This document shows positions 1-64,000 of a stretch of 64,000 nt of DNA, in pieces (the first letter of the stretch is position 1; the number at the start of each line of letters is the position of its first letter). Source of the stretch: Actinocorallia herbida (GTDB lineage: Bacteria > Actinomycetota > Actinomycetes > Streptosporangiales > Streptosporangiaceae); contig NZ_RJKE01000001.1 in assembly GCF_003751225.1 (NCBI RefSeq), positions 1,984,001-2,048,000 of the forward strand, given 5' to 3'. The position numbers were made by a program, and so were the translations under genes. The notes beneath the pieces were generated by a model, which did not search any database, was not told where the DNA came from, and saw only the letters and a list, made by a program, of their open reading frames with translations.

Positions 1-406
1 GGACCTGGAGCGGCTGCGCGCCGAGCAGATCCTGTCCGCCTCCGCGGGCCTGGCCGAGCAGGCCAAGGACGTCAACGGCACCGCGTTCGTGGGCCACCGC
101 GCCCCCGACGGCGTGGGCGCGGACGACCTGCGCAAGCTCGCCATCGACGTCAGGGACCGCCTGGCGGGCCGTCCGGCGGTCGTCGTGATCACGGCGGTGC
201 CCAAGGACCGCCCGGTCGTCGTGGTGGCCGTGAACGAGCCCGGCCGCGAGCGCGGCCACAAGGCGGGCCGCCTCGTCGGCGTCACCGCCAAGGTGCTCGG
301 CGGCAACGGCGGCGGCAAGGACGACCTCGCCCAGGGCGGCGGGGCCGACCCGGGCAAGATCGAAGAGGCGCTCGCGGTGGTGGAGCGCCAGGTGGGCGCC
401 GAGTGA
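1..406 (+). CDS. alaS: Alanyl-tRNA synthetase, C-terminal part (5' end outside window)
   Basis: The frame is open from base 2 and gives about 134 residues ending at TGA 404-406. The text matches the DHHA1-type C-terminal domain of AlaRS, with a Gly-rich tail (GGNGGGKDDLAQGGG) and a final helix (IEEALAVVERQV). AlaRS charges tRNA-Ala in the cytoplasm, and this domain helps tRNA binding and editing. The aminoacylation and editing domains lie to the left of the window. The stop overlaps the GTG start of ruvX by four bases, so the two are probably translationally coupled. The alaS-ruvX-mltG-aroE order is the usual actinobacterial one, which supports the call. Confidence 0.95.
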   Translation, partial: DLERLRAEQILSASAGLAEQAKDVNGTAFVGHRAPDGVGADDLRKLAIDVRDRLAGRPAVVVITAVPKDRPVVVVAVNEPGRERGHKAGRLVGVTAKVLGGNGGGKDDLAQGGGADPGKIEEALAVVERQVGAE

Positions 407-861
407 GAAACGGTGTTCGGCTCGGGGTCGATGTGGGCAGTGTCCGTATTGGCGTTGCCCGCAGCGACCCCGCCGGCATCCTGGCCGTCCCCGTGGAGAC
501 GGTCCGGGCAGGACGGGGCGATGTCGCACGCATCGTCGCGCTCGTGTCCGAATTCGAAGCCCTGGAGGTGATCGTGGGCCTGCCCGCCCACCTCTCCGGC
601 AAGGAGGGGCCCGCCGCGGCCTCGGCCAGGGCATTTGCCACCAGATTGGCACGGAAACTCCCCTTCGGTACCGTACGCCTTTACGACGAGCGTTTGACGA
701 CCGTGACCGCCGCGAGCGGGCTGCGGTCCGGCGGAACCAAGGCGAAGGACCAGCGACGGGTGATCGACCAGGCGGCGGCCACAGTGCTGCTTCAGGCGGC
801 ACTCGACGCCGAGCGGCTCACCGGCAATCCACCGGGCGTGCCCGTCAAGGGGAGAGAGTGA
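403..861 (+). CDS. ruvX: RuvX/YqgF-type Holliday junction resolvase-like protein
   Basis: This is a 152-residue RNase H-fold protein of the usual YqgF length. The N-terminal LGVDVGSVRIGVA holds the first catalytic Asp of the fold. VIVGLP follows in the middle, then DERLTTVTA with the conserved D-E-R-L-T, and a late Asp in RRVIDQAAA. The family is implicated in 16S pre-rRNA 5' processing and/or Holliday junction cleavage. The GTG start at 403 overlaps the alaS stop (GTGA), and its own stop overlaps the mltG start at 858. It is a housekeeping gene in a conserved block, and nothing unusual is visible in it. Confidence 0.93.
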   Translation: MRNGVRLGVDVGSVRIGVARSDPAGILAVPVETVRAGRGDVARIVALVSEFEALEVIVGLPAHLSGKEGPAAASARAFATRLARKLPFGTVRLYDERLTTVTAASGLRSGGTKAKDQRRVIDQAAATVLLQAALDAERLTGNPPGVPVKGRE

Positions 862-2012
862 ACGACGACTTCTGGGGCGAGGAGACCCGGCGTGACAGCC
901 GGGCCGACCGGACCGCCCGAGCCGACCGCACCGAGCGCACCGTGCAGCGCAAGCGCGACAAGCGTAAGAAGCGGGGCGGGGGCGCGGCGGCGATGGCCGC
1001 GGTCCTCTTCCTCGTCGTCGTCCTCGGCGGCGGCGGGTACTTCGGCTACTCCAAGCTCGAGGGCTTCATGCGGCCCCCGGACTACGACGGCCAGGGCACC
1101 GGCGAGAAGACCATCGAGGTCAAGGAGGGCGACTACACCTCCGCGATCGCCGACACCCTCTTCAAGGAAGACGTGGTGAAGTCCAGCAAGGCCTTCATCA
1201 AGGCCGCCGAGGAAGAGCCGGACATCCAGGGCGTACAGCCGGGGTTCTACAAGATGCGCAGCAAGATGTCGGCCGCGGCCGCGGTGCAGCTCATCCTCGA
1301 CCCCAAGGCCCGCGCGCACATCCTGACGATCCCCGAGGGCCTGTGGGTGTCGGAGATCTACCAGAAGCTCGCCAAGGAGAGCGGCGTCCCGCTCAAGCAG
1401 TTCAAGAAGATCAAGCCCAAGGACCTGGGCCTGCCCGCCTATGCCAAGGGCAACCCCGAGGGCTTCCTGTTCCCCGGCCAGTACAGCCTGCCGCCCGACG
1501 CGTCGGCGACCGAACTGGTGAAGCCGATGGTCGACCGCTTCAAGCAGGAGATCCAGAAGGTCGACCTCAAGGCCGGCGCCAAGAAGCACAACATGAAGCC
1601 GGCCGAGATCATCACGATGGCGAGCGTCATCCAGGCCGAGGCGGCCAAGCCCGAGGACCAGGCCAAGGTCGCCCGGGTGATCTACAACCGGATCAAGATC
1701 GGCCGGAACCTGGAGTTCGACACCCCGGTCATGTACGTCCACCAGCGGCGCACGATCGAGGTGCTGCACAAGGATCTCGAGGTCGACTCGCCGTACAACG
1801 TGTACCAGCACCCCGGCCTGCCGCCCGGTCCGATCAGCCAGCCGGGCCTCACCGCGATCAAGGCCGCACTGAACCCGACCCCCGGAGACTGGATCTTCTT
1901 CGTGGCGGTCGACCCGGTGAACCAGATCACCGAGTTCGGTGAGACCGAGGAGGACTTCGCCAAGATGAAGGCGCGGTTCGAGAAGTGGCTCAAGGAGCAC
2001 CCGCAGCCGTGA
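858..2012 (+). CDS. mltG: Endolytic murein transglycosylase MltG
   Basis: The protein has 384 residues: a charged cytoplasmic N-terminus (about 1-40), one membrane helix (about 42-62) and an extracytoplasmic YceG domain. MltG cleaves nascent glycan strands at the membrane and so helps to set glycan length. The family signature EGFLFP is at 201-206, and ASVIQAEA carries the presumed catalytic Glu near residue 261. HPGLPPGPISQPG, near the C-terminus, is also typical. The ATG overlaps the ruvX stop. The 3' end overlaps aroE by four bases. The length fits other actinobacterial MltG proteins, which have long basic cytoplasmic tails. Confidence 0.94.
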   Translation: MNDDFWGEETRRDSRADRTARADRTERTVQRKRDKRKKRGGGAAAMAAVLFLVVVLGGGGYFGYSKLEGFMRPPDYDGQGTGEKTIEVKEGDYTSAIADTLFKEDVVKSSKAFIKAAEEEPDIQGVQPGFYKMRSKMSAAAAVQLILDPKARAHILTIPEGLWVSEIYQKLAKESGVPLKQFKKIKPKDLGLPAYAKGNPEGFLFPGQYSLPPDASATELVKPMVDRFKQEIQKVDLKAGAKKHNMKPAEIITMASVIQAEAAKPEDQAKVARVIYNRIKIGRNLEFDTPVMYVHQRRTIEVLHKDLEVDSPYNVYQHPGLPPGPISQPGLTAIKAALNPTPGDWIFFVAVDPVNQITEFGETEEDFAKMKARFEKWLKEHPQP

Positions 2013-2836
2013 CCCGCGCCGCCGTCCTGGGCTCGCCCATCGCCCACTCCCTGTCCCCCGTCCTGCACCGGGCCGCCTACGCGGCGCTGCGCCTGGACGG
2101 CTGGACCTACGAGCGGCACGAGTGCGCCGAGGACGGCCTCGCGGCGTTCCTCACCGAGGATTTCGCGGGCCTGTCGCTGACGATGCCGCTCAAGCGGGTC
2201 GCGCTGGACCTCGCGACCGAACGCAGCGACCTCGCGGTGAAGACGGGCGGCGCGAACACCCTCGTGCGCCGCCCCGGCGGCGGCTGGTCCGCCGACAACA
2301 CCGACGTGTACGGCATCCTCCAGGCCCTCGCCGAAGGCGGCGTCACGGCGCTGGACCGGGTCGTCGTCCTGGGCGGCGGCGCCACCGCCGCGTCGTCCCT
2401 CGCCGCGGCGTCCCTCCTGGGCGCCGAGCGCGCGATCCTCGCGGTCCGCACCCCCGCCCGCGCCGCCGAGACCGCCGAGGTAGGCCCCCGCTTCTCCCTG
2501 CCGACCGAGGTCGTCCCCCTCGCGGACCTGGAGTCGGCCCTGGAGGGCGCCGACCTGGTCATGTCCACCCTCCCCGGCGACGCCGCGGCCCCCTACGCCG
2601 CCGCCGTCGCCGCCTCCAAACTCCCCCTCTTCGACGCCATCTACGCCCCCTGGCCCACCGCCCTCGCCAAGGCGTCCCTCGCCGAAGGCGCCCCGGTCGT
2701 CAACGGCTTCGCCATGCTCCTGCACCAGGCCGTCCGCCAGGTCACCCTGATGACCGGCCGCGACGACGTCCCCGTCGAAGCCATGCGCGCCGCGGGCACC
2801 TCAGAACTCACCCGCCGACAGTCCGCCGCGCACTAG
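2009..2836 (+). CDS. aroE: Shikimate dehydrogenase
   Basis: The product has 275 residues and should reduce 3-dehydroshikimate to shikimate with NADPH in aromatic amino acid synthesis. SPIAHSLSPVLH is the substrate-binding N-terminus, SLTMPLK carries the catalytic Lys, GGANTLVR and DNTDVYG follow, and VVLGGGATAAS is the dinucleotide loop. I chose GTG 2009 because it forms a GTGA overlap with the mltG stop and has AAGGAG about 11 bases upstream; a GTG at 1985 would overlap by 28 bases. It ends the conserved block. Other aro genes that often follow are absent, and the DNA just downstream holds a transposase relic. Confidence 0.9.
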   Translation: MTRAAVLGSPIAHSLSPVLHRAAYAALRLDGWTYERHECAEDGLAAFLTEDFAGLSLTMPLKRVALDLATERSDLAVKTGGANTLVRRPGGGWSADNTDVYGILQALAEGGVTALDRVVVLGGGATAASSLAAASLLGAERAILAVRTPARAAETAEVGPRFSLPTEVVPLADLESALEGADLVMSTLPGDAAAPYAAAVAASKLPLFDAIYAPWPTALAKASLAEGAPVVNGFAMLLHQAVRQVTLMTGRDDVPVEAMRAAGTSELTRRQSAAH

Positions 2837-2918
2837 GTCGACGATCTGCTCGCGCGGCTCTTTCGGCGATGAACTCCATGGTCTGCGCGGCACCGAGTCC
2901 GCCCTGGGGCCTGTCCGA

Positions 2919-3030
2919 TCATTCGCGGGTCCAGAGGATGAGGCCGGCCAGCGGGATGCCTGTTCGGTAGCGGCCGGCCAGCTTGTCGTATCGCGTCGCG
3001 ATGGCTCTGAACTGGTCGGGTGGCCCCGGA
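2919..3030 (-). pseudogene. IS5-type transposase relic (C-terminal end only)
   Basis: Read on the minus strand, about 35 codons give FRAIATRYDKLAGRYRTGIP followed by LAGLILWTRE and a stop at 2919-2921. This resembles the end of IS5-family (IS427-like) transposases, which typically finish KQFRAIATRYDKLA. Nothing resembling the DDE core is found upstream. The relic sits exactly where the conserved aro block stops and next to a gene that has lost its stop codon, so it probably marks an old insertion or deletion. The rest of 2837-3208 holds no gene I can support. Confidence 0.7.
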
Positions 3031-4239
3031 TCACGTTGCCGTGACCCGGCCCCCGCAGAACCGGGCTTGCGGGCTTTCCCCGCACCTCGGCTCAAGCAGG
3101 CCCAGGGCTTTGCAGGGTTCGCAGATCGCTCCGCTTCTCATCGCCCCACCGCTCCACGGCGGCCTCTTTGTCGGACAGGTCCCAGCGGAGGGGGCGCGGG
3201 CCGGCGGGTCATGCGGTGGGGGTGGTGTGGGCGCGGACGGTCGTGCGGTGGGGGTGGTGTGGGCGCGGACGGTCGTGCGGTAGAGGTCGTAGGCGGGTTT
3301 GGGCCGGTAGGTGTCGGTGACCAGGCCGAGGGTTCCGGTGGGCTGGTCGGAGGAGGAGTCGGCGTCGCGGAGGGAGAACAGCTCGTACCGGGTGATGTTC
3401 AGCGGTCCGGCGAGGGCGAGGACCGCGGCGAGCATGTCGGCGAGCGCGTCGTGCTGGGCCTGTTCGGTGCGCGGTGCCCCGCTCGGGCTGCCGTTCTCGG
3501 CGACGTGGATCGGCGTCGTGTCCGGGATGCCCGCCCGTGCCAGCGAGTGCCCGCGCAGGTGGCGCAGGGCGTGCTCGGTGAGCGAGGCGACGTCGCCGGG
3601 CTCGCCGCGCGGCGCGACGGGCGAGAAGGCGTCGGGATACAGGCCGAGCCCCACGTAGTCGACGTGGTCGGCGAACGCGCGGGCGGGAAGACCGGCGAGG
3701 TGCGCCCAGAAGGCGTCGTCCCCGCCCAGCCACTCGGCGGGCTCGGCGACGGAGAAGCCGACGCGGACGTCGTGCAGGCCGCCGCGGTCGAGCGCCGCTC
3801 GCGCGTGCGGCACGCCGCGCGTCAGGGCCTCCAGGACACCGGGTGAACTGCCGTCTATGTGGGGGATCGGGAAGTTGGGCTCCAGGGTCACCTGGAGGCA
3901 GCGCGCCAGATGGCCGTACCTGTCGATGACGGCGTCGAGGAAGGCGAGCCAGCCCGCGACGTCCGCGGCGGGCGGCAGGTAGCTGACGACGAGGTCGAGT
4001 TCGCGGCCGCCTTCCCGGTACCACGCGTCGGGCATCGTCAGCCGCACGAGGTCGTGCTCGGCGCCGAGGGCCCGGGCGGCCTCCGGCACCGGGCCGGCGC
4101 CGAAGAAGTGCACGTACTCCCGCACGGCGAAGGGGCGGTCGCCCGCGAGGTCCTCGACCAGGGGGCCGATCGCCGCGGGATCCTGCGGACGGGCGCAGAC
4201 GGTGCCCGCCCTCCCGCCCGGGTAGATGCCGAACCTCAT
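3031..4239 (-). CDS. Glycoside hydrolase-like TIM-barrel protein with run-on 3' end
   Basis: The start at 4239 overlaps the PadR-type stop (ATGA), so the two genes form an operon. The text (MRFGIYPGG, VVSYLPPAADVAGWLAFLDA, VTLEPNFP, DYVGLGLYPD, HVAENGSPSG, YELFSLRDAD) reads like a (beta/alpha)8 glycosidase, with possible acid residues in LEPN and AENG; I cannot name the family. The native end was probably ...VRAHTTPTA at 3209. A 32-bp tandem duplication (3212-3243 and 3244-3275) shifts the frame there, removes the stop and adds about 60 low-complexity residues before the stop at 3031. Function and present activity are uncertain. Confidence 0.6.
   Translation of the reverse strand: MRFGIYPGGRAGTVCARPQDPAAIGPLVEDLAGDRPFAVREYVHFFGAGPVPEAARALGAEHDLVRLTMPDAWYREGGRELDLVVSYLPPAADVAGWLAFLDAVIDRYGHLARCLQVTLEPNFPIPHIDGSSPGVLEALTRGVPHARAALDRGGLHDVRVGFSVAEPAEWLGGDDAFWAHLAGLPARAFADHVDYVGLGLYPDAFSPVAPRGEPGDVASLTEHALRHLRGHSLARAGIPDTTPIHVAENGSPSGAPRTEQAQHDALADMLAAVLALAGPLNITRYELFSLRDADSSSDQPTGTLGLVTDTYRPKPAYDLYRTTVRAHTTPTARPSAPTPPPPHDPPARAPSAGTCPTKRPPWSGGAMRSGAICEPCKALGLLEPRCGESPQARFCGGRVTAT
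3212..3280. repeat. 32-bp tandem duplication at the 3' end of the glycosidase-like gene
   Basis: Copies at 3212-3243 and 3244-3275 are identical, and the match continues to 3280. Each copy contains GCGGTGGGGGTGGTGTGG followed by GCGCGGACGGTCG. The unit is not a multiple of three, so the duplication shifts the reading frame of the minus-strand gene across it. With one copy removed, that gene would end in THTTPTA-stop at 3209-3211. Confidence 0.9.
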
Positions 4240-4805
4240 CCCTCTTGTCCTTCCGTGACGCCGGGCCACTCGATGTCGCGCGAGCGGACCCGGGATGCGA
4301 GCGTCCTGGTCCATGCGGCCTCCGCCGAGACGACGACGCGCCAGTAGGCGGCTTCGAGCATGTGCGCCTCGGCGACGCCCTCGGGGCGATCGCGGAGCGC
4401 GGCGAGGTCGCCGTCCAGCCGGTCGGCGCGGGCCGCGAGGAGCCCGGCGGCGCGGTCGGCGTCGAGGACGGCGAGATAGGCGACGGCCATGAGGAAGTCG
4501 ACCGAGGCGGGTCTGCCTTCGGCGATGCCGGTCTCGACCTTTCGGCGCAGCTCGTCCGCGCCGCCGGGGGTGAGCCGGTAGACCGTGCGGGCCGGCCGGT
4601 TGCCGACCTGCTCGGGAAGGCGGGCGGCGACGAGCCCCGCCCGCTCCAGCGATTTCAGGAGGGTCGCGACGGTGCTCCGCGTGGCGGGGAGGTCCCCGTA
4701 CCGTTCGCGCAGCCGGGCCGCGAGCGCGTACGCGTGCGACGGCTGCTCGACGAGGAGCCCGAGCAGCGGCAGCACGAGGCCGTTCTGTGACGCGTCGAGA
4801 GGCAT
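4236..4805 (-). CDS. PadR-family transcriptional regulator
   Basis: The protein has 189 residues with an N-terminal winged helix of PadR type (LPLLGLLVEQPSHAYALAARL, then TRSTVATLLKSLERAGLV and YRLTPGGADELRR) and a C-terminal helical dimerisation region, the PadR-s2 layout. It should bind DNA as a dimer and repress, with release by a small ligand. Its stop overlaps the start of the glycosidase-like gene, so it probably controls that gene and itself. A perfect 18-bp palindrome lies 11 bases before its start and is the likely operator. Confidence 0.88.
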   Translation of the reverse strand: MPLDASQNGLVLPLLGLLVEQPSHAYALAARLRERYGDLPATRSTVATLLKSLERAGLVAARLPEQVGNRPARTVYRLTPGGADELRRKVETGIAEGRPASVDFLMAVAYLAVLDADRAAGLLAARADRLDGDLAALRDRPEGVAEAHMLEAAYWRVVVSAEAAWTRTLASRVRSRDIEWPGVTEGQEG

Positions 4806-4816
4806 GCCGACAGCCT

Positions 4817-4834
4817 ATAGGCGTATACGCCTAT
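4817..4834. promoter_or_regulatory. Candidate PadR operator palindrome
   Basis: ATAGGCGTATACGCCTAT is a perfect 18-bp dyad just upstream of the PadR start (4805) and is AT-richer than its surroundings. Its place and symmetry suit an autoregulatory operator for a dimeric winged-helix repressor. Binding itself is inferred. Confidence 0.65.
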
Positions 4835-4877
4835 TCATCACCCGTTCCCGAGAGCTTCCCTCGGCGCCGGCCCGTCC

Positions 4878-5085
4878 TCACTCGTTGGGGAGCAGGGCCG
4901 CGCCGTCGGGGAGGAGGAACAGATCCTTGGGGCGGTGCGCGGTGACGAGGTACTCCTCGGGCCCGCCGAGCGGGCCGCCGGTCCGGAAGAGGATCTCCAG
5001 GTCGCGGCGCTCGCCTCGTACGCCGGATTCCAGGTGCGCGTCGAGCGCGGCGACGCGGGGCCGAGCGCACCGCCCCGCCCGGAGA
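4878..5085 (-). pseudogene. C-terminal remnant of an unidentified protein
   Basis: Between the PadR gene and the aldo-keto reductase, one minus frame reads VAALDAHLESGVRGERRD, then LEILFRTGGPLGGPEEYLVT and AHRPKDLFLLPDGAALLPNE, with a stop at 4878-4880. This is protein-like text with good codon bias but no credible start, and sequence upstream of about 5085 degenerates. I do not recognise the family. The stretch 4840-5221 holds nothing else I can support. Confidence 0.4.
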
Positions 5086-5221
5086 TCGGACTGAGACCGG
5101 GCGCTCGGTTCCCTGCGCCTTCGCGCACCCCACCGCGTCCGACGATTCTGTGGCATTGGTGCAGGAACCGGCGTGGACGTCCGCTGAAGACGGGGAACTC
5201 CCGATGGTCCTTGAGATCGGG

Positions 5222-6250
5222 TCAGGGGGCGCTGGAGGCGGACCAGATGTTGATGCCGGCTTCCACGGCGTCGGCGTCGATGGCGTCCAGTTCGGCGCGG
5301 GTGAAGGCGAGGTTGCGGACGGAGCCGAGGGAGTCCTCCAGTTGGCGGACGCTGCTGGCGCCGATGAGGACCGAGGTGACGCGCTCGTCGCGGAGGGCCC
5401 AGGAGAGGGCCAGCTGGGCCATGGTCTGGTCGCGGGCGGCGGCGAGGCCGCTGAGGGTGCGGACGTGGGTGAGGATCTCGTCGGTCAGGTGCTCGGGGCG
5501 CAGGAAGCGGTTCTGGGCGGCGCGGGAGTCGGCGGGGACGCCGTTCAGGTAGCGGTCGGTGAGGACGCCCTGGGCGAGCGGGGAGAAGGCGATGCAGCCG
5601 ACGCCCTCGGCCTCCAGGGTGTCCAGGAGGCCGCCTTCGATCCAGCGGTTCAGCATCGAGTAGGACGGCTGGTGGATGAGCAGCGGGGTGCCCATCTCGC
5701 GGAGGATGGCGGCGGCCTCGGCGGTCCGCTCGGGGGAGTAGGACGAGATGCCCGCGTACAGGGCCCTGCCGGAGCGGACGGCGTGGTCCAGCGCGCCCAT
5801 CGTCTCCTCCAGCGGGGTGTCCGGGTCGAACCGGTGGCTGTAGAAGATGTCGACGTAGTCCAGGCCCATCCGCTTCAGGGACTGGTCCAGGCTGGACAGC
5901 AGGTATTTGCGCGAGCCCCACTCGCCGTACGGGCCGGGCCACATGTCGTATCCGGCCTTGGTGGAGATGAGCAGTTCATCCCGGTAAGGCCGGAAGTCCT
6001 GGGCGAAGATCTCCCCGAAGTTGGACTCGGCGGACCCAGCGGGCGGACCGTAGTTGTTGGCCAGGTCGAAGTGGGTGACGCCGAGGTCGAAGGCGCGGCG
6101 GAGGATCGCGCGCTGGGTCTCGCGCGGCTTGTCGTCGCCGAAGTTGTGCCAGAGGCCGAGGGAGACCGCGGGGAGCTTGACCCCGCTCCGGCCGGAGCGT
6201 CGGTAGGGGAGGCGGTCGTCGTAGCGGTCTTCCGCGGCCTGGTAGTTCAT
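5222..6250 (-). CDS. Aldo/keto reductase, L-glyceraldehyde-3-phosphate reductase (YghZ/Gpr) type
   Basis: The protein has 342 residues with the full AKR tetrad: Asp62 and Tyr67 (FDLANNYGP), Lys98 (STKAGYD) and His139 (FYSHRFDP). GYDMWPGPYGEWGSRKYL is characteristic of the AKR14 (YghZ) group, which reduces L-glyceraldehyde 3-phosphate and methylglyoxal with NADPH. The C-terminal nucleotide loop SVLIGASSVRQLEDSL is intact. It is a cytosolic detoxification enzyme that appears to be transcribed alone. The exact in vivo substrate cannot be told from sequence. Confidence 0.9.
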   Translation of the reverse strand: MNYQAAEDRYDDRLPYRRSGRSGVKLPAVSLGLWHNFGDDKPRETQRAILRRAFDLGVTHFDLANNYGPPAGSAESNFGEIFAQDFRPYRDELLISTKAGYDMWPGPYGEWGSRKYLLSSLDQSLKRMGLDYVDIFYSHRFDPDTPLEETMGALDHAVRSGRALYAGISSYSPERTAEAAAILREMGTPLLIHQPSYSMLNRWIEGGLLDTLEAEGVGCIAFSPLAQGVLTDRYLNGVPADSRAAQNRFLRPEHLTDEILTHVRTLSGLAAARDQTMAQLALSWALRDERVTSVLIGASSVRQLEDSLGSVRNLAFTRAELDAIDADAVEAGINIWSASSAP

Positions 6251-6260
6251 GATCGCCAGT

Positions 6261-7355
6261 CTAAGCGGCGGGTCCGGGCCGGTCGCCGCCGAAGGGGGGC
6301 AGGACCGCCGTCGTCGCGGTCTCGGGGCGCGCGGTGGCCACGACCTTGTCGGTGCGGGTCGCGGCCGGGTCGCCGCCGGTGTCGGCGGGTGCCCACGAGC
6401 CGTCGCCGGTCCCGGCGGGCGCGGGGTCGGCCTCCTCGGGCGCGGTCCCGGTGGGGGCGGCCGGGGCCGGGTCGGTGAGCCGCAGATGGAGGTCGCCGCC
6501 GCAGTGCGGGCAGGCGACGGTCACGGCGGTGGCCGTTCCGCCGGGCGCGGGCTTCGCGGCCGGGACGCGGCGGCGCAGGCCGGGCGCGGCGACGAGCAGG
6601 AGCAGCAGCAGCGGCCACGCCCACGGGTAGGAGGAGGTCTCCGCGGTGAAGACGACGTCGCGGGCCTGCCCCTCGACCTCGCCGCGCACCTGGTAGGCGC
6701 CGAAGGCGGGGCCGTTCAGCTTCACCGGGACCCGGAAGGTCTTGGACGCGCCGGGCTCGATCGTGCCGATCGCGGGCGCGGTGAGGATGCCCGTCGGGTC
6801 GGGCGCGCGGCCGACGGCCAGGGACACGGGCGCGTCGGTGACGGGCAGGTCGCCGTCGTTCTGCACGGTGTAGACGAGGGTCCGTTCCGCGGACCCGCCG
6901 AACCAGGCGCCGGACGGCCCGCCGCCCTCCAGCCGCACGCTCGTGACGGTCAGGGACGGGACCGCGGCGTCGGCCTCGGCCCGCTGGGCCTCGTCGAGGG
7001 TCCGCACGCCCTTGACCGTGATGGGCACGGTCCTGGCCTGCCCGCCGCCGACCGGCCGGACCGAGACGACGCACGGGCAGCCGACGGGCGGCTTCGCGAC
7101 GGTGAGCAGGGCCGTCGCGCTGCCCTGCGCGCCCACGAAGGTCGTCGCGGAGGAGGCCACCGCGCAGTCCGCGGTGCCGCGGCGGCCCTCGTTGCCGCAC
7201 AGCTCGATGGCGACGTTCCCGCTGGGCCAGCCCGCGAGCCGGACCGCGACGGTCTGGCCGGGCGCGACCTCCTGCCGGTCGAGCTCGACGGTCGCGCCCT
7301 GCGCGCTCACGGGCAGGAGGGCCAGGGCGGCCACCAGGACGGACTTCACTTGCAT
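6261..7355 (-). CDS. Secreted, membrane-anchored surface protein with neocarzinostatin-like domain
   Basis: The product has 364 residues: a signal peptide (about 1-20), an Ig-like domain with paired cysteines (ELCGN, CAVASS, CPCVV) that resembles neocarzinostatin-fold modules, a second beta-rich CARDB-like domain (about 135-235), a membrane helix (about 243-260) and a cytoplasmic tail with CPHCGG at 282-287. The tail motif could bind zinc. It follows the DUF916-like gene by about 36 bases and is probably the last gene of a three-gene surface operon behind the 9409-9427 iron box. I cannot assign a biochemical function. Confidence 0.75.
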   Translation of the reverse strand: MQVKSVLVAALALLPVSAQGATVELDRQEVAPGQTVAVRLAGWPSGNVAIELCGNEGRRGTADCAVASSATTFVGAQGSATALLTVAKPPVGCPCVVSVRPVGGGQARTVPITVKGVRTLDEAQRAEADAAVPSLTVTSVRLEGGGPSGAWFGGSAERTLVYTVQNDGDLPVTDAPVSLAVGRAPDPTGILTAPAIGTIEPGASKTFRVPVKLNGPAFGAYQVRGEVEGQARDVVFTAETSSYPWAWPLLLLLLVAAPGLRRRVPAAKPAPGGTATAVTVACPHCGGDLHLRLTDPAPAAPTGTAPEEADPAPAGTGDGSWAPADTGGDPAATRTDKVVATARPETATTAVLPPFGGDRPGPAA

Positions 7356-7391
7356 TCACCTTCCGGTCAGGCGGTATCGGGTCGGGGCGGG

Positions 7392-8306
7392 TCAGCAGCG
7401 GGCGGGACGGCGGCGGCGGAGCAGCAGCAGGGCGACGACGGCCACGGCCCCGACGACGACCCACGGCACCGCCCAGAACGTGATCGACCGGGTCGTGGCC
7501 GACAGCCGGGCGGGGGTGAGCTCGCTCGGGTCGGCCGGGGTCAGCCGGACGGCGGCCTGGAGCGGCCCGGCGGGCAGCACCCCGGTGATCTCGTCGGTGA
7601 ACGTGTAGGACGAGCCGGGCAGCAGCTCGGGGATCTCCCGGTCGGCGGCGGTGCCCTGCGGCCAGGTGAACAGCGCTTCGGCGTAGACGTGGGCCTTGGC
7701 CGTGAGCCGGATGTTGCCGGTGTTGGTGACCCGGTAGCTGACCTTGACCGTCCGGTCCCCGACGAGCGGCCCCTCGTGCGAGGCGGTGATGCGGTCGACC
7801 TTCAGCGCGGTCGTCGTCGGCCCGTTGACGCGCAGGTGCAGCCGCGCGGCGATGCGCCGGTCCACGTTCACCTTCTGCCCGCCGCCCGTCGTCTCCTGCT
7901 GGGTCACCGCGGCCAGGACGCCGCCGGAGTGGTCGCCGGGCGTGGCGTTCTCGGGCACCTTGACGGTGAAGGGCACATCGACCCGTTTGCCGGGCTTGAC
8001 GGTGAAGGTGCGCTCGGCCAGCGCGATCCAGGAGCCGACGTCGTCGGGCTTCCGGTCCGCGGTGAGCAGCGCGAAGGACCCGTCGGAGGTGTTGAAGGCG
8101 TCGGTCGCGTACACCTTGAAGGTCATCTTCTCGGCGCCGCGGTTGGTGATGCCGACCGTGTCCCTGATGGTGTCGCCGGGCGCGGCCGAGTAGCTGAAGT
8201 AGTCGCGGCCGGTCGGGCCGTCGGGTCCGGACGGCTGGACCGACCAGCTGAATCCGGGGGAGGGGGCGAGCGCGAGGGTGGTGGCGAGCACCAGGTTGGT
8301 GATCAA
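7392..8306 (-). CDS. DUF916-like (WxL-interacting) cell-surface protein
   Basis: The layout is that of WxL-interacting proteins: a signal peptide, two beta domains and a C-terminal membrane helix (VVVGAVAVVALLLL) with RRRRP behind it. FSYSAAPGDTIRDTVGITNR and PGDHSGGVLAAVTQQ are typical of DUF916. I chose TTG 8306 because GGAG lies about 9 bases upstream and the signal peptide begins there; an ATG at 8372 would add a hydrophilic extension. In Firmicutes such proteins bind peptidoglycan and partner WxL proteins. The upstream neighbour here is WxL-like, which fits that pairing. Confidence 0.78.
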   Translation of the reverse strand: MITNLVLATTLALAPSPGFSWSVQPSGPDGPTGRDYFSYSAAPGDTIRDTVGITNRGAEKMTFKVYATDAFNTSDGSFALLTADRKPDDVGSWIALAERTFTVKPGKRVDVPFTVKVPENATPGDHSGGVLAAVTQQETTGGGQKVNVDRRIAARLHLRVNGPTTTALKVDRITASHEGPLVGDRTVKVSYRVTNTGNIRLTAKAHVYAEALFTWPQGTAADREIPELLPGSSYTFTDEITGVLPAGPLQAAVRLTPADPSELTPARLSATTRSITFWAVPWVVVGAVAVVALLLLRRRRPARC

Positions 8307-8392
8307 GGTCGGACTCCGTGGAGAATACGGGGAGTGCGGGATGAGGGCGTCGTTACCGTCCTCATCCCGCACACTTCTTGCGGCCCGGTCCG

Positions 8393-9379
8393 TTAGGACA
8401 GGGTCAGGGTGAGCGTGCCGGTGTAGGTGCCGGTCGCGGCGCCCGCCGGGATGTTCAGCTCAAGGGCGGCGCCCAGGTCGAAGATGCCGCCGGACAGGCC
8501 GCCCTCGGCGGAGCCCAGGGTGCGGGCCTCGTCGAGACCGGAGACCGCGGGGCCGGGGACGGCCACGCCGGTCGAGCCGTCCGCGACGGCCGCGGCCGAC
8601 GGGGTCCAGCCCAGGTTGGCGCCGGGGATGACGTCGCCCTCACCGGAGGTGAAGTCGCCGACCTGGCCGACGAGGTTCCAGCCCGCGTCGGTGCCGCGGG
8701 TGTCGGTGACGGTCACCTTGTTGAGGTCGCCGGTGGCCGAGCCGCCCCGCGCCGCGCTGGTCAGCGCGACGTTCGGGCCCGCGACGGCGAGCGAGAGCGC
8801 GCCCTCGCCGGTCACCTGGGTGGTGATGTTCTGCTGGTCGGTGACGCCGCCCGGGGTACCCGGGTTCTCGCCGCCCTCACCGGGCTCGCCCGGCTCCAGC
8901 GTGCTGCCCGCGAAGGTCACCGGGGTGAAGGTGTCCATGCTGCGGTCGGCGGCGCCGTGCGCGGCCATCGTGACGACGTAGCACTGGGTGACCATGCAGT
9001 CGATGGCGTTGCCCGCGCCGTCGGTGTACTGCGCCTTGAGGCCGGTCAGGTCGAAGCTGAAGGTGCCGTCGGCGTTCAGCTTGTCCTGGCCGGCGGTCGG
9101 GGCCGTGTTGTTCTTGTGGACCCACTTCACCGACTCGAAGGCGCCCGCGTTGAGGTACCAGGTGGCGGAGGTGTCCTTCCAGCCGAAGCCGACGTAGATG
9201 CCGAAGCCGTTGTTGGCGTTGGCGTCGAAGCCGGAGCCTGCGACGCTGATGGTCGCCCCGGCCGGGTCGAGCCCGGAAGCGGGGCTGACGGTGACCGCGG
9301 CGCCCGCGGCGTGGGCGGGGGAGGCGAGTCCGGCGATGAGTCCGGCGCCCAGCAGGATGGGCAGTGCGCGCTTGCGCAA
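8393..9379 (-). CDS. WxL-like secreted surface protein with N-terminal haem-locus domain
   Basis: The protein has 328 residues, starting at TTG 9379 with AAGGAGG upstream. A signal peptide ends at AHA (about 24). The N-terminal domain (about 28-156) is closely similar to that of the 9851-10699 protein and shares DCxVTQC (128-133) and TMAAHG with His141. After a Gly/Pro linker, the C-terminal domain has AGWNLVGQV, a WxL motif at 234-236, and ends YTGTLTLTLS where a second WxL motif normally sits. WxL domains attach proteins non-covalently to the wall. An iron box lies 30 bases upstream, so iron control is likely. Haem binding is inferred from context only. Confidence 0.75.
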   Translation of the reverse strand: MRKRALPILLGAGLIAGLASPAHAAGAAVTVSPASGLDPAGATISVAGSGFDANANNGFGIYVGFGWKDTSATWYLNAGAFESVKWVHKNNTAPTAGQDKLNADGTFSFDLTGLKAQYTDGAGNAIDCMVTQCYVVTMAAHGAADRSMDTFTPVTFAGSTLEPGEPGEGGENPGTPGGVTDQQNITTQVTGEGALSLAVAGPNVALTSAARGGSATGDLNKVTVTDTRGTDAGWNLVGQVGDFTSGEGDVIPGANLGWTPSAAAVADGSTGVAVPGPAVSGLDEARTLGSAEGGLSGGIFDLGAALELNIPAGAATGTYTGTLTLTLS

Positions 9380-9408
9380 GTGTTCCTCCTTCAGAGGGGG
9401 GATTCTGG

Positions 9409-9427
9409 TTAGGTAAGCCTTACCTAA
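9409..9427. promoter_or_regulatory. IdeR/DtxR-type iron box 1
   Basis: TTAGGTAAGCCTTACCTAA is a perfect 19-bp palindrome that differs at two positions from the DtxR/IdeR consensus TTAGGTTAGCCTAACCTAA. It sits between the divergent WxL-like gene (start 9379) and the DUF2470 gene (start 9481), so it may control both. A second short dyad, CCGCTAA-C-TTAGCGG, lies at 9433-9447. Confidence 0.88.
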
Positions 9428-9480
9428 CCGTTCCGCTAACTTAGCGGACGTCTGTCCGGTCGAGTCAAGGAGCCCAAGAC

Positions 9481-9783
9481 ATGTCCGAACTCCCTTTCGG
9501 TCCTGACGCCGTCACGGCGATCGCCGCGCACATGAACGGCGACCACGCCGAGGACAACGTCCTCATCTGCCGCGCGTTCGGCGGCGTCGAGCCGTCGTCG
9601 GCCCTGGTGCGCGGCCTGGACGCCGAGGCGCTGGTGTTCACCGCCGTCGTGGACGGCGCGGACACCGAGGTCCGGGTGCCGTGGAGCGCCCCGCTCAAGG
9701 ACCGGGTGCAGGTGCGGCACGAGGTCGTGCGCATGTACCAGGAGGCCTGCGCGAAACTCGGGGTCGAGCCGCGCGGGCACTGA
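9481..9783 (+). CDS. DUF2470 (HugZ-type C-terminal) haem-related protein
   Basis: This is a 100-residue protein with AAHMNGDHAEDNVLICRAFG near the N-terminus, the signature of DUF2470. That domain forms the C-terminal part of HugZ-type haem oxygenases and also occurs alone in haem loci. AAGGAG lies about 10 bases before the ATG. It is divergent from the WxL-like gene across the iron box, and the haem oxygenase and Hmu transporter genes lie within 4 kb. A role in intracellular haem handling follows from that context. No catalytic residues can be named. Confidence 0.82.
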   Translation: MSELPFGPDAVTAIAAHMNGDHAEDNVLICRAFGGVEPSSALVRGLDAEALVFTAVVDGADTEVRVPWSAPLKDRVQVRHEVVRMYQEACAKLGVEPRGH

Positions 9784-9850
9784 GCAGGGGCCGCGAGTCC
9801 TGAGGTCTCGCTCCGTCGCGCGCGGCCGGTGCCGCGCGCGACGGCGTGTC

Positions 9851-10699
9851 CTACTTGCGGGCGGTCGCGCGGCGCAGCAGCGGCCGCGCGCCGAGGCCCG
9901 CGCCCACCGCGACCGCCATCGCCGCCCAGAAGGGCCACGCGGGCGCCGCGTCGGACGAGGCCACCGAGACCGCGGCGAGCGGCGTCGCACTCGTCTCGGC
10001 GGCGCCGCCGCCGACGGGCGCGGCGGTACCGGTCTTCACGGTGCCGGTCGACGGCTCGGCGCTCGCCCCGGTGCCGCCGGTCGCGCCGCCGCCCGAGCCG
10101 TCCGACGCGTTCGCGCCGCTGGACGCGCCGGAACCCGAGCCCGCGCCCGAACCCGAGCCGTTGGACGAGCCGTTGGACGAGCCGTTGGACGAGCCGTTGG
10201 ACGAGCCGCCTCCGGACGAGCCGCCCTTGAACCCGAGGGGCGTCGAGCTGTCCTGGCTCCGGTCGGGAACGCCGTGCGCGGCCATGGTGAGGATGAAGCA
10301 CTGGGTGACCGTGCAGTCGACCTTCTTGCCGTTGCCGTCGGTGTAACGGGCCTGCACCGAAAGCGTCACGCTGAAGCTTCCGTCGGCCTTCATCTCGGCC
10401 TGTCCCGCGCCCTTGCCCGCGCCGCCGGTGTGCACCCACTTGGCGGAGGCGAAGAGGCCGGCGTCGAGGTAGTAGTTCGGCGGCTTCGGGCCGTAGACGA
10501 CGTACACGCCGAAGGCGTTGTTGGCCTTGGCGTCGAAGCCGGAGCCGCTGATGGAGACGCTGTTCGTGCCCGTGGCGGAGAGCCCGGTGGACGGTGACAC
10601 GCGAAGGGAACCGGCGGAGGCGGGGGAGGCGTTGACGAGGGTGAGCGCGCACGCCGCACCGATGGCGGCGAAGGCGGCTGCTGCGCGGTGCGTACTCAT
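9851..10699 (-). CDS. Secreted surface protein of the haem locus with Ser/Asn/Gly linker
   Basis: The start at 10699 leads directly into a signal peptide ending ASPASA; the open frame extends upstream but without protein-like text. The first domain (about 30-150) is homologous to that of the WxL-like protein, with SGSGFDAKANNAFGVYVVYG, DCTVTQC and TMAAHGVPDRSQD. A linker of four SSNG-type repeats follows, coded by 12-bp units near 10160-10205. A C-terminal membrane helix with a basic tail comes last. It is divergent from haem oxygenase across iron box 2. A surface haem-binding or relay role is plausible but unproven. Confidence 0.78.
   Translation of the reverse strand: MSTHRAAAAFAAIGAACALTLVNASPASAGSLRVSPSTGLSATGTNSVSISGSGFDAKANNAFGVYVVYGPKPPNYYLDAGLFASAKWVHTGGAGKGAGQAEMKADGSFSVTLSVQARYTDGNGKKVDCTVTQCFILTMAAHGVPDRSQDSSTPLGFKGGSSGGGSSNGSSNGSSNGSSNGSGSGAGSGSGASSGANASDGSGGGATGGTGASAEPSTGTVKTGTAAPVGGGAAETSATPLAAVSVASSDAAPAWPFWAAMAVAVGAGLGARPLLRRATARK
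10157..10208. repeat. 12-bp tandem repeats coding the SSNG linker
   Basis: Four copies of CCGTTGGACGAG lie in a row. On the coding (minus) strand they give Ser-Ser-Asn-Gly repeats in the wall-spanning linker of the surface protein. The copy number may vary between strains, as usual for such linkers. Confidence 0.85.
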
Positions 10700-10760
10700 G
10701 GGAAGAGACCAATCAGACGGGAGCGGGCTTACGGGTGGGTTCCGATCAGCCCTATGTTTC

Positions 10761-10779
10761 TTAGGTAAGCCTAAGCTAA
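10761..10779. promoter_or_regulatory. IdeR/DtxR-type iron box 2
   Basis: TTAGGTAAGCCTAAGCTAA matches the DtxR/IdeR consensus at 17 of 19 positions. It lies between the divergent surface-protein gene (start 10699) and the haem oxygenase operon (start 10845). Together with box 1, this puts both transcription units under probable iron repression. Confidence 0.85.
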
Positions 10780-10844
10780 GGTGTTGATCAGGCGGGATGA
10801 ACAGGTCAAACGTCCCCAAACCGTGACAAATAAGGAGATTTGCA

Positions 10845-11507
10845 ATGAACCAGGCCCCTGAGACGGCGTTCTCGGCGGTGCTCCGCGCGGCCAGCGCCGG
10901 CGACCACGCGGCCGCGGAGTCCGCCGGGTACATGGGCGACCTGATGGGCGGGAAGCTGCCGATCGCCGCCTTCGCCGCGCTCACCGCGCGCCTGCACCCC
11001 GTCTACACCGCGCTGGAGGAGGCCGCGGAGGCGATGCGCGCGCACCCCGTCGCGGGCCGCTTCGTGCACGACGAGCTGAGCCGCACGCCCGCGCTCGAAG
11101 AGGACCTCGCGTTCCTGTACGGGCCGGAATGGGCCGAGCGCCTCGGCGACTCGCCCGCCGCCCGCGCCTACACCGAGCGCATCCGGGCCGTCGCGTTCGA
11201 CACCCCCGAGGGCTTCTTCGCGCACCACTACACGCGCTACCTCGGCGACCTGTCCGGCGGGCTCATCATCGGCCGCACCCTTGAGCGCGTGTACGACCTC
11301 GCCGACGGCAAGGGCGTCGCCTTCTACCGCTTCGCCGCCATCCCGAAGCCCAAGCCCTTCAAGGACGCCTACCGCGCGCTCATCGACGAGGCGCCCTTCG
11401 ACGCCGAGGGCCGCGCGCTCGTCGTCTCCGAGGTGCGCGAGGCCTACCGGCTGAACACCGCGCTGTTCGCCGAGCTCGGCGAACTGACCTGGAACGAGGC
11501 GGCGTGA
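10845..11507 (+). CDS. hmuO: Haem oxygenase (HmuO type)
   Basis: The product has 220 residues, the usual length of bacterial HmuO. It should open haem to biliverdin, CO and free iron in the cytosol. The proximal ligand is probably His21 in SAGDHAAAESAGYM, and the distal helix has the flexible glycines in YLGDLSGGLIIGR. A strong ribosome site (TAAGGAGA) precedes the ATG. It starts a five-gene operon with a surface protein and HmuTUV, all joined by 4-base overlaps, so haem uptake and iron release are coupled. Iron box 2 lies 66 bases upstream. Confidence 0.93.
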   Translation: MNQAPETAFSAVLRAASAGDHAAAESAGYMGDLMGGKLPIAAFAALTARLHPVYTALEEAAEAMRAHPVAGRFVHDELSRTPALEEDLAFLYGPEWAERLGDSPAARAYTERIRAVAFDTPEGFFAHHYTRYLGDLSGGLIIGRTLERVYDLADGKGVAFYRFAAIPKPKPFKDAYRALIDEAPFDAEGRALVVSEVREAYRLNTALFAELGELTWNEAA

Positions 11508-12127
11508 CCCGCGTGCGCACCCGCCCGCTCGGCCTGCTCGGCCTGCTCACCGCGGCCTCCCTCGCGTCCTTCCCCGTGGCGGCCCACGCGGACTCCGGCA
11601 CGGCCCAGGGCGCCGAGGGCCAGAAGCTGACCGTCTCGGCGACCACGGTGACGGACGGGCAGACCGTCACCATCACCGGCGAGGGCTTCGACACCACGAA
11701 GGGCATCTACGTCGCGTTCTGCAAGGACCTCGGCGACGGCCGCGCGCCCACCCCGTGCGGAGGCGGCGCCGACACCTCGGGCCTCGGCGGCGGCTCCCAC
11801 TGGATCTCCGACGACCCCCCGCCCTACGGCAAGGACCTCGCCGAGAAGTACGGCGCGAACGGCGGCTTCACGGTGCGGATCAAGCTGGCCGCGAAGATCG
11901 GCGAGGACGTCGACTGCACCGTCGACCTGTGCTCGGTCGTCACCCGCGCCGACCACACCCGCACCGACGACCGGACCGCCGACGTGCGGATCCCGCTGAC
12001 GTTCACCACGGAGGCCGCGGCCGAAGGCTCGGACACCGCGCTCTACGCGGGCGGCGGCGTCGCCGCGCTCGTGGTCGTCGCGGGCGGGGGGTTCCTGCTC
12101 GCCCGCCGGCGCAAGGCGGCGGCGTGA
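11504..12127 (+). CDS. Secreted, membrane-anchored haem-locus protein
   Basis: The protein has 207 residues from GTG 11504 (GTGA overlap with hmuO). A signal peptide ends near AAHA. A single beta-rich domain contains ITGEGFDTTKGIYVAFC and DCTVDLC, with DDRTADVRIPLTF further on; this is a more distant relative of the N-terminal domain in the two other surface proteins of the locus. A membrane helix and an LARRRKAAA tail end it. Its position between haem oxygenase and the haem-binding lipoprotein suggests a surface haem receptor or relay. No haem ligands can be named with confidence. Confidence 0.8.
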   Translation: MTRVRTRPLGLLGLLTAASLASFPVAAHADSGTAQGAEGQKLTVSATTVTDGQTVTITGEGFDTTKGIYVAFCKDLGDGRAPTPCGGGADTSGLGGGSHWISDDPPPYGKDLAEKYGANGGFTVRIKLAAKIGEDVDCTVDLCSVVTRADHTRTDDRTADVRIPLTFTTEAAAEGSDTALYAGGGVAALVVVAGGGFLLARRRKAAA

Positions 12128-13155
12128 CCGCTCCCCGGGCGCGGCGGTGGGGCACCGCCGCGCTCGCGCTCGCCCTCGTGGCGGGCTGCGGCGGCCGGCC
12201 CGCCGCCGAGCACGCCCAGGGCACCGCCGCGGCGGACGGCTGCGGTCCCGCGACCGTGACCGGCCTGCCCGAGGACGTCGACCCGCTCGCCCCCGCGCCG
12301 AAGCCGCGGCTCCCGGTCACCGTGACCGGCGCCGACGGCGAGAAGACCACGGTCACCGACACCAGCCGGATCCTCGCGCTCAACATGTACGGCTCGCTCG
12401 CCGAGATCGTGTTCAGCCTCGGCCTCGGCGACCACGTCGTCGGCCGGGACGCCTCCACGACCTTCGCCTCGGCCAAGGACCTTCCGCTGGTCACCACGCA
12501 CGGCCACGACCTGTCCGCCGAGGCGATCCTCGGCCTCGACCCGACGGTCGTGCTCGCCGACGCCAGCATCGGACCGGCCGAGGCGATCACCCAGATCCGG
12601 GAGGCGGGCATCCCGGTGGTGATGGTCGACGACGCGCAGACCCTGCCCGCCGTCACCGAGCACATCGCCGACGTGGCGGCGGCACTCGGCGTCGCGGACG
12701 CGGGCGAGAGGCTGTCCGCGCGGGTCACCGACGGCATCGCCGAGGCCCGCCGCAGCGCCCCGGAGGGCGCCCAGCCGACCATCGCGTTCCTCTACGTGCG
12801 CGGCACCGCGGGCGTCTACCTCATCGGCGGCGACGGCGCGGGCTCCGACGCCATGATCGAGGCGATCGGCGCACGCGACGCGGGCACCGCCATCGGCCTC
12901 GAGGGCTTCCGGCCGCTCACCAGCGAGGGCCTCATCAACGCGGCCCCCGACGCCATCCTCGTGATGAGCTCGGGCCTGGAGTCCGTCGGCGGCGTCGACG
13001 GACTGCTGAAGCTGCCCGGCGTCGCGCAGACCCCCGCGGGCGAGCACCGCCGCGTCATCGACGCCGACGACGGCTCACTGCTCAACTTCGGCGCGCGCAC
13101 CGGCGACACGATCGCCGCCCTCGCGCACGCCGTCTACGGAACGTGCGCGTCATGA
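12124..13155 (+). CDS. hmuT: Haem ABC transporter substrate-binding lipoprotein
   Basis: The product has 343 residues from GTG 12124, which overlaps the preceding stop. LALVAGCGG is a lipobox, so it is anchored outside the membrane. The fold is the two-lobed PBP of FecB/HmuT proteins (ILALNMYGSLAEIVFSLGLG, then VVLADASIG and ITQIREAGIPVVMV). THGHDLS and GVYLIGGDG supply a His and a Tyr where HmuT proteins carry their haem ligands. It delivers haem to HmuU. Its stop overlaps the permease start (ATGA). Confidence 0.9.
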   Translation: MTAPRARRWGTAALALALVAGCGGRPAAEHAQGTAAADGCGPATVTGLPEDVDPLAPAPKPRLPVTVTGADGEKTTVTDTSRILALNMYGSLAEIVFSLGLGDHVVGRDASTTFASAKDLPLVTTHGHDLSAEAILGLDPTVVLADASIGPAEAITQIREAGIPVVMVDDAQTLPAVTEHIADVAAALGVADAGERLSARVTDGIAEARRSAPEGAQPTIAFLYVRGTAGVYLIGGDGAGSDAMIEAIGARDAGTAIGLEGFRPLTSEGLINAAPDAILVMSSGLESVGGVDGLLKLPGVAQTPAGEHRRVIDADDGSLLNFGARTGDTIAALAHAVYGTCAS

Positions 13156-14273
13156 CCCTTCAAGAAGACAAGGCACGGCCCGCCGCGGACCCCGGTCCGG
13201 AGTCCGCGCCCACCGCGGCGCGACCGGCGAAGGCGAAGGGCCGCGGCCGCCGGGTGGCGCTGGTCGTCGGGCTGGCCGTCGCCCTGCCCGTTCTCGTTCT
13301 CGTCGCGGCGGGCAGCGGCCAGGTGGACATCCCGCCCGGCCAGGTGCTCGGCTCGGTGCTGCACCGGCTCGGCCTCCCCTTCGGGGACCTGCCCACCGCC
13401 GCGCAGGGCGAGAACGCCCTGTGGATCGTGCGGATCCCGCGCGTCCTCATGGCCGCGGTGACCGGGGCCGCGCTGGGCTGCGCGGGCGCCCTCATGCAGG
13501 GCGTGTTCGGCAACCCGCTGGCCGAACCGGGCGTCATCGGCGTCTCCTCGGGCGCGGCCGTCGGCGCCGCCGCGGTCATCACCTTCGGGCTGAACGCGCT
13601 CGGCGGCTGGACGATCGTCACCGCCGCGTTCGTCTGCGGGCTGCTGACGACGCTCGCGGTCTACGCGATGTCACGGTCCAACGGGCGGACCGAGGTCGTC
13701 ACGCTGCTGCTCACCGGCATCGCGGTCAACGCGGTCGCCGGGGCGGCGCTCGGCCTGCTCATGTTCCTGTCCAGCAACGACGCGCTGCGCTCGATCACCT
13801 CATGGCAGCTCGGCAGCCTCGCGGGCGCCACCTGGGACTCGGTCTACGTCGTCGGCCCGATCGCGATCGCCGGCTGCGTCGTCGCGCTGGCCCTCGCCCG
13901 GAGGCTGGACCTGCTGGCGCTCGGGGAGCGGACCGCGCGGCACCTCGGCGTCAACGTCGAGCGGCTGCGGTTCACCGGGATCGTCGTGATCGCGCTGCTG
14001 ACGTCGGCGGCCGTCGCGTTCAGCGGCATCATCTCCTTCGTCGGCCTGGTCATCCCGCACCTCATCCGCATGGCCGTCGGGCCGGGGCACCGGGTCCTGC
14101 TGCCCGCCAGCGCGCTGGGCGGGGCCTGCCTTCTCGTGGTCGCCGACCTCGTCGCGCGTACCGCGGTCCCGTACCAGGAGCTTCCCTTGGGCGTCCTCAC
14201 CGCGGTCGTCGGCGGACCGTTCTTCTTCTGGCTGCTGCGCCGCACCCGCGCCCGTTCCGGAGGCTGGGGATGA
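13152..14273 (+). CDS. hmuU: Haem ABC transporter permease (FecCD family)
   Basis: The protein has 373 residues with a basic N-terminal tail and about ten hydrophobic segments. Family motifs are present: RIPRVLMAAVTGAALGCAGA, GNPLAEPGVIGVSSGA and SFVGLVIPHLIR, with the coupling-loop Gly in ERTARHLGVNVE. It forms the dimeric channel for haem taken from HmuT and powered by HmuV. The ATG at 13152 overlaps the hmuT stop, and its stop overlaps the hmuV start. It ends with a short arginine-rich tail. Confidence 0.92.
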   Translation: MTLQEDKARPAADPGPESAPTAARPAKAKGRGRRVALVVGLAVALPVLVLVAAGSGQVDIPPGQVLGSVLHRLGLPFGDLPTAAQGENALWIVRIPRVLMAAVTGAALGCAGALMQGVFGNPLAEPGVIGVSSGAAVGAAAVITFGLNALGGWTIVTAAFVCGLLTTLAVYAMSRSNGRTEVVTLLLTGIAVNAVAGAALGLLMFLSSNDALRSITSWQLGSLAGATWDSVYVVGPIAIAGCVVALALARRLDLLALGERTARHLGVNVERLRFTGIVVIALLTSAAVAFSGIISFVGLVIPHLIRMAVGPGHRVLLPASALGGACLLVVADLVARTAVPYQELPLGVLTAVVGGPFFFWLLRRTRARSGGWG

Positions 14274-15091
14274 GCGTCGCGACCCTGCTCAACGCGTTCC
14301 GGCACCCCGCGCGCCTGCCCGGGGACCGGGTCTCCCTCACCGCGGAGGGCGTCTCGGTGCGGCGCGGGGGACGGCCGGTGCTCGCCGGCGTCGACCTGGA
14401 GGTCAGGCCCGGCGAGGTGCTGGCGCTCGTCGGCCCCAACGGGGCGGGCAAGTCCACGCTGCTCGCCGCGCTCTGCGGCGACCTCCCGTACGAGGGCACG
14501 GTCCGGGTCGACGGGCTGCCGCTCGCCGACTGGCGGCCGGTGGAGCTCGCCATGCGCCGGGCCATCCTCACCCAGACCCACGCGGTGTCGTTCTCCTTCG
14601 CCGTCGAGGACATCGTCCGGATGGGCCGCGCCCCCTGGATCGGCACCCCGCTGGAGGACGAGGACGACGCGGCCGTCGCCGCCGCGCTGGCGGACGCCGA
14701 CGCGGCCCGGTTCGCCGGGCGGCCGTTCCCGCGCCTGTCCGGTGGTGAGCAGGCCCGGGTGGCCCTCGCCCGGGTCCTGGCCCAGCGGACCCCGGTCGTC
14801 CTCCTGGACGAGCCCACGGCGGCCCTGGACGTCCGGCACCAGGAGCTGGTGTTCGCGGTGACGCGGGAGCTCGCGGAGCGCGGGAGGTCCATCGTCGCGG
14901 TCGTGCACGACCTGGGCCTGGCCGCCGCGCACGCCGACCGGGTCGCGGTGCTCTCGGACGGGCGGCTCACCGCGTGCGGCCCCCCTGCCGAGGTGCTCAC
15001 CGCCGACCTGCTGACGGAGGTGTACGGCCATCCGATCGAGGTGGTCCCGCACCCGCGCACCGGCCGTCCGCTGGTCCTGCCGCTGCGCTGA
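14270..15091 (+). CDS. hmuV: Haem ABC transporter ATP-binding protein
   Basis: The product has 273 residues with Walker A GPNGAGKST, the signature LSGGEQARV, Walker B VVLLDEPTAALD and the switch His in VVHDLGLAA. TQTHAVSFSFAVEDIVRMGR is the haem/siderophore-type Q-loop region. It drives import through HmuU. The ATG at 14270 overlaps the hmuU stop. It is the last gene of the haem operon, and about 100 bases without features separate it from the next gene. Confidence 0.92.
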   Translation: MSVATLLNAFRHPARLPGDRVSLTAEGVSVRRGGRPVLAGVDLEVRPGEVLALVGPNGAGKSTLLAALCGDLPYEGTVRVDGLPLADWRPVELAMRRAILTQTHAVSFSFAVEDIVRMGRAPWIGTPLEDEDDAAVAAALADADAARFAGRPFPRLSGGEQARVALARVLAQRTPVVLLDEPTAALDVRHQELVFAVTRELAERGRSIVAVVHDLGLAAAHADRVAVLSDGRLTACGPPAEVLTADLLTEVYGHPIEVVPHPRTGRPLVLPLR

Positions 15092-15194
15092 CGGCCGACG
15101 CACCGGGGGCCTCGCCTCGCGATCCGCGGTCTGGTAGACACTGTGTCCAATGACCGCGTGTCGCACCGACCGCGTGCTGAGCGAGGAGAGCGCC

Positions 15195-16292
15195 ATGGGG
15201 CGTCGTTTTGATGCGGTGCTGTTCGGAGCGACCGGCTTCACCGGCGGGCTCACCGCCGAGTACCTCGCCGCGCACGCGGGGGAGACCCGGTGGGCGCTGG
15301 CCGGGCGCGACCGGGCGAAGCTGGAGCGGGTGCGGGACCGGATCGGGGTGGACGTGCCGCTGCTGCACGCCGACTCCGGGGACCCGGACTCGATCGCGGA
15401 GCTCGCCCGGTCGTCCCGGCTCGTGATCTCGACGGTCGGCCCGTACCTGAAGTACGGCGAGCCGCTCGTCGCGGCCTGCGCCGAGCACGGGACGGACTAT
15501 GTCGACCTGACCGGCGAGCCCGAGTTCGTCGACCGGATGTACCTGAGGTACCACGAGCGCGCGGTGCGGTCCGGGGCCCGGCTGGTGCACGCGTGCGGCT
15601 TCGACTCGATCCCGCACGACCTCGGCGCCTACTACACGGTGCAGCGGCTGCCGGAGAACGTCCCCCTGCGCGTCGAGGGGTTCGTCAGCGCGCGCGGCAG
15701 CGTCTCGGGCGGGACGATCGCGTCGTTCCTCGGGGTGCTGCGCGACCCGCTCGGGATGCGCCGCGCGGCCGCCGAGCGGGCCAAGGCCGAGGCGCCGCCG
15801 GAGGGGCGGCGGGCCCGGGTCGCGCGCAGCCCCCTGCCGCACACGCGGGTGCACGGCGGCGTCACGGTCCCGCTGCCGACGCTCGACCCGCAGGTCGTCG
15901 TGCGCAGCGCCCGCGCGCTGGCGCGCTACGGCCCCGACTTCACCTACGGCCACTTCCTCGCCCTGGTGAAGGGCGCCAAGGTCGGAGGGGGCGCGGGCCT
16001 GCGGGCGATGCTGCGCCAGGCCCCCGGCGAGGGGCCGTCGGCCGAGCAGCGCGCGGAGAACTGGTTCAAGGTGCGATTCCAGGGCGAGGGCGGCGGGGTG
16101 CGCATCGCCACCGAGGTCTCCGGCGGCGACCCCGGCTACAGCGAGACGGCCAAGATGCTCGCCGAGTCGGCCCTGTGCCTGCTGCACGACGACCTGCCGC
16201 CCACCGCGGGCCAGGTGACCACCGCCCAGGCGATGGGGGACGCGCTCATCGCCCGCCTCCAGCGCGCGGGCCTCACCTTCCGGACGCTCTGA
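15195..16292 (+). CDS. Saccharopine dehydrogenase-like protein (trans-acting enoyl reductase family)
   Basis: The protein has 365 residues starting at ATG 15195 with GAGGAGAG upstream. The Rossmann loop VLFGATGFTGGLTAEYLA is at the N-terminus, followed by STVGPYLKYGEPLV, DYVDLTGEPEFVDRM and HACGFDSIPHDLGAY. This set defines the SCCPDH group that includes the mycobacterial trans-acting enoyl reductase acting on polyketide-derived lipids. The substrate is unknown. No polyketide synthase lies nearby. A role in membrane lipid metabolism is the most likely reading. Confidence 0.85.
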   Translation: MGRRFDAVLFGATGFTGGLTAEYLAAHAGETRWALAGRDRAKLERVRDRIGVDVPLLHADSGDPDSIAELARSSRLVISTVGPYLKYGEPLVAACAEHGTDYVDLTGEPEFVDRMYLRYHERAVRSGARLVHACGFDSIPHDLGAYYTVQRLPENVPLRVEGFVSARGSVSGGTIASFLGVLRDPLGMRRAAAERAKAEAPPEGRRARVARSPLPHTRVHGGVTVPLPTLDPQVVVRSARALARYGPDFTYGHFLALVKGAKVGGGAGLRAMLRQAPGEGPSAEQRAENWFKVRFQGEGGGVRIATEVSGGDPGYSETAKMLAESALCLLHDDLPPTAGQVTTAQAMGDALIARLQRAGLTFRTL

Positions 16293-16564
16293 CGGAGGCC
16301 GCTTCGGACGCGGCACACACCCCAGGGCAGATCCGGCAAATCTGGCGAAAGCCCTGATGAATGGCAGTGTGGGAGGGGCCGGGCGGTTCGCCGGGGCGAA
16401 GCGGGAGTGTTCCCTGCGAAGTTCCCGATCCACCGGACGGGCCCATGTCGCCCATGCCATGCTGTCACTTCCCGTGATGGCAAATGTACAGTTTGTTGGC
16501 ATGTAGCTGTCGGTGTGCAGGTGTCCGCACGGGCGTCCATGTCGTCAGGTCCCGGGTGGGGGTC

Positions 16565-17662
16565 ATGCTGCTATTCCGGAGCAGGAGCGGATCCGTCGAC
16601 GAGGACGAGGCCGTGCGGTTCCTCGAGGAGTTCCACGCCGAGTCGGGCGCCGCGGCGCGGGCCCCGGCCCGGCAGCGGGCCGTCCGCGAGGAGATCCGGC
16701 GCACCGGAACCTACCGGCACACCCCCGAGGAGCTGGAGTACGGGGCGCGGGTCGCCTGGCGCAACAGCTCGCGGTGCATCGGCCGACTGTACTGGCGCAG
16801 CCTGCGGGTGCGCGACCGGCGCGGGGTCTCCTCTGGGGCGGAGATCGCCGCCGAGTGCGTCGAGCACCTGCGCGAGGCGACCAACGGCGGCCGGGTCCGG
16901 CCCGTCGTCACGGTCTTCGCCCCGGACGGGCCGGAGGCGCGCGCCCCCGTCATCCACAACGACCAGCTCATCCGGTACGCCGGATACCCCGGCCACCTCG
17001 GGGCGGGCACCGGCGATCCGGCAGGGGAACCGCTCACCCGGCTCGCCACCCGGCTCGGCTGGCGCGGCCGGGGCGGCGCGTTCGACGTGCTGCCCCTGGT
17101 CGTCGAGGGCCGCGGCGAGCCGGCCCGCTGGTTCGACCTGCCCGCCGACGCGGTGCTGGAGGTGCCGCTCGGCCATCCGGAGCTGGCGGCCTTCGCCGGG
17201 CTCGGGCTGCGCTGGTACGCGGTGCCCGCGGTCTCGAACATGACCCTGGAGATCGGCGGCCTCCGCTACCCCGCGGCCCCGTTCAACGGCTGGTACATGG
17301 GCACCGAGATCGGGGCGCGCAACCTCGCCGACACCGACAGGTACGACCTGCTCCCGGCCGTCGCCGACCTGCTCGGCCTGGACACCCGAGACGAGGCGAC
17401 GCTCTGGCGCGACCGCGCCATGGTCGAGCTGAACGTCGCGGTGCTGCACTCCTTCCGGAAGGCGGGGGTCACCATCACCGACCACCACACCGAGGCCCGC
17501 CGCTTCCTGTCCCACCTCGCCCGCGAGGAGCGCGCCGGCCGCGTGTGCCCGGCCGACTGGTCCTGGATCGTGCCGCCGCTGTCGGCGTCGGCCACCCCCG
17601 TCTTCCACCGGCTCTACCAGGACGCGGACCTGCGCCCGAACTACGTCCACCGCGCCCCCTGA
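16565..17662 (+). CDS. nos: Bacterial nitric oxide synthase, oxygenase domain
   Basis: The product has 365 residues, the length of stand-alone bacterial NOS. WRNSSRCIGRLYW carries the haem-thiolate Cys (about 71), and FNGWYMGTEIGARNL holds the Trp and the arginine-binding Glu (about 248). It converts L-arginine to citrulline and NO and needs a separate reductase; none is adjacent. I chose ATG 16565 because a purine run precedes it and NOS homology begins just after. The upstream stretch 16475-16515 is AT-richer than its surroundings and could hold the promoter. Confidence 0.93.
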   Translation: MLLFRSRSGSVDEDEAVRFLEEFHAESGAAARAPARQRAVREEIRRTGTYRHTPEELEYGARVAWRNSSRCIGRLYWRSLRVRDRRGVSSGAEIAAECVEHLREATNGGRVRPVVTVFAPDGPEARAPVIHNDQLIRYAGYPGHLGAGTGDPAGEPLTRLATRLGWRGRGGAFDVLPLVVEGRGEPARWFDLPADAVLEVPLGHPELAAFAGLGLRWYAVPAVSNMTLEIGGLRYPAAPFNGWYMGTEIGARNLADTDRYDLLPAVADLLGLDTRDEATLWRDRAMVELNVAVLHSFRKAGVTITDHHTEARRFLSHLAREERAGRVCPADWSWIVPPLSASATPVFHRLYQDADLRPNYVHRAP

Positions 17663-17777
17663 GCCCCGCCGGGCACGGTTGCGCACCACCCCGGTCACGG
17701 TCGCGCACAGGCCGTTGACACACTGGGACGGGTGCGGCCACGGTGTGCGGGAGCCGCCGGGGGGAAGGGAAACGATC

Positions 17778-17933
17778 ATGAAGGCACGCAGGGTCATCGG
17801 GGGCGCCGCCGCCCTAGCCGTCGCGGCAGGGGTCGGCTTCGCCTTCGGGTTCGCCAGCGTCAGCAAGGCCGCGCACACCGCGGCCTCGGACTGGACGGAC
17901 CACGACGCCATCGCCGAACTCGTCGAAGGCTGA
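17778..17933 (+). CDS. Small exported or membrane protein, 51 residues
   Basis: AAGGGA lies 8 bases before an ATG that opens a 51-codon frame: a basic start (MKARR), a hydrophobic helix (VIGGAAALAVAAGVGFAFGF) and a short acidic tail ending DHDAIAELVEG. A strong hairpin directly follows the stop. These signs support a real small gene. No family is recognised, and no function can be assigned. Confidence 0.6.
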   Translation: MKARRVIGGAAALAVAAGVGFAFGFASVSKAAHTAASDWTDHDAIAELVEG

Positions 17934-17937
17934 AAGA

Positions 17938-17978
17938 CGCGCGGCCCCGCCCGTCGGATGGACGGGCGGGGCCGCGCG
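17938..17978. terminator. Bidirectional terminator hairpin
   Basis: A perfect 18-bp GC-rich stem (17938-17955 with 17961-17978) closes a GGATG loop. It lies between the convergent small gene (ending 17933) and the FMNH2-dependent monooxygenase (ending 18005) and can serve both. No long T run follows, as is common in actinobacteria. Confidence 0.85.
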
Positions 17979-18004
17979 GTTCCCCCATCCCCATGGGCTT
18001 CGTG

Positions 18005-19081
18005 TCAGACGAGCGCGGGCGCCAGTCTGGGCAGCACGTTCTCGCCGATCCGGTAGGCCTCCTCCAGGTGCGGCCAGCCGGACAGGATGAACTCCTCGAT
18101 CCCCACCGCCGCGTACCCGCGCAGCAGCGTCGCGACCTCCTCGTGCGAGCCGACGAGCGCGGTGCCCGCGCCCTCGCGCACGAGGCCGACGCCCGCCCAC
18201 AGGCCGGGCGAGATCTCCAGGTCGCGGGTGTCGCCGCCGTGCAGGTCGGTCATCGCGCGCTGCGCGGTCGAGTCGAACCTGGCGAACCTGGCCTGCGCGG
18301 CCTCGATCCTGGCCGGGTCCATGCCCGCGAGCAGCTTGTCGGCCTCGCCCCACGCCTCGGCGGAGGTGTCGCGGCTGATGACGTGGACGCGCAGGCCCAC
18401 CCGCAGTTCGCGGCCCCGCGCCGCGGCCGCCGCCTTGAGCACCGCGACCTTCTTGCCGACGGCCGCGGGCGGCTCGCCCCAGGTGAGCGCGACGTCCACA
18501 TGCTCGGCGGCCACCTGGACGGCCGCGGGGGAGGACCCGCCGAAGTACAGCGGCGGGACCTGCTCCAGCGGGCTGCCCAGCCCGCCGCCCTCGATCCGGT
18601 AGTGCGCGCCGACGTGGTCGAACGGCACTCCGGTGAAGGAGCGGCGCAGGACGTCGAGGAACTCGGCGGTCCTGCCGTAGCGGGCGTCATGGTCGAGGAA
18701 GTCGCCGTAGGCGCGCTGCTCTACCGGGTCGCCGCCGGTGACGACGTTGAGCATCAGCCGTCCGCCGGAGATCTCCTGGAACGCCTGGACCTGCTGGGCG
18801 AGCAGCGTCGGCAGGGTGAACCCGGGCCGGAACGCGACGAGCAGTTTGATCCGCTCGGTGTGCTGGGCGACGGCGGCGCACACGATCCACGGGTCCGGGC
18901 AGCCCGCCCCGACGGGGGTGAGCACCGCCTCGAAGCCGGCGTCCTCGGCGGCACAGGCGACCTGCGACAGGTAGCGGACGTTCCCCGGCCGGCGGGAGGT
19001 ACGGCCGGTGTCCGTCGTCATGATCGCCGCGCGCACCTCGTTGCCGTCTCCGGTCGTCGGCAGGAACCAGTGGAAACGCAT
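18005..19081 (-). CDS. ssuD: FMNH2-dependent alkanesulfonate monooxygenase
   Basis: The protein has 358 residues of the bacterial luciferase-like family. MRFHWFLPTTGDG at the start, then VTGGDPVEQRAYGDFLDHDARYGRT in the middle and PPLYFGGSSPAA are SsuD hallmarks. It splits C-S bonds of sulfonates to release sulfite. It lies downstream of the three transporter genes, in the same direction and 57 bases after ssuB, so uptake and desulfonation form one operon for sulfur supply. The flavin reductase partner (SsuE) is not in the window. Confidence 0.9.
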   Translation of the reverse strand: MRFHWFLPTTGDGNEVRAAIMTTDTGRTSRRPGNVRYLSQVACAAEDAGFEAVLTPVGAGCPDPWIVCAAVAQHTERIKLLVAFRPGFTLPTLLAQQVQAFQEISGGRLMLNVVTGGDPVEQRAYGDFLDHDARYGRTAEFLDVLRRSFTGVPFDHVGAHYRIEGGGLGSPLEQVPPLYFGGSSPAAVQVAAEHVDVALTWGEPPAAVGKKVAVLKAAAAARGRELRVGLRVHVISRDTSAEAWGEADKLLAGMDPARIEAAQARFARFDSTAQRAMTDLHGGDTRDLEISPGLWAGVGLVREGAGTALVGSHEEVATLLRGYAAVGIEEFILSGWPHLEEAYRIGENVLPRLAPALV

Positions 19082-19138
19082 GGGCCGTGCTACCTCTCTT
19101 CAATCTCAGTCGTAATACTGGGGATTGCCCCGGTGAGC

Positions 19139-19909
19139 TTACGCCGCCGCGGCCCGGACCGCGGAGGCGATCTTGTCCCGGAACGCCGGCTGGTCGGGAT
19201 GCAGGTGCGGGTCGTCGGCGTACGGCAGCTCCGACGCCGCGTCGAGCACCACCCGGCCGGGCCGCTTGCTCAGCACCAGGACCCGGGTGCCGAGGTAGAC
19301 GGCTTCGTCGACACTGTGCGTGACGAACAGGACCGTCTTGCCCGTAGCCTGCCAGACCCGGCGCAGCTCCTCCTGAAGGCGCTCCCTGGTCAGCGCGTCG
19401 AGCGCGGCGAACGGCTCGTCCATCAGCAGGATCGCCGGGTCGGGGGCGAGCGCGCGGGCGATCGCCGCGCGCTGCTGCATCCCGCCCGACAGCTCGTAGG
19501 GCCTGCGCCCCGCCGCGTCGGCGAGGCCGACCAGCTCGAGCAGTTCCGCCGACCGGGCCCGCCGGGCCGCCTTCGGCAGCCCCTTGAGCCCGAACTCGAC
19601 ATTGCCGCGCACCGACAGCCACGGGAACAGCCGCGGCTGCTGGAAGACCACGCCCCGGTCGGGGCCCGGACCGGTCACCGGCGAGCCGGAGACCGCGACC
19701 TCGCCGCCGGTCGGCGCGGCGAACCCCGCGACCAGCCGCAGCAGGGTGCTCTTGCCGCACCCCGACGGCCCGACGATCGCGGTGAACGAGCCGGGCGCGA
19801 GGTCCGCGTCGATGTCGGCGAGCGCCGGGACCGGGTCGCGGCGCCCCCCGTAGACCAGGGAGACGCCGCGGAGGGTCACCGCGCCGCCGGCGTCAGCTGG
19901 CGAAGGCAT
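19139..19909 (-). CDS. ssuB: Taurine/sulfonate ABC transporter ATP-binding protein
   Basis: The product has 256 residues with Walker A GPSGCGKST, signature LSGGMQQRAAIARAL, Walker B AILLMDEPFAALD and switch VTHSVDEAVYLG, the set seen in SsuB/TauB. The start at 19909 overlaps the end of the binding-protein gene by 17 bases. It energises import through the permease encoded at 20951-21733. Confidence 0.9.
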   Translation of the reverse strand: MPSPADAGGAVTLRGVSLVYGGRRDPVPALADIDADLAPGSFTAIVGPSGCGKSTLLRLVAGFAAPTGGEVAVSGSPVTGPGPDRGVVFQQPRLFPWLSVRGNVEFGLKGLPKAARRARSAELLELVGLADAAGRRPYELSGGMQQRAAIARALAPDPAILLMDEPFAALDALTRERLQEELRRVWQATGKTVLFVTHSVDEAVYLGTRVLVLSKRPGRVVLDAASELPYADDPHLHPDQPAFRDKIASAVRAAAA

Positions 19910-20954
19910 CGGACAGGGCCTTGGTGGCCAGACCGGACTGGAACACCGACAGCTGCGGCACCGCGTCGATCTGGTTCTGCGCCTTGAGGAACTCGGCGGC
20001 GCTGAACAGGGTGTCGGCGAGCTTGCCGGGCGCCTCGGGGGTGCCGAGGTAGTCGGCGCCCTTCTGCTCGGCGCCGTCCAGCAGGACGAGCTGGTCGAGC
20101 TGGCGGCCCGCCTCGGCCGGGTCGAGGCTGAGCTCCTGGCCGATCGCGGCGGCGGCCGCGTCGTGGTCGGTGCGGGTCAGCTTGACCGCGCGGTCCTGCT
20201 GCTGGAGCCAGGTCTTGAGCGCCGCCGGGTACTTCTCGGCGAACTCGGTGCGCACGACGGCGAGGTCGGCGGTCACCTTGCCCTTGGCCGCGAGGTCCTT
20301 GCTGGAGATGAGGACCTTGCCGTCCTTCTCCAGCTCGCCCAGGACGGGCGTCCAGACGTAGGCCGCGTCGATGTCCCCGCGCGTCCAGGCGGCCTGGATG
20401 TCCTGCGGCTCGAGGTCGATGAGCTCCACGTCGGACTCGGCGAGGCCCGCGTCCTGGAGGGCGGCGAGCAGGCTGTAGTGCGACGTCGAGGAGAACGGCG
20501 TGGCGATCTTCTTGCCCTTGAGGTCGGTGATCGCCGCCGCGTCCTTGGCGACGAGCGCCTCGTTCTCCCCGATGACGTCGAAGATCCACGGAATCTGGTA
20601 GGCGATGTTCAGCGGCGCGGACAGGCCGCGGGTGACGGGGCTGCTGCCCGCGAGGCCGATGTCGACGGAGCCCGCGATGACCGCGGTGTTGACGTCGCCT
20701 CCCGAGTCGAACTTCGACCAGGTGATCTTGGTGTCGGGCAGCGCCTGCTCCAGCCACTTCTGGTTCTTCACGATGAGGTCGCCGTTGGGGATGAGCTGGT
20801 AGGCGACGCGCAGCTCCTTCGGCGTTCCGTCGGTGTTGGCGCCGCCGCCCTCTTCGGTGGAGGCGCAGCCGGCGAGGGCACCCAGGAGGAGCGCCGTGCC
20901 GGCGATGAGCGAGGTGAGCTTCACAGTGGTTCTCGACTTTCGGGGGAGGGTCAT
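19893..20954 (-). CDS. Taurine/sulfonate ABC transporter substrate-binding lipoprotein (TauA-like)
   Basis: The protein has 353 residues from ATG 20954, which overlaps the permease stop (ATGA). ALLLGALAGCAS is a lipobox. The mature part is an NMT1/TauA-type periplasmic-binding fold: LRVAYQLIPNGDLIVKN, ITWSKFDSGGDVNTAVIAGS and IGLAGSSPVTRGLS resemble TauA more than SsuA. It captures taurine or a similar sulfonate outside the membrane. SsuD at the end of the operon suggests a wider sulfonate range. Confidence 0.88.
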   Translation of the reverse strand: MTLPRKSRTTVKLTSLIAGTALLLGALAGCASTEEGGGANTDGTPKELRVAYQLIPNGDLIVKNQKWLEQALPDTKITWSKFDSGGDVNTAVIAGSVDIGLAGSSPVTRGLSAPLNIAYQIPWIFDVIGENEALVAKDAAAITDLKGKKIATPFSSTSHYSLLAALQDAGLAESDVELIDLEPQDIQAAWTRGDIDAAYVWTPVLGELEKDGKVLISSKDLAAKGKVTADLAVVRTEFAEKYPAALKTWLQQQDRAVKLTRTDHDAAAAAIGQELSLDPAEAGRQLDQLVLLDGAEQKGADYLGTPEAPGKLADTLFSAAEFLKAQNQIDAVPQLSVFQSGLATKALSDAFAS

Positions 20955-21733
20955 GCCCGGCCGCGCCAGGGCACGAGCTTGTGTTCGCCGTACTGAAGGA
21001 GGGCGTCGATGAGCAGGCCCGACGCCCCGATGACCAGCAGTCCGAGGACCACCACGTCCGACTGGTTGTAGCGCTGGGCGTCCCGGATCATCCCCCCGAT
21101 TCCCGGGACCCCGTTGACGGTCTCGGCCGCCACCACCGTGGTGTAGGCGACGCCGACCGCGACGCGCACGCCGGTCATGATCTCCGGCAGCGCCGACGGG
21201 AGCACGATCCGCCACGGCAGGGCCAGGCGCCCCGCGCCGAGCGACCGCGCCGCGTTCAGGTAGTCCTCGTGCACGCCCCGCACGGCGTCGGCCGTCGCCA
21301 CCGCGACGGGCGGCAGCGCCGCGACGAACAGGAGGACGACCTTGGGCGTCTCGTCGATGCCGAACCAGATGATGAGCAGGCTGAAGTAGGCGAGCGGCGG
21401 CAGCGTCCGCACGAACGTCACCAGGGGCCCGAGCAGTGCCCGGACCGTCGGGACCAGTCCGATGAACAGCCCGATGACGATGCCGCCGAGGATGCCGTAC
21501 AGGCTGCCGAGGATGATGCGCCGGAGGCTGATGCCCAGGTGCTCCCACAGCAGATGCCCGGCGTAGCCGCGCTGCCCGTTGTCCTGCACGGTGGAGGTCT
21601 CGATGAGCGCGTGCCAGACCGACGACGGCTTGGGCACGAACACCTCGGGCCAGATCCCGGCCGCCGCGACGGCCCACCAGAGCGCGAGCAGGGCGAGTAC
21701 CCCGCCCACGCGCAGCGCCACGCCTCGTGCCAC
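20951..21733 (-). CDS. Taurine/sulfonate ABC transporter permease (TauC/SsuC-like)
   Basis: The product has 260 residues with six or so hydrophobic segments. LLGPLVTFVRTLPPLAYFSL and ARSLGAGRLALPWRIVLPSA are conserved in TauC/SsuC, the latter being the EAA coupling loop. Start is GTG 21733 with AGGGAG about 8 bases upstream. It is first in the operon permease-binding protein-ATPase-monooxygenase. AT-rich DNA at 21750-21810 probably carries the promoter. Confidence 0.9.
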   Translation of the reverse strand: MARGVALRVGGVLALLALWWAVAAAGIWPEVFVPKPSSVWHALIETSTVQDNGQRGYAGHLLWEHLGISLRRIILGSLYGILGGIVIGLFIGLVPTVRALLGPLVTFVRTLPPLAYFSLLIIWFGIDETPKVVLLFVAALPPVAVATADAVRGVHEDYLNAARSLGAGRLALPWRIVLPSALPEIMTGVRVAVGVAYTTVVAAETVNGVPGIGGMIRDAQRYNQSDVVVLGLLVIGASGLLIDALLQYGEHKLVPWRGRA

Positions 21734-21811
21734 CGCGACCCCATCTCCCTACAAAACCAATCAAACAGGTCGGAAAAGAAGATACGGGCAGGGAAACGCT
21801 TTGTAAAGGCG

Positions 21812-21843
21812 GCGCCCTCCCGGCCGGGTGGCCGGGAGGGCGC
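21812..21843 (-). terminator. Terminator of the YceI/GT39 operon
   Basis: A perfect 14-bp stem (21812-21825 with 21830-21843) with a GGGT loop follows the YceI stop at 21862 in the minus direction, and a short T-rich stretch comes next on that strand. It separates this operon from the sulfonate operon promoter. Confidence 0.8.
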
Positions 21844-21861
21844 GGGGTTCGCGCGGACGCG

Positions 21862-22563
21862 TCAGCGGGTGAACTTGAGCAGGAACTCCACCTGGCCGTC
21901 GTCCTCCACCGAGATGCCGCCGAACGACGGGTTGGCGATGCCGTAGTCGGCGAACGTCACAGGGATCTGGCCCGCCACCTCGAAGGTGTCGGCGGCGGTC
22001 CGGGACGCGGTGACGGGGAACGTCACGGGCTGGGTCTTGCCTTTGAGGGTCAGCTCGCCCTTGGCCTCGGCATTGGCCTGGGCCCCGACGGCCGGGAGCG
22101 TGCCGAGCTCGATCGGCGAGGTGAGCTTGAACGTCGAGGTCGGGAACTGGCCGACGCTCATGATCCGGCCCTGGAACTGGGCGTCGCGGCGCTCCTGGTC
22201 GCTCTTGACGCCCGCCATCTGCACGGTGAACGAGCCCTCGTTCACCGTGCTCCCGGTGATGGTCAGGTCGCCGGTGACGTCGTCGGTGCGGCCGACCGCC
22301 TCCACGCTCTGGCCGAACAGCACCTCCTTGACGCGGTAGCCGGCCTGCGACCCCGTGCCGACCTTCCAGGCGCCGTCGGCCGAGGCGGCCGCACCGGCCT
22401 CACCGGCCGCGCCCGCCGCCGCGGCGGACGGGCTCGCGCTGCCGACGCTGAGCTTCTCCGGGGCGTCCCCTTCGATGAACCGCGTGTAGACGAACGGGGC
22501 GACGACGAATCCGAGAAAGAGTACGCCGACGACGCCGACGACCCACCATGTCCATTTCTTCAC
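21862..22563 (-). CDS. Membrane-anchored YceI-family protein
   Basis: The protein has 233 residues from GTG 22563 (GGAG upstream). One membrane helix at the N-terminus (WTWWVVGVVGVLFLGFVVAP) is followed by an Ala-rich linker and an extracellular YceI lipocalin-like domain (VGYRVKE-type start, SFTVQMAGVKSDQERRD, GELTLKGKTQPVTFPV, FADYGIANPSFGGISVEDDG). YceI domains bind polyisoprenoid or amphiphilic lipids. It follows the GT39 gene by 13 bases, so a link between lipid-linked sugars and this protein is possible. Confidence 0.88.
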   Translation of the reverse strand: MKKWTWWVVGVVGVLFLGFVVAPFVYTRFIEGDAPEKLSVGSASPSAAAAGAAGEAGAAASADGAWKVGTGSQAGYRVKEVLFGQSVEAVGRTDDVTGDLTITGSTVNEGSFTVQMAGVKSDQERRDAQFQGRIMSVGQFPTSTFKLTSPIELGTLPAVGAQANAEAKGELTLKGKTQPVTFPVTASRTAADTFEVAGQIPVTFADYGIANPSFGGISVEDDGQVEFLLKFTR

Positions 22564-22576
22564 GAACGAATCTCCA

Positions 22577-24472
22577 TCAGGCGAGGGCGTATACCGTGGT
22601 TCCAACGATCTGCGCGGCCTCGTAGTTCGCGGCCACCCAGTCGGCGATGCGCTGCGCTTCGTCGCTCCCATGCTCTGAAGAACCGAACATCGAACTCTCT
22701 ATGAAGTAATGGATCTTGCCTTGGGCGACAAGTTCCTTGAACCGCGCGAGCGTCGGGGCGGGGTCGGTGCCGTTGAACCCGCCGATCGCCATCACCGGCT
22801 CGCCCGAGCCGAGCTGATAGCCCGCCGCGTTGTTCGACCCGATGACCGCCGCGGCCCAGGTGTAGTCGCCGGCGTCGGCGCGGAGCGCCGCGACGAGCTC
22901 GGCCCCGGGCTCCGGCGCGGTGAGCAGCCCGGCGGCGCCGCGCATTCCGCCGCCGTCCGCGCCGCGCATTCCGGCGCCTCCACCGAAGCCGCCGCCTCCG
23001 CCGAAGCCCGCGGCAGGTCCGCCGCCGCCTCCGCCGAAGCCGCCGGCCTGCGGGAACCCGCCCCCGGGACGTCCGGAGAAGCCGTTGTCCGCGGTGGGCC
23101 CGGCCGACGGGATCGCGCCGGTGTGCGCGGTGGCCGCGGTGTCCACGGCGTAGGCGACGGGCCCGGCGAGGCCCGCGAGCAGCGCCCCCACCACCCCGAC
23201 GGCCAGGGCGCGGCCCCGGCCGAGCAGCAGCAGGGCCGCGACCAGCCCCGCGGCGACGACGGCCCAGCGCAGCCACGGCACGAAGTCGGGCGTCCGGCCG
23301 AGCAGGGCGTACCCCCACACGGCGGTCACCGCGGCCGTCGCCGAGAGCACCTCGCGCCGCCGCAGGCAGACCGCCACCCCCATGCCGACGAGCGCCGCGA
23401 CGGCCGGGGCCAGCGCGACGGCGTAGTAGGCGTGGAAGATCCCCCGCATGAACGAGAAGACCAGGCCCGTCGTCACCAGCCAGCCGCCCCAGAGCGCGAA
23501 GGAGAACCTGGCCGCCCCGCGCGTCACGATGAGGCCGGTGACCAGGAGGATGAGCGCGGCCGGGACCAGCCAGGAGACCTGGCCGCCCAGCTCGGAGGCG
23601 AAGATCCGGCCGAGGCCCGCCTGCTGGTCGAGGTTGCCGAGGCCGCCGTAGTCGGCGCCGTTGAGCCGCCCGATCCCGTTGTAGCCGAACGCCAGCTCCA
23701 GCACCGAGTTCCCCTGCGAGCCGCCGATGTACGGCCGCGAAGAGGCGGGGACCAGGGCGACCGCGGCGATCCACCAGCCCGCGCCCGCGATCATCGCCGC
23801 GCCCGCGCCGAGCAGCTGGCCCAGCCGTCGTTTGACCGATCCGGGGGCGAAGAGCACCCAGGCCAGGGCGAATCCGGGCAGCACCAGGAACGCCTGGAGC
23901 ATCTTGGCGAGGAAGGCCAGCCCCACCAGGGCGCCCGCGATCAGCAGCCAGCGGGTCGAGCCCTCGGGGTAGGCCCGCACGACCGCGTAGGCGGCGGCGA
24001 CCAGCAGCAGGACGAGCAGCGCGTCAGGGTTGTTGAACCGGAACATCAGCGCGGCCACCGGCGTGGTGGCCAGCGCGGCCCCGGCGACGAGGCCGCCCGC
24101 CGCCGCGGCCCGCGGCGTGACCGTGCCGGCCAGCGCCCGGCGGACCGCCGCGTACAGCAGCGCCACGGCCGCGACGCCCTCCGCGGCCTGCGGTGCGAGG
24201 ACGCTCCAGGAGTTCACCCCGAACACCCGGGCCGCCAGCACCATCGGCCACAGCGCCAGCGGCGCCTTGTCGACGGTGATCGCGCCCGCCGCGTCCGTCG
24301 CGCCGAAGAACATGGCGCTCCAGCTCTCCGCCCCCGCCTGCACGGCCGCCGAGTAGTAGGCGTTGGCCCACCCTGACGCGCCCAGCCCCCAGAGGTAGAG
24401 CACGCCCGTCGCGGCCAGTAGCACGGCCAGAGACGGGCGTGCCCACCTGGGCTCCCCTGCGCTTCTCCCCAT
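22577..24472 (-). CDS. GT39-family membrane glycosyltransferase (ArnT-like) with Gly-rich loop
   Basis: The product has 631 residues. SGWANAYYSAAVQAGAESW near residues 33-52 and TVDKAPLALW carry the acidic residues of GT39/GT83 enzymes, followed by about a dozen membrane helices. A low-complexity Gly-rich stretch (about 470-520, GGFPQAGGFGGGGGG and related) leads to a soluble C-terminal domain ending in YEAAQIVGTTVYALA. These enzymes move a sugar from a polyprenyl-phosphate donor to an extracytoplasmic acceptor. Acceptor and sugar are unknown. The YceI protein is its operon partner. Confidence 0.88.
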   Translation of the reverse strand: MGRSAGEPRWARPSLAVLLAATGVLYLWGLGASGWANAYYSAAVQAGAESWSAMFFGATDAAGAITVDKAPLALWPMVLAARVFGVNSWSVLAPQAAEGVAAVALLYAAVRRALAGTVTPRAAAAGGLVAGAALATTPVAALMFRFNNPDALLVLLLVAAAYAVVRAYPEGSTRWLLIAGALVGLAFLAKMLQAFLVLPGFALAWVLFAPGSVKRRLGQLLGAGAAMIAGAGWWIAAVALVPASSRPYIGGSQGNSVLELAFGYNGIGRLNGADYGGLGNLDQQAGLGRIFASELGGQVSWLVPAALILLVTGLIVTRGAARFSFALWGGWLVTTGLVFSFMRGIFHAYYAVALAPAVAALVGMGVAVCLRRREVLSATAAVTAVWGYALLGRTPDFVPWLRWAVVAAGLVAALLLLGRGRALAVGVVGALLAGLAGPVAYAVDTAATAHTGAIPSAGPTADNGFSGRPGGGFPQAGGFGGGGGGPAAGFGGGGGFGGGAGMRGADGGGMRGAAGLLTAPEPGAELVAALRADAGDYTWAAAVIGSNNAAGYQLGSGEPVMAIGGFNGTDPAPTLARFKELVAQGKIHYFIESSMFGSSEHGSDEAQRIADWVAANYEAAQIVGTTVYALA

Positions 24473-24623
24473 GGTCAGGAGAGTAGGCAGCGCGGATGAG
24501 AACCCGATGAGACCTCCGTCACGTGTTTCTCACCGGCGGACGCCCGGCCTTCTCACGTGGGATTCACCTGGTTCTCACGGACCCGACGGACAGTGGATCT
24601 CGGGGCAAGGGAGGGAGAACGCC

Positions 24624-25664
24624 ATGAGGCTCATGCAAGCGGCGGCCGGGACCGGCCTGCGGGACCACCGGGACCTGGTCGGTCCGGCGGGCGAGCTCAC
24701 GCTCGCCGAGGTCGAGCGGTCCGGCCTGCGGGGACGGGGCGGCCGGTGGGCGCCCGCGGCGGCCCGGTTGAGGGCCGTCCGGCACTGCCACACCGTGGTG
24801 GTGAACGGCATGGAGGGCGACCCGCTGTCGGAGAAGGACACCTGGCTGCTCCAGCACGCCCCGCACCTCGTCGCGGACGGGGCCGTGGCCGTCGCCCGGA
24901 TGCTGGGCGCGCGGGAGATCACGGTCGCCGTCCCCGAGGGCATCGACGGCCTCGGCGCGCTCCTCAAGGAGGCGTTCGCCGGACGGGACGGGCACGAACC
25001 GCCCGTCCAGGTCGCGGAGAACCGCGGGGGCTACTTCGCGGGTGAGGACACCGCCCTGGTGAGCGCCCTGCGCGGCGGACCCGCGGTCCCGACGGCCTTC
25101 CTGCCGTCGGACGAGGGGTGGTTCGTCGGCAACGCCGAGACCCTGGCCCAGCTCGCCCTGATCGCCCGGCACGGCGCCGCCTGGTTCCGCGGCCAGGGCA
25201 CCGCCGCCGCGCCCGGCACCATGCTGGTGACGCTGACCGGCGCGGTCCCGCACCCCGGCGTCCACGAGGTTCCGGTCGGCACCCCGCTGGCCAGGCTCGC
25301 CCATCCGGCGGGTCCGGTCCTGCTCGGCGGGCACCGCGGCCTGTGGCTGCCCGGCGAGGCCGCCAGGAACGTCAACCTCGACCCCGACGTCACCCCGTGC
25401 GAGGCGGCCACCGTCACCGTCCTGCCCGCCGGGGCCCCGGTCCTGGAGCGCACCCGCGAGATGACCGAGTGGCTGAAGGCCCAGGGCGCCTCCGACGCGG
25501 GCACCGCCCGCCTGGTCGCCAGCGCGCTGAGCGTCTCGGCGGCCGAGTCCGCCCGCGCCCGCCGCCTCGTGCGGGCCCACGACGACGCGCCTTCGGTCTT
25601 CCCGCAGTCCGGCCCGATCGACTCGATCGTCTTCGGACCCGCATCCTTCCTTCCGGCCGCGTAA
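24624..25664 (+). CDS. NuoF-like flavoprotein lacking the Fe-S cysteine cluster
   Basis: The product has 346 residues from ATG 24624 (GGGAGGG upstream). SGLRGRGGRWAPAAARL, VVVNGMEGDPLSEKDTWLL and NRGGYFAGEDTALVSALRGG follow the FMN- and NADH-binding parts of the complex I 51-kDa subunit, then an SLBB-like segment (GTMLVTLTGAVPHPGVHEVP). The C-terminal region lacks the CxxCxxC...C motif that binds the N3 cluster; only isolated cysteines remain. It stands alone with no other nuo gene. A flavin-dependent electron-transfer role is probable, but the partner is unknown. Confidence 0.8.
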   Translation: MRLMQAAAGTGLRDHRDLVGPAGELTLAEVERSGLRGRGGRWAPAAARLRAVRHCHTVVVNGMEGDPLSEKDTWLLQHAPHLVADGAVAVARMLGAREITVAVPEGIDGLGALLKEAFAGRDGHEPPVQVAENRGGYFAGEDTALVSALRGGPAVPTAFLPSDEGWFVGNAETLAQLALIARHGAAWFRGQGTAAAPGTMLVTLTGAVPHPGVHEVPVGTPLARLAHPAGPVLLGGHRGLWLPGEAARNVNLDPDVTPCEAATVTVLPAGAPVLERTREMTEWLKAQGASDAGTARLVASALSVSAAESARARRLVRAHDDAPSVFPQSGPIDSIVFGPASFLPAA

Positions 25665-25806
25665 CCGGAAGGATCCCACGGACGGCCCCGCTCCTCGCGC
25701 GAGCGGCAAGGCCCGCCACGCCGGCCATCCCACTCTCCGGCGCGGCAGGGCGGAGCGGGGCGTTCGTCCGCAAGACTCCGGCCGTAAGGAGTTCCGGCCG
25801 GAACCC

Positions 25807-25848
25807 GGCGTTCCCGGTGGCAGCCCGATCCACCGGGAACGCCTTTTT
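25807..25848 (+). terminator. Rho-independent terminator
   Basis: A 14-bp stem, GGCGTTCCCGGTGG (25807-25820) with its complement at 25830-25843, is followed directly by TTTTT. It lies between the NuoF-like gene and the convergent ketosynthase gene and is oriented for the plus strand. Confidence 0.9.
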
Positions 25849-25871
25849 GGTGCGCGTCTTCTCCCGGGGCG

Positions 25872-27098
25872 TCAGGCGGGGCGGAAGACGAGGGAGGCGC
25901 TGTGGCCGCCGAAGCCGAAGGAGTTGGAGAGGACGGGGGCGGGCGCGATGCCGCGGGGGGCGGTGTGGACGACGTCGATGGAGGTGGCGTCGGGGCCGCC
26001 GGTGAAGTTCGCGGTGGGCGGGACGGTGCCGCGGGAGGCGGCGAGGAGGGCGAAGATCGCCTCCACGGCGCCGCCGGAGCCCAGGAGGTGGCCGGTGACG
26101 CCCTTGGTGGCGGTGACCGGGGGGGATCCGGCGGGGAAGCAGGCGGCGATCGCGCGGGCCTCGGCCCTGTCGTTGTAGGTGGTCGCGGTCGCGTGCGCGT
26201 TGACGTGGCCGACCTCCTCGGGACGCACCCCGGCGTCGGCGAGGGCCGCGCGCATCGTGCGGGCCGCCACCCTGCCGTCGTCCAGGGGCTGCACGATGTG
26301 GCCCGCGTCGGCGCCCGCCGCGTACCCGGCGAGCTCCCCGTGGATCCGGGCGCCGCGCGCGACGGCGAGGTCCATCCGCTCCAGCATGAGGAACGCCGCG
26401 GCCTCGGCCATGACGAACCCGTCGCGGTCCCGGTCGAACGGGCGGGACGCCTCGTGCGGGGCGTCGGCACGGCGCGACAGGGCGTTGATCCTGGCGAAGG
26501 CGGCGACCGCGAAGGGGCTGAGCATCGCCTCGACCCCGCCCGCGACCGCCGCGTCGACCCTGCCGTACCGGATCGCCGTCATCGCCTCGCCCAGCGCGAC
26601 CGCGGCGCTCGCGCACGCGCACGAGAACGTCAGGCACGGGCCCTGGAGCCCGTGCCTGATGGAGATCCGCGCGGCGGTGGCGTTCGGCATGATCATCGGC
26701 ACCGACGCGACGGGCAGCCTCTCGCGGGGAAGGGCGCCGAGGTCGGAGATATAGGACGTGTGGGCGCCTCCGGTGCCGACGAAGACCCCGGTGCGCGGGT
26801 CTCCCTCGTCGTCCTCGGGCCGGAGGTCGGGCAGGCCCGCGTCCGTGCGGGCGTCGGCCGCGGCGGCGACGGCGAGCCGGGTCGGCCGGTCCAGATGGCG
26901 CTGGCGGGCGCGGGGGAAGTAGGCGTCGGGGTCGAAGCCGGTGACGGCGCACCCGAACGTCACGGGGACCGCGGCCTCCAGGAGCGCGGGCAGGTGGACC
27001 GCGGTGCCCTTGCCCGCGAGGACTGTGGCGAAGGCGTCTTCCGGGGTGTTGCCGGCCGGGCTTTTGAGGCCCATTCCGGTGACGGCGACACGGTGCAC
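25872..27098 (-). CDS. Beta-ketoacyl synthase (KAS I/II type)
   Basis: The protein has 408 residues with the thiolase fold of FabF-like condensing enzymes: active Cys about 162 in SCACAS, His in VNAHATATTYND and His in KGVTGHLLGSGG. FGFGGHSASLVF ends the fold. The Cys context is SCACAS rather than the common TACAS, which sets it slightly apart. It condenses an acyl chain with malonyl-ACP. It is transcribed alone and is not beside an ACP or a chain-length factor, so it could serve a specialised fatty acid or an orphan polyketide step. Confidence 0.88.
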   Translation of the reverse strand: MHRVAVTGMGLKSPAGNTPEDAFATVLAGKGTAVHLPALLEAAVPVTFGCAVTGFDPDAYFPRARQRHLDRPTRLAVAAAADARTDAGLPDLRPEDDEGDPRTGVFVGTGGAHTSYISDLGALPRERLPVASVPMIMPNATAARISIRHGLQGPCLTFSCACASAAVALGEAMTAIRYGRVDAAVAGGVEAMLSPFAVAAFARINALSRRADAPHEASRPFDRDRDGFVMAEAAAFLMLERMDLAVARGARIHGELAGYAAGADAGHIVQPLDDGRVAARTMRAALADAGVRPEEVGHVNAHATATTYNDRAEARAIAACFPAGSPPVTATKGVTGHLLGSGGAVEAIFALLAASRGTVPPTANFTGGPDATSIDVVHTAPRGIAPAPVLSNSFGFGGHSASLVFRPA

Positions 27099-27322
27099 GG
27101 CGGCCTCCTGGGGGGATAGGGCCGGAAAGTACCATGCGCTCCTTCTGGGCTTCGTTTGGTTTCCATGACAGAAATCGCGGATACGTCTGTCATGCCGTGA
27201 TAAAAACCGTCGGGGAGGGGCGGCCCCACCGGATCCGGCCGAGCCGCCCGGGTCGGGCGAAGTCCCGGCGCCGAGTGCGCTTCCTGCCTAGGCTTGCGTT
27301 AGGCGGAAGGAGGGGACGCACC

Positions 27323-28111
27323 ATGACCGACCACAAGGATCACCGCGATCCTTACGCCGAACGCAACGAGAAGCTCGTCCGGGACCGCATCCCCGAGCTG
27401 ATCCGGGCCTCCGGCGGGCGGCCCGACATCCGCACCGCCGACCCCTCCGAGATCCGGCGGCTCCTGCTGGCCAAGCTCTGGGAGGAGGCCGACGAGTTCT
27501 CCGCGGAACCCTCCGCCGAGGAACTCGCCGACGTCCTCGAGGTCGTGCGCGCCCTCGCCGACGGCATCGGCTGCGACCCGGTCGAGCTGGAACGCGTCCG
27601 CGCTGCCAAGGCCGCCGCCCGAGGGGGATTCGCCGAGGGCCTCGTCCTCCGGGGCATCGCGGGGGCGGAGCGCCCCAGGGTGATCAAGGCCCGGGCGCTG
27701 CTCCTGGAGCAGGACTCCCTCGTCCTGTTCCGCCGTACGAGGCCGGGAAGGATCCCGTACTACACGACCCCGGGCGGCGGCGTGGAGGACTTCGACGCCG
27801 ACATCGAAGCCGGGCTGCGCAGGGAGCTCATGGAGGAGCTGGGCGCCACCGCGGGACCCGTCAAACCGGTCTACACCTTCTCCGAGCACCGCCCGCACGC
27901 CACCTACGTGCACCACTTCTTCGTCTGCCGCCTCACCTCGATGGACCTCGCGCTGCGGTCCGGGCCGGAGTTCGCCGACCCGACGCGCGGCGGCTACGAC
28001 GTCGAACGGCTCCCGTGCCGGAGCGCGTCCTTCACCGGACTGCCCCTGTGGCCGCGGGAGCTGCGCGACTTCCTCATCGAATCGGCCGAGACGCTGCCCT
28101 CGCTCGTCTGA
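27323..28111 (+). CDS. MazG-like NTP pyrophosphohydrolase fused to NUDIX domain
   Basis: The product has 262 residues and two parts. The N-terminal 100 or so (EKLVRDRIPELIRASG, then LWEEADEF and EELADVLEVV) match the PRA-PH/MazG-like all-alpha pyrophosphohydrolases, with acidic residues E-E-D/E-D for metal. The C-terminal part is a NUDIX domain with TPGGGVE and RELMEELGA. Both domains hydrolyse nucleotide pyrophosphate bonds, so this looks like a house-cleaning enzyme for non-canonical NTPs. Start ATG 27323 has GGAGGGG upstream. It is a single-gene unit. Confidence 0.85.
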   Translation: MTDHKDHRDPYAERNEKLVRDRIPELIRASGGRPDIRTADPSEIRRLLLAKLWEEADEFSAEPSAEELADVLEVVRALADGIGCDPVELERVRAAKAAARGGFAEGLVLRGIAGAERPRVIKARALLLEQDSLVLFRRTRPGRIPYYTTPGGGVEDFDADIEAGLRRELMEELGATAGPVKPVYTFSEHRPHATYVHHFFVCRLTSMDLALRSGPEFADPTRGGYDVERLPCRSASFTGLPLWPRELRDFLIESAETLPSLV

Positions 28112-28115
28112 GGGC

Positions 28116-29162
28116 CTACCGGGGCCGCCAGCCCTGTCCCGCGTGCTCGTCGAGGCCGGGCGCGGGTCCGGCCGGACCCGCCGACGTCCCGGGCACCAGC
28201 GACCCGGTCCCCGGCGCCCCGGTGGCGTCCGCCGCGATGACGCCCCTGGCCTGGAAGTGCGGATGGCCGAGCATCCGCGCACGGTCGAGGACGGCGCTCG
28301 CCGGGGCGCCCGCCTTCGTCAGCCGTTCGAGCGCGGTGTCCCGGGGGAGGGCCTTGAGGGCCTGCCTTATCTGGTCGTCCAGCTCCCGTACACGGGAGAG
28401 ACGGGCCCCGAAAGGCTCTTCGGCGAGGGCGGACAGCCCCAGGGCCGTGCAGGTGGCCCGCCACAGGTGGTCCTCCGACACGACGCCCAAGGCGACGCGC
28501 AGCCCGTCGGCACAGGTGTAGACGCCGTAGCCCGCGACGGGGCCGATGCCGTCACCCCCGGGAAGGGCGGGCGGGGCGGTGGACACCCAGTGGGCGAGGG
28601 TGTCGGCGAGGCCGATGTCCAGGTGGGCGCCTTCGCTCGTCTTCGCCGCGCGCAGGCAGGCCGCGGTGAGGGCGAACGCCGCAGTGGTCGCCGCCGCCAT
28701 GTCGGCGAGCGGGAGGTCCACCGCGTCCGGCGGGAGGCCGCCGGGCGGGAGCGCGGCCGCCGTCGCCCGATAGTTCACGTCGTGGCCCGGCACCCCCGCG
28801 AGCGGGCCCGTCTCCCCGTAGCCGGTGAGCGCGCACGTCACGAGGGAGGGGCGGGCGGCCCGCAGCCGCGCGGACCCGATCCCGAGCCGCTCCGCGACGC
28901 CGGGCCGGAACCCGGTCACCACCGCGTCGGCCTCGGCCGCCAGCTCCAGGAAGCGGGCCAGCCCTTCGGGGTCCTTCAGATCGAGCACGATCCCGCGCTT
29001 GCCCGCGTTGAGCGGCCCGAAATGCCCTGCGAACGCCCGCATCGGCTCCCCGCCGGGCGGTTCCACCTTGAGCACGTCGGCCCCCATCCCCGCGAGCAGC
29101 AGGGTCGCGTAGGGGCCGGGCCGCCACATCGTCAGGTCGAGCACCCGCAGACCGTCGAGCAT
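28116..29162 (-). CDS. CoA-transferase family III protein, alpha-methylacyl-CoA racemase-like
   Basis: The protein has 348 residues. RVLDLTMWRPGPYATLLLAGMGADVLKVEPPGGEP-like text opens the CaiB/BaiF fold, then NAGKRGIVLDLKDPEG. GYGETGPLAGVPGHDVNYRA carries the His-Asp of the racemase subgroup, and PLADMAAATTAAF supplies a second conserved Asp. It probably epimerises or moves CoA on a branched acyl chain. The start at 29162 fits the family N-terminus. A TetR-type half-site pair lies just upstream. Confidence 0.85.
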   Translation of the reverse strand: MLDGLRVLDLTMWRPGPYATLLLAGMGADVLKVEPPGGEPMRAFAGHFGPLNAGKRGIVLDLKDPEGLARFLELAAEADAVVTGFRPGVAERLGIGSARLRAARPSLVTCALTGYGETGPLAGVPGHDVNYRATAAALPPGGLPPDAVDLPLADMAAATTAAFALTAACLRAAKTSEGAHLDIGLADTLAHWVSTAPPALPGGDGIGPVAGYGVYTCADGLRVALGVVSEDHLWRATCTALGLSALAEEPFGARLSRVRELDDQIRQALKALPRDTALERLTKAGAPASAVLDRARMLGHPHFQARGVIAADATGAPGTGSLVPGTSAGPAGPAPGLDEHAGQGWRPR

Positions 29163-29176
29163 GCCCGGCAGTCTAA

Positions 29177-29190
29177 CAAGCGAGCGCTTG
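29177..29190. promoter_or_regulatory. Candidate TetR-family operator upstream of the racemase-like gene
   Basis: CAAGCG-AG-CGCTTG, 15 bases upstream of the CoA-transferase start, has perfect 6-bp arms and resembles sites of TetR-family acyl-CoA regulators (KstR2/FadR-like CAAG...CTTG). No such regulator gene is in the window. Binding is inferred. Confidence 0.5.
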
Positions 29191-29227
29191 GTTGACAGCC
29201 TCGGCGGTCCCGCGAGATCCGGGGTTG

Positions 29228-29247
29228 GCAAAGTGATATCACTTTGC
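29228..29247. promoter_or_regulatory. Perfect 20-bp palindrome upstream of the SPFH operon
   Basis: GCAAAGTGATATCACTTTGC is a perfect palindrome in an otherwise GC-rich region, 37 bases before the SPFH start. It probably overlaps the promoter. The second gene of the operon encodes a ribbon-helix-helix protein, which is the obvious candidate to bind it (inference). Confidence 0.8.
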
Positions 29248-29283
29248 TAACTTGGAGACATCGCCCCAGAGCAAGGAGCACCC

Positions 29284-30186
29284 ATGAGCGAGACCTTGAT
29301 GCCCACCCCCCAGATCCGGGAGAGGATCGCCCGCGGGGCCTCCGGCTGGCCCGTCCTCGGCCTCTGCCTGCTCGGCCTCCTCGCCGGTACCGCGGCCGTC
29401 ATCGGCGGGATCGTCGCGGGCGGCGCGGCCGGCGTCGCCCTCATCGTCGTCGGGATCCTCGTGGCCCTCGCGGGCCTCCTCTACATGTGCGGGCTCACCG
29501 CGGTCGCCCCCGGCGAGGCCCGCGTCATCACCCTCCTCGGCCGCTACACCGGCACCGTCCGCACCGACGGCCTGCGCTGGGTCAACCCCCTCACCGACCG
29601 GCGCCGCGTCTCGACCAGGATCCGCAACCACGAGACCGACGTGCTCAAGGTCAACGACGCCGACGGCAACCCGATCGAGATCGCCGCCGTCGTCGTCTGG
29701 CAGGTCAAGGACACCGCCCGCGCCGTCTTCGAGGTCGACGACTTCGTGGAGTTCGTCGCCATCCAGACCGAGACCGCGGTCCGGCACATCGCCAACAGCT
29801 ACCCCTACGACACCCACGACACCGGCCTGTCCCTCCGCGACAACGCCGACGAGATCACCGAGCGGCTGTCCACCGAGATCGGCCTCCGGGTCGACGCCGC
29901 GGGCGTGGAGATCATCGAGTCGCGCCTGACCCGCCTCGCCTACGCCCCCGAGATCGCCCAGGCGATGCTCCGCCGCCAGCAGGCGTCGGCCATCGTCGCG
30001 GCCCGCAGCAAGATCGTCGAGGGCGCGGTGGGCATGGTCGAGATGGCGCTCAACCGCCTCACCGACGACGGCATCGTCGACCTGGACGAGGAGCGCAAGG
30101 CGGCCATGGTCTCCAACCTCCTCGTGGTCCTGTGCGGCGACCGGGACGCCCAGCCGGTCGTGAACACCGGAACCCTCTACGCCTAG
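29284..30186 (+). CDS. SPFH/band 7 membrane protein
   Basis: The protein has 300 residues with two adjacent membrane segments (about 23-70, with the second running into LYMCGLTAV), then an SPFH domain: [52 protein letters not shown] and [20 protein letters not shown]. Such proteins form membrane scaffold rings. AAGGAG precedes the ATG. The next two genes follow with a 4-base gap and a 4-base overlap, so SPFH, RHH and GPP34 proteins are made together. Confidence 0.9.
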
Positions 30187-30190
30187 TCCC

Positions 30191-30469
30191 ATGGCCGTGG
30201 AACGCAAGAAGCTCCTGCTGCGGCTCGACCCGGCGGTGCACGACGCCCTGGCCCGCTGGGCCGGGGAGGATCTGCGCAGCACCAACGCGCAGATCGAGTT
30301 CCTGCTCCGCCGGGCGCTGGCCGAAGCCGGGCGGCTGCCTTCCGGGGTCTCCCGGATCCGCCGCCCCGGCCGGCCCTCCAGAGCCGCGCAGGACGAAGAA
30401 GAGCCGACCACCGGGCCGGCCGAGACAGCCTCCCCAGACGATCCCCCCGACCAGGAGGAGAAGCCGTGA
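30191..30469 (+). CDS. Ribbon-helix-helix DNA-binding protein
   Basis: The product has 92 residues. KLLLRLDPAVHDALARWAGE, followed by NAQIEFLLRRALAEAG, is the Arc/CopG-type fold (one strand, two helices). The C-terminal half is acidic and disordered (DEEEPTTGPAE). It starts four bases after the SPFH stop and has no separate ribosome site, so it depends on coupling. Autoregulation through the palindrome at 29228-29247 is likely but not shown. Confidence 0.82.
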   Translation: MAVERKKLLLRLDPAVHDALARWAGEDLRSTNAQIEFLLRRALAEAGRLPSGVSRIRRPGRPSRAAQDEEEPTTGPAETASPDDPPDQEEKP

Positions 30470-31095
30470 AGCAGCCCGAAAGCCTTCCGCAGCGGATGTA
30501 CCTGCTCGCCCTCGACCCGGCCACGGGCAGGACCGTGTCCAAGTCCTACCTGCGGCCCCTGGTGCGGTCCGCGGCCCTCACCGAGCTCTACCTCTCCGGC
30601 CACCTCCGCGACGAGTCGGGCAGGCCCGCCGTCGAGGTGGCCGGCCCGTGCGGCGACCCGGTCCTCGCCGGGATCCTCGAGGAGATCGGCGCGGGCCGTC
30701 CCCGCAAGTGGCAGCACTGGGTGGGCCGCAGGGGCAAGGAGTCCGCCGACGCGGTCCTCGACCAGCTCGTCCAGGGCGGCCTGCTCAAGGCCGAGTCCCG
30801 CAAGGTGCTCGGGCTCTTCCCGACGACCCGGCACACCCTGCGCGACCCCCGGGTCCGCACCCGGCTCGTGTCCATCGTCGCGGCGGTCCTGCGCGACCCC
30901 GTCGGCCGCGTCGACCCCGCCGACGCCGCGCTCGTCTCGCTCTCGGTCCTCGGCCGCCTGCACAAGGTCGTCCCGAAGGCCAAGCACAAGGAGCACAAGC
31001 AGAAGATCAAGGCCCTCACCGAGGTCACCGGCCCCGCGGCCCCCGCTCTGAAGAAGACCCTCGACAGCCAGGACGCCGCGGTGGCGGCGGGCTGA
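30466..31095 (+). CDS. GPP34 (GOLPH3-like) phosphoinositide-binding-family protein
   Basis: The protein has 209 residues from GTG 30466 (GTGA overlap with the RHH gene). It is all-helical, with MYLLALDPATGRTV, VRSAALTELYLSGHL and RKVLGLFPTTRHTLRDP in the order seen in bacterial GPP34 proteins. A basic hairpin (KAKHKEHKQKIK) near the end may face membranes. GPP34 relatives bind anionic lipid head groups. Its pairing with an SPFH membrane scaffold suggests a membrane-domain function. No enzymatic residues are visible. Confidence 0.85.
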   Translation: MKQPESLPQRMYLLALDPATGRTVSKSYLRPLVRSAALTELYLSGHLRDESGRPAVEVAGPCGDPVLAGILEEIGAGRPRKWQHWVGRRGKESADAVLDQLVQGGLLKAESRKVLGLFPTTRHTLRDPRVRTRLVSIVAAVLRDPVGRVDPADAALVSLSVLGRLHKVVPKAKHKEHKQKIKALTEVTGPAAPALKKTLDSQDAAVAAG

Positions 31096-31121
31096 CCGCG
31101 CCCTCCGCTCCGCCCCGCGCG

Positions 31122-31157
31122 AAGGCGCCGCCCTCCTCACGGAGCGCGGCGCCTTTT
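31122..31157 (+). terminator. Rho-independent terminator after the SPFH operon
   Basis: GGCGCCGC (31124-31131) pairs with GCGGCGCC (31146-31153), with AA/TT extending the stem, and TTTT follows. It ends the SPFH-RHH-GPP34 transcript and may also serve the convergent phzF-like gene. Confidence 0.85.
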
Positions 31158-31177
31158 CGCCGACGTGGCGGGCGGGT

Positions 31178-32041
31178 TCAGCCGTCGATGGGGATCGCGC
31201 CGCCTGTGACGGTGACGCCGCCCCGCGCGGGGACGTCGACCACCAGCACGCTGGGCCGGCCCACGTGGGCGCCCTGCCGGATGACGACGCGGTCGCCCGG
31301 CTCGGCCCGGCCGATCGCGCGGAGGTACGCGCCGGTGGAGGCGGCGGCCGAACCCGTCGCCGGGTCCTCGGTGATGCGGCCGACGGGGAAGAGGTTCCGC
31401 GCCTCGTACTCGTGCGGGCCGCGGACGCTGAGCACGGTGACGGTGCCCGTCCAGCCGCGCTCGCGCATCAGCCGCGCCACCTCGCGCGGCGCGAAGCGGA
31501 ACTGGTGGAAGAGCCCGCGGTCCTTCAGGACCAGCATCGGATGCCAGTTCCCGGCGAAGGACTCCAGGGGCGGGAACGCGGGGTCAAGGTCGTCGGGCGC
31601 CAGACCGAGCAGGCCGAGCAGTTCCCGCAGCGGCGCGCCGCCGAACGGACGGGTCCGGGTGTCCACGCTCGTGAAGGACACCGAGACGGTTCCCGCGGCG
31701 TCCGCCACGGTGTCGAGGGCGACCTCCCCGGCCGCGGTGCCGAACACGTAGGCCCCCGGGCCCGTCCGCGCCGCCAGGGCCGCCGCCAGCGCCACCGTCG
31801 CGTGCCCGCAGAACGGCACCTCGGCGGCGGGGGAGAAGTACCGCACCCCGAACCGCGCGGGTCCGGCCGGGTCCCGCGCGCCCTCCTCGGTGACGAACGC
31901 GGTCTCGGAGTACCCGACCTCCCGCGCGATCTCCAGCATCTCCCGCTCGCCGAGCCCGGCGGCGTCGAGCACGACCCCCGCGGGATTCCCGCCCTCCGGG
32001 CCGTCCGCGAACGCGCTGTACCGCAGCACCTCTGTCCTCAT
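31178..32041 (-). CDS. PhzF-family epimerase/isomerase
   Basis: The protein has 287 residues with the two-domain PhzF fold. GNPAGVVL, then GYSETAFV with the catalytic Glu, RYFSPAAEVPFCGHATVAL, and EDPATGSAAAS at the second lobe are all present. Members isomerise small acids such as the phenazine precursor DHHA; most relatives have unknown substrates. No phenazine genes are nearby. The start at 32041 is the first ATG in the homologous region. The 318 bases to the next gene hold only promoter-like AT-rich sequence near 32262-32275 and the following ribosome site. Confidence 0.88.
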   Translation of the reverse strand: MRTEVLRYSAFADGPEGGNPAGVVLDAAGLGEREMLEIAREVGYSETAFVTEEGARDPAGPARFGVRYFSPAAEVPFCGHATVALAAALAARTGPGAYVFGTAAGEVALDTVADAAGTVSVSFTSVDTRTRPFGGAPLRELLGLLGLAPDDLDPAFPPLESFAGNWHPMLVLKDRGLFHQFRFAPREVARLMRERGWTGTVTVLSVRGPHEYEARNLFPVGRITEDPATGSAAASTGAYLRAIGRAEPGDRVVIRQGAHVGRPSVLVVDVPARGGVTVTGGAIPIDG

Positions 32042-32360
32042 ACGGGGTGCAACGCGGCATCCGGGCCCGGCTGTTCCAGGGCGTTCCGCCGTCGGGCGCG
32101 CCCCCGGCAGGCCCCGTCCCCGGACGCGCTGTGAGAAATCCACACGACGGACGCGGGAAGGAAGACGCCCACGGTCCGGGTTCCGTGATCTCCCCGCCCC
32201 GACGGGTCCACGGGTCCATGTCCACGCCTCGGCCGAGGGCCCCGCCCGGGGGCATGGTTGTGACTAATTAACAGGACGGACACGGCAGGAAGTGTGAATC
32301 AGCAACATTCGGGCGTGATCGTCTACTCCGTCGCCGAACCGCACCCAAGGAGGTGAGGCC

Positions 32361-33503
32361 ATGGATCGCGACGCGGTCACCCGACTGATCCGCCGGATCG
32401 GCATGCCCGTCCTGGCCGTCGTGCTCGCCCTCGGCATCGGGGGCGGACTCGTCGCCACGCTGGGGCACTCGCCGTTGACGGCGGCGAGCACCGTCATCGA
32501 CGCGGGATTCAGCTGCGGGGCGGAGTACTGCAACCTCGGCGGGACGCTCGCGCTGGCCGGGCCGATCATCCTGTGCGCGCTCGGCGCGGTCGTCTCGCTG
32601 CGCAGCGGGCTGTTCAGCATCGGGCAGGAAGGCCAGTACGCGCTGGGCGGGCTCGCCGCAGCGGTCGCGGGCTCGGCGCTGTCCCTGCCAGGAGGGCTGC
32701 ACCCCGTGGTCGCGCTGGGCGCGGCGGTCCTCGTCGGTGCCGCGTGGGGGGCGATCCCCGCGCTGCTCAAGGTCTTCCTCGGCGTCAACGAGCTGATCAT
32801 CACCATCGTGCTCAACGCGATGGCCGGGCTGCTGCTCGACTTCCTGGTGAACCACCCGCTCAGGGCCGAGGCCTCCACGGTCGGCTACACGCGGCCGGTC
32901 GACGCCTCGGCGCGGCTGCCGGTCTTCGACCCGTCGACCAAGTTCGGGCTCGGGTTCGTCATCGCGGTCCTCGCGTGCGCCGCCGTGTGGTTCTTCCTCA
33001 GCCGCACCACGACCGGCTACGAGCAGCGGATGTCGGGGGAGGCGACCGCCTTCGCGCGCTACTCGGGCATGTCGAGCACCGCGAGCGTGCTGCGCGCCGG
33101 GCTGATCGGCGGCGCGCTCGCCGGACTGGGCGGCGGCGTCCAGGTGCTCGGCACCAACTACCGCGTCATCGAGGGGTTCGCCGACGGCACGGGCTTCACC
33201 GGCCTGACCGCCGCGATCCTCGGCGGGACCACCGCGCTCGGCGCGGGCCTGGCCGGCGTGCTGTACGCGGGCATCACGGTCGGCGCGGTGAACGGGCTCC
33301 AGATCGTGCTCGGCGTGCCCCGCGAGATCGGCTCCACCACGCTGGCGCTGATGATCGTCCTGGTCGCGCTCCAGGCGCCGCTGCTCGCCAGGTTCGAGGC
33401 CGCGATCAACCGCCGCCGCGCGGGCGGACGGCGCGGCGACCCCCCCGACGACCCCGGGAGCCCCCTGACGACGGCACGGGAGACGGCGGAGGCCGCGCCA
33501 TGA
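32361..33503 (+). CDS. ABC transporter permease 1 (nucleoside/simple-sugar, NupP type)
   Basis: The product has 380 residues with about ten membrane segments. GLFSIGQEGQYALGG and NELIITIVLNAMAGLLLDFL are signatures of the BPD_transp_2 permeases used with BMP lipoproteins. A strong AAGGAGGTGAGG precedes the ATG, the first of an eight-gene operon. The C-terminal tail is long and acidic/polar. It should form a heterodimeric channel with the next gene. Confidence 0.9.
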   Translation: MDRDAVTRLIRRIGMPVLAVVLALGIGGGLVATLGHSPLTAASTVIDAGFSCGAEYCNLGGTLALAGPIILCALGAVVSLRSGLFSIGQEGQYALGGLAAAVAGSALSLPGGLHPVVALGAAVLVGAAWGAIPALLKVFLGVNELIITIVLNAMAGLLLDFLVNHPLRAEASTVGYTRPVDASARLPVFDPSTKFGLGFVIAVLACAAVWFFLSRTTTGYEQRMSGEATAFARYSGMSSTASVLRAGLIGGALAGLGGGVQVLGTNYRVIEGFADGTGFTGLTAAILGGTTALGAGLAGVLYAGITVGAVNGLQIVLGVPREIGSTTLALMIVLVALQAPLLARFEAAINRRRAGGRRGDPPDDPGSPLTTARETAEAAP

Positions 33504-34489
33504 ACCTCATCGCGGACTTCCTCAACAGCGGCATCCGGATGACCACCCCGATCCTCTTCGCGGCGATCGCGTCCCTGATCTCCGCCCGGGCCGGCATCCT
33601 CAACCTCGCCATCGAGTCCAAGGTCCTCGCCGGAGCGTTCGTCGGGATCCTGGCGGCCGCCGCCTTCGGCAACGGCTGGGCCGGCGTCGCCGCCGCGGCG
33701 CTGACCGGGGCCGTCCTCGGCCTGCTCATGGCGGTCGCGCATCGCATCGGCGTCGACCTCGTGGTGCTCGCGATCGGGCTGAACATCCTGGTCCTGCAAC
33801 TGACCGTGTACCTGATGCGCTCCTATCTGGGCGGTGTGGGCACCTACGCGCCGGAGATCGACCGGCTGCCGGAGGTGGGCATCCCGCTCTTGTCCGACCT
33901 GCCCTTCCTCGACCACCTGACGGCCCGGCTCAACCTGCTCGTCTATCTGTCCCTCGCCACCGCGATCGCGGTCGCCCTCTACTTCCGCACCCGCGGCGGC
34001 CGCCATCTCCTGGCCGTCGGTGAGGCGCCGCTCTCCGCGGCGGCCTCCGGGATCCCGGTCGCGCGCACGCAACTGCTCGCCCTGGTCGCGGCGGGCGCCG
34101 TCGCGGGCATCGGCGGCGCGTTCCTCTCGATCGGCGACGTCGGCCTGTTCACCCGCAACATGAGCGCCGACCGCGGCTGGATCGGCATCACCGCGGCGCT
34201 GCTCGCGCTCAACCGGCCCGCCCTGGTCGTGCCCGCCGCCGGGATCTTCGGCTTCGCCTCGGCCGCGAGCATCCGGCTCCAGACGCTCGACGTGCCCTCG
34301 AACCTGACCCAGTTCCTGCCCCAGGGCGCCGCGTTCGTCGCCCTCGTCCTGGTCGGCGTGCACGGCAGGCTGCGCGGCAACGTGGCCCGGCTGTGGCGCG
34401 CCAGCACCACCCTCTCGCTCCGTTCCCGTCCCGCTCCCTCATCCCCCGCACCAGAGAGCTCCACCAAGACCCCCCAGGAGATCCCATGA
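33500..34489 (+). CDS. ABC transporter permease 2 (nucleoside/simple-sugar, NupQ type)
   Basis: The protein has 329 residues, hydrophobic throughout. ISARAGILNLAIESKVLAGA matches the conserved GxxNxxxEG region, here NLAIES, and HLLAVGEAPLSAAASGI is the coupling helix. The ATG at 33500 overlaps the stop of permease 1. The tail is Ser/Pro-rich. It pairs with permease 1 and the ATPase at 35618. Confidence 0.9.
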   Translation: MNLIADFLNSGIRMTTPILFAAIASLISARAGILNLAIESKVLAGAFVGILAAAAFGNGWAGVAAAALTGAVLGLLMAVAHRIGVDLVVLAIGLNILVLQLTVYLMRSYLGGVGTYAPEIDRLPEVGIPLLSDLPFLDHLTARLNLLVYLSLATAIAVALYFRTRGGRHLLAVGEAPLSAAASGIPVARTQLLALVAAGAVAGIGGAFLSIGDVGLFTRNMSADRGWIGITAALLALNRPALVVPAAGIFGFASAASIRLQTLDVPSNLTQFLPQGAAFVALVLVGVHGRLRGNVARLWRASTTLSLRSRPAPSSPAPESSTKTPQEIP

Positions 34490-35574
34490 CCAGATCGCGC
34501 AGCACCGGAACCCTCCTCCGGACGGCCGCCGTCACCGCCGCGCTGACGCTCGCGGCGGCCTGCTCGGGAGGCGGCGACGACCCCGCCGCTCCCGACGCGT
34601 TCAGCTACTCCCTCATCACGCCCGGCGCCGCCGGAGACGGCGGGTTCATCGACTCGGCGATCCTCGGCACCAAGAAGGCGGAGAAGGACCTCGGCGTGAC
34701 CGGCCGGGTCGTCGAGGCCGAGTCCGTCGCGCAGCAGGAGGGCGTGATCCGCTCGACCGTCGCGACCCACCCCGACGTCATCATCGCGCCGGGGCTCGAT
34801 CCCGAGTCCCTGCTCGCGGTGGCCGGGGAGAACCCCGGGCAGCTCTTCGGCGTGCCGAGCGACATCTTCGCCGACAAGCTGCCCGACAACGTCTCGGCGT
34901 TCTCCATCAACGTGCACGAGTCGAGCTTCCTGGGCGGCTACGTCGCCGGGAGCATGACCGAGACCAAGAAGGTCGGCGCCGTCCTCGGCATCGACAACCC
35001 CGGGCTCAACCAGTTCTTCTACGGCTACAAGCAGGGCGTGCTCGCCGCGTGCCCCGACTGCACCGTGACGCCGAGCTACCTCAACGGCGAGTTCAGCGAC
35101 CCGTCCGTCGGCCAGGAGGCGGCGCTCTCGCTCTTCCAGGGCGGCAACGACATCGTCTACGCGGTCGCCGGACTCAGCGGCCAGGGCGTGTTCACCGCCG
35201 CGAAGCAGGAGGGCAAGTACGCCATCGGCGTCGACTCGAACCAGGACGGCGACGCGCCGGGCACCGTCATCGTGTCGGTCATGAAGCGCGTCGACCAGAC
35301 GACCTTCCAGCTCATCGAGGCCGCCAAGAACGGCTCGTTCAAGGCGGGCTTCGTGCAGGCGGGCCTCGCCGACGAGGTCACCGGCCTGTCGTGGGCCGAC
35401 GGGTCGACCGTCTTCGCCGACAAGGGCCCCGCCGCGATGGCCGGGAAGGTCGCCGGGGTGACCGAGAAGGTCACCGGGCTCAAGGAGCAGATCCTCAAGG
35501 GCGAGATCAAGGTCTGCGACGCGCTCAACGAGCCGGCTTCCGCGGCCTGCGCCGACCTCGGCCTGAAGTCCTGA
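34486..35574 (+). CDS. BMP-family substrate-binding lipoprotein
   Basis: The product has 362 residues from ATG 34486, which overlaps the permease stop. LTLAAACSGGG is the lipobox. The mature protein is a BmpA/Med-type type I binding protein (LITPGAAGDGGFIDSAILG, then DVIIAPGLDPESLLAVA, SSFLGGYVAGSMTETKKVG and VGAVLGIDNPG). Such proteins bind purine or pyrimidine nucleosides, or related compounds. Two Cys in CPDC (about 184-187) and two near the end may form disulfides. It defines the transporter as BMP type. Confidence 0.9.
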   Translation: MTRSRSTGTLLRTAAVTAALTLAAACSGGGDDPAAPDAFSYSLITPGAAGDGGFIDSAILGTKKAEKDLGVTGRVVEAESVAQQEGVIRSTVATHPDVIIAPGLDPESLLAVAGENPGQLFGVPSDIFADKLPDNVSAFSINVHESSFLGGYVAGSMTETKKVGAVLGIDNPGLNQFFYGYKQGVLAACPDCTVTPSYLNGEFSDPSVGQEAALSLFQGGNDIVYAVAGLSGQGVFTAAKQEGKYAIGVDSNQDGDAPGTVIVSVMKRVDQTTFQLIEAAKNGSFKAGFVQAGLADEVTGLSWADGSTVFADKGPAAMAGKVAGVTEKVTGLKEQILKGEIKVCDALNEPASAACADLGLKS

Positions 35575-35617
35575 CCGCACGAGACCGCATCCGATGCCGA
35601 CCACGGGGAGCCCGCCC

Positions 35618-37144
35618 ATGACCGCGCCGCCGCGCCTGGAGCTGCGGAGCCTGCGCAAGTACTTCGCGACGTCGAAGGTCCTCGCCGTCGACGGGGTGTC
35701 GCTGGCCGTCGCGCCGGGAGAGGTCGTCGCCCTCATCGGCGAGAACGGGACCGGCAAGACCACCCTGATGAACCTGGTGTTCGGGGTGCACCAGCCCGAC
35801 GCCGGCGAGATCCGGGTGGACGGGCGGCCGGTGCGGATCAGCGGCCCGCAGGCGGCGATCGAGCACGGGGTGGCGATGGTGCACCAGCACTTCGAGCTGG
35901 TGCCCGGCTTCACCGTCGCGCAGAACGTGCTCCTCGGGCGGGAGCCGACCCGGCGGGGCCGCTACGACGACGCCGAGGCCGAGCGGCGGGTCACGGAGCT
36001 GATGGCGCGCTCCGGGCTCGTCCTCGACCCCCGGCGCCGGGTGCGCGACCTGCCGGTGGCCGCGCAGCAGCGGGTCGAGATCCTCAAGGCGCTCGCCCGC
36101 GACGCCCGGGTGCTGATCCTCGACGAGCCGACCGCCGTCCTGACCCCGCAGGAGGCCGACGAGCTGATCGTCCTCGTGCGGGGGCTGGCGGCGGCCGGCC
36201 GGTCGGTCGTGTTCATCTCGCACAAGCTCCCCGAGGTCCAGGAGGTCGCCGACCGCGTCGTGGTCATGCGGCGCGGCAGGATCGTCGGCGAGGTCGGCCG
36301 CGGCGGCGCGGACGACGCGGCGCTCGCCCGGCTGATGGTCGGCCGGGACGTCCCGGTGACGGGCTCGTACGCGACCGCGCCGGCGGGCCCGGAGCTGCTC
36401 CGGGTGGAGGGCGCCGCGGTGCCGCCCACGCTGGAGGGCGGCAGCGGGCTGCGCGGCGTCGACCTGGCGCTGCGCTCCGGCGAGATCCTCGGCATCGCCG
36501 GGGTCGGCGGGAACGGCCAGGACGAGCTCATCGACGCGGTCACCGGACTCGGTCGCCTCGAAGGCGGCAGCGTCGCCGTCGACGGCGTCGACATCACCCG
36601 CGCCACCCCCGCCGAGACGCGGCGGCGCGGCATCGCGCACATCGCCGCCGACCGCATGCGCGTCGGACTCAATCTCGAAGCCACCCTGGAGGAGAACGCC
36701 GTGTCCACCGCGTTCCGGACCCGCAGGTTCAGCCGGGCCGGACTGATCAGACGACGGGCGCGACGACGCTTCGCCGCGGCGCTCATCGCCGACTACGAGG
36801 TGCGCGGCGCGGCCCCCGCCCGGCCGGTGCGCTCGCTGTCCGGCGGCAACCTCCAGAAGATCGTCATCGGCCGCGAGCTGTCCGGGAACCCTCGCGTGGT
36901 GCTGGCCAACCAGCCCACCCGGGGGCTCGACGTGGGCAGCATCGAGTTCGTGCACGGCGCCCTGTCCCGGGCCCGCGCGCAAGGGGCGGGGGTCCTGCTG
37001 GTCTCCGCCGAGCTGGACGAGGTCATGGCGCTGTCCGACCGGATCGCCGTGATGTACGACGGGCGGCTGATCGGGCCGTTCGACCGGGCCGACGTCGACC
37101 GGGAACGCCTCGGCCGGCTGATGGCCGGCGTGGAGGGGGAGTGA
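35618..37144 (+). CDS. ABC transporter ATP-binding protein, two NBDs (NupO type)
   Basis: The protein has 508 residues with two ATPase halves. The first has GENGTGKTTL, DLPVAAQQRVEILKALA (signature degenerate, as in sugar/nucleoside importers) and VLILDEPTAVL. The second has GVGGNGQDEL, LSGGNLQKIVIGREL and VVLANQPTRGLD. I chose ATG 35618 because GGGGAG precedes it; an ATG at 35594 has no ribosome site. The type fits RbsA/NupO proteins serving permeases 1 and 2. The last codons run to two bases before the amidohydrolase. Confidence 0.9.
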   Translation: MTAPPRLELRSLRKYFATSKVLAVDGVSLAVAPGEVVALIGENGTGKTTLMNLVFGVHQPDAGEIRVDGRPVRISGPQAAIEHGVAMVHQHFELVPGFTVAQNVLLGREPTRRGRYDDAEAERRVTELMARSGLVLDPRRRVRDLPVAAQQRVEILKALARDARVLILDEPTAVLTPQEADELIVLVRGLAAAGRSVVFISHKLPEVQEVADRVVVMRRGRIVGEVGRGGADDAALARLMVGRDVPVTGSYATAPAGPELLRVEGAAVPPTLEGGSGLRGVDLALRSGEILGIAGVGGNGQDELIDAVTGLGRLEGGSVAVDGVDITRATPAETRRRGIAHIAADRMRVGLNLEATLEENAVSTAFRTRRFSRAGLIRRRARRRFAAALIADYEVRGAAPARPVRSLSGGNLQKIVIGRELSGNPRVVLANQPTRGLDVGSIEFVHGALSRARAQGAGVLLVSAELDEVMALSDRIAVMYDGRLIGPFDRADVDRERLGRLMAGVEGE

Positions 37145-37145
37145 C

Positions 37146-38486
37146 ATGGCGGAACTGATCGTCGCCGACCACGTGTTCGTCAACGACGGGGAAGGCACCG
37201 TGCTGTCTCCCGGGGCCGTCGAGGTCGCGGACGGCCGGATCCTCTCGGCGGGCGCCGTCACCGGACCCCGTCCGAGCGGGCAGGGGGTCACCGATCTCGG
37301 CGCCCGGGTCGTCCTGCCCGGCCTGGTGAACGCGCACGCGCACACCCCGATGTCGCTGATGCGGGGGACCGCGGAAGGGCACTCGCTGCTGTCGATGGAG
37401 GGGTTCCTGACCGTCCTCCGCAGCAGGGAGGAGCACCTGACGCCCGACCTGGTGCCCGCGTCCGTCGCGGTCTCGTGCGGCGACATGATCCGGCACGGCA
37501 CCACCGCCTTCGCCGACCAGTACTTCTACGCCGACGAGATCGCGCCGACCGTCGAGCGGTCCGGGCTCCGGGCCAGGATCGCCTGGGGCATCGTGGAACT
37601 CGGCGACGACACGGCGCGCGCCAGGGAACTCGCCGCCGCGACGCGCTTCGCCGAGAGCCTCCCCCCGGGGGGCCGGGTGTCGGCGTGGGTGGGCCCGCAC
37701 GCCTACTTCGTCGACAACACCCCGGAGGCGATGGCCGCAGAACTCGCGCTGGCCCGCCGCCTGGACGCGGGCCTCCACGTCCACTTCGCCACCTCCGGCG
37801 AGGAGGAGAAGTGGTGCCATGAGCACTACGGACGCTCCGCGCTCGAGGTGCTGCGGGACCTGGGGATGCTGGACGTCCCGACGATCCTCGCGCACTGCAC
37901 CACGGTGCCCGTCGACCAGCTTCCGCTGCTCGCCGGGACGCGCGCGGCGATGACCGTGATCCCGAGCGTCGCGATGATGAGCGGGGTGCCCGCCGCGCCC
38001 GTCAGGGCCGCGCTGGACCACGGCGTGCTCGTCGCGCTCGGCTCGGACAACGTCTGCAACAACACCAACACCGACCTCTTCGAGGAGATGCGGACCCTGG
38101 GGAAGCTCGCGGCGTTCACCTCGCGCGTGCCCGACCAGGTGACCTCGCGGGAGATCCTGGAGATCGCCACCGTCGGCGGCCACCGGGCCCTCGCGGGCGG
38201 CCCGGACGACGGACGGCTCGTCGCCGGGGCCGTCGCCGACCTGATCGCGGTCCCCGTCACCGAGATCGCCCGCGGCCCGGTGGGCGCCCAGTCGCTGGAG
38301 GCCGCGCTGGTCTACGGCACCTCCGGCGCGTCGGTGACGCACTCGATGGCCGACGGGGCGTGGCTGATGGCCGACCGGGCCGTGCGCACCCTCGATCTCG
38401 CGGCGGCGGCGCGGCGGCAGCAGGCCGACTACGACATCCTCTCGTCCAGGATGCACGCCCGAGGGACGAGGGAGACCAGCACATGA
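37146..38486 (+). CDS. Amidohydrolase of the Trz/Atz/SAH-deaminase group
   Basis: The product has 446 residues. The metal ligands are in place: NAHAHT, HVHFATSGEE with His then Glu, ILAHCTTV and GSDNVCNN with the final Asp. VVLPGLVNAHAHTPMSL is typical of adenosine/MTA/SAH and chlorohydrolase relatives that deaminate purine rings. Beside a nucleoside-type importer, it probably removes an amino group from the imported base or nucleoside. The substrate is unknown. Confidence 0.88.
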   Translation: MAELIVADHVFVNDGEGTVLSPGAVEVADGRILSAGAVTGPRPSGQGVTDLGARVVLPGLVNAHAHTPMSLMRGTAEGHSLLSMEGFLTVLRSREEHLTPDLVPASVAVSCGDMIRHGTTAFADQYFYADEIAPTVERSGLRARIAWGIVELGDDTARARELAAATRFAESLPPGGRVSAWVGPHAYFVDNTPEAMAAELALARRLDAGLHVHFATSGEEEKWCHEHYGRSALEVLRDLGMLDVPTILAHCTTVPVDQLPLLAGTRAAMTVIPSVAMMSGVPAAPVRAALDHGVLVALGSDNVCNNTNTDLFEEMRTLGKLAAFTSRVPDQVTSREILEIATVGGHRALAGGPDDGRLVAGAVADLIAVPVTEIARGPVGAQSLEAALVYGTSGASVTHSMADGAWLMADRAVRTLDLAAAARRQQADYDILSSRMHARGTRETST

Positions 38487-39283
38487 ACGCGCAGGACCGC
38501 CGCAAACTCATCGAGCAGCAGGTGATCCGCACCGGCGAGGTCCAGTTCAGCGTCCTCGCCGAGGAGTTCGACGTCTCGGAGATGACGGTGCGCCGCGACA
38601 TCGACGCGCTCGAACGGCAGGGCGTCGTCCGGCGGGTCTCCGGCGGCGCGATCCCCGTCTCGGCGACGGCCTTCGAACCCTCCTACGGCCTGCGCGCCGA
38701 CCTCGCCGCCGACAGCAAGGACGACATCGCGACCGCGATCGCGAGCCTGCTGAGTCCCGGCGAGACCGTCGTGCTCGACAGCGGGAGCACCGTGGCCAGG
38801 GTCGCCCAGGCCATCCGGGGCCGGGGCCTCGGGCTCACCGTGATCACGCCGAGCCTCCCCGTCGCGACCGCGCTCGCCGACGAACCGGACACCCAGGTCA
38901 TCCTGACCGGCGGCACCGTCCGTCCCGGCGAGCTCAGTCTCATCGGCCACGACGCCGAGCGGACCTTCGAACGCTTCAACTGCGACACCTTCGTGATCGG
39001 GGTGGCCGGCGTCGACGCCGACAAGGGCCTCACCGAGTACCACCCGGGCGAGGCCAGCGTGAAACGCGCCGCGCTCGCCGCGTCGTCCCGGCTGCTGGTC
39101 GGCGCGGACGCCGCCAAGCTCGGCCGGGTCCATCTGGTCAACATCGCCCCCATCACCGCGGTCGGCGTCCTCGTCACCGACGCCCCGCAGGACCACCCGA
39201 CGGTCAAAGCGGCCCTCGCGGCCGGCGCGGAGGTCGTGCTGACCCCCGCGACCGCCGGCGAACGAACAGGAGACAGCGCATGA
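38483..39283 (+). CDS. DeoR-family transcriptional regulator
   Basis: The protein has 266 residues: an N-terminal DeoR helix-turn-helix (SVLAEEFDVSEMTVRRDIDA, then LERQGVVRRVSGGA) and a C-terminal sugar-phosphate sensor domain (LDSGSTVARVAQAI, VILTGGTVRPGELSLIG, GVAGVDADKGLTEY). DeoR proteins respond to phosphorylated sugars. The FGGY kinase in the same operon could make the inducer. The ATG overlaps the amidohydrolase stop. It probably controls this operon. Confidence 0.9.
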   Translation: MNAQDRRKLIEQQVIRTGEVQFSVLAEEFDVSEMTVRRDIDALERQGVVRRVSGGAIPVSATAFEPSYGLRADLAADSKDDIATAIASLLSPGETVVLDSGSTVARVAQAIRGRGLGLTVITPSLPVATALADEPDTQVILTGGTVRPGELSLIGHDAERTFERFNCDTFVIGVAGVDADKGLTEYHPGEASVKRAALAASSRLLVGADAAKLGRVHLVNIAPITAVGVLVTDAPQDHPTVKAALAAGAEVVLTPATAGERTGDSA

Positions 39284-40080
39284 ACCGTTTCGCGGCGATC
39301 TTTTCCACGGCCGACAAGCCGCTGATCGCGATGGCGCATCTTCCCGCCCTCCCCGGCACCCCCCTGTACGACGCGGGAGCGGGCATCCAGGGCATCATCG
39401 ACCAGGTCGACGCCGATGTGGCCCTGCTCGTCGACGCGGGGTTCGACGCCGTCATGTTCTGCAACGAGAACGACCGGCCGTACGAGCTCGAGGCCGGGCC
39501 CGAGGCGGCGGCGGTGATGGCGCGGGTCGTCACCGAGTGCCGTCCCGCGTCGATCCCCTTCGGCGTCGACTACCTCTGGGACAGCAGGATCGCGCTGGCG
39601 ACCGCGGTCGCGACGGGCGCGCGCTTCATGCGGGAGGTCGTGACGGGGGTGTGGGAGTCCGACATGGGCCTGTGGCACACCAACGCCGCGCACACCCTGC
39701 GCGAGCGCCGCCGCCTCGACCACGAGGACCTCGCGATCTTCATGAACGTGACGCCGGAGTTCGCCTCCCCGATCGGCTCCCGGACCCCCGCCCAGATGGC
39801 GCGTTCGACGGTCGTGTCGAGCCTCGCCGACGTGATCCTCGTGTCCGGGCCGATGGCCGGGGCCGAACCCGCCGCGCAGACCCTGCGGGAGGTGCGCGAG
39901 AGCGTGCCTGACGAGGTCCCCGTGCTGCTCAATACCGGGGCGCGCGAGGAGAACATCGCGGAACTGCTCAAGATCGCCGATGGGTGCGTCGTCGGTTCGT
40001 CACTCAAGGTCGACGGGCACACCTGGAACCCGGTGGACGCCGACCGGGCCCGGCGCTTCGTCGAGGTGGCGCGCGCGTGA
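39280..40080 (+). CDS. BtpA/SgcQ-family TIM-barrel protein
   Basis: The product has 266 residues of the BtpA family: KPLIAMAHLPALPGTPLYD, then VDAGFDAVMFCNENDRPYE, FGVDYLWDS, ADVILVSGPMAGAEP and VPVLLNTGAREENI. The E. coli SgcQ relative sits in a sugar operon, and the plant-type BtpA was linked to photosystem I stability; no firm enzyme activity is known to me. Here it is between a DeoR regulator and a sugar kinase, so a lyase, isomerase or nucleosidase role on an imported compound is likely. The ATG overlaps the deoR-type stop. Confidence 0.85.
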   Translation: MNRFAAIFSTADKPLIAMAHLPALPGTPLYDAGAGIQGIIDQVDADVALLVDAGFDAVMFCNENDRPYELEAGPEAAAVMARVVTECRPASIPFGVDYLWDSRIALATAVATGARFMREVVTGVWESDMGLWHTNAAHTLRERRRLDHEDLAIFMNVTPEFASPIGSRTPAQMARSTVVSSLADVILVSGPMAGAEPAAQTLREVRESVPDEVPVLLNTGAREENIAELLKIADGCVVGSSLKVDGHTWNPVDADRARRFVEVARA

Positions 40081-41549
40081 GCGCGATCGCCTTCGGGATC
40101 GACGTCGGCACGACCGGCGTGAAGGGGGTGGCCCTGGACGTCGAGCGGGGGATCGTCGCCGAGGCGGGCCGCGGCAACGCGCTGGGCTCGCCCCGGCCGG
40201 GCTGGGCCGAGGCCGATCCGGGGCAGTGGTCGGCCAACGTCGCCGACGTCCTCGCCGAGCTCGCGTCGCGGATCGACGTCGCCCGGGTCGTCGGCGTGGC
40301 GACCACCGGCATGGTCCCGGCGGTGGTGTGCCTCGACGCGTCGGGCAGGCCGCTGCGGAAGGCGATCCTCCAGAACGACGCGCGCGCGGTCACCGAGGTC
40401 GCGGAGGTCGGGGAGCTGCTGCGCGACGCCGACGTGCTGCGGCGCACCGGATCGCCGGTGACCCAGCAGTCCGTGGCGCCCACGACCCGCTGGCTGCGGA
40501 CCCACGAACCCGACGTCTGGGACAGGACCGCGACGGTGCTCGGCTCCTACGACGCGGTCCTGACGGGGCTGGGCGCACGCCCCCACGTCGAGCTCAACTG
40601 GGCCATCGAATCGGGGCTCTTCGACCTCGACGGGCGGCCGTTCGGCCCGGCCGTCGCCGCGGGCGGGGTGGGGGACCGCCTTCCCCCGGTGGCGTCCGGC
40701 GGGACCGTCGTGGGGGAGCTGAGCGCCGCCGCCTCCGCGCGGACCGGCCTGCCGCAGGGGATCCCCCTCGTCGTGGGCGGGGCCGACCACGTCCTGTCCG
40801 CCTACGGCGCCGGGCTCACCTCGCCCGGCGACTGGCTGGTGAAGCTCGGCGGCGCGGGCGACATCCTCGCCGTCAGCGCCGAGCCCGTCAGCGACGACCG
40901 CTTCTACCTGGACCGCCACCCCGTCGACGGCCTGTGGCTCCCCAACGGCTGCATGGCCACCAGCGGCAGCCTCGTCCGCTGGGTCCAGGCGCTCCTCGGC
41001 GAAGACGACCTCGCCTCCCTGGACGACGGGGCGAGCCGGCGCGAGGCCGCCTCCCTCCTCTGCCTGCCCTACTTCCTCGGCGAGAAGACCCCGCTCAACG
41101 ACCCCCTCCTCCGCGGCGTCTTCGCCGGCCTCCACCTCGGCCACGATCGACACGACCTGCACCGCGCCGCCCTGGAGGGCATCGCCTTCGGCTTCCGGCA
41201 CAACGCCGACGTCCTGCGCGCCCGCGGCATCGCCCTGACCACCGCCAGCATCACCAACGGCGGCGCCACCTCCGCCCTCTGGAAGCAGATCCACGCCGAC
41301 GTCCTGGGCACCCCCCTCCGCACCCTCCGCGACCACCCCGGCGCCGCCCTCGGCGCCGCCGTGGCCGCCGCCGTCGGCGGGTCCGCCCTCCCCGGCTGGC
41401 AAGCGATCGACGCCTTCGTCAGGCCCGGCCCCGTGATCGACCCGAACCCGGTCCTCACCTCCCGCTACGACGACGCCTACCGCCAGTGGCGCGCCCTGGG
41501 CGAAGCCACCGCCCCCACCATGCGGGCCCTGTCCCGCGGCTCCGGCTGA
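40077..41549 (+). CDS. FGGY-family carbohydrate kinase
   Basis: The protein has 490 residues from GTG 40077 (GTGA overlap). FGIDVGTTGVKGVALD is the phosphate-1 loop, GVATTGMVPAVV follows, then GGADHVLSAYGAGL, KLGGAGDILAVSAEP and ITNGGATSALWKQIHADVLG near the adenosine site. The closest kinds are xylulokinase-like. It phosphorylates a pentose or polyol set free from the imported compound. It is the last gene of the operon that starts at 32361. Confidence 0.9.
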   Translation: MSAIAFGIDVGTTGVKGVALDVERGIVAEAGRGNALGSPRPGWAEADPGQWSANVADVLAELASRIDVARVVGVATTGMVPAVVCLDASGRPLRKAILQNDARAVTEVAEVGELLRDADVLRRTGSPVTQQSVAPTTRWLRTHEPDVWDRTATVLGSYDAVLTGLGARPHVELNWAIESGLFDLDGRPFGPAVAAGGVGDRLPPVASGGTVVGELSAAASARTGLPQGIPLVVGGADHVLSAYGAGLTSPGDWLVKLGGAGDILAVSAEPVSDDRFYLDRHPVDGLWLPNGCMATSGSLVRWVQALLGEDDLASLDDGASRREAASLLCLPYFLGEKTPLNDPLLRGVFAGLHLGHDRHDLHRAALEGIAFGFRHNADVLRARGIALTTASITNGGATSALWKQIHADVLGTPLRTLRDHPGAALGAAVAAAVGGSALPGWQAIDAFVRPGPVIDPNPVLTSRYDDAYRQWRALGEATAPTMRALSRGSG

Positions 41550-41568
41550 CGCGGCGGGGCCGTCCGGG

Positions 41569-42492
41569 TCAGGGCAGGCGGAGGCGGGCGTAGACCGCGC
41601 GGTGGTCGCTGCCGGGCAGGGCGCGGGTGGCGTAGCCGAGGACGGCGACGCGCCGGTCGGCCAGCACGTGGTCGATCACGATGCCGGGGAGCGGGTGGGC
41701 GCGGGCGTGCCAGGTGGCCTCCAGGCCGTCGCCGAGTGCCGCGCTCGCGCTCCGGTACCCGGTGTCCAGCACGCGGCGGAACGTGGCGTGGTCGAAGGTG
41801 GCGTTGAAGTCGCCGACGAGGATCCGGATCCTTCCGTCCGGGGTGGCGGCGGGCACCGTGGCCTGGCTCGCCCGCCAGCACTCCGCCTTCCCCGGATGGA
41901 CCGGCGCGCACGTGTGCACCGCGACCACCTCGACGGGCTCGGCGAACCCCGGCACCGTCACCTCCCCCCGCACCGACCCGCCGGGCGACGGCCCGGGGGA
42001 GACCACCGGATACCGCGAGAACAGCGACGTCCCGTTGGTCCCGTCGAGCCGGTGCGGCAGCACCTCCTGAAGCCCGAGCCGATCGAGCTCCGCCCGGTCC
42101 TCGGTCCAGAGCTCCTGCACCGACAGCACATCCGGCCGCAACTCCCGCACCAGCTCGAGAATCCGCCCTGGCCGCGTCCGCCCATGCAGCGTGTTCACAC
42201 TCAACGCCCGCACCTCCGGCCCGCCGGCCACCGGCTCCCCGTCCCCCACCACCCGGGGCACCACCCCGGCCACCAGCACCAGCGCCGTGACCAGCCCGAC
42301 CGCCGCCGCCTTCCAGCGGCGCAGAACCAGAGCGACGACCGGCACGCCCACCGACACCCCGGCCACATAAGGCGTGAACGACACCAACTGCACCCACCGA
42401 AACCCCAGATCCCACCCGACCACCCACCCGACCGCCCACCCCGCGAACAGCACGACCGACCCCCACACCCCACCACTCACCCAGCGCCGCAC
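41569..42492 (-). CDS. Membrane-anchored endonuclease/exonuclease/phosphatase-family protein
   Basis: The product has 307 residues from GTG 42492 with GGAAGG upstream. Three N-terminal membrane helices (GSVVLFAGWAVGWVVGW, LVSFTPYVAGVSVGVPVVAL, AVGLVTALVLVAGVV) lead to an extracellular EEP domain: LSVNTLHGRT, SVQELWTEDR with the metal Glu, VGDFNATFDH, and GSDHRAVYARLRLP at the end. This layout is common in actinobacteria. It may cleave a phosphodiester in a lipid or extracellular nucleotide. Confidence 0.88.
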   Translation of the reverse strand: MRRWVSGGVWGSVVLFAGWAVGWVVGWDLGFRWVQLVSFTPYVAGVSVGVPVVALVLRRWKAAAVGLVTALVLVAGVVPRVVGDGEPVAGGPEVRALSVNTLHGRTRPGRILELVRELRPDVLSVQELWTEDRAELDRLGLQEVLPHRLDGTNGTSLFSRYPVVSPGPSPGGSVRGEVTVPGFAEPVEVVAVHTCAPVHPGKAECWRASQATVPAATPDGRIRILVGDFNATFDHATFRRVLDTGYRSASAALGDGLEATWHARAHPLPGIVIDHVLADRRVAVLGYATRALPGSDHRAVYARLRLP

Positions 42493-42673
42493 AACAGCCC
42501 CTTCCCACCCCCACGTCCGCCGTTCGCGAGTATGGCACCAAAGATCAACATTTTCCGGAGCGTCGCCCAGAGAATCGCAGGCGGCACCGGACCAGGCCGG
42601 CGCGGAGCGCATGCCATGGACCGTCCGCAAGGGGCGACCGTCTTTCATGTCGGCGCCGTGAGTGCCCCTTCGC

Positions 42674-44089
42674 CTAAGGTCGTGCGGGCAGGGCGAGGCA
42701 CAGGGCGTGCAGGGCCGCCGCGAAGGAGTGCTCGGGCGGGGTGCCGTAGCCGACGACGAGGCCGTCGCCGGGCGGCATGGTGCTCTCGGGATGCCGGTAG
42801 GCGGACAGGCCGTCGACGGCGAGGCGTTGCCTGCGGGCCGCGGACAGCGCGGCGGGCTCGGTGCCGGGCGGCAGGGTGAGGACCGCGTGCAGCCCCGCGG
42901 CGATGCCGGTGACCCGGATGTGCGGCGCGTGCTCGGCGAGAGCCCGCACCAGCAGATCCCTGCGCCGTCCGTAGGTGCGCCGCATGGCGCGCAGATGCCG
43001 TTCGTAGGCGCCGCGGGCGATGAAGTCGGCGAGTGTGAGCTGGTCGAGCGACCCGGACCAGAACTCGCGCGGCCCCTTGGCGGCCAGTACGTCGTCGATG
43101 AGCCGGTCGGGCAGCACCATCCAGCCCATGCGCAGCGCGGGCGACAGGCTCTTGCTCGCCGAACCGAGGTAGACCACGCGATCGGGGTCGAGGCCCTGCA
43201 CGGCGCCGACAGGCTGCCGGTCATAGCGGAACTCGCCGTCGTAGTCGTCCTCCAGGACGAGGCCGCCGGTCCCGTGGGCCCAGTCGATGACCTCTGCCCT
43301 GCGCGCGGCGTGCAGCGGGCCGCCGAGCGGGTACTGGTGCGCCGGGGTGAGCAGCACCGCCCCCGCCCCGGTGCCGGGCAGCCCGGCGACACGGGCGCCG
43401 CGCTCGTCGACCTCCAGCGGCGCCGTCCGCTTTCCGGCCTCTCGCAGCAGGTCGCGGTGGAAGGCCAGACCGTAGGACTCCACGGCGACGGTGTCCGGCA
43501 GGATCGCGCCGAGCAGCCGCAGGCCGTGCGCGAAGCCGGCGCAGACCACGATCCGCTCGGCGTCGGCGCGCACCCCTCGGGCGCGCGTCAGGTAGTCGGC
43601 GAGCGCGCGCCGCAGTTCCGGCCGGCCGCGCGGGTCGCCGGGCCCGAAGGCCTCGCTCGGCGCGGCGGTCAGCGCGCGGCGGGCGGCCGCCAGCCACGCG
43701 GCGCGGGGGAAGGCGGAGGCGTCGGGGGAACTCGGCGCCAGATCGTGGATCGGGCCGCGCCGCGGAGCCGACGCGGCCCGGCGGACGGGCGGCGGAGGCG
43801 CCGACCGCCGGGCGACCCGGGTCCCCGATCCCTGACGGGCGGTCAGCCATCCCTCGGCGACGAGTTCGGCGTAGGCCTCGGCGACGGTGTTGCGGGCGAT
43901 GCCGAGATCGGCGGAGAGCGTCCGGTAGGAGGGCAGCCGGGCGCCCGGCGCGAGCCTGCCCGAGCGGACGGCCTCCCGCAGCGCGTGCATGAGCCGGACC
44001 CGGATGCTCCCGCCGCCCGTCAGCTCGAGGTGCAGATCGCCGCCGCCTCTCGAAGGCTCCGCCGCCGAAGTGACCCATGAATCCCGCAT
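42674..44089 (-). CDS. MocR/PdxR-family regulator (GntR HTH fused to aminotransferase fold)
   Basis: The protein has 471 residues. A GntR winged helix comes first (RVRLMHALREAVRSGRL, then SYRTLSADLGIARNTVAEAY), followed by a class I aminotransferase-like domain with the PLP Lys in GSASKSLSPALRMGW and Asp/Tyr in LEDDYDGEFRYD. MocR regulators sense PLP or an amine adduct. It is divergent from the AhpD-like gene at 44136, with a 46-base gap, and probably controls it. Confidence 0.92.
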   Translation of the reverse strand: MRDSWVTSAAEPSRGGGDLHLELTGGGSIRVRLMHALREAVRSGRLAPGARLPSYRTLSADLGIARNTVAEAYAELVAEGWLTARQGSGTRVARRSAPPPPVRRAASAPRRGPIHDLAPSSPDASAFPRAAWLAAARRALTAAPSEAFGPGDPRGRPELRRALADYLTRARGVRADAERIVVCAGFAHGLRLLGAILPDTVAVESYGLAFHRDLLREAGKRTAPLEVDERGARVAGLPGTGAGAVLLTPAHQYPLGGPLHAARRAEVIDWAHGTGGLVLEDDYDGEFRYDRQPVGAVQGLDPDRVVYLGSASKSLSPALRMGWMVLPDRLIDDVLAAKGPREFWSGSLDQLTLADFIARGAYERHLRAMRRTYGRRRDLLVRALAEHAPHIRVTGIAAGLHAVLTLPPGTEPAALSAARRQRLAVDGLSAYRHPESTMPPGDGLVVGYGTPPEHSFAAALHALCLALPARP

Positions 44090-44135
44090 GGAAATGCACC
44101 CTATGTCCAGTCACTGACCGCCCTACGGTGAACAC

Positions 44136-44588
44136 ATGACGACATTCCAGGTCCCCCAGCGCATGAACTTCGGCAAGGCCGCCCCCCGGGTCTTCAAGGC
44201 CGTCCTGGCCCTCGACGGGGCGGCCCGGGAAGGGCTCGACCCGGTGCTCGTCGAGCTCGTGCAGATCCGCGCCTCCCAGATCAACCGCTGCGTGTACTGC
44301 ATCGACTACCACGCCTCCGACGCCCGCAAGGCGGGCGAGACGGAAGAACGCGTCTACCAGCTCAGCGCCTGGGAGGAGTCCAGCCTCTACACCGTCAAGG
44401 AGCGGGCCGCCCTCGCCCTCACCGAGGCGATGACCCGGCTTCCCGAAGGGGTGTCCGACGCGGTCTGGGACGAGGCGGCCGAGGAGTTCGACGAGCGGGA
44501 ACTCGCCCAGCTCATCGCCCTGATCTGCACGGCCAACACGTGGAACAGGCTGAACGTCACCACCCGCAAGACCCCGGGCACCGCGTGA
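44136..44588 (+). CDS. AhpD-like carboxymuconolactone decarboxylase-family protein
   Basis: The product has 150 residues, all-helical, with the redox motif CVYCIDYHASDARKAG (CxxC...His) of AhpD-like peroxidase/disulfide reductases. EERAALALTEA-type text and ELAQLIALICTANTWNRLN follow. It is divergent from the MocR-type regulator, a pairing often seen in actinobacteria. It probably deals with peroxides or an electrophile sensed by that regulator. Confidence 0.9.
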   Translation: MTTFQVPQRMNFGKAAPRVFKAVLALDGAAREGLDPVLVELVQIRASQINRCVYCIDYHASDARKAGETEERVYQLSAWEESSLYTVKERAALALTEAMTRLPEGVSDAVWDEAAEEFDERELAQLIALICTANTWNRLNVTTRKTPGTA

Positions 44589-44822
44589 CCCGGCCCGCCG
44601 CCCCATGACCCCCGGCCCGGCGGGGCACCTTCCTCCAGGGCGGCGGCCGCCCTCCACGTGCGCCGCCGCCCTTCCCGTTCGACGGGCGTGGAGGCCGGGA
44701 GAGTTCGGTCGCCCGCCCCGACATCGTCGAGGTGCTGCTGCGCGACGCCTCCGGGAAGGTCCTCAAGAATCCCCGCGCGAACAGGCCGGGCCCGCCTGAC
44801 CGGGCGGGGCCGGCGGACGTTC

Positions 44823-44848
44823 CGGGCAGGACGGATCCGTCCTGCCCG
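44823..44848. terminator. 26-bp perfect palindrome, bidirectional terminator
   Basis: CGGGCAGGACGGA and its exact complement form a 26-bp palindrome between the convergent AhpD-like gene (ending 44588) and the deaminase gene (ending 44890). The rest of 44589-44889 holds no gene I can support. Confidence 0.75.
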
Positions 44849-44889
44849 CGGCACCGTGAGGCTCCGGGCCTCGGATCCGGACCACGCGG

Positions 44890-45456
44890 TCAGTACGGGT
44901 GGTGGTCGGGCTTGTCGGTCCAGGAGCGGTACGCCTCGGCCCCCAGCTCCGGGTGGATCTGCTTGATCGCGATCCGCCGCTGGTCGAGGGACTTCTGGAA
45001 GTCCTCGTACTGGAAGGCGTCGTCGAAGCCGATCCGGCGGGTGTCCTCCAGGTCGCAGCTGTAGAAGACCGAGTCGATCCGCGACCAGTAGATGGCGCTC
45101 ATGCACATCGGGCACGGCGCCCCGCTGATGTAGATCGAGCAGCCGGTGAGCATCCGTGCCCGTTCGGGCAGTGGGTCGGGCGAGCCCTCCGGACGGGGGA
45201 TGAACGCGAGCGTGGACTCGTCCTGGTGCGACTCCGGGATGGAAGGCGCCCGCGGATTCAGCACCTGGACCGCCTTCCGGATGGTCTCCACCTCCGCGTG
45301 GGCGGTCGGATCACCGGTGAGCAGGACCCGGTTCTGCCCGCGGGCGACGATCTCGCCGTCCCGGGAGATCACCGCCCCGAAGGGACCTCCCCAACCTTTC
45401 TCGACGGATTCCTTGGCCAGCTCGACCGCTTCGTTCAGCAGCTCTTTATGTTCCAT
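44890..45456 (-). CDS. Guanine deaminase-like nucleoside deaminase
   Basis: The protein has 188 residues of the cytidine deaminase fold. TAHAEVETIRKA holds the zinc His and the proton-shuttle Glu, and APCPMCMSAIYWSRI the two zinc Cys. The end, EAYRSWTDKPDHHPY, resembles the C-terminal segment that closes the active site in Bacillus-type guanine deaminase. It should turn guanine into xanthine in purine salvage. GGAGG is 7 bases before the ATG. It is somewhat longer than the Bacillus enzyme because of an inserted loop near residues 75-100. Confidence 0.85.
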   Translation of the reverse strand: MEHKELLNEAVELAKESVEKGWGGPFGAVISRDGEIVARGQNRVLLTGDPTAHAEVETIRKAVQVLNPRAPSIPESHQDESTLAFIPRPEGSPDPLPERARMLTGCSIYISGAPCPMCMSAIYWSRIDSVFYSCDLEDTRRIGFDDAFQYEDFQKSLDQRRIAIKQIHPELGAEAYRSWTDKPDHHPY

Positions 45457-45541
45457 GGCCTAACCTCCGATCCGATGTATTCCCATTTCTTTGCCTTTTC
45501 GGACGGCTCCCCCCAGACCTTTCTCGCCTAGGCTAGCAGAC

Positions 45542-46507
45542 GTGAATTGCAGCGCCGGTCACGAGTTGAGCGGCAAAGTCGCGACAGTGGTCATCTCCCT
45601 GAAAGTCGCCGCGGAAAAGGAAAACGAATACCGGCGCTGGCAGGAGAAGGTCACCGATCTCGCACGCGGTTTCGCCGGGTTCGAGGACAGCGAACTGCAC
45701 CCGCCCGCGGACGGCGAGGGCGACGTGTGGGTCGTGGTCTACCGCTTCTCCGACATCGACCGGCTGACCGCCTGGCTGGACTCCGACGTCCGCCGCGGGA
45801 TGCTGGAACAGGGCGGGCACCTGTTCGACGCGCCGCCCCGCCAGGAGGTCATGGCCGGCGAGGCACCGACCCGCGACATCGTCACCGCGGTCATCTCCCA
45901 CGAGGTGCTGCCGGGCAAGGAGCAGGACTTCGCGCGGTGGCAGGCCAAGGTGCGCAAGGCGCAGGAGGGCTTCCCGGGCTTCATGGGCTTCGAGCTGTTC
46001 GAGCCCGTCCCCGGCGTCCAGGACCGCTGGGTCGCCGCGGTCCGCTTCGACACCCGGGAACATCTCGACCGGTGGCTGGAATCCGAGGAGCGCGCGAGCC
46101 TCCTGAAAGAGGGCCGCAGCACCTTCGCGGATTATGACGTGCAGAAAGTCCGCTCCGCGTTCAGTGGCTGGTTCCGCTTCGACGACGAGGAGTCCAGTGG
46201 CGTTCCACCGAATTGGAAGCAGGCGATGTCCGTCCTGCTCGCCCTCTATCCCACGGTGATGATCCTGAACCTCACCGCGGGAAAACTGTTCCAAAAAGCC
46301 GGCATCCCCGACTATCTGTCGCTCTTCCTGAGCAACGTCCTCAGCATCTCCGTCCTCACCTGGTTCGCCATGCCCCTCGTGAACCGCGTCTTCGCCGCCT
46401 GGCTGACGGCCCGCCCAGGCTCCCCCGCCCCGCGCCGCTTCGGCACCGCCGCCATCATCCTGTGCTACCTGGTCCTCATCGCGATCTTCGCCCTGATCAC
46501 CCGCTGA
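45542..46507 (+). CDS. Membrane protein with two ABM (antibiotic biosynthesis monooxygenase) domains
   Basis: Two ferredoxin-like ABM repeats lie in tandem (about 12-105, VATVVISLKVAAEKENEYRR; and about 113-205, VTAVISHEVLPGKEQDFARW), both with WxxK and a Phe-rich PGF segment. A C-terminal unit of three membrane helices follows (SVLLALYPTVMILNLTAG, LFLSNVLSISVLTWF, AAIILCYLVLIAIFAL). I chose GTG 45542 because homology begins soon after it; a frame open to 45491 is possible. ABM domains oxidise or bind aromatic compounds. The substrate is unknown. Confidence 0.82.
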   Translation: MNCSAGHELSGKVATVVISLKVAAEKENEYRRWQEKVTDLARGFAGFEDSELHPPADGEGDVWVVVYRFSDIDRLTAWLDSDVRRGMLEQGGHLFDAPPRQEVMAGEAPTRDIVTAVISHEVLPGKEQDFARWQAKVRKAQEGFPGFMGFELFEPVPGVQDRWVAAVRFDTREHLDRWLESEERASLLKEGRSTFADYDVQKVRSAFSGWFRFDDEESSGVPPNWKQAMSVLLALYPTVMILNLTAGKLFQKAGIPDYLSLFLSNVLSISVLTWFAMPLVNRVFAAWLTARPGSPAPRRFGTAAIILCYLVLIAIFALITR

Positions 46508-46524
46508 TCCGCCGCCCCGCGCCA

Positions 46525-46830
46525 AGGCGCGACCGGGGCCGGGAGCCGGCGTCAGCGGCGGGCGATCGGGCGGATCGGGACACGGAGGCGACGAGATCTC
46601 CGGTGCGGGTGCACAACGTGCCGTGGGAGAGGTCCCGGTCGGAGGTGTGGCCGAGGCCGCGGGTGCCGAACAGGAGCCAGTCGTCGAGGGAGAAGCGGCG
46701 GTGGAACCCAGACGGTGTGGTCGAGAGGCCCGAGCTGGAAGGGCTCTCGCGGGTCCAGGCGGCCGAGAAAGGCGGTGCCCGCCAGACCGACGTCGGAGGT
46801 GCAGGTGAGGCACCGGGCCCCGGACCGTCT
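46525..46830 (-). pseudogene. TesB (acyl-CoA thioesterase II) C-terminal relic with frameshift
   Basis: On the minus strand, CLTCTSDVGLAGTAFLGRLD and FQLGPLDHTVW in one frame continue in a neighbouring frame as FHRRFSLDDWLLFGTRGLGH and SRDL/LCTRTGDLVASVSRS-like text. TesB proteins read LDHTVWFHRPFSLDDWLLF here, so one extra G near 46709 breaks the frame. The N-terminal half is missing. It lies just left of the island boundary. Confidence 0.7.
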
Positions 46831-46902
46831 GCGGGCGCGACGTCCCCCAGCGATCCCAGCAAAGATCATCACTGACGGCCGGTTGAGATCTTGGTAGAGA
46901 CG

Positions 46903-46947
46903 AAAAAGGCCCGCTGAGCAGGGATTCCCCCCGTACTCAGCGAGCCC
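46903..46947 (-). terminator. Native terminator of the tRNA-Pro locus
   Basis: On the minus strand GGGCTCGCTGAG pairs with CTCAGCGGGCC, followed by TTTTT (46907-46903). It lies directly downstream of the 3' tRNA fragment, as expected for the chromosomal tRNA gene. Confidence 0.8.
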
Positions 46948-46955
46948 GTCATCCG

Positions 46956-46999
46956 TCGGGACGACAGGATTTGAACCTGCGACCCCTTGACCCCCAGTC
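46956..46999 (-). other. tRNA-Pro(GGG) 3' fragment: probable attachment site at the island boundary
   Basis: Minus-strand sequence from the anticodon loop (CTGGGGG), through the variable loop and the T arm (GGTTCAAATCC), to the acceptor end CCCGA is that of tRNA-Pro with a GGG anticodon. The 5' half is absent: the 5' anticodon stem is broken after two pairs and no D arm follows. A native terminator sits on its 3' side and an integrase gene on the other. This is what integration into a tRNA 3' end leaves at the far end of an element; the complete tRNA should then lie beyond the right edge. Confidence 0.8.
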
Positions 47000-47154
47000 G
47001 CTTGGTGTGGTTCATCATTCACCTTGAGTAATCGTCGACTTTGGGAGAAACTGCAGGTAGAGCGCTTGATCATCTGTTGGTCCGTAGCAGTCGGTGCCAG
47101 GCGCTCGCTCACAGTCCACGGTCAAACGACGGTCAGACGATCATGAGGTGCGAC

Positions 47155-48486
47155 ATGGGGTTCTCCCGGAAGCGTGCTGCCAAGAACGGCAAGCCGAGGT
47201 ACACGGCCTACTACACCGACCTCCGCGGCAGGGAACTGTCCGCAGGAACGTTCGCCACCAAGAAAGAAGCCGACAAAGCCTGGCAGAAGGAGGAGGCCAA
47301 GGCGGCCGAAGGCCACACGGGCGATCCGGCCCGAAAGAGACAGAGGTTCCGAAGATACGTGGAAGAGGAGTGGCTCCCGAACCACGTCATGGAGGCCACG
47401 ACCCGAGAGGGCTACACGTACTCGATCTACGCGCACATCATGGACTGGTTCGGCCCCCTGCGCATGATCGAGATCATGCCGAGCGACGTGCGCGCCTGGG
47501 TGAAGGACCAGCACGACCGCGGCTGCTCACCCGCCGTCATCCGCCTCAACAAGTCCATCCTCAGCGGCATCTTCACCACCGCCCTGAACGACCAGATCAC
47601 CGTCCTCCACCCCTGCAAGGGAGTGAAGACCCCGACGGTCCCGAAGAAGCCCCTGCGCATCGTCGCCCCCGAGGAGTTCGACAAGCTCTACGTCGCCCTC
47701 TCCTCAGACGACGCCCGCCTCCTCGCCGAAACCGCAATCGAGAGCGGAATGCGCTGGGGCGAACTCACCGAATTGCGAGTCAAGGACATCGACCTGACGA
47801 CCCGCATCGTCACCGTGAGCCGAACGGTCGTCGAGCTCAACCCCAAGAACCACCCGCAGGGCAAGCGGTTCCTCGTCAAGCAGTACCCCAAGGACCGCGA
47901 GTTCCGCCGCTTCAAACTCAGCCCCCACATGACCGCCAAGCTCAAGCACCACGTCGAGAGCAAGAAGCTGGGCCCCGAAGACCTGCTCTTCCTCCACCAG
48001 GAAGAAGCACCGGCCTTGAAGACGATTCCCGACCAGACGACTCCCCTCGGCCTAACGGACCCGAACGCCGCCGGCCGAAGCTACCGACACGGCACCCTCA
48101 GCGCCTACTCCGCCGGAAAATGCCGCTGCCACCACTGCAGAGGCGCCTACGCCACCTACCGCGCCCAACGCCGCCGCACCGGCAAAGACCACCCCCGCAA
48201 CCCCCGCACCTGGGACACCGACGGCCACATCCCCCGCCGCTGGTTCCGCGACCACATCTGGCGCCCCGCCCTCAAAACCTCCGGCCTGGACTTCAAAGTC
48301 CGAATGCACGACCTCCGCCACGCCCACGCCTCCTGGCTCCTAGCCGGCGGCGCCGACCTCCAAGTCGTCAAAGAACGCCTAGGCCACGGCAGCATCTCCA
48401 CCACCGAGAAATACCTCCACACCCTCCCCGATGCCGACGACACCGCCCTCGACGCCCTGGCCCGAACCCGCTCCCGCACCAGGTAG
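47155..48486 (+). CDS. int: Tyrosine recombinase (integrase) of the island
   Basis: The product has 443 residues: an AP2-like N-terminal arm-binding part (KPRYTAYYTDLRGRELSAGT), a SAM-like core domain, and a catalytic domain with Arg200 (ESGMRWGEL), His385-Arg388 (HDLRHAH), His411 (RLGHGS) and nucleophile Tyr420 (TTEKYLH). A Cys-rich insert CRCHHCRG (about 323-330) interrupts the catalytic domain, as in several actinobacterial integrases, and may bind zinc. ATG 47155 has GAGGTG just upstream. It lies next to the tRNA fragment, so it probably recombines there. No excisionase is seen. Confidence 0.92.
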   Translation: MGFSRKRAAKNGKPRYTAYYTDLRGRELSAGTFATKKEADKAWQKEEAKAAEGHTGDPARKRQRFRRYVEEEWLPNHVMEATTREGYTYSIYAHIMDWFGPLRMIEIMPSDVRAWVKDQHDRGCSPAVIRLNKSILSGIFTTALNDQITVLHPCKGVKTPTVPKKPLRIVAPEEFDKLYVALSSDDARLLAETAIESGMRWGELTELRVKDIDLTTRIVTVSRTVVELNPKNHPQGKRFLVKQYPKDREFRRFKLSPHMTAKLKHHVESKKLGPEDLLFLHQEEAPALKTIPDQTTPLGLTDPNAAGRSYRHGTLSAYSAGKCRCHHCRGAYATYRAQRRRTGKDHPRNPRTWDTDGHIPRRWFRDHIWRPALKTSGLDFKVRMHDLRHAHASWLLAGGADLQVVKERLGHGSISTTEKYLHTLPDADDTALDALARTRSRTR

Positions 48487-48589
48487 CCGTCACGCTCGAT
48501 GACGCTGGTCGGCAAACGAGACACAGTCGCGGCCAGCCGTGCGACATCTCTGCTGGGTGTGCTCCTTTCAGATGACTTCCTCGAGTACG

Positions 48590-48630
48590 CCTGACCATGC
48601 TCGCTCCGATAGGCCGCGAGCATGGTCAGG
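48590..48630. other. Perfect 15-bp inverted repeat between integrase and CRISPR array 1
   Basis: CCTGACCATGCTCGC (48590-48604) and its exact complement (48616-48630) flank an 11-base loop. It lies about 135 bases beyond the trailer end of array 1 and after the integrase gene, so it may end both transcripts. No T run follows. The rest of 48487-48764 contains only a decayed CRISPR repeat near 48705-48732. Confidence 0.75.
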
Positions 48631-48764
48631 CTTCACGGATTCACCCGGTCGAAGCCCCCGAGGATCTGCTCGTGCAGGAAGCCGTCGCTGCAGGCATCAA
48701 CGGATCAAGTCCCACACCTGCGCGGGTCGGAATACTTGCGCGTCGTGCGTACGCGCGTCGCCCC

Positions 48765-50782
48765 GGACCACCTCCGCCTGCGCGGAGCGAACTGGTGGCG
48801 GATCCGCGCGAGCGCCACGCAGACCGGACCGCCTCCGCCTGCGCGGAGCGAACTGGGTGACCTTCTTGAGCTCCCTGGTGGTCGCCGGACCACCTCCGCC
48901 TGCGCGGAGCGAACGTGACCTTGGCGCCGTAGTAGGCGATTGGGGGGCGGACCACCTCCGCCTGCGCGGAGCGAACGCTATGGCGGGCAACCCGATCGTG
49001 CTGATCGTCGGACCACCTCCGCCTGCGCGGAGCGAACGAGGGACGTCCACAGCGCGGACGGGATGGCCTCGGACCACCTCCGCCTGCGCGGAGCGAACAG
49101 GGCGAGCCTCAGCTCGATCCGCTTGAGGTTCGGACCACCTCCGCCTGCGCGGAGCGAACCTGATCGTGACGACCCTGAGCGAGTTCCGCGTCGGACCACC
49201 TCCGCCTGCGCGGAGCGAACGGCTCAGCCATGACCATGAACGTCAGGCCCGTCGGACCACCTCCGCCTGCGCGGAGCGAACGACTTCATGAACCTGAACC
49301 AGAACCCGTACACCGGATCACCTCCGCCTGCGCGGAGCGAACGAGAGCGCGGAACGCGCCCAGTACGAGAAGATCGGACCACCTCCGCCTGCGCGGAGCG
49401 AACCTCTTCTCCGGTAACAACCAGCGCGATTACGCCGGACCACCTCCGCCTGCGCGGAGCGAACGCCCTGGTGAACGGGACCACGAGAACCGGCTGCGGA
49501 CCACCTCCGCCTGCGCGGAGCGAACATGAACGGCTCCACCGCCCAGGCGAACAGCCACGGACCACCTCCGCCTGCGCGGAGCGAACCCGGCCAAGCGCAA
49601 CGCCGTCGCGATCGAACTCGGACCACCTCCGCCTGCGCGGAGCGAACGGCATGAACGGCTTGCCCATGAGCGCGGACACCGGACCACCTCCGCCTGCGCG
49701 GAGCGAACTCTTCGAGCTGGGCCGCGATCTCCTCGCGCTCCGGACCACCTCCGCCTGCGCGGAGCGAACACCAGCCGCAGCACCGGAGCCACCTGCACCG
49801 GCGGACCACCTCCGTCTGCGCGGAGCGAACGCGACGTTCCCGCCCTCGCTGACGGGGTTGGCCGGACCACCTCCGCCTGCGCGGAGCGAACGGTACCACC
49901 GAGCGCATCCGCGAGGGGCTCCTCGGACCACCTCCGCCTGCGCGGAGCGAACGCACCGGGTGGCCTCGGGCACAGCCATGCGGACGGACCACCTCCGCCT
50001 GCGCGGAGCGAACGCGTGCGAGGGCGGACCAGATCCCCCACAGGGTGGACCACCTCCGCCTGCGCGGAGCGAACCCCTCGCCGCGGACCCTGACCCCGTG
50101 GCGACCCGGACCACCTCCGCCTGCGCGGAGCGAACACCGACGAGGCCGGCGCCTGCGTGATCCGCAGCGGACCACCTCCGCCTGCGCGGAGCGAACAGCG
50201 ATCGGTGACGGCCAATGCAGTGGCCTCCCGGACCACCTCCGCCTGCGCGGAGCGAACCCGATCGGCCACCGCCCGCCCCATCCGATGAACGGACCACCTC
50301 CGCCTGCGCGGAGCGAACACCGCGACGTCCATGAAGTAGCCGACGACCGGCGGACCACCTCCGCCTGCGCGGAGCGAACTCGGGCGCGGCGTTCTCACGC
50401 ACCCACGTGGTCGGACCACCTCCGCCTGCGCGGAGCGAACAGGCCGAGGCTGTCGAGGTACTGGCGCACGACCGGACCACCTCCGCCTGCGCGGAGCGAA
50501 CTCCAGGGCTGGGATCACCAGCCCGCGCAGATCCGGACCACCTCCGCCTGCGCGGAGCGAACGACCGCGCGATCCAGGTCACCCGCGACAACGCCGGACC
50601 ACCTCCGCCTGCGCGGAGCGAACGTCGAACATCCCGACCCCCTCGCGGTAGGACGCGGACCACCTCCGCCTGCGCGGAGCGAACAGCAACAACAACCTGT
50701 CCCACCATTCGCTAAACAGACCCCAGGTGCGGGACGCTCGGCGGCGCGGGCGGCGGACCACCTCCGCCTGCGCGGAGCGAAC
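48765..50782 (-). CRISPR. Type I-E CRISPR array 1: 33 repeats, 32 spacers
   Basis: A 28-base repeat begins GGACCACCTCCGCC and ends GCGCGGAGCGAAC on the plus strand. The other strand starts GTTCGCTCCGCGC and ends GGTGGTCC, the usual type I-E orientation, so transcription is leftwards and the leader is at the right end. Spacing is 61 bases (33-base spacers), except one 34-base spacer (48915-48948) and a 70-base spacer beside the leader (50685-50754). Variant repeats start at 48826, 49315 and 49803, each with one base change. Apparent repetitive proteins over this region are artefacts. No cas gene is within the window. Confidence 0.98.
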
Positions 50783-50850
50783 CCTTCGCGACCTGCGGCT
50801 AAAGGGCGGGGTTATCGATTTGAGATGTTGGGAGAGTGCGGAGAACCGTC
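50783..50850 (-). promoter_or_regulatory. CRISPR leader of array 1
   Basis: The right flank starts CCTTCGCGACCTGCGGCTAA and continues with AT-richer sequence around GTTATCGATTTGAGA. The right flank of array 2 has the same opening and a matching GTTACAATTTTGAGA segment. Shared sequence directly after the last repeat at both right ends marks the leader. The promoter for the array should be here, reading left. Confidence 0.8.
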
Positions 50851-51067
50851 ATACAACTGACGGTAGTGGTTGGGCTTGGAGTGGTGTGGACGTTCAGTGA
50901 CCGTTGTCTGCGCCGATGTCTGACGTCCTCAGCCGGTAGCGCACCGGACGGCTGTCCGGACCCTTCGAGTTCGCGACCGACGCTCCTTCGGAGCGCGAGA
51001 TCTCCAGGGTGTGGTGGGCGGACGATCTCTGCGTCCGCTACGCGAAGATCGGCCTGGCTTTGGGTGA

Positions 51068-51538
51068 TCAGGTCAGGGAGACCGGGTGTGCGGGTGGTCC
51101 GGTTTCCAGGTAGTCCCGGACGATGTCTCCGAGTTGTATGGGATAGATCGTTTGGTCGGCCTTGGTGATGTCGGTCAGGGTCCACCAGCGGTGTTCTTGG
51201 ATGTTGTCGGGGTGGCTGGCTTGCTCGGGGCGGACCTGGTCGAGGGCGATGTGTGCGGCGAAGTAGGTCTCGACCTGACGTGCGGGGCGGCCGCCGACGG
51301 GGTGGTCTTTGGTGCGGATCGCAAGTTCGGGGCCGAGGTCGACAGCGGTGATGCCGAGTTCCTCGCGGAGTTCGCGGGCGAGCGCCGTCTGTGGCGTTTC
51401 GCCGGGGTCGAGGGAGCCGCCTGGAGTCGCCCAGAAGCCGCCGTTCTCGTCGTAGCGCAGGAGCAGGACCCGGTGTTCGGGGTCGAGGAGGATGGCGCGG
51501 GCGGCTTTGCGGATGGGCGGCGTGGTCATGGCTCTCAT
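51068..51538 (-). CDS. NUDIX hydrolase
   Basis: The protein has 156 residues with a complete Nudix box: GGSLDPGETP followed by RELREELGI. It is last in the seven-gene operon: ATG 51538 forms an ATGA overlap with the carbamoyltransferase stop. Substrates of such enzymes are nucleoside diphosphates linked to another group. In this context it might hydrolyse an NDP-sugar, a nucleotide by-product or an adenylate. The plus strand just downstream (50940-51110) carries protein-like text (PFEFATDAPSEREISR) with an in-frame stop, perhaps a relic. Confidence 0.88.
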   Translation of the reverse strand: MRAMTTPPIRKAARAILLDPEHRVLLLRYDENGGFWATPGGSLDPGETPQTALARELREELGITAVDLGPELAIRTKDHPVGGRPARQVETYFAAHIALDQVRPEQASHPDNIQEHRWWTLTDITKADQTIYPIQLGDIVRDYLETGPPAHPVSLT

Positions 51539-53139
51539 GCTAGGTCGGCCTTCTCCACCAGGTAGGGACCGATGCACAGCGCGTCCAGGTCGGTGTCCTG
51601 GAAGGTCGCGAGGGCGTGTGCGGGGGTTTCCACGATCGGTTCGCGGTCGTTGAAGCTGGTGTTGAGCACGATCGGGACGCCGGTGAGGCGGTGCAGTTCG
51701 GTCAGGACGGGGGTGAGGGCCTGGTCGTGGTCGACGGTCTGGACGCGGGCGGTGCCGTCGGTGTGCAGGACCCCGGAGATCTCGCCGGGGCGGTCGGCCC
51801 GGGCCGGAGGCGCGAGGAGCATGAAGGGGGAGGGGGAGTCGAGGTCGAACCAGAGGTGGGCGTGGTCGGCCAGGATGGCGGGCGCGAAGGGTCGGAAGGG
51901 CTCGCGGTGCTTGATGCGGGTGTTGAGGGCGTCGGCGGCCGTGCGGTCGCGGGGGTCGGCGAGGATGCTGCGCTGGCCGAGGGCGCGCGGGCCGAGTTCG
52001 CTGCCGCCCTGGAACCAGCCGATGAGTCGTCCGTCGGCGATGAGCTGGGCGGCGGTGACGGCGATGTCGGTCTCCCGACGCCACACGAAGCCGGTGCGAC
52101 GTCGTTCGATGAGACCGGAGCGCGGGTCCCGGCGGAGGGCCGCCTCGATCTCGGCGTTGCTGTAGGGCCGACCGAAGGAATCGGCGGACAGCGGCCGGCG
52201 GGGGAGTTCGCCGGTGAGATGGTGCCAGGCCCACAGGGCGCAGCCGAGGGCCTGACCGCGGTCGCTCGCAGGCGGGGGAGCGAAGTAGGACGAGACGGCG
52301 GGCAGGCGGCGGATCCGGTCGGCGGCCACGCAGTTGAGAGCGACGCCTCCGGCGAAGCACAGGTCGGGCAACCCGGTGGCGGTGACGATGTTGGTCGCCA
52401 GGAGGCAGAGGGCGGCTTCGGTCTGGGCTTGGAGGTAAGCGGCGGCGTCGGTCCCGCGCGGATGGCGGCCGCGGCTGCCTGGCGGCCCGAAGTCCCAGCC
52501 GGTAGTGCGCGCGAGTTCGGCGACGCCGCGGGCGTGAGTGGCGGCCAGGCGGCCGCGGGCGTTGGTGCCCGTGATCTCGAAGAGGGGTTCGGGGTAGGCG
52601 CCCGGGTCACCGAGCGCGGCGAGCGCCATGGTCTTGCCAGCCTCCTGCTCGTGCCAGCCGAGCCAGTTGGTGAAGGCCTCATAGGTGGCGCCGATTCCGG
52701 CGGCACGCGGTCGATGGGGTGGGTTGCCGCCGAGCCTCTGGATGCCGTCTGGAGTGGCGGCGTAGAAGGTCTCCGTGTCGCCGCCGTTCCCGGCACCGTC
52801 GACGACCAGGACGGTCGCCTCCGCGGCGGGACCGAGGCAGTAAGCGGTGTAGGCGTGGGCGAGGTGATGGTCGACGGGCAGGACCGGGAGCTGCGCGAGG
52901 TGGTGCAGGCCGACGCGGGCGGGATCGGGAAGGGTGTGGCCGAGGCCGCTGACGGCGACCAGATCGATGCTGTCGAGGGTGAGGCCGGCGGCGCGCAGGC
53001 AGTACAGCAGGGCCGACTCCCAGCCGGGGCTGTAGCGGGTGCGGTTGAGCCGCTCTTCGCTGGTGGCGACCATGGTGTCCTCGGTGAGGAGGGCCGCTCC
53101 GCCGTCGTGGCCGAGGTTGATGCCGATCACCGCGGTCAT
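51535..53139 (-). CDS. NodU/CmcH-type O-carbamoyltransferase
   Basis: The product has 534 residues, the normal family length. The N-terminal Kae1-like part has GINLGHDGGAALL, VDHHLAHAYTAY with the metal-binding histidines, and LVVDGAGNGGDTETFY. The C-terminal YrdC-like part has GWFQGGSELGPRALGQRSIL and LNTSFNDREPIVETP. Such enzymes use carbamoyl phosphate and ATP to make carbamoyl-adenylate and transfer carbamoyl to a hydroxyl of an antibiotic, sugar or nucleoside (as in TobZ, CmcH and NodU). The start at 53139 overlaps the kinase stop, with GGAGG 8 bases upstream. Of the genes in the operon, this gives the clearest chemistry. Confidence 0.93.
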   Translation of the reverse strand: MTAVIGINLGHDGGAALLTEDTMVATSEERLNRTRYSPGWESALLYCLRAAGLTLDSIDLVAVSGLGHTLPDPARVGLHHLAQLPVLPVDHHLAHAYTAYCLGPAAEATVLVVDGAGNGGDTETFYAATPDGIQRLGGNPPHRPRAAGIGATYEAFTNWLGWHEQEAGKTMALAALGDPGAYPEPLFEITGTNARGRLAATHARGVAELARTTGWDFGPPGSRGRHPRGTDAAAYLQAQTEAALCLLATNIVTATGLPDLCFAGGVALNCVAADRIRRLPAVSSYFAPPPASDRGQALGCALWAWHHLTGELPRRPLSADSFGRPYSNAEIEAALRRDPRSGLIERRRTGFVWRRETDIAVTAAQLIADGRLIGWFQGGSELGPRALGQRSILADPRDRTAADALNTRIKHREPFRPFAPAILADHAHLWFDLDSPSPFMLLAPPARADRPGEISGVLHTDGTARVQTVDHDQALTPVLTELHRLTGVPIVLNTSFNDREPIVETPAHALATFQDTDLDALCIGPYLVEKADLA

Positions 53140-53969
53140 CGGGAGACCTCCGCTACCGAAGCCGGGTTCCACAGCCCGGCAGGTTCGGACGGCGGTCGAT
53201 GCAGGGTGCCGAGCTGGCAGATCTGGACGTGCCCGCCCCGCCAGGGCAGCAGGTCCGTGACGGGGTGTCCGAGGACGTCCAAGCCCCCGAGCGCGGCGTA
53301 GACGTCGGCGACCGTCTCGTGGAGCACGGGGCGGCCGGGCATCATCGGCCAAGTCGGGGTGAAGGGAAGTCCTGCAGCGGTCAGATGGGCGGAGATATGG
53401 GCGTAGACCTGGCCGGTGGTGAGGTTGTCGGTGTTGATGACGAGCGGCCGGTTGGGGCCCAGGCTTGGCGCGATGTCGCGGTAGAAGATGTGCAGCCGCT
53501 CCAGCAGGCCGCGGTCGTACCACCGGTCCCAGCGGGCCCGTTCGGCGGAGTTGCCGCGCCGGTCCAGGCTCACTTGGGGGCTGACCAGCAACACGATGGT
53601 GCGCAGCCGCTCCGACTGGTGCGGCTGCACGTGCCGCATGTAGAAGGCGAGGGCGTCGTCGTAGGGCATGGCGTCGCCGGGGTCGGCGGCGTAGCAGTAG
53701 GCCAGGGCGCCGAGGTGGTTGCGGTCGGAGACGATGAGGCCGGTTGCCGAGTCTTCGGCGAGTTCGCGGGTGCGGCGGGCCTGATCGGCCTCGCGCTTCA
53801 GGAACCAGCGCGAGAGGTCCGGGCCCGTGGCGTCGTGAGCGGTGAAGTGGTGGTTGGGCTCTGAGAACCACACCGCCGCGTCCAGGTAGGTGGTGGCGAG
53901 CTGGGAGATCAGGGAGGTCTTCCCCGCGCCGGGTGGCCCGTCGAATGCGGCGATCACGGGTTCAGACAT
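53136..53969 (-). CDS. P-loop nucleoside/nucleotide kinase-like protein
   Basis: The product has 277 residues. Walker A GPPGAGKT is at 11-18, and SDRNHLGALAYCYA resembles the DR-x loop of thymidylate and deoxynucleoside kinases. A lid-like arginine stretch follows (SLDRRGNSAERARWDRWYDR). The last 80 residues (WPMMPGRPVLHETVADVYAAL onwards) form an extra domain not seen in ordinary TMK. It likely phosphorylates a nucleoside, nucleotide or small sugar. Both ends overlap neighbours by 4-8 bases. Confidence 0.78.
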   Translation of the reverse strand: MSEPVIAAFDGPPGAGKTSLISQLATTYLDAAVWFSEPNHHFTAHDATGPDLSRWFLKREADQARRTRELAEDSATGLIVSDRNHLGALAYCYAADPGDAMPYDDALAFYMRHVQPHQSERLRTIVLLVSPQVSLDRRGNSAERARWDRWYDRGLLERLHIFYRDIAPSLGPNRPLVINTDNLTTGQVYAHISAHLTAAGLPFTPTWPMMPGRPVLHETVADVYAALGGLDVLGHPVTDLLPWRGGHVQICQLGTLHRPPSEPAGLWNPASVAEVSR

Positions 53970-54924
53970 GGATGCTCCCGAGGGTCGTGGTGATCCGGGC
54001 GAGGCCGAGGGCGAGGGTTTCGACCTGGACGGAGAGGGCGGCGCTGCCGGTCGACGTGCCGGACGTCAGCGCGTCGGCGACCGCGGCCCACATCGCGGTG
54101 AACGGATCGGCGTCGCCCGCGGGGCTGTAGGGGGCGGGCCAGCGAAGGTCGGCGGGGGCGTCGGGGCCGATCAGGTGGAAGGAGTCGGTGAAGACGCCGG
54201 GGCCGGGCCGGGCGATGACGATCGAGTAGGGCCTGCCGTGGTCGTCGGTCACGATGGCGTGTACGGCGTGGTCCGGACCGATCGCACAGGCTGCGGGGTA
54301 GGCGGGGCCGGCGACGGTCAGGAGAGAGGTGAGCTGGTGGTAGCCCTCCCACAGCAGCACCTTCAGTGCGGCTTCCTGGTGCGGGGCGAGTCCGTCGGGG
54401 ACGGGCTGGGGTGGGTCGTCGGTGAAGGTGTAGGGCGCGAAGCCTTCCGGAAGGATCCGGGAGCGGGCGGCGGCGTCGACGCCGTCGGCCTTGACCAGCC
54501 AGCCGCCCCGCACCGACGGCATCGTCGCTCTGAGGTCGTAGAGGGCGGGGTCGTGCATGCGCATTGCGCCGACCTCCAGGAGCAGGCCGCGCTGCTCGGC
54601 CTCGAGGCGGAGCCGCGCGGAGAGGGCCGCGTCGAGGGTGAGTGGCTTCTCGGTGAAGACGTGGACGCCCGCGGCGAGCGCCCCGGCGATGAGGACGTGG
54701 TGCACCCCGGTGAGGACGGCGAGCATGTCGGCACCGTCGAGCAGCTCCGGCAGCGTTCTTGCGATGGTGCCGACACCGAACTGATCGGCGGCGGACGTGG
54801 CACGCTCGCTCTGGCGGTCCAGGACGGCGGTGACGGTCCAGGCGGGCGAGGCGGTCAGCGCGGGCAGGTGAAGGCCGAACGCGGCGGCGCCGCATCCCGC
54901 CACGGCGATCTTGTGGGGCTTCAC
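53962..54924 (-). CDS. Gfo/Idh/MocA-family oxidoreductase
   Basis: The protein has 320 residues from GTG 54924, with GGAGG upstream and a GTGA overlap with the preceding gene. The Rossmann motif IAVAGCGAAAFGLHLPAL opens it, and VHVFTEKPLTLD carries the conserved Lys of the family. The C-terminal domain supplies the substrate site (LWEGYHQLTSLL, with a possible catalytic His). Such enzymes oxidise a sugar or inositol hydroxyl with NAD(P). Beside an isomerase-like gene it suggests tailoring of a sugar or cyclitol unit. Confidence 0.85.
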   Translation of the reverse strand: MKPHKIAVAGCGAAAFGLHLPALTASPAWTVTAVLDRQSERATSAADQFGVGTIARTLPELLDGADMLAVLTGVHHVLIAGALAAGVHVFTEKPLTLDAALSARLRLEAEQRGLLLEVGAMRMHDPALYDLRATMPSVRGGWLVKADGVDAAARSRILPEGFAPYTFTDDPPQPVPDGLAPHQEAALKVLLWEGYHQLTSLLTVAGPAYPAACAIGPDHAVHAIVTDDHGRPYSIVIARPGPGVFTDSFHLIGPDAPADLRWPAPYSPAGDADPFTAMWAAVADALTSGTSTGSAALSVQVETLALGLARITTTLGSIHV

Positions 54925-55766
54925 GATGCCTCCCAGCAGGTCTGGGCCCCGTGCAGGGCGCGGGTGCAGATCTCGTTCTCCGGCAGCGCCCGAAGGACGG
55001 GGTTGAACAGCTCGACCGAGACCGGCCCGGCATAGCCGCCCAAGGCCAGGGCTTCGGCGAACTCGGCCCAGGGCAGGTGGCCGCTGCCGGGGAACAGCCG
55101 TGCCTCGTCGGTCCACCGGTCCGTCGGCAGAGCTGGGGCGTCGGCGATCTGGACGTGGCCGATCCTCAGACCGGCGACTGCGGAGGGGTCCGCGCCGGTG
55201 GCGGCCCAGTGGAAGGCGTCGACGCACGCCTCGACGCGGGGCACGCGTTCCAGCAGCTCGGCGAGTTCGGGCAACGTCGACAGGACCGGGTTCGGGCCAT
55301 CAAGGTCGGCGGGCAGACCGCTCTGAACGCCGACGGCTTCGGCAGCAAGCACCACGCCGTGCTCGCCCGCGATCCGGGCCAGGGAGCGCAGCCGAGTGGC
55401 GGCGGTGGCCAGGGCGTCCTCGCGGGTGCGGTGGGAGCGGGGATTGACGACGATCGTGGCGACCGGGCAGCCGATCGTGCTCATCGCGGCCAGCCGCTCA
55501 TCCAGGCCTTCCAGTGCCTCGGAGAAGGAATCGACGAGGATCGGGTGCGGCAGGACGGGTCCGGCAGGCAGGAGACCGGAGGCAGCCGCCACGCTCAGGC
55601 CGAGTTCGCCCAGCAGGCCCGCGGTCTGGTCGGGGCCGTGGGCGAGGACCTGCTGGATGGGGACCTCGACCGAGGTGAAGCCCGCGGCGGCCGCGGCCAA
55701 GAGGAAGTCGGGCAGAGCGAGGCCGGACAGCGTCGCGGGATTGAGGCAGGGCGTGAGGGCGCTCAT
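54921..55766 (-). CDS. Xylose isomerase-like (sugar phosphate isomerase/epimerase) TIM-barrel protein
   Basis: The product has 281 residues of the AP endonuclease 2/xylose isomerase-like superfamily: FTSVEVPIQQVL, LAAEAVGVQS with a metal Glu, EACVDAFHWAATG with Asp and His, IGHVQIADAP and PVSVELFNP with the last metal Glu. Members isomerise or dehydrate sugars and cyclitols. The start at 55766 overlaps the MAT-gene stop (ATGA). With the Gfo/Idh enzyme it could form or reshape a sugar-like unit. The exact reaction cannot be read. Confidence 0.83.
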   Translation of the reverse strand: MSALTPCLNPATLSGLALPDFLLAAAAAGFTSVEVPIQQVLAHGPDQTAGLLGELGLSVAAASGLLPAGPVLPHPILVDSFSEALEGLDERLAAMSTIGCPVATIVVNPRSHRTREDALATAATRLRSLARIAGEHGVVLAAEAVGVQSGLPADLDGPNPVLSTLPELAELLERVPRVEACVDAFHWAATGADPSAVAGLRIGHVQIADAPALPTDRWTDEARLFPGSGHLPWAEFAEALALGGYAGPVSVELFNPVLRALPENEICTRALHGAQTCWEAS

Positions 55767-56986
55767 GCGGTGGCCAGCTTCCCGGCCAGCAGCTCCGTGC
55801 GCAGCGCGTCCAGATCGGCCATGACAGAGGTGACGACCTGGCGGACCAGGCGCGGCTCTGCGGGACCGGAGGTCTGGGCGAGGACCTGCCAGGGGTCGTC
55901 GAGGTCGCGGCCGGACTGGGAGACGAGCGCTATTGCCCACTCCTGCCCGGTGAGCACGTACAGTTGCTCGGCCGCGCGCTGGGCGGCGAGGTTGTAGAGC
56001 TTGCCGACGTGGTAGACGGGGTTCTTGCCCGAGACTCCCTCAGCGCTCCACGGCCGGAACATCGAGATGAGGCCGTTGGCGCGGTTGCCACGGCCGACGA
56101 CGCCCTCGTCCCCGGACTCGATGCTGGACCCGGTCGCGGTCAGGTACAGCTCCCGCCGGGCCTCGTCGTCGCGGGTGTTGACCGCGACCGTGATCCGGTG
56201 CCCCGGCGCGATGTCGTGCGCCAGGGCGAGGACGGTCTGGCGGGCGAGGTCACGGTGGGCGATGTAGGTGTCCAGGTCGGGGGTGTGGGCCGCGATCTGG
56301 GGCACGCAGCAGGTGAGGGAGATGTCCTGCTCGTTGCGGGCGACCATCAGCTTGACGTCGGTCCCGAAGCACGGGTGGGCGGCCAGGAAGCCGGGGGAGG
56401 TGAGGTGCCGCTCCACGGCCAAGGCGAGGCGCTCGGCGATGCTGTAAGGGGCATAGCCGACCCCGGCGCTGGTGTCGTTGGCGAACATCCTGCGCCGTTC
56501 GGCAAGGTCGTCGATGGTGCGGGGCGCGAACCAGAAGCGCCGGCCTGCCTCCTGCTGGTCGGTGTCTCCGTGCACGGCACCGGGGCTGGAAGCCGTGCTG
56601 ATGCGCCGCCGGACCTCGATGTCGTGGTCGACGTCCAAGAGCGGGAGCGCGTCGCCGAGGAACGCGCGGACGGTGCCGTCGACGAGGTCGTCGACGGGGA
56701 TGCGGTGGCCGCCGAGGGCGGGGGTGAGGCGGCCGTTGACCAGCACCTGGATCGGGGCAGTGAGGCGGCCGGCTCCGAAGGTCACCTCTGCGGCGCCGCC
56801 GAGCAGGGCGGTCTTGTCGGTGTTGTGGTGCAGGATCGCGCCGAAATGCTCCAGGCAGTAGGTGCTGTAGGCGCGGGAGACCGCTTCGGCGACGCCGTCG
56901 GCGAGGGCGTCGGGGTGCCCGGCGCCCTTGCGCTCGACCAGCTCCAGGCCGGGCGCGCTCGGCACGGTCACGGCGGAGACCTTCAT
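55763..56986 (-). CDS. Archaeal-type S-adenosylmethionine synthetase
   Basis: The protein has 407 residues. LVERKGAGHPDALADGVAEA, ILHHNTDKTALLGG (HHNTDK 53-58), SAGVGYAPYSIAERLALAVE, GSSIESGDEGVVGRGNR and GKNPVYHVGKLYNLAA follow the archaeal MAT family (AdoMet_Synthase) and not the bacterial MetK. It makes SAM from ATP and methionine, or acts on a related substrate. Actinobacteria normally carry a bacterial-type MetK for housekeeping, so this copy is probably pathway-specific and acquired. No methyltransferase or radical-SAM gene accompanies it. It overlaps both neighbours by four bases. Confidence 0.92.
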   Translation of the reverse strand: MKVSAVTVPSAPGLELVERKGAGHPDALADGVAEAVSRAYSTYCLEHFGAILHHNTDKTALLGGAAEVTFGAGRLTAPIQVLVNGRLTPALGGHRIPVDDLVDGTVRAFLGDALPLLDVDHDIEVRRRISTASSPGAVHGDTDQQEAGRRFWFAPRTIDDLAERRRMFANDTSAGVGYAPYSIAERLALAVERHLTSPGFLAAHPCFGTDVKLMVARNEQDISLTCCVPQIAAHTPDLDTYIAHRDLARQTVLALAHDIAPGHRITVAVNTRDDEARRELYLTATGSSIESGDEGVVGRGNRANGLISMFRPWSAEGVSGKNPVYHVGKLYNLAAQRAAEQLYVLTGQEWAIALVSQSGRDLDDPWQVLAQTSGPAEPRLVRQVVTSVMADLDALRTELLAGKLATA

Positions 56987-57978
56987 CGTGTGTTCTCCTT
57001 CGCGGGATCGTTCATGGGTCGGGGAGGGAGCAGGTGCTGCCCGGACAGCAGGAGCCGGGCCTTCTCGGCCCGGTAGGCGGCGATGCGGGCGAGGTCACGC
57101 AGCCCGGTCACCGCGTCGGTCGGGCTCGTGAACGCCCACGAGCCGACCAGGCAGCCGAGCGCGTCCTGGACATCGCCGCGGTCGGCTCGGATCGCGGCGG
57201 GCTCGACGTGGACGCTGGTGTGCATGCGGGCGAGGCTGACGCCGTGTCCGATGCCCTGGCGCAGGTAGTAGGCGAGCGTCGTTTCAGACCGGTAGATCGG
57301 GTGCACGGCGTGCGCCGCGGGCTCGATCAGGATTCGCAGGCCGCGCTGGCGCGCACGGTCGAGGAACTCCAGGTCCTCGCAGTCGCCCATCCACCGGCCG
57401 CGCCGTCCGAGATCGGTGCGCAGCAGGCCGATCTCCAGCGCGGTCTGCCGGTGGAAGATGAGGTTGCAGCCCGTCACCCAGTATGGCCACAGCGCCTCGG
57501 CTCGGTCGGACGGCCACCTCACGGCGCCGTGGCATTCGGCGAGCACCGGGGAAGCGAAGCGCGCGCCCTGCGGGTACTCCACTGTGGTGCGGCCGCCGAC
57601 CGCGAACACCTTCTCAGCGGTGATGGCGGCGGTCAGAGCCTCAAGCCACAGCGGATCGGGCATCACATCGGGATCGATGAAGGCCACATAGGTTCCGCGC
57701 GCCGCACCGATTCCGCGGTTCTTGCCCGCGCTCAGTCCCGCCCGCGGTTCGCGGACTACCCGAACCGGGAACGGCCGGCTACGGCCCATGACGAGCCGTT
57801 GCACCCGACGGACGGGCCCGGGCGGGTCGTTGTCCACGATCACCGCCTCCATGCACCCCGGCGCGAACGCCTGCTCGCCGAGCGCCTCCAGTAGATCCGG
57901 CAGGCGCTCGCGGCTCGCTCCGCGTGCGCTGACCACCACCGATGTCGTAGGGCGGTCGGATCTCGCCATCTTGGGCAT
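56983..57978 (-). CDS. Family 2 glycosyltransferase
   Basis: The protein has 331 residues from ATG 57978 with GGAGGTGAGG upstream; a second ATG is at 57969. A GT-A fold begins at TTSVVVSARGASRERLPDLL; EAVIVDNDPP, SAGKNRGIGAARGTYVAFID and PDV follow with the DxD-like Asp pair. WVTGCNLIFHRQTALEIGLL and WMGDCEDLEFLDRARQRG hold the acceptor-side ED. It should move a sugar from an NDP donor to an acceptor, perhaps the compound that is carbamoylated. It is the first gene of the seven-gene operon. Confidence 0.87.
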   Translation of the reverse strand: MPKMARSDRPTTSVVVSARGASRERLPDLLEALGEQAFAPGCMEAVIVDNDPPGPVRRVQRLVMGRSRPFPVRVVREPRAGLSAGKNRGIGAARGTYVAFIDPDVMPDPLWLEALTAAITAEKVFAVGGRTTVEYPQGARFASPVLAECHGAVRWPSDRAEALWPYWVTGCNLIFHRQTALEIGLLRTDLGRRGRWMGDCEDLEFLDRARQRGLRILIEPAAHAVHPIYRSETTLAYYLRQGIGHGVSLARMHTSVHVEPAAIRADRGDVQDALGCLVGSWAFTSPTDAVTGLRDLARIAAYRAEKARLLLSGQHLLPPRPMNDPAKENTR

Positions 57979-58050
57979 CGCCGCCTCACCTCCTTCTCCG
58001 AGGAGCCTCGCGGCGGCGGGCCGCTCGCCCAACAGCGATTCGTCATGGGG

Positions 58051-58074
58051 ATGTGACCAACGGTCAGGCCACAT
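58051..58074. promoter_or_regulatory. Nested inverted repeat in the divergent promoter region
   Basis: TGACC-AAC-GGTCA (58054-58066) lies inside ATGTG...CACAT (58051-58055 and 58070-58074), about halfway between the GT2 start (57978) and the regulator start (58178). This is a plausible site for the Xre-type regulator to control both directions. Binding is inferred. Confidence 0.45.
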
Positions 58075-58177
58075 CGGCCTAACAGATCGCCATGCCGCGG
58101 TTACGGTGTCGGCAGGGCTGATCACCACAGGACTCGCGCCGGTCGGCGACGGGGACACACGCTCGCGGAGGCGGCGG

Positions 58178-59605
58178 ATGAGTCAGACGGCGAAAGAGCG
58201 GCTCTGCCCGGCGTGCCGACGCACACGGGTCTCGCGGTACAACCCCGATCCGCTTTGTGCGCCCTGCCTTTCGGAGGCCCGCGCACGTGGCCACGCGCCC
58301 GGCTGGCTTTGGGACTCGGAGCTGCTGCGAGAAGCCCTGGCGCGCGCGGACATGGCCGCGGTCGTCGCCGTGATCCGAAGCGCGTGCGAGATGTCGCAGC
58401 TGGAGTTCGGCCAGCTCCTCGGCTGGAGCCAATCGGTGGTCACCAAGGTCGAGCGAGGGGAGCGGCGCACCGCCTACGACATCGCCGAGATCCTGCGAAT
58501 CGCCGACGCCCTCGGAATGCCGCGCCATGCCCTGATCCCGCTGGTCCTGGGTGCAGATCACCGCAACGGAGGGCAGGATGAGGACGACGCCCGCAGGTTC
58601 TGGGAATCGGACGAGAACGTGGATCGACGGCACTTCGGCCAGACGGCCCTCGGCACGGCGCTCGCCGCCACGCTGCCCCCACCCGCGCGCGTCGACCATG
58701 GGCATCTGCGCTATCTGCATGCCTGCCTGAACCGCCTGCGCAGCGCGGACGCCGCCGCCGGAGGCAGAGGCGTCCTGCGCGAGGCCATCGCGACATACCG
58801 GCGCGCCCGCGCCATGCTCGACGACAGCGACTACACCGAGCAGACCGGCCGCGAGCTCTTGGCCGTCACCGCGGACCTCGCGATCGTCGCCGGATGGCTC
58901 GCCTACGACTCAGGAGACCAGCACCTGGCCCGCACCCTGTACGAGCAGGCAGATCATCTCGCGGCCTCCAGCGGCGTCGTCCCCATCCAGGTGCACGCGG
59001 CCGTGAACCTCGCCCAGCAGGCCACCCACCTTGCCGCTGCCACCGGGAAACGCGGATACGCCCGCGAGGCACTGCGGTTCAGCGACCGTGCCGCCGCGGT
59101 TGCTCGCTACGAGGCCTCTTCATCCCTGCACGCGCTCATCTCACTCCGGCAAGCACTCGCCCACGCCCGTCTCGGCGACCGGCTCGCCTTCGATGAGCAC
59201 ACCGGTCATGCCCGCCGCGCGCTGGACCACGACCACGGAGACCAGTTGCCCTGGACCCGGTTCATCACCCAATCGGAGATCACCGGCTACCAGGCCATGG
59301 GCGCCGAAGCCCTCGACGAGCCAGGCCGGTCCGTCACCCTCTACCTCGACGTCCTCGCCGACAAGAACCGCTCACCACGGGACCTCACCGTCTACCGCGC
59401 GTACCTCGCCGGTGCGCTCTGCACGGTCGGTGACCTCGACACTGCCGTATCCCAGGGCCTTCAAGCACTGGGGGACCTCGGTGCGTCCCTGGGCTCGGCC
59501 CGAGTGCTGCGCACCCTCGCACCGGTGCGGAACGCCTCGCCCGACGAGGAATTCCGCACCCGATTCGACGCCGCCGCGCGCGACTTCCCGGCTCTCACCG
59601 CATGA
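58178..59605 (+). CDS. Xre-type regulator with zinc ribbon and TPR-like sensor domain
   Basis: The product has 475 residues in three parts. A CPAC...CAPC zinc ribbon (Cys10, 13, 27, 30) comes first. Then an Xre helix-turn-helix follows (about 58-115: CEMSQLEFGQLLGWSQSVVT, KVERGERRTAYDIAEILRIA). The long helical C-terminal part has TPR-like repeats (AGWLAYDSGDQHLARTLYEQ, AREALRFSDRAAAVARYEAS). Regulators of this layout govern antibiotic clusters in streptomycetes. It is divergent from the seven-gene operon, with 199 bases between them, and its stop overlaps the GNAT gene. It probably controls both units. Confidence 0.87.
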   Translation: MSQTAKERLCPACRRTRVSRYNPDPLCAPCLSEARARGHAPGWLWDSELLREALARADMAAVVAVIRSACEMSQLEFGQLLGWSQSVVTKVERGERRTAYDIAEILRIADALGMPRHALIPLVLGADHRNGGQDEDDARRFWESDENVDRRHFGQTALGTALAATLPPPARVDHGHLRYLHACLNRLRSADAAAGGRGVLREAIATYRRARAMLDDSDYTEQTGRELLAVTADLAIVAGWLAYDSGDQHLARTLYEQADHLAASSGVVPIQVHAAVNLAQQATHLAAATGKRGYAREALRFSDRAAAVARYEASSSLHALISLRQALAHARLGDRLAFDEHTGHARRALDHDHGDQLPWTRFITQSEITGYQAMGAEALDEPGRSVTLYLDVLADKNRSPRDLTVYRAYLAGALCTVGDLDTAVSQGLQALGDLGASLGSARVLRTLAPVRNASPDEEFRTRFDAAARDFPALTA

Positions 59606-60162
59606 CCGCCGACCTGACCTTCCAAAGGCTCACCGCCGCTCAAGCACGTGCCCACCGTGACACCGTCCAAGACGTCCACGCCGACGCCTACGCCGAGACG
59701 CTGACAGACCCGTTCCGCGCCGGCTCCGAGTTCATGCGCCGCTTCGACACCTACACCAGCCGCGAGCACTTCGATTTCGTCTTCGTCCTGGCTGACGGCC
59801 ACATCGTCGGCCAGGCATGGGGGTGGCCGCTCCCACCCGACACCGCCTGGTGGAACGGCCTGGACGCAGAGCCCGAACCAAGCTTCACCACCGAAACCGG
59901 CACCCGCACCTTCGCCCTCTCCGAGATCATGGTCCGCCGCGCCTGGACCGGCCGCGGCATCGCCCACGCCCTCCACAACGAACTCCTACGCCACCGCCCC
60001 GAACAACGCGCAACCCTCCTGGTCCGCCCCACCAACCCCGCCTACCCCGCCTACCTCCGCTGGGGCTGGCACCCCGTCGGCCGCCTACGCCCCGACCTAC
60101 CCCACGCCCCCACCTTCGATGCCCTGATCCTTTCCCTCCGCAACGACGACCAGGAGCCTTGA
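59602..60162 (+). CDS. GNAT-family acetyltransferase
   Basis: The protein has 186 residues. ALSEIMVRRAWTGRGIAHAL is motif A, with the acetyl-CoA pyrophosphate loop (RRxWTGRGI), and PTNPAYPAYLRWGWHPVGRL is motif B. The ATG overlaps the regulator stop (ATGA). In this setting it may acetylate the pathway product, as in self-resistance, or an intermediate. The substrate cannot be read from sequence. Confidence 0.85.
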   Translation: MTADLTFQRLTAAQARAHRDTVQDVHADAYAETLTDPFRAGSEFMRRFDTYTSREHFDFVFVLADGHIVGQAWGWPLPPDTAWWNGLDAEPEPSFTTETGTRTFALSEIMVRRAWTGRGIAHALHNELLRHRPEQRATLLVRPTNPAYPAYLRWGWHPVGRLRPDLPHAPTFDALILSLRNDDQEP

Positions 60163-60930
60163 GCTGGAAGGTCACATGCCCGGCTCGGATCTGGTCAGAG
60201 GCAGGATGCAAACTCAGGTCCGATATCGCCTGCCGGCCTTCGTCGCAGGCACAGCCGCTCGCGGAACTCGGGATAGGCGAGTGACGGCGCCTCTCCGAGA
60301 GCTTGAGCATGGCGTTCCGCGCCGTTCCGCACCGTTCCGCGCAGCGGATGCGTGCGGAACGGCCCGGCACCATCCCGAGTGGCGACGGCTTGCCTGGTGA
60401 GGTGCCCCAGAGGGACTTTCGGTGCGCGGGGCTCAACGAGCATCCGGCATTCTTTCCATGAGAGCTCCTCACCGCTGTTCCGGCGTTGAGGGCAAGAGCA
60501 GTTCTCCGCACGCTGCGGAACGATCCGGATCGAGCGGATCGACTCGGATCGCAGCGGCCGAACCGCGACGATGGACTGGGGACACCCCCGAGTGTGGGTC
60601 AGCCGCCCCGCTGACGTCGCCGCGGGGCCTTCGGCCCTGGCGGGATTCCGAAGCCCCGTTGCGCGCCAGGTGATCTCGCCAGCTGCGTGGCGTCTCCGTT
60701 GGCCCGACAGTCGGCCCTTCGCCGCTCAGCGGCTTACGAAGCAGCTTCTGGGCCGTTCGGCAGCCTGCACGTCTCCTGATCGGCAGAGCCGATACTTCAA
60801 ACCTGCGCCAAGCAGCTCATCGCGCCTTCGCACTGATCGGCGCAGGCTGCCCGCTACGCTGCGCAGCGATGACGAATGCCCCGTGCCCGTCATGGCCAGA
60901 AGAGCATGGGCTCTGCCGCTGGGACTAGGC
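60163..60930. other. Non-coding stretch with short repeats between GNAT gene and array 2
   Basis: No frame here has protein-like text, a ribosome site or a start that I would defend. It contains three 10-bp tandem repeats at 60311-60340, short GC hairpins (for example GGGCC-TTC-GGCCC at 60625-60637) and several fragments with GNA- or TTC-type loops. It may be decayed DNA. Confidence 0.5.
60311..60360. repeat. Three 10-bp direct repeats plus an inverted copy
   Basis: CGTTCCGC occurs three times at exactly 10-bp spacing (60313-60320, 60323-60330, 60333-60340), and the inverted form GCGGAACG begins at 60354. Spacing of one helical turn suggests a protein-binding array, iteron-like or an operator. 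No replication gene is nearby. Confidence 0.6.
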
Positions 60931-60955
60931 AGGCCGCTTCGCGGGGCAAGAGATA
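60931..60955 (+). repeat. Left copy of a 25-bp inverted repeat flanking CRISPR array 2
   Basis: AGGCCGCTTCGCGGGGCAAG followed by AGATA matches, in inverted orientation and with one mismatch, 63362-63386 in the 3' end of the gene at the window edge. Weaker similarity runs on for about six bases. In one frame it reads QAASRGKR-stop against QAALRGKR in that gene, so it may be a relic of a second gene end. Confidence 0.7.
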
Positions 60956-61107
60956 GATAAAGGCAACTTACGCCCTGAACCGGAACCCGCCATGGACCGG
61001 ACCGGGCGCGGTCCGATCATGTGCAGCACTTGGGAAGTGCATGGCTTGAGCCTCCGATGCCAGGTCCCCACTCGGTATCCACCCCGTTCACCCTCGCCGA
61101 CGAAGGC

Positions 61108-61158
61108 CGTGTCTCCCTGGCCGTCGATCGCATGGCGATCGACGGCCAGGGAGACACG
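61108..61158. other. 51-bp near-perfect palindrome (24-bp arms) beyond the trailer of array 2
   Basis: A 24-base arm (61108-61131, starting CGTGTCTCCCTGG) is followed by ATG and then its exact complement (61135-61158). A smaller hairpin, GCACTT-GGG-AAGTGC, lies at 61026-61040. It is about 170 bases past the last repeat of array 2 in the direction of transcription and may end the pre-crRNA; no T run follows. Confidence 0.8.
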
Positions 61159-61274
61159 AAGACGGAGAATGTCGGATTGGTCGCCTCCGACTCGAGGCAC
61201 ACCTGCCGGACGATCAGATGCGCCAAAGTGGCCGGGGCGGATCCCACCCGCCCCCTCACAGACATGAGCCGAAG

Positions 61275-61302
61275 CCGGGCGACCCACCCGCGCGAAGCGA
61301 AC
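61275..61302 (-). repeat. Decayed CRISPR repeat at the trailer end of array 2
   Basis: One spacer length (27 bases) before the first good repeat, the sequence ends CCCGCGCGAAGCGAAC and matches 16 of the last 19 positions of the repeat, while the other half is lost. Decay at the trailer end is usual for old arrays. Confidence 0.75.
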
Positions 61303-61329
61303 GGCCTGAGGCGGACCAGCGAATCCCAC

Positions 61330-62699
61330 GGACCACCTCCGCCTGCGCGGAGCGAACACGCTGTCGGAGGTCCCGTAGTAGGCGAGGAGCGGACCACCTC
61401 CGCCTGCGCGGAGCGAACGCGACCATGGCGGCGAGGATCTCGTGCTTGGGCGGACCACCTCTGCCTGCGCGGAGCGAACACCTGGAGCACCAAGGCCGAG
61501 GCCCTTAAGGACGGACCACCTCCGCCTGCGCGGAGCGAACCCGCGCATGCTGGCCAGATAGGTCGCGGGCGCCGGACCACCTCCGCCTGCGCGGAGCGAA
61601 CGTGGCGCCAGCGACGACGTCGGCGTACTCGTCCGGACCACCTCCGCCTGCGCGGAGCGAACGAGAACCGAGGGACACCCCTGGCCGGGGTGCTCGGACC
61701 ACCTCCGCCTGCGCGGAGCGAACCCCCATCGCGTCGAGGGCGGCGACGGGCTCGGCGGACCACCTCCGCCTGCGCGGAGCGAACAGCCGCCGCCACCGCG
61801 CGCTTCGTGACCCCGCCGGACCACCTCCGCCTGCGCGGAGCGAATGCCCCGCACGTCCTCTACGTCGGGCTGTCGAACGGACCACCTCCGCCTGCGCGGA
61901 GCGAACTGGTTCGTCGACATCGCCAAGCGGTTCGACAACGGACCACCTCCGCCTGCGCGGAGCGAACGGCGCGAAACCGAAGAAGAACGGTTCCATCGCC
62001 GGACAACCTCCGCCTGCGCGGAGCGAACGGAAGGGAGGCCCTGAGTCCCAGGCTCAGGGCCGGACCACCTCCGCCTGCGCGGAGCGAACTGCGAGCGGCC
62101 CCGCAGAGTGAACGCCGCCGCCGGACCACCTCCGCCTGCGCGGAGCGAACGCAGGAAATGTCGGCAGCATCCTCGGCTCCGTCGGACCACCTCCGCCTGC
62201 GCGGAGCGAACTCGACGGCGCCGCCGAACTGGTGCGGCGCGAACGGACCACCTCCGCCTGCGCGGAGCGAACGAGCTCGGCCCAGCGGGCGATGGTGTGC
62301 TCGGCGGACCACCTCCGCCTGCGCGGAGCGAACGAGGTGCCTGCCGTCCGGTTCGAAGACCTGCTCGGACCACCTCCGCCTGCGCGGAGCGAACCACCAC
62401 GGCGTCGAGGTCGGGCACGTCGACGCCGGACCACCTCCGCCTGCGCGGAGCGAACGACGAGCACACCCGTGTCACCCGACACGAACAGGGACCACCTCCG
62501 CCTGCGCGGAGCGAGCGACTCGACCTGGCGGCGTTCGGCGTCGTAGCGCGGACCACCTCCGCCTGCGCGGAGCGAACATCAGACGGCGGAGGTTCTGCCA
62601 CACGTCACACGGACCACCTCCGCCTGCGCGGAGCGAACATCAGACGGCGGAGGTTCTGCCACACGTCACACGGACCACCTCCGCCTGCGCGGAGCGAAC
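61330..62699 (-). CRISPR. Type I-E CRISPR array 2: 23 repeats, 22 spacers
   Basis: It has the same 28-base repeat as array 1, with strict 61-base spacing. By repeat strand and leader it is also read leftwards. Single-base variants occur in the repeats starting at 61452, 61818, 62001 and 62489. The two spacers next to the leader (62578-62610 and 62639-62671) are identical over 33 bases, so the newest repeat-spacer unit is duplicated. No cas gene is seen. Long repetitive frames across it are artefacts. Confidence 0.98.
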
Positions 62700-62770
62700 C
62701 CTTCGCGACCTCGGACTAAGTGAGTGCGTTACAATTTTGAGACCTTAATTGGTTGCTGTGCGGCATGCGC
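62700..62770 (-). promoter_or_regulatory. CRISPR leader of array 2
   Basis: The flank starts CCTTCGCGACCTCGGACTAA and then becomes AT-rich (GTTACAATTTTGAGACC, TTAATTGG). It is the counterpart of the array 1 leader. The AT-rich part probably holds the promoter and integration-host sites. Confidence 0.82.
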
Positions 62771-63345
62771 ACTACCGTAGCTCTCAGAAGCTGGTTGGTC
62801 TCATGTGGTCGGATACCCGAAACGGGACTGAACGGACATTTTTGACTAGATTTGCAACAGGGCCACAGGTACAGGACTAACCCTTGCTCCGCCGGCCCGC
62901 AGCGCTCCGCAGATAATGGGAGGCCGCTCCGAACACGCTCGGCGGCCTCATCGATAAGTCACATCGTCCGGCCGTGGTGGTGCGGTAGGCGGCGGTTATC
63001 TCACTCCGCTCGCCCGTCGTGATCGGTTGGGCGACGACCTGATCGAACACATGTCCTGAATCACTGAGCCGCCACCATCTGATCCTTCAGGGAGTCCGGC
63101 AGCCTGTGCTACTGAGTTGACGCGATGTGAACAAGCCATGCACACCGTCGCCGCCCTTCCACTACGTTGGCTCTCTGCCGCCGTGAACGCTAGATTCTCG
63201 TCCTTATCGAGGAAGAGGACCCGACCCCTCCGACTCGGGCATCCTTGGATCACTGCACTGCTGTGGTCGTTTAGGTAGCTGCCACCACCTCGACGCCCTT
63301 CGGACCGCGCCCGGTTCGATTCCTGGACTACGCCCAGTTCGGGTT
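62771..63345. other. Non-coding stretch right of array 2
   Basis: GC content drops here. A hairpin AGGCCGC...GCGGCCT lies near 62922-62948. No frame reads like a protein: the 150-codon minus frame over 62996-63445 has poor composition and overlaps the end of the next gene. I see no other structure. Confidence 0.5.
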
Positions 63346-64000
63346 TTAAGCCAGGTTTGTGTATCTCTTGCCCCGCAAAGCGGCCTGACCGGTCGGAATC
63401 CGACTCCGGTACCCCATCCAGCGATCGTCGCGGATTCCTGGCCACTGAACACGTGGCGATAATGCGTCCCTCGTCAGAGCGATGAGGGGAGGGAGGGCTT
63501 CAGGGAAGAGGCGTGGGCTCAAGGGGATCGTGTGCGCCCACTCATTGGCCTCTAGAAGCTTTTTGATGTGGGTTCGGGCTTCGGCTTCGGACGGTGGGCC
63601 GTCATCGTGGCACGCGTGAGCCAACGCGAGGCAGATTCGTGTCACTCTGTCTTCGGCTCTCTTGTCCACGGTCAAGGCGACCGGGGCTCCCGAGTAGTAC
63701 GCTGCGGCCGTGAGATGCACCGTTGCGCGAGCGCTTGGAGCGGACGCCGCTTTCTCATGATTGCTGACAGCTGCGGGGCCGCCTTCCAAGGCGTAGAGCA
63801 CGGTGAGTTCTCCGATAGGGTCCTGCCCTGGCCGGAGGGAGGTTCGCCATCTGGTCGCGGTAGCCGCTACGGCGTCGGTGGCTTCCTGGCTGAGGAGGCC
63901 GAGGTGTGCCAGCAGCGCGACCACCGCCATCGAAGTCGGGTGCAATGGTGTGTTCGGCTCGCGCAGGCGGTATGAGGCCTCGAGAAGTGCTGCGGTGAGT
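63346..64000 (-). CDS. Unidentified protein, C-terminal 217 residues (5' end outside window)
   Basis: The minus frame is open from the window edge to the stop at 63346 and reads naturally throughout: LTAALLEASYRLREPNTPLH, MAVVALLAHLGLLSQEATDA, RATVHLTAAAYYSGAPVALT, CLALAHACHDDGPPSEAEAR and a final RSRIPTGQAALRGKRYTNLA. It looks soluble and mainly helical. No family is recognised. Codon use is less GC-biased than in the left half of the window, in keeping with an island gene. Its last 25 bases are repeated in inverted form at 60931-60955. Confidence 0.6.
   Translation of the reverse strand, partial: LTAALLEASYRLREPNTPLHPTSMAVVALLAHLGLLSQEATDAVAATATRWRTSLRPGQDPIGELTVLYALEGGPAAVSNHEKAASAPSARATVHLTAAAYYSGAPVALTVDKRAEDRVTRICLALAHACHDDGPPSEAEARTHIKKLLEANEWAHTIPLSPRLFPEALPPLIALTRDALSPRVQWPGIRDDRWMGYRSRIPTGQAALRGKRYTNLA
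63362..63386 (-). repeat. Right copy of the 25-bp inverted repeat flanking CRISPR array 2
   Basis: TATCTCTTGCCCCGC followed by AAAGCGGCCT is the complement of 60931-60955 with one mismatch. It lies within the 3' end of the edge gene and codes QAALRGKRY. The two copies enclose array 2, its leader and the big palindrome. Confidence 0.7.

Follow-up and report, generated by a model that had tools for sequence, protein, structure and literature searches.

We describe a seven-gene operon of Actinocorallia herbida that is best read as self-contained, horizontally moving, and usually accompanied by its own divergent regulator, and that probably makes an undescribed small sugar-bearing molecule. The operon lies in the window, by which we mean the whole 64,000-nucleotide stretch of DNA analyzed (contig NZ_RJKE01000001.1, positions 1,984,001 to 2,048,000; the window genome is a single 9.8-Mb contig). 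That the seven genes are a biosynthetic unit is held with high confidence; the whole explanation, which joins a mobile biosynthetic operon to the inferred pathway set out below, stands just short of an even chance. No description of the seven-gene cluster was found in the openly licensed papers searched, in keeping with the first-pass annotation, which knew of no described pathway with this combination, and the cluster is probably undescribed as far as these searches reach. At 6.9 kb, the operon is small enough for whole synthesis and expression, so its product can be sought directly, and it makes a good target for a new natural product.

Locus layout and gene assignments

The seven genes lie on the minus strand in the order GT2-MAT-XI-GFO-KIN-CBM-NUD, with successive junction overlaps of 4, 4, 4, 8, 4, and 4 bp. 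They encode a family 2 glycosyltransferase (GT2, gene 1; 56983 to 57978, 331 amino acids [aa]; PF00535, E value of 1.4e-14), an archaeal-type methionine adenosyltransferase (MAT; 55763 to 56986, 407 aa; PF01941, E value of 6.9e-104), a xylose-isomerase-like TIM barrel (XI; 54921 to 55766, 281 aa), a Gfo/Idh/MocA oxidoreductase (GFO; 53962 to 54924, 320 aa, GTG start; PF01408), a P-loop kinase with a thymidylate-kinase fold and a C-terminal extension (KIN; 53136 to 53969, 277 aa), a NodU/CmcH-type carbamoyltransferase (CBM; 51535 to 53139, 534 aa; PF16861 and PF02543), and, as the last gene, a NUDIX hydrolase (NUD; 51068 to 51538, 156 aa; PF00293, E value of 2.3e-21). Divergent from these, on the plus strand, are an NsdA-family XRE/TPR regulator (58178 to 59605, 475 aa; NCBIfam NF053720) and an accessory GNAT acetyltransferase (59602 to 60162, 186 aa; PF00583). 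Families of the operon and divergent genes were assigned by Pfam and NCBIfam profile matches, which confirmed the seven families named at first pass; the overlaps at every junction, of 4 to 8 bp, were confirmed too, and the divergent zinc-ribbon/Xre/TPR regulator with its coupled GNAT gene is likewise present, with a 4-bp overlap between the two. Compared with the congener Actinocorallia sp. API 0066, dN/dS was below 1 for all nine genes, from 0.14 (CBM) to 0.52 (NUD), which fits purifying selection on each of them.

The regulator scored 181.8 bits against NF053720 (cut-off, 75), which places it in the NsdA family, and fell far below the cut-offs of the NsdA and NsdB equivalog models. Its N terminus carries CxxC pairs, read by eye as a zinc ribbon, followed by an XRE helix-turn-helix and the NsdA-family TPR region. 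The starts of the regulator and GT2 genes are 199 bp apart; the GT2 start is preceded by a strong ribosome-binding stretch (GGAGAAGGAGG), and an inverted repeat between the two genes (58064 to 58082; TCAGGCCACATCGGCCTAA) is a candidate operator.

Distribution and movement of the operon

The carbamoyltransferase alignment was used as the query in a scan of 84,980 species genomes, limited to those carrying one of two peptide patterns. It returned 47 loci, 22 of them at 64% identity or more; 21 were counted, one being dropped for a match of only 40 residues (L104) and another kept with a match of 239 residues (L092). All seven genes were present in the same order on one strand in 17 of these 21 loci with a close carbamoyltransferase, and GT2 was the first gene in 17 of 21. 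The full loci include one with GT2 cut by a contig end (L067), one with GFO spread over two frames (L071), and one with CBM split (L073). The remaining four comprise a locus cut by a contig end inside GFO (L074) and three reduced loci, which hold CBM and NUD only (L066), a broken CBM with NUD (L082), and a kinase stretch with a broken CBM (L092). Full loci were found in Streptomyces, Frankia canadensis, a Micromonosporaceae metagenome-assembled genome (MAG), Streptosporangium, Microtetraspora, Sphaerimonospora, Actinomadura, and Actinocorallia. The operon is also found, together with a divergent regulator, on two Streptomyces linear plasmids, and it is present in two further genomes (L042 and L122, the latter with GT2 matches in two frames). 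A fixed seven-gene pathway is common to Streptomyces, Frankia, Actinomadura, Streptosporangium, and others, as well as to linear plasmids. The first-pass annotation had taken the seven genes to be made together and had named their failure to co-occur elsewhere as the finding that would count against it; they do co-occur, in the same order in 17 of 21 loci and on both plasmids, so that objection fails. The observation is confirmed and is firmer than a reading of the sequence alone could have known.

Gene presence was also surveyed in 297 genomes of the family. Of these, 37 had some archaeal-type MAT, and 8 had one at 68% identity or more; the genus is represented by two more genomes, and in one of these (G001) PF01941 was not found. 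The kinase model matched nine, one of them weakly (G216, 70 bits), and a full-length carbamoyltransferase at 66% identity or more was present in nine, with a 255-residue piece in G289. NodU-type carbamoyltransferases in general were found in 226 of the 297 and so are no marker for the operon. All seven genes lay on one contig in five family genomes (G000, G002, G062, G127, and G188); the set was complete except for the start of GT2 at a contig end in G084, and G126 has GT2, MAT, XI, and part of GFO together on a contig separate from that of KIN and CBM. Linkage is imperfect: one genome has MAT alone, in another cluster (G278), one has KIN, CBM, and NUD without the front genes (G212), one has CBM and NUD only (G222), and G216 carries a second cluster type. 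In a class-wide sample, the kinase model matched 4 of 394 genomes, the window genome included. The operon is therefore uncommon, with a patchy distribution.

Across 19 loci, correlations between the pairwise distances of the seven proteins run from 0.72 to 0.93, and in a FastTree tree of the joined proteins, the Frankia copy nests within Streptomyces with a support of 1.0. Judged by these sequences, the block seems to move as a whole; the operon has moved between soil actinomycetes and their plasmids.

Flanks were surveyed at 20 loci, up to 9 kb on a side (upstream, usually 3 to 5 kb; shorter near contig ends). A related XRE/TPR regulator is divergent from GT2 in 14 of 20, and a second XRE group, found on the upstream side in some loci and on the downstream side in others, occurs in 6; every other flank family occurs in 3 or fewer. 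Inspection by eye of the recurrent flank families at these 20 loci, with their short upstream flanks, found no transporter, methyltransferase, resistance, or glycosidase gene. The acetyltransferase had been offered at first pass as possible self-protection; among the loci searched, it occurs nowhere but in the window and the congener loci (L036/L058), is no general part of the set, and was rejected in that role.

In 9 of 15 loci, a direct repeat, GCAACA-N5-GCAACA, precedes GT2 by 76 to 124 bp; no other copy occurs in the 287 kb of 14 loci. Genome-wide searches found two to four sites each in five of six genomes, one of them before the operon, and no site in the whole window genome; the reversed control pattern gave two sites in G188 and none in the other five. 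The repeat is absent in 6 of 15 loci, the window among them, which counts against the best explanation. The window and the congener carry the inverted repeat at 58064 to 58082 in its place, and the congener copy, nearly identical, also precedes GT2.

A further reduced copy (L118, 8700 to 13131) keeps KIN, CBM, and NUD and has lost the front genes. This locus, with all three tail genes, and L066, with CBM and NUD, raised the idea of KIN-CBM-NUD as an immunity module. The idea is weakened: the stretch upstream of KIN in L118 resembles the end of the second Gfo/Idh gene of L038, L118 lacks the promoter repeat, and the carbamoyltransferase is broken in L082 and L092 and partial in L119, so chance decay explains the reduced loci equally well.

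Proposed pathway and alternatives

For GT2, the best NCBIfam match was MftF (82.5 bits, far under the cut-off of 280). In XI, E143, D183, H204, and E252 are invariant in 20 sequences and match the IolI-type metal ligand set, which we take to be Glu, Asp, His, and Glu; IolI and 3u0h outscored YcjR, so a reaction on an inosose or another ketose is equally possible. The best solved relatives of GFO were a sugar 3-ketoreductase (3rbv) and, lower, DgpA, over only the N-terminal ~137 profile positions (the cofactor domain); its EKP motif and H196 are invariant in eight sequences. Each full locus has one Gfo/Idh gene, and 7 of 21 loci have space for a second, which was confirmed as such in L038 and is missing from most loci. 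KIN has the fold of thymidylate kinase. In Pfam at an E value of 0.01, it matched PF13521 above the cut-off and PF13191 below it, with no thymidylate-kinase match, for want of which it was not assigned as a TMP kinase; a sequence-profile search of PDB gave nothing significant (best E value of 0.02). The VIA rows for KIN span residues 2 to 202 only, and its tail may hold an LGFP-like repeat, judged by eye. NUD has the full Nudix box as read in the alignment, with GX5EX7REUXEEXGU assumed as the consensus.

Both carbamoyltransferase domains of CBM scored above their cut-offs, and its best solved relatives (NovN-type, TobZ, and GdmN) share both. The HHL.HA, DGAG, and SE(L/F)GPRALG stretches are common to 9s2t and CBM in the alignment. 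Compared with NodU/CmcH O-carbamoyltransferases, its N-terminal part is shorter, and it fell far under the cut-off of the NodU NCBIfam equivalog (127.4 bits against 1000). Its neighbors presumably differ from those in aminoglycoside, coumarin, and ansamycin clusters.

In the pathway we propose, GT2 would glycosylate a small acceptor, the Gfo/Idh enzyme would oxidize the attached sugar at C3, the XI-like metalloenzyme would epimerize or isomerize the resulting keto sugar, and a Gfo/Idh enzyme (the second copy where present) would carry out the return reduction, on the model of the YcjS/YcjR/YcjQ route. The carbamoyltransferase would add an O-carbamoyl group, the kinase may phosphorylate a nucleoside- or nucleotide-like intermediate, the NUDIX enzyme may trim a nucleoside-diphosphate-linked species, and MAT might supply SAM or an adenosyl group to a nucleoside-like scaffold. 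Such a route would yield an O-carbamoylated rare-sugar glycoside, possibly one of the nucleoside type; the order of the steps and the acceptor are put forward as a proposal. A carbamoylated product is likely. Remodelling of a keto sugar is held tentatively, at a little under an even chance, because GFO matches 3-keto-sugar enzymes through its cofactor domain alone, and for a product of the nucleoside type the balance lies somewhat further toward no. The glycosylated and O-carbamoylated sugar- or nucleoside-like product suggested at first pass is reasonable from families and folds; the product itself we infer.

Several findings count against this scheme. The second Gfo/Idh gene is scarce, the GFO matches stop at the cofactor domain, XI scores higher against IolI and 3u0h than against YcjR, and no recurrent SAM user or transporter was seen (by eye, in short upstream flanks). 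Sharing a fold with known enzymes does not determine what an enzyme acts on, and Pfam did not match KIN to thymidylate kinase. The operon is distinct from ycjQRS of Escherichia coli (3-keto-glucoside epimerization): its XI is nearer to IolI and 3u0h, it adds GT2, MAT, the kinase, the carbamoyltransferase, and NUDIX, and the phosphorylases and transporter that PMC11543891 places in the ycj operon are not part of it.

MAT is a puzzle, in that its catalytic residues appear intact and a SAM consumer is not visible. It scored 348 bits against PF01941 (cut-off, 27), and H24, H53, N55, D210, Y281, and D293 are invariant in 20 sequences. Mapped onto TkMAT through an alignment with 6s81, it keeps the catalytic and Met/ATP-binding residues that PMC3853416 names for that enzyme. 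With the archaeal MATs (Thermococcus kodakarensis and Methanocaldococcus jannaschii), it shares PF01941, the catalytic His, the Met-carboxylate His/Asn, the ribose Asp, and the stacking Tyr; it differs from them as a bacterial operon gene, in an 18-residue insert in the lid loop relative to 6s81, and in the Ser or Ala found across its family where 7p83 has Ile. The insert falls in the region of the TkMAT lid residues Asp144 and Leu145, and the DL pair can be aligned in two ways. At the same pocket position, 7p83, which we take to be the M. jannaschii MAT, and 7p82 differ as Ile and Ala, the Ala presumably being an engineered pocket change. A wider pocket is hinted at by these residues, and it stays a hint because the lid alignment is ambiguous and the engineered origin of the Ala is presumed. 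An ordinary bacterial MetK (PF00438) is encoded elsewhere in the window genome, and by eye, no SAM-using gene recurs beside MAT in the flanks of 20 loci. A MAT that looks intact and has no visible partner to use its SAM poses a sharp question for enzymology.

One answer, which we regard as unlikely, is self-protection: MAT would be a remote and insensitive second copy of the housekeeping SAM synthetase, and the product an inhibitor of bacterial MetK or a mimic of SAM or methionine. This would suit an operon without a SAM consumer in a genome that also has an ordinary MetK, and the related MATs beside tRNA-synthetase paralogues (SerRS type and class I type) would fit target duplicates. Such paralogues can be biosynthetic too, however; MAT is the second gene within the biosynthetic block, and two reduced loci (L066 and L118) keep tail genes without it. 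Also doubtful, to about the same degree, is that MAT builds the scaffold itself, coupling the adenosyl moiety of ATP with a methionine-like thioether; the other six enzymes would then convert the resulting adenosyl sulfonium, or a nucleoside derived from it, into a glycosylated, carbamoylated nucleoside. A scaffold-building MAT would explain the missing SAM-using enzyme and the altered lid loop and pocket position; if true, SAM chemistry would furnish the backbone, and not a methyl group, in this natural-product route.

It is improbable that the operon instead serves glycoside catabolism of the Dgp or ycj type, in which the Gfo/Idh and XI-like enzymes open a keto glycoside as a carbon source. 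GFO does resemble DgpA in its cofactor domain and XI resembles YcjR, and a beta-elimination route employing Gfo/Idh- and XI-like enzymes is published (PMC10628242), but GT2, the carbamoyltransferase, and MAT build rather than degrade, and by eye, no transporter or glycosidase is among the recurrent flank genes. An antiphage system or small-molecule defence is very improbable: the operon does have a CRISPR array on either side and cas genes further right, and a related MAT cluster adjoins dnd genes (L039), but PADLOC matched NUDIX at 39.5 bits and the regulator helix-turn-helix at 21.6 bits, with seven of the nine proteins unmatched, the congener locus is without any copy of the CRISPR repeat core, and the chemistry is that of a metabolic pathway.

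CRISPR surroundings and related clusters

The flanking arrays have 32 and 20 exact copies of the repeat core (core starts at 48772 to 50762 and 61337 to 62679) in a 61-bp unit. A phage-type integrase gene (47041 to 48486) lies just left of the first array. To the right of the window are genes for Cse1, Cas_CT1975, Cas5, CRISPR_assoc, and Cas3-HD (L125, 5379 to 11659) and further copies of the repeat, and no Cas1 (PF01867) was found in the whole window genome. The first-pass annotation had placed the gene set in an island between two CRISPR arrays; the arrays are there, and as the congener locus has no copy of this particular repeat core, they were rejected as a feature of the system. What stands of that earlier interpretation is the biosynthetic unit, its glycosyl and carbamoyl chemistry, and its probably undescribed nature; protection by GNAT and the CRISPR placement fall away.

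A second cluster type in Nonomuraea and Streptomyces (L075 to L077) shares GT2, a carbamoyltransferase at 53 to 56% identity, and a related kinase with the operon, and a NUDIX gene in L075; MAT, XI, and Gfo/Idh were not found in it. It has a GT4-APH fusion in L075 and L076, and L075 also has PhyH, transketolase, and nucleotidyltransferase genes.

Archaeal-type MATs recur in two other small clusters, one with APH-like, SerRS-like, and GT4 genes (L039, L044, L045, L046, L048, and L055) and one with sulfatase-like and class I tRNA-synthetase-like genes near a GluRS gene (L050 to L053); two further MAT loci (L047 and L049) fit neither type. No SAM-using member was found among the open frames and Pfam subset of the inspected clusters of the two types. 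By eye, methyltransferase-like genes stand beside MAT in L054, and one is on the dnd side in L039. In L039 (2587 to 15815), the MAT, 70% identical to that of the window, lies beside dnd DNA-sulfur modification genes. XRE and NUDIX genes are on the other side of the class I-synthetase-like cluster in L051 and L053. The occurrence of archaeal-type MATs of this actinomycete family in a number of small clusters, alongside a carbamoyltransferase or tRNA-synthetase paralogues, points to metabolites, as a group, that may be overlooked by scaffold-based mining.

Carbamoyltransferases at 37 to 41% identity occur in Bacilli, Clostridia, and candidate-phylum MAGs. Profiles place a NUDIX-like gene within a few kb of them in L078, L080, L081, and L084, and inspection by eye adds L079; L078 also has a P-loop gene with weak similarity to thymidylate kinase (25.3 bits against a cut-off of 27, over residues 7 to 24 only). 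In candidate-phylum MAGs, a dehydroquinate-synthase-like cyclase gene adjoins the NodU-type carbamoyltransferase (L081, 7244 to 8335, by Pfam; L084, 11607 to 12701, by eye).
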